Source: a bacterium (GTDB lineage: Bacteria; ARS69). Taken from it: 8,073 nt of DNA. The stretch covers positions 1 through 8,073 of the forward strand of contig JALGZO010000472.1 in NCBI GenBank assembly GCA_025774865.1, written 5' to 3'. The position numbers were made by a program, and so were the translations under genes. Shown piece after piece: positions 1 through 8,073 of the stretch (within the stretch, counting starts at the first letter, position 1; each line of letters opens with the position of its first letter). The notes under the pieces were generated by a model. The model saw nothing but the letters and a program-made list of their open reading frames with translations, was not told where the DNA came from and ran no database searches.

Positions 1-1020
1 AGCGTGTGCATCTTCACCAGCGGCGTGAGGTGTCCCGTATCCCCGAAGTCGTACGCGTACTCCCCCCGGGTGAGCGTGGGGCACGCGGTCGGCTCTACCG
101 CGACGACCCGCACGTCGGCCTCTCCGCGGAGCTTTCGTCCCAGGAAGGGAAACGCGAGCCCGGCGAGATTCGACCCGCCGCCGGCGCAGCCGATGATCAC
201 GTCGGGGTAGTCCCCGGCCATCTCGAGCTCCTCGATCGCCTCGAGACCGATCACCGTTTGGTGCAAGAGGACGTGGTTGAGCACGCTTCCCAGGGAGTAC
301 TTCGTGTCGTCCCGACCGGCCGCCACCTCGACCGCCTCGGAGATGGCGATGCCCAAGCTTCCCGGGGAGTCGGAATCCTGCGCGAGGATCGCCCGACCGG
401 CTTCCGTTTCCGAGCTCGGGCTCGCCACGCATCGGGCGCCGAAGGTCTCCATCAGTGCTCGCCGGTACGGCTTCTGCCGGTAGGACACGTTCACCATGAA
501 GACGTCCACCTCGAGTCCGAAGACGGCGCCGGCGAACGCGAGCGAGGATCCCCACTGCCCCGCCCCCGTCTCCGTGGTCAGGCGTTTCACCCCTGCCTCT
601 TTGTTGTAGAAAGCCTGGGCGATGGCGGTGTTCGGCTTGTGGCTTCCGGTGGGGCTCACTCCCTCGTACTTGTAGTAGAGGCTTGTGGCTTCCGGTGGGG
701 CTCACTCCCTCGTACTTGTAGTAGATCTTGGCCGGCGTCTCGAGCGCTCGTTCCAGGCGCCGGGCCCTATAGAGCGGGGACGGTCGCCACTGCCGGTAGA
801 CGTCGCGCACCGGCCCGGGAATCTCCACTTCCCGGTCCGTGCCCACCTCCTGTCCGATCAGCGCCATGGGGAACAGCGGCGCGAGGTCATCCGGTCCGAT
901 GGGCTGGCCGGTTCCCGGGTGCAGAACGGGCGGCGGCGGTTTCGGCAGGTCGGCGGTGATGTTGTACCAGGACTTGGGAATCCGGTCCTCCGGAAGCACG
1001 TACTTGACGGGGTCGCTCAC
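1..1020 (-). pseudogene. trpB: TrpB2-type tryptophan synthase beta chain, 3' end off the window, frame broken by a 46-bp tandem duplication
   Basis: This encodes a PLP-dependent beta chain of tryptophan synthase, which joins indole and L-serine to make tryptophan in the cytoplasm. With one copy of the 46-base repeat removed, one frame covers about 324 residues before the left edge; the family usually runs to roughly 430-450. The product begins VSDPVKYVLPEDRIPKSWYN. It contains [16 protein letters not shown], with Lys113 as the expected Schiff-base lysine, then [20 protein letters not shown], the phosphate-binding [16 protein letters not shown] and [20 protein letters not shown]. These are hallmarks of the TrpB2 subfamily rather than classical TrpB1. 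The GTG start at 1020 is chosen because GGGAGG sits 6 bases upstream. As written, translation leaves the correct frame just after Lys113 and runs without a stop to the window edge. The gene lies 24 bases behind the FadH-like gene, so co-transcription is likely. Family assignment is firm; whether the break is genuine is unknown. Confidence 0.9.
634..725. repeat. Perfect 46-bp tandem duplication inside trpB2
   Basis: Bases 634-679 and 680-725 are identical and abut directly. The unit encodes the [15 protein letters not shown] stretch, which includes the PLP-binding lysine codon (682-684 in one copy, 636-638 in the other). Because 46 is not a multiple of three, the second copy shifts the frame. 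Removing either copy restores continuous TrpB2 sequence on both sides, so the ancestral form clearly had one copy. This is either a real slippage duplication or an assembly artefact. Confidence 0.97.
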
Positions 1021-1026
1021 GATCAA

Positions 1027-1032
1027 CCTCCC
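1027..1032 (-). promoter_or_regulatory. Ribosome binding site for trpB2
   Basis: GGGAGG on the minus strand lies 6 bases before the GTG at 1020-1018. It sits in the 24-base gap after the stop of the upstream oxidoreductase gene and fixes GTG as the start over other in-frame codons. Confidence 0.75.
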
Positions 1033-1044
1033 GGCTCGTCGTCG

Positions 1045-3132
1045 TTAGATTTGGAGGGCGGCCCGGTAGGCGCCGTGGACCGCCTGGCAGACCGACCCCG
1101 GGTGGACGGCGTCGCCGATCACCTGCAGCACGTCGACCCGGTACTCGAGGTCCTGGACGAGCTCCTGACGACTGGTCCGCCTGCCTCCCACGACCAGGAG
1201 ATCCAGCTCGAGCGACTCCGGCCGTTCCGTCCCCTCCTTATACTCTTGTACGGGATCCCATCGCACCTGCAGCTTGCCCGAACTGTCCCAGCCGGCGGCC
1301 GAGGCGCCCCGGAGCACGGTGATGCCGAGCTCCCGCAACCACGCGGCGTGGCGCCACTTGAAGGTCGGGGCGACATCCCACGCCTGCTTGCTGCCGCCGG
1401 CGAGCATGGTCACCCGGCTGCCCCGTTTGGCGAGGACCTCCGCGCCGACCAACGCCGTGCGTTCGATACCCAGGACGACCACTCGCTCGGCGGCAGGAGG
1501 ATCGCCCGGGTCGTCAGCGAACCACACGGAAACGCCGGCGGGCGCCTCATCGGCGACCTCGGCGCGGGGCACTTCCGCCCCCGTGGCGAGAATGCAGACA
1601 TCGGGCGCGAGCTTGGAGACGGCGCGGCCGTCCGCCGTCGTCTCGAGTCGCACGGTCACTCCCACGCGCTCGAGCTGCTTCTCGTAGTAATCGATCAGTC
1701 GCAGGAAGACTTCCCCGCCGCCGATCTCCCGGGACGCGGCCAGCAGTTGACCCCCCAGCTGCGGGCGCCGTTCCCACAGCTCAACTTCGTGGCCCCGGCG
1801 CGCGGCGACGAGGGCCGCCTCGAGGCCACCCGGCCCTCCCCCCACCACGAGCACGCGGCGGCGCTGCGGCGCCGGGCGCACCTTCATCTCCGGCTCGAAC
1901 TCGTGGCCCAAGACCGGGTTCATGCTGCAGATGTAGGGCAGGTTGCGGAACATGCGGGACAGGCAGACCAGACCCCCCAGGCACGGGCGGATGTCGTCCA
2001 CGGAATCGTGGGCGAGCTTGTGCACCAGTAGCGGGTCCGCGAGCATCGGTCGACAGACCTCCCAGAAATCGAAATCGCCCCGTGTCAACGCCGCTTCCGC
2101 CATGACGGGGTCGCCGAACCTCGGACCGAACGCGATCGGAACGGAGACCGCCCGCTTGGCGGCCTGCGCCAGCGGCAGCCAGTGGTCGGATGGAACGTCA
2201 CGACCCAGGGCGCCGCGGTTCGATTCGTGCCAGCCCACCACGACGGAAATGCCGTCCACCCCGGCCCGCTCCGCCATGCGCATGAACTCCACGCACTCCG
2301 CCTCACTGTTGCCCCCGCGCTCGTCCATCAACTCCGCCCCGTTGAGCCGCACCCAGAGCATTCGCTCGTCCCCGATGGCTTCACGCATCGCGCCCAGCAG
2401 TTCCACCATGAACCGTCCCCGCCCCTCGATGTCGCCACCGTAGCGGTCGGTGCGGGTATTGGTGAAGGGGGACAGGAAGTTGGACAGCAGGTACCCCATG
2501 AAGCTGGTCACTTCCACACCGTCGAAGCCGGCCTCGCGGGCTCGGCGCGCCGCCTGCGCGTGATCGTCGATGCAGCGCTCGATCACCTGGACCGACATCT
2601 CCCGGGGAGGACGGAAGTGACGCAGGGTCTGGGGTACGGAAGAGGGTTGGATGCAGTGATCGTGATCGATGCCACCGTAACGTCCGGCGTGCAGGATCTG
2701 TTGCACCGCGAGGGCTCCGGCGTCATGGATGAAATCGGCGATCCGGGCGAAGCCGGGGATGAAACGATCCTCGGCGATCGAGAGCTGCCGCACGTAGGCT
2801 TTTCCGTAACCATCCCGGTCGGGGTACGCACCCTGGTTCGTGACGATGCCGCACCCGGTGCGGGCCACGACTTCCATGCGGCGGAACTCCCGCTCGGTGA
2901 TCGATCCGTCGGGGTTGTTGAAGTTCGAGACGGAACAGGCGGCGTACTTGATCGAGTTGGGAGCAGTGCATTTGCCGACGCGCCGCGGACTGAACAGCGC
3001 CCGGTAGCGGCACGGGCCGGGCATCGCGGTGTCGATCGAGCGGACGCCGCGCGCGTCGGCGAGCCGTTCCTCCCAGGCCGGTTCCGGTGACAGTCGAGCG
3101 CTCCGTTTCTCATCGGCGGTGCGTCCAGTCAC
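1045..3132 (-). CDS. FadH-like NADH:flavin oxidoreductase (2,4-dienoyl-CoA reductase family; FMN barrel, Fe-S and FAD/NAD domains)
   Basis: The 695-residue product has the three-part plan of bacterial 2,4-dienoyl-CoA reductase (FadH, about 670 residues) and trimethylamine dehydrogenase. Residues about 44-380 form an Old-Yellow-Enzyme FMN barrel with LHAGRYGG (147-154), FMGYLLSNFLSP (211-222), RTDRYGG (227-233) and GWHESN (300-305). Tyr214 and His302 align with the catalytic Tyr and His of FadH as I recall them. A cysteine cluster follows at 384, 390 and 402. An FAD-binding domain carries VVGGGPGGLEAA (429-440), LATGAE (515-520) and a C-terminal IGDAVHPGS (672-680). Two features are unusual: the second expected Fe-S cysteine is Gly387, and the second Rossmann motif (VVVLGIERTALVGAEVLAKR) lacks the usual GxGxxG. 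GTG at 3132 is preferred because a GGAG lies 9 bases upstream; Met37 (3024) is a fallback start without a visible ribosome site. It is cytoplasmic and probably co-transcribed with trpB2. The substrate cannot be read from sequence. Confidence 0.9.
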   Translation of the reverse strand: MTGRTADEKRSARLSPEPAWEERLADARGVRSIDTAMPGPCRYRALFSPRRVGKCTAPNSIKYAACSVSNFNNPDGSITEREFRRMEVVARTGCGIVTNQGAYPDRDGYGKAYVRQLSIAEDRFIPGFARIADFIHDAGALAVQQILHAGRYGGIDHDHCIQPSSVPQTLRHFRPPREMSVQVIERCIDDHAQAARRAREAGFDGVEVTSFMGYLLSNFLSPFTNTRTDRYGGDIEGRGRFMVELLGAMREAIGDERMLWVRLNGAELMDERGGNSEAECVEFMRMAERAGVDGISVVVGWHESNRGALGRDVPSDHWLPLAQAAKRAVSVPIAFGPRFGDPVMAEAALTRGDFDFWEVCRPMLADPLLVHKLAHDSVDDIRPCLGGLVCLSRMFRNLPYICSMNPVLGHEFEPEMKVRPAPQRRRVLVVGGGPGGLEAALVAARRGHEVELWERRPQLGGQLLAASREIGGGEVFLRLIDYYEKQLERVGVTVRLETTADGRAVSKLAPDVCILATGAEVPRAEVADEAPAGVSVWFADDPGDPPAAERVVVLGIERTALVGAEVLAKRGSRVTMLAGGSKQAWDVAPTFKWRHAAWLRELGITVLRGASAAGWDSSGKLQVRWDPVQEYKEGTERPESLELDLLVVGGRRTSRQELVQDLEYRVDVLQVIGDAVHPGSVCQAVHGAYRAALQI

Positions 3133-3137
3133 GCGAA

Positions 3138-3145
3138 CTCTCTCC
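3138..3145 (-). promoter_or_regulatory. Ribosome binding site for the FadH-like gene
   Basis: The minus strand reads GGAGAGAG just before the GTG at 3132-3130, with GGAG 9 bases and GAGAG 5 bases from the start. It supports this start over an upstream in-frame codon at 3342, whose extra 70 residues look non-coding. Confidence 0.5.
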
Positions 3146-3365
3146 GATCTCTGGGCCCGATCTATCCGAGGAAGACGGCCGTCCGCCCGCCACTGCCGAC
3201 CCAGAATAGAACGGACCGACGTCGTCGTACAGACGTACGTACCGTACCCAGCGTCCGAGATCGTCTCCCCTCCACCGTCTCCTCGCGAGAATCTGCTTCT
3301 GAAGTCGGTGGACCAGTACACCCGAGTTGGAGATCGTGACACCGCGTACGATCACCGTCGCTGGT

Positions 3366-3386
3366 CAGTCGGCTCTGTCCCGACTG
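3366..3386 (-). terminator. Stem-loop 15 bases after the propeller gene, possible terminator without a U-tract
   Basis: CAGTCGG and CCGACTG form a perfect 7-base-pair stem with a 7-base loop, 15 bases past the stop codon at 3402-3404. Its position suits transcript termination or 3'-end protection. No run of T follows on the minus strand, so an intrinsic terminator is not established. Confidence 0.3.
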
Positions 3387-3401
3387 CCGGCTGAACTCCG
3401 C

Positions 3402-5723
3402 TTATCGAAGGTGCACCATTCGTCGCGTCTCGTTCGCGCCACCGGTGCTCAGCCGGTAGTAGTAGACGCCCGACGAGAGATCCGTCGCCTCGAACTGGAC
3501 CGCGTGCGTGCCGGGACCGAGGACGTCATCCACGAGCGTGCGAACCAGCCGACCACGGACGTCGAAGACCGCGAGCCGCGTTTGCGACGACTCGGGCAGC
3601 GTGAAGCCAATCGTCGTCCGCGGGGAGAACGGGTTCGGTCGGTTCTGGGCCAGCATCAGCCGAGCCGGGGGCACGGAGACCGACGGTTCGACATCGACCG
3701 CCTCATCCAGGCGAAGCACCGCCGCCGCCTCGCTGATGGCGCTCAACCACAGATCCCCGTCCGCGTCGAAGGCTACGCGCCCTAGCTGGTAGTGCGGTAT
3801 GGGCGAGTCCTCGTAACGCCAGATGCTCCAGTTCGCGGGTTCGTTGATGTCGCCGTCGATCACGGCCACGCCGTTGGGAAACGGCGTGACGGCGCCGAAC
3901 TCGCTGGTGCTCAATCCGATGACTCCGTCGTCGCGCACGGCAACGCCCTTCACCGCCCGGGCGGGAAGTGGAGAGTTCGACATGTCGTAAAGGACCGGAT
4001 CGCCCGTGCCGTCCCAGCGGAGCAAGCCCTCCTCCGTTCCGAGCCAGAAGACGTCTCCCGGCCCGATGTCGAAGACGTTGACGCCTCCCAGATCGAAGAG
4101 CGGCCACTCCTCGCCGACCGTCGTCCACGTTGAGCCGTCCCACTTGTGAAGTGCGAACCACGCGCAGATCCATACGTTGCCCTCGCTGTCGGCGTCGACA
4201 CCGGGAAGGCCGCTGACGGCGTAGGGGTCGACGGGCTCGCGAATCCAGAGCGAGCCGTTGAAGCGAAACGTCACTCCGTACTCGTCCACGGCGAAAAGCT
4301 CGCCGCTCAAGTCTTCCGCAAAGAACGGGAACAAGGTGACGCCCATGCCCGGGTTGTTCTTCCAGTTCCAGAATCCCGTGAACTCGTTCGTGACGGGGTC
4401 CCAACGGGCAATGCCGTTGCCCCCCATCCAGATGATTCCGTTGCGATCCTGGTAAGCGCCGCCCATGGGCTCGTTGCCGGCGAACGGATATTCCTCCGAG
4501 CCTAGATTGTGGTTTCCCCAGTTGCGCCAGCGAAGACCGTCGAAACGGCTGAGACCGGCCTCTCCCGTGGCGACCCAGAAATTCCCGTCACGGTCGGTGG
4601 ACATGTAGTCCACGAAGTAGTCCGGGAAGCCGGTGTTAGGCGAGTTGAATGACTCGATCCAGACTCCGAAGCCGTTGAGGTGGTGAACGGCACGATGACT
4701 CCCCACCCAGACGTCATCGCTCAACGGATCGAAGACGATGCCCGTGACGAAGCTGGAGACCTGTCCGAAGAAGGACCAAGTCACTCCGCCGTCCGTGGTC
4801 TTGACGACCTCTCCCATCCAGTTGCCGATGTAGATGTCGCCCGTCGCGGGATCGCAGGCGACGCGGGTAATCGTGGTCTGGGAAAGCGGCGGCGTGCCGC
4901 CTCCGAACAGGACGAAATCGGTGCCGTCGAACTTCCACACGTCGTAGGCGAGATGGCAGCCGATGAGCCAGACGTTACCTTCGAGGTCGGTGGTGACGCT
5001 CTTGAAGCAGTTGACGTCTTCACCGTGGATCGTCCAGCTCAACCCGTCGTACTCGGCTACGCCCGGTAACACGGTGTTCGTGACCCACACGTGATCGTCG
5101 GAGTCGACATGGAGAGATCCGAACACGTTCCAGGGGGCTTCCCAGGGGATGTCGTCGGGGACGGTGAACATCCGCCAGTTCGCTCCATCGTACTCGAAGA
5201 GGGCGGCGGGCCCCTCCCGCACGTCGGAGTTGTTGATCCAGAGATGACCGTCGGAAGTCTGCTCGATCGAGCGGATGCCGTTGTGGAGGAGCGGTGAGTT
5301 CGAGGTGTTGAATATCGTCCAGGAAGCGCCGTCTTTCTTGACGAGGCCGCCGTCGACCTCGGTGAGCTCGTTGTGGCTCGTCGCGATCCAGAGGACTCCG
5401 CCGGGCGCATACTCGATGTCGTTGATGTAGCCCGACGGGATCGGCGTGTCGACGGTCGCGATGACGTCCCAGGTCTCGGTGGGAGCGTCGTAGATCCCGA
5501 GGCCGCCCTTCTCCCAGAACTCCCAGCGAGCGCCCACCCAGAGCTTGTCGTCCGGTCCGAAGGTCATGAGCCGGATCTCGGCGCCGGGGATCCCCGTGTT
5601 GTCGGGTCGCACCAGCTCCCAGTCCCCCACGATCGCCGGTGCGGGTGTCGAGCAGGCCACGACGGTGACTGCGAGCGCGAGGATCCGGAGCCTTGCGCTC
5701 GTGATCCTATGTCTGGAGTCCAT
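3402..5723 (-). CDS. Exported beta-propeller protein (two-component-regulator-type blades) with C-terminal FlgD-like / T9SS-type sorting domain
   Basis: The 773-residue product starts with a basic then hydrophobic export signal (residues 1-30). It ends either at a lipobox-like VVAC (Cys24) or at an APA site near residue 30. About twelve blades follow at roughly 50-residue spacing, each with a core such as DDKLWVG (58-64), GGVLWIA (108-114), DGHLWIN (158-164), EGNVWLI (248-254), DGNFWVA (379-385), EGNVWIC (514-520) and DGDLWLS (655-661). Many are followed by a YDG, FDG or WDG turn and an aromatic strand. Residues about 691-773 form the sorting tail, with NRPNPFSPRTTIGFTLP, VFDVRGRLVRTLVDD, SGVYYYRL and a final RRMVHLR. 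The ATG at 5723 has GGGAGG 6 bases upstream. Such propellers are known as sensor domains of hybrid kinases, but no kinase or regulator domain is present here, so a surface or secreted binding role is inferred. The ligand is unknown. Confidence 0.88.
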   Translation of the reverse strand: MDSRHRITSARLRILALAVTVVACSTPAPAIVGDWELVRPDNTGIPGAEIRLMTFGPDDKLWVGARWEFWEKGGLGIYDAPTETWDVIATVDTPIPSGYINDIEYAPGGVLWIATSHNELTEVDGGLVKKDGASWTIFNTSNSPLLHNGIRSIEQTSDGHLWINNSDVREGPAALFEYDGANWRMFTVPDDIPWEAPWNVFGSLHVDSDDHVWVTNTVLPGVAEYDGLSWTIHGEDVNCFKSVTTDLEGNVWLIGCHLAYDVWKFDGTDFVLFGGGTPPLSQTTITRVACDPATGDIYIGNWMGEVVKTTDGGVTWSFFGQVSSFVTGIVFDPLSDDVWVGSHRAVHHLNGFGVWIESFNSPNTGFPDYFVDYMSTDRDGNFWVATGEAGLSRFDGLRWRNWGNHNLGSEEYPFAGNEPMGGAYQDRNGIIWMGGNGIARWDPVTNEFTGFWNWKNNPGMGVTLFPFFAEDLSGELFAVDEYGVTFRFNGSLWIREPVDPYAVSGLPGVDADSEGNVWICAWFALHKWDGSTWTTVGEEWPLFDLGGVNVFDIGPGDVFWLGTEEGLLRWDGTGDPVLYDMSNSPLPARAVKGVAVRDDGVIGLSTSEFGAVTPFPNGVAVIDGDINEPANWSIWRYEDSPIPHYQLGRVAFDADGDLWLSAISEAAAVLRLDEAVDVEPSVSVPPARLMLAQNRPNPFSPRTTIGFTLPESSQTRLAVFDVRGRLVRTLVDDVLGPGTHAVQFEATDLSSGVYYYRLSTGGANETRRMVHLR

Positions 5724-6067
5724 TCGAAACCTCCCACCGTTGCGCGGGCGGGGTCCATCTCCCACTTGCGAGGACTGGGCGTGAAGAAGTGAGCTGCTTG
5801 CTCGGAATACGCTAAGGGCGCCGCCGAGCGCCGCCAATAGGTAGTTTCCGCACCCAAGGGATGCCCAGCGGCTAGGCCTGACGGCGACCATTGAGCTCCG
5901 AGTCCACGCTCCTCCTCGAGGTCGCCGGATGCCCGGTCGGCAGCCAGCTCGATCGGATTCTCGGATACTGGGTCGTCGACGGCTTCGTGCCCGCCTAGCG
6001 GACCCTCGAGCCCATTTTTGTCGCTCCTTCATGCGGTTGTCGGCGAAGCGGTCCCTGAGACCCTCGA
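5724..6067. other. 344-base gap between the two large propeller genes; no confident gene
   Basis: On the minus strand this should hold the end of the TIG-PQQ transcript and any promoter of the next gene. I see no clear intrinsic terminator and no convincing promoter. Three weak items are present. A plus-strand frame at 5891-5998 reads as protein-like for about 35 residues. A minus-strand AAGGAG (6024-6029) sits 8 bases before an ATG at 6015 that opens only six codons. A direct repeat of GGCGGCGC on the minus strand lies at about 5814-5831. The plus strand upstream of 5880 is full of stops. Confidence 0.5.
5730..5735 (-). promoter_or_regulatory. Ribosome binding site for the 773-residue propeller gene
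   Basis: GGGAGG lies 6 bases before the ATG at 5723-5721, the same sequence and spacing as at trpB2. It sets the start at the signal peptide, although the frame stays open far upstream. Confidence 0.75.
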
Positions 6068-7824
6068 TCACTTCAGCCGGATCGCTTTCTCCGTGAGCCG
6101 GGCGGACTCGGTCTCCAGGCGGACGAAGTACACGCCGGGAGCGACGGCGGCCCCGGACTCGTCCCACCCCGACCAGCGCACGGTGTGGGTCCCGACCGAG
6201 ACGTCCTCGTTCACCAGTGTCTTGACGAGACGCCCCGTCACGTCGTGAATCGTGAGCCTTGCCGTCGCCGCTCTCGACATCACGAACGCCACGGACGTCC
6301 ACGCTCGGAACGGATTGGGGCTCGGGGCCTGGAGCAAGGCTGCCGCCGAGGGGACCGTCGTGGCCACAGCCGTGGCGGTCTCGTCGAGGGCCATCGCATA
6401 CAGGTAGCTGTACCCGGGGTAGTTCAGGAGGAGCGTCGTCACGTACGCGGTCCGACTGTCGGCGGAGAACGAAGGGCGATACGAAGAGACCACGTGCCTC
6501 GCGCCCTCGGGAGGCAGTTCGTACTGCCAGAGAAGATCCCCGTTCGTGGTGTCGAACGCGCGGACGAGATCCAGGTTGTCCGAGTTCCCACCGTCGACAA
6601 TGGTCGCGTCGTCCGGGCTGACGCCGAGGGCCAGGAGTTGACCGTAGCTCGGCTCGTCCCGGAACCACTTCGTGGTGCCGTCGGGATCGAGGGCCCAGAT
6701 GTAGTGTGAGAACCAGCCCGCGACGTAGATGGTCCCATCCGGTCCCACAGTCGGATCGACGTACTGCGCCCCTGGATCGGGAGACGTCTCCCGCCAAGCG
6801 ACGGCTCCGTCCCGGTCGATGGTGGAGACCGTGCAAAGCCCCTGCCCCGTGACTACCATCTGCCCGGAAGGATTGAGGTGGGCGTACGAGTCGATCTCGC
6901 AGGTCCCTGGGACCATTGAAGCTGGCCATCGTAGTCGAACGCCCAGGCGATCGGCGGGGTGCCGCCGTCCGAGTAGATGCAGAAGTAGAGACGGTCCTCG
7001 AGCAGACTGGCGAACCGGATCTCCGAATTGCTGGACCGGGAACTCTGGATGCCGGGATTCGGATCCGACCAGAGAAGGTTGCCTTCGGGATCCACGCAGA
7101 ACGCCCCGAGCCCTTCTCCCCAGCGGGTGTTGTCGGCCGCGTAGATGTTGCCATCGGGCCCCACGCTCGGGCCCACGAGCAGGATCCGCGCTTCGGACGG
7201 CCCCTGCCACTTCACGGTGCCGTCGGGATTCAGGGCCGTCAGCCCGTACGCGCCGGTGTAGATCGTCCTGTCCGGTCCGACGGCGATCGGCCGGGCCCCT
7301 CCGGCCCCGGAGACCACCCATTTGAGACCGCCGTCCGGGGTGAGCGCGTACATCCGCGCCTCGACCGTGACGTTCTCGTCGTCCGTCACATAGACGGTGC
7401 CGTCCGGCCCGACCCCGACGAAGTCTCCCGGATACTCCGCGTCCATCTGGAAGCGCCAGCGGACCCGTCCGTCCGCCTGGCGTGTGGTTACGTCCAGCGT
7501 CGCGACGTTGCTCGGGTTCCCATCAACCGTGACCTGAACGGAGACGTTTCCGAGCGATGCGGCTTCGGGAACGTAGGCGTGAATCTCGGTGTCCGTCCAC
7601 GTCGTCGCGATGGCGGTCAAGCCATCGATGATCACCTCGCCGCCGGTGCCGTCACCGAAACTCGATCCGAAGATCAGGAGACGACCGCTTCGCTCGAGGC
7701 TCGTGCTAGACAAGGACGAGATTTGCGGTGGCGCGAAGGCTCCGGCCCTGGAACTGAAGAGGACGAGAGCGAGAACCAAACCGGACTTCCGCATGCTGGA
7801 CCGAAACGTCCGAGCGAGTAGCAT
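6068..7824 (-). pseudogene. Secreted TIG-domain / PQQ-type beta-propeller protein with C-terminal sorting domain, frameshifted
   Basis: Allowing one inserted base near 6905, a 585-residue protein results. Residues 1-30 are a signal peptide: basic MLLARTFRSSMRKS, a hydrophobic core, then cleavage probably after AGA. Residues about 33-113 match an IPT/TIG immunoglobulin-like fold, with IFGSSFGDGTGG, WTDTEIHAYVP and GNPSN. From about 117 to 490 there are PQQ-type blades with repeated VGPDGTVY (138-145), VGPDRTIY (182-189), VGPDGNIY (221-228) and VGPDGTIY (360-367), each tied to ALNPDGTVKW-like strands. Residues about 497-585 are a FlgD-like sorting tail: PSPNPFRAWTSVAFVM, HDVTGRLVKTLV, PGVYFVRLE. 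As written, the first frame stops at 6853 after 15 aberrant residues and the tail lies in another frame. The ATG at 7824 has AAGGAG upstream. PQQ-type folds often bind no cofactor, so no enzyme activity is assigned. It follows the upstream partial propeller gene by 43 bases. Confidence 0.85.
6900..6912 (-). other. Frame-break site in the TIG-PQQ gene
   Basis: Upstream reading gives FDYDGQLQWSQ; downstream sense resumes as GTCEIDSYAHLNPSGQ in a frame offset by one missing base. The break falls in the minus-strand run TCCCAGGGACC. Adding one C or one G to either triplet restores a continuous propeller, giving WSPGTC or WSQGTC. No slippery heptamer or downstream structure that would suggest programmed frameshifting is apparent. 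Confidence 0.8.
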
Positions 7825-7830
7825 GACTTG

Positions 7831-7837
7831 ACTCCTT
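7831..7837 (-). promoter_or_regulatory. Ribosome binding site for the TIG-PQQ gene
   Basis: AAGGAGT on the minus strand, with GGAG 7 bases before the ATG at 7824-7822. It sits in the 43-base spacer after the preceding gene and supports starting at the signal peptide rather than 27 codons upstream at 7905. Confidence 0.7.
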
Positions 7838-7867
7838 GAACTCCGTCTTCCGTCTTGCCGTCGGCTT

Positions 7868-8073
7868 CTATCGAAGGACGGTAATCCGTCTTGCCTCTGA
7901 CACACCGTCTGTCCCCGTGAGCCGCGCGAAGGGAAGGAAGTCGATCGACGTGGTGTGGGCGAGCGTGTCCACGAGCACCTCGCGTGTCCACTTGATGGTT
8001 CCGTCGGGGTTCAGGGCGTAGAGCTTGGTGTTGTCGGAGGTGTAGATCGTTCCGTCCGGTCCGACGGACACCT
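7868..8073 (-). CDS. C-terminal fragment of a PQQ-type beta-propeller protein, 5' end off the window, abbreviated tail
   Basis: About 67 residues are visible. They begin in a blade, with SVGPDGTIYTSDNTKLYALN and then PDGTIKWTREV, closely resembling blades of the TIG-PQQ protein encoded next. The two genes are therefore likely paralogues. After the last blade the protein reads VLVDTLAHTTSIDFLP and ends FARLTGTDGVSEARRITVLR. That ending looks like the final strand of the FlgD-like sorting tail, but the PNPF opening, the GRLVRTL strand and the middle of that domain are missing. The stop is TAG at 7870-7868. The GTG at 8071 lies inside a repeat and is unlikely to be the true start. Signal peptide and earlier domains would lie beyond the right edge. 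Confidence 0.75.
   Translation of the reverse strand, partial: VSVGPDGTIYTSDNTKLYALNPDGTIKWTREVLVDTLAHTTSIDFLPFARLTGTDGVSEARRITVLR

Follow-up and report, generated by a model that had tools for sequence, protein, structure and literature searches.

A tandem duplication in trpB2

The stretch of DNA analyzed here, referred to as the window, is one whole contig (C476, 8073 bp) of a metagenome bin. At its beginning lies a minus-strand gene that, judged by its sequence, encodes a TrpB2-type member of the TrpB-like PLP enzymes. The N-terminal part of this gene is found in its proper frame at 680–1026, with a TTG start at 1026 in the list of open reading frames, and the central part occupies 1–679, one base out of register with the N-terminal part. 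The contig breaks off before the C-terminal part is reached. The TIGR01415 profile matches the gene in two pieces, with profile positions 1–102 on 981–679 and positions 85–312 on 686–3; ~18 profile positions are therefore matched twice, in one piece on each side of a duplication. The two pieces score only 379 and 112 bits, below the cut-off of 518.85, because the gene is both split and truncated. For the NF009057 (TrpB-like) profile, the central part alone gives 389.5 bits, over the curated cut-off of 366. The earlier note had placed the duplication within trpB2, and the flanking two-piece match and the NF009057 score bear this out.

The duplication consists of two identical, directly abutting 46-bp units. 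The unit nearer the contig start (634–679) is the downstream copy in the direction of trpB2, and the second unit (680–725), coding for ~16 residues, is the upstream copy. Tandem Repeats Finder identifies this as the single array in the 8073-bp window (634–725, period 46, 2.0 copies, 100% match and no indels) and direct comparison gives the same result, confirming the perfect tandem duplication that the earlier note had described. A repeat of 46 bp by chance is negligible (about 8000 x 4^-46). The bases just outside the array do not continue the match (C at 633 against A at 679, and T at 726 against G at 680); the mismatches at both borders mean that the exact repeat stops at the unit edges and that the junction homology is 0 bp, where zero homology is defined by a match length equal to the period. 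A signature of slippage or microhomology, in the form of a short in-register direct repeat at both breakpoints, was looked for at 634–725 and is absent: the longest direct repeat near the trpB2 breakpoints is 4 bp, no better than at random positions, and the longest in register is 0 bp.

Since 46 is equal to 1 modulo 3, the duplication shifts the trpB2 frame, as had been proposed. As assembled, the reading ceases to match the family from residue 117 on, the position that follows the catalytic-lysine motif GSHKP, and then stays open without a stop to the contig end, giving 226 meaningless residues. The earlier description can be refined in one respect: residue 115, the catalytic Lys, and Pro 116 are retained, and it is all of the later trpB2 sequence that is lost. 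The PLP-lysine motif GSHKPN does not occur in one intact frame as assembled, and is present both in the relatives and in a reading with one unit. The latter is continuous for 326 residues, from MIVSDPVKYV... up to the contig end, and there is no further frame break in trpB2 outside the array.

Positions 1045–3342 of the window, also on the minus strand, encode an OYE/FadH-like flavoenzyme whose best match is mycofactocin OYE 2 (370 bits, far under the cut-off of 793). No close relative of this flavoenzyme was found in four other genomes of the family, and a conserved trpB2–OYE neighborhood can be rejected, as an OYE relative lies near trpB2 in none of 109 related loci.

Relatives of trpB2 and other tryptophan synthase genes

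All 101 relatives aligned across the duplication site, which come from several phyla, are gap-free and have no insertion or repeat there. The closest relatives found are 82–83% identical to trpB2, and on either side of the duplication the gene reads as one coherent TrpB2, about 80–83% identical to single relatives. The family's four other genomes, of which two are just 67–82% complete, were searched for a TrpB2 match above the family cut-off and gave none.

The earlier note had raised the matter of a further trpB gene. A search of the same bin identifies an intact trpB1 on contig C183 and trpA on contig C749. No second trpB2 was found in the bin, and rescue by such a gene is rejected. Nor does the bin contain an overlapping or redundant contig that covers the duplication site, which is represented by a single assembled allele. 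Because trpB1 and trpA are intact, loss of trpB2 would probably be tolerated. The occurrence of trpB1 together with a separate trpB2 has been described before (PMC1854888). The gene thus resembles the TrpB2 and TrpB-like PLP enzymes (TIGR01415, NF009057; PMC1854888) in its sequence match on both sides of the duplication and in having a separate trpB1 alongside, but differs in that its frame is broken by the duplication and the gene is cut at the contig end.

Duplications elsewhere in the bin

We scanned contigs amounting to about 647 kb, or about 14% of the bin, for similar duplications. The controls comprise 1.216 Mb and include two complete genomes, the trpB2 loci of relatives and 80 loci of a genome collection. 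Two further exact tandem duplications with a junction homology of 0 are evident: (i) a 37-bp duplication at 2545–2618 of C183 (L093) frameshifts the last ~5% of aceE and (ii) a 22-bp duplication at 968–1011 of C511 (L259) shifts the frame at the C-terminal end of fmt, after which the reading runs on into an rsmB-like gene. The aceE and fmt assignments come from reading the sequences, and fmt is also identified by TIGR00460. The two duplications sit in the last 5–10% of their genes, and at each site a single unit gives a plausible normal protein end.

Together with trpB2, this makes three exact, homology-free, frame-breaking two-copy duplications in conserved genes within 647 kb of the bin. In the 1.216 Mb of controls, no exact homology-free two-copy duplication of at least 20 bp was found; the nearest case is one of 50-bp period with a 2-base shortfall, and the others are low-complexity repeats. 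The excess over controls, calculated by us from these counts, has a p of about 0.04 when the window is counted and about 0.12 when it is left out, and is suggestive only.

A fourth duplication, of 54 bp and with a junction homology of 2, lies in a low-complexity stretch of C5 (L006) at 5317–5426. Between 5200 and 5430 of this contig a folC-like reading stops and a TPR-like one starts on the other strand, and C5 has a chimeric appearance; it also carries a kinase-like gene that is apparently frameshifted near 3947. On C130 (L025), three copies of a 45-bp repeat at 3412–3549 run into the contig end. Besides this array and the four duplications, the 647-kb scan contains one low-complexity repeat.

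A probable local assembly error

Three readings of the duplication had been put forward in the earlier note. An assembly error is the best supported of these, though not proven; a real loss of function of recent date competes with it seriously, while slippage with phase variation is unsupported. The most likely explanation, which we hold with moderate confidence, is that the metagenome bin is of low quality and that its assembly went wrong locally, producing the second 46-bp copy. Overlapping pieces of one trpB2 gene, two in number, would have been joined with their overlap not, or not fully, removed, and the last 46 bases of the overlap would thereby have been written twice. The cell would carry one copy and make an ordinary TrpB2, and we infer that no read would support the two-copy junction. 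An untrimmed overlap at a join yields a perfect, undiverged and homology-free duplication by construction.

Several observations count in favor of an assembly error. The signature of an unremoved overlap, an exact duplication up to the unit borders with 0 bp of junction homology, is present at the trpB2, aceE and fmt sites, with three cases in 647 kb of the bin and none in the 1.216 Mb of controls. The bin, of 4.7 Mb and 92.65% completeness, is fragmented into 785 contigs, one of which is the entire window, and its contamination is 8.3%. The gap-free alignment of 101 of 101 relatives and the otherwise unbroken trpB2 frame also count for an error of this kind. A second apparent frameshift, of one base, occurs on the minus strand within window positions 6900–6920 (near 6908), in a beta-propeller-like gene where ...FDYDGQLQWSQG is followed in another frame by ...TCEIDSYAHLNPSG. 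Like the chimeric appearance of C5 around the 54-bp duplication, this frameshift fits a rough assembly.

Other observations count against an assembly error. Some contig ends in the bin (L239, L113 and L004) overlap by exactly 114 bp, from which, by the reasoning of PMC7111523, we infer that the largest k-mer of the assembler was about 114–115. This exceeds the 92-bp array, so that reads containing both copies would be expected, unless the piece came from a smaller k or from the scaffolding step. Both the aceE and the fmt event are located at gene ends, where random errors need not fall, and the excess of duplications over controls is weak. Frameshift candidates number 16 in the bin and zero in two complete genomes of lower GC content. 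The overall frameshift density, however, is 2.7 per 100 kb of coding sequence in the bin versus 1.3 in GC-matched control loci (p = 0.24), and a raised density is not decisive as proof of poor assembly. A leftover duplicate was also sought at one short gap (6 N, contig C471 = L095) and none was found; a McsB-like reading runs across this gap.

Local assembly errors are a documented class. Published curation of metagenome genomes has described scaffold joins at which overlapping ends were kept in duplicate, as well as local errors, of which a single 1.1-Mb scaffold had 13 and which are suspected to be a prominent feature of IDBA-UD assemblies (PMC7111523). The trpB2 case resembles these in having an exact duplicate at a join, a fragmented bin, recurrence within the bin and broken genes. 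It differs in that the documented duplicates have Ns between them, whereas the trpB2 copies abut.

A possible genuine recent duplication

The main rival to an assembly error is a genuine tandem duplication that inactivates trpB2 and arose very recently in the sampled population, which we regard as a serious but less probable explanation. Microhomology would have played no part in its formation, one candidate route being the joining by Ku/LigD of staggered break ends that had been filled in, and the null mutation would be tolerated as trpB1 supplies tryptophan synthase. The machinery expected for this route is present in the bin. The Ku gene (6678–7220 of C486, L235) has LigD-type genes on both sides (5437–8667): a ligase-like open reading frame on one side and, on the other, a LigD phosphoesterase domain that runs into a polymerase-like region at the contig end. 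The phosphoesterase/polymerase reading frame is on the opposite strand from Ku.

The intact trpB1 and trpA agree with a tolerated null mutation, and the inferred k-mer larger than the array is likewise in its favor. Real mutations near gene ends are tolerated, and the other duplications of the bin are at such tolerant ends. Against a genuine duplication, three undiverged, homology-free and frame-breaking events in 647 kb exceed the control level and trpB2 is without other decay. End joining of breaks with protruding ends gives tandem duplications in mouse cells (PMC5730883), and the trpB2 case is similar in being a small two-copy duplication in a bin that encodes Ku and LigD. The demonstration was made in mouse embryonic stem cells, however, another organism, and bacterial NHEJ as the source of such duplications is an analogy.

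A more far-reaching version is that a Ku/LigD bacterium of a poorly sampled lineage gathers homology-free tandem duplications of 20–50 bp throughout its genome via staggered-break end joining, leaving several frame-broken and precisely revertible genes, trpB2 among them. We consider this improbable. If the duplications are real, the bin would offer an example from nature of an end-joining bacterium in which tandem duplication without homology has occurred repeatedly.

With either an assembly error or a null mutation, the trpB2 duplication is ordinary, being either a stutter of the assembly or a mutation of a common gene-breaking type, in a gene whose function is probably backed up. Its practical meaning is that exact short duplications in fragmented bins can make intact conserved genes look like pseudogenes, and such duplications call for caution, and a check against the reads, before gene loss is claimed.

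Unlikely readings: strain mixture and phase variation

It is very unlikely that the contig joins two close relatives, or one strain and a contaminant, and that the duplication is the seam. The 8.3% contamination and the lack of a TrpB2 match above the cut-off in the four other family genomes, two of them incomplete as noted, would be compatible with such a mixture, but the two copies are identical and their flanks form one coherent TrpB2 with about 80–83% identity to single relatives.

Least probable of all is a phase-variable switch, in which slippage between one and two copies would turn trpB2 on and off; this reading is rejected on the 0 bp of junction homology, the presence of only two long copies and the lack of an array in relatives (a repeat or insertion at the site in none of the 101). 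Nearby direct repeats are also no longer than at random positions, the bin holds no second allele, and switching of this kind would be atypical for a metabolic gene. Precise deletion within a perfect direct repeat is possible in principle, and in a beta-lactamase gene tandem repeats that arose de novo show high-level reversion when selected for (PMC4169377). Those penA duplications keep the frame, were selected for function and are in several cases bounded by direct repeats of 3–8 bp (PMC4169377), whereas in trpB2 the frame is lost and a junction repeat is absent; what the two share is a perfect short tandem duplication within a coding region.
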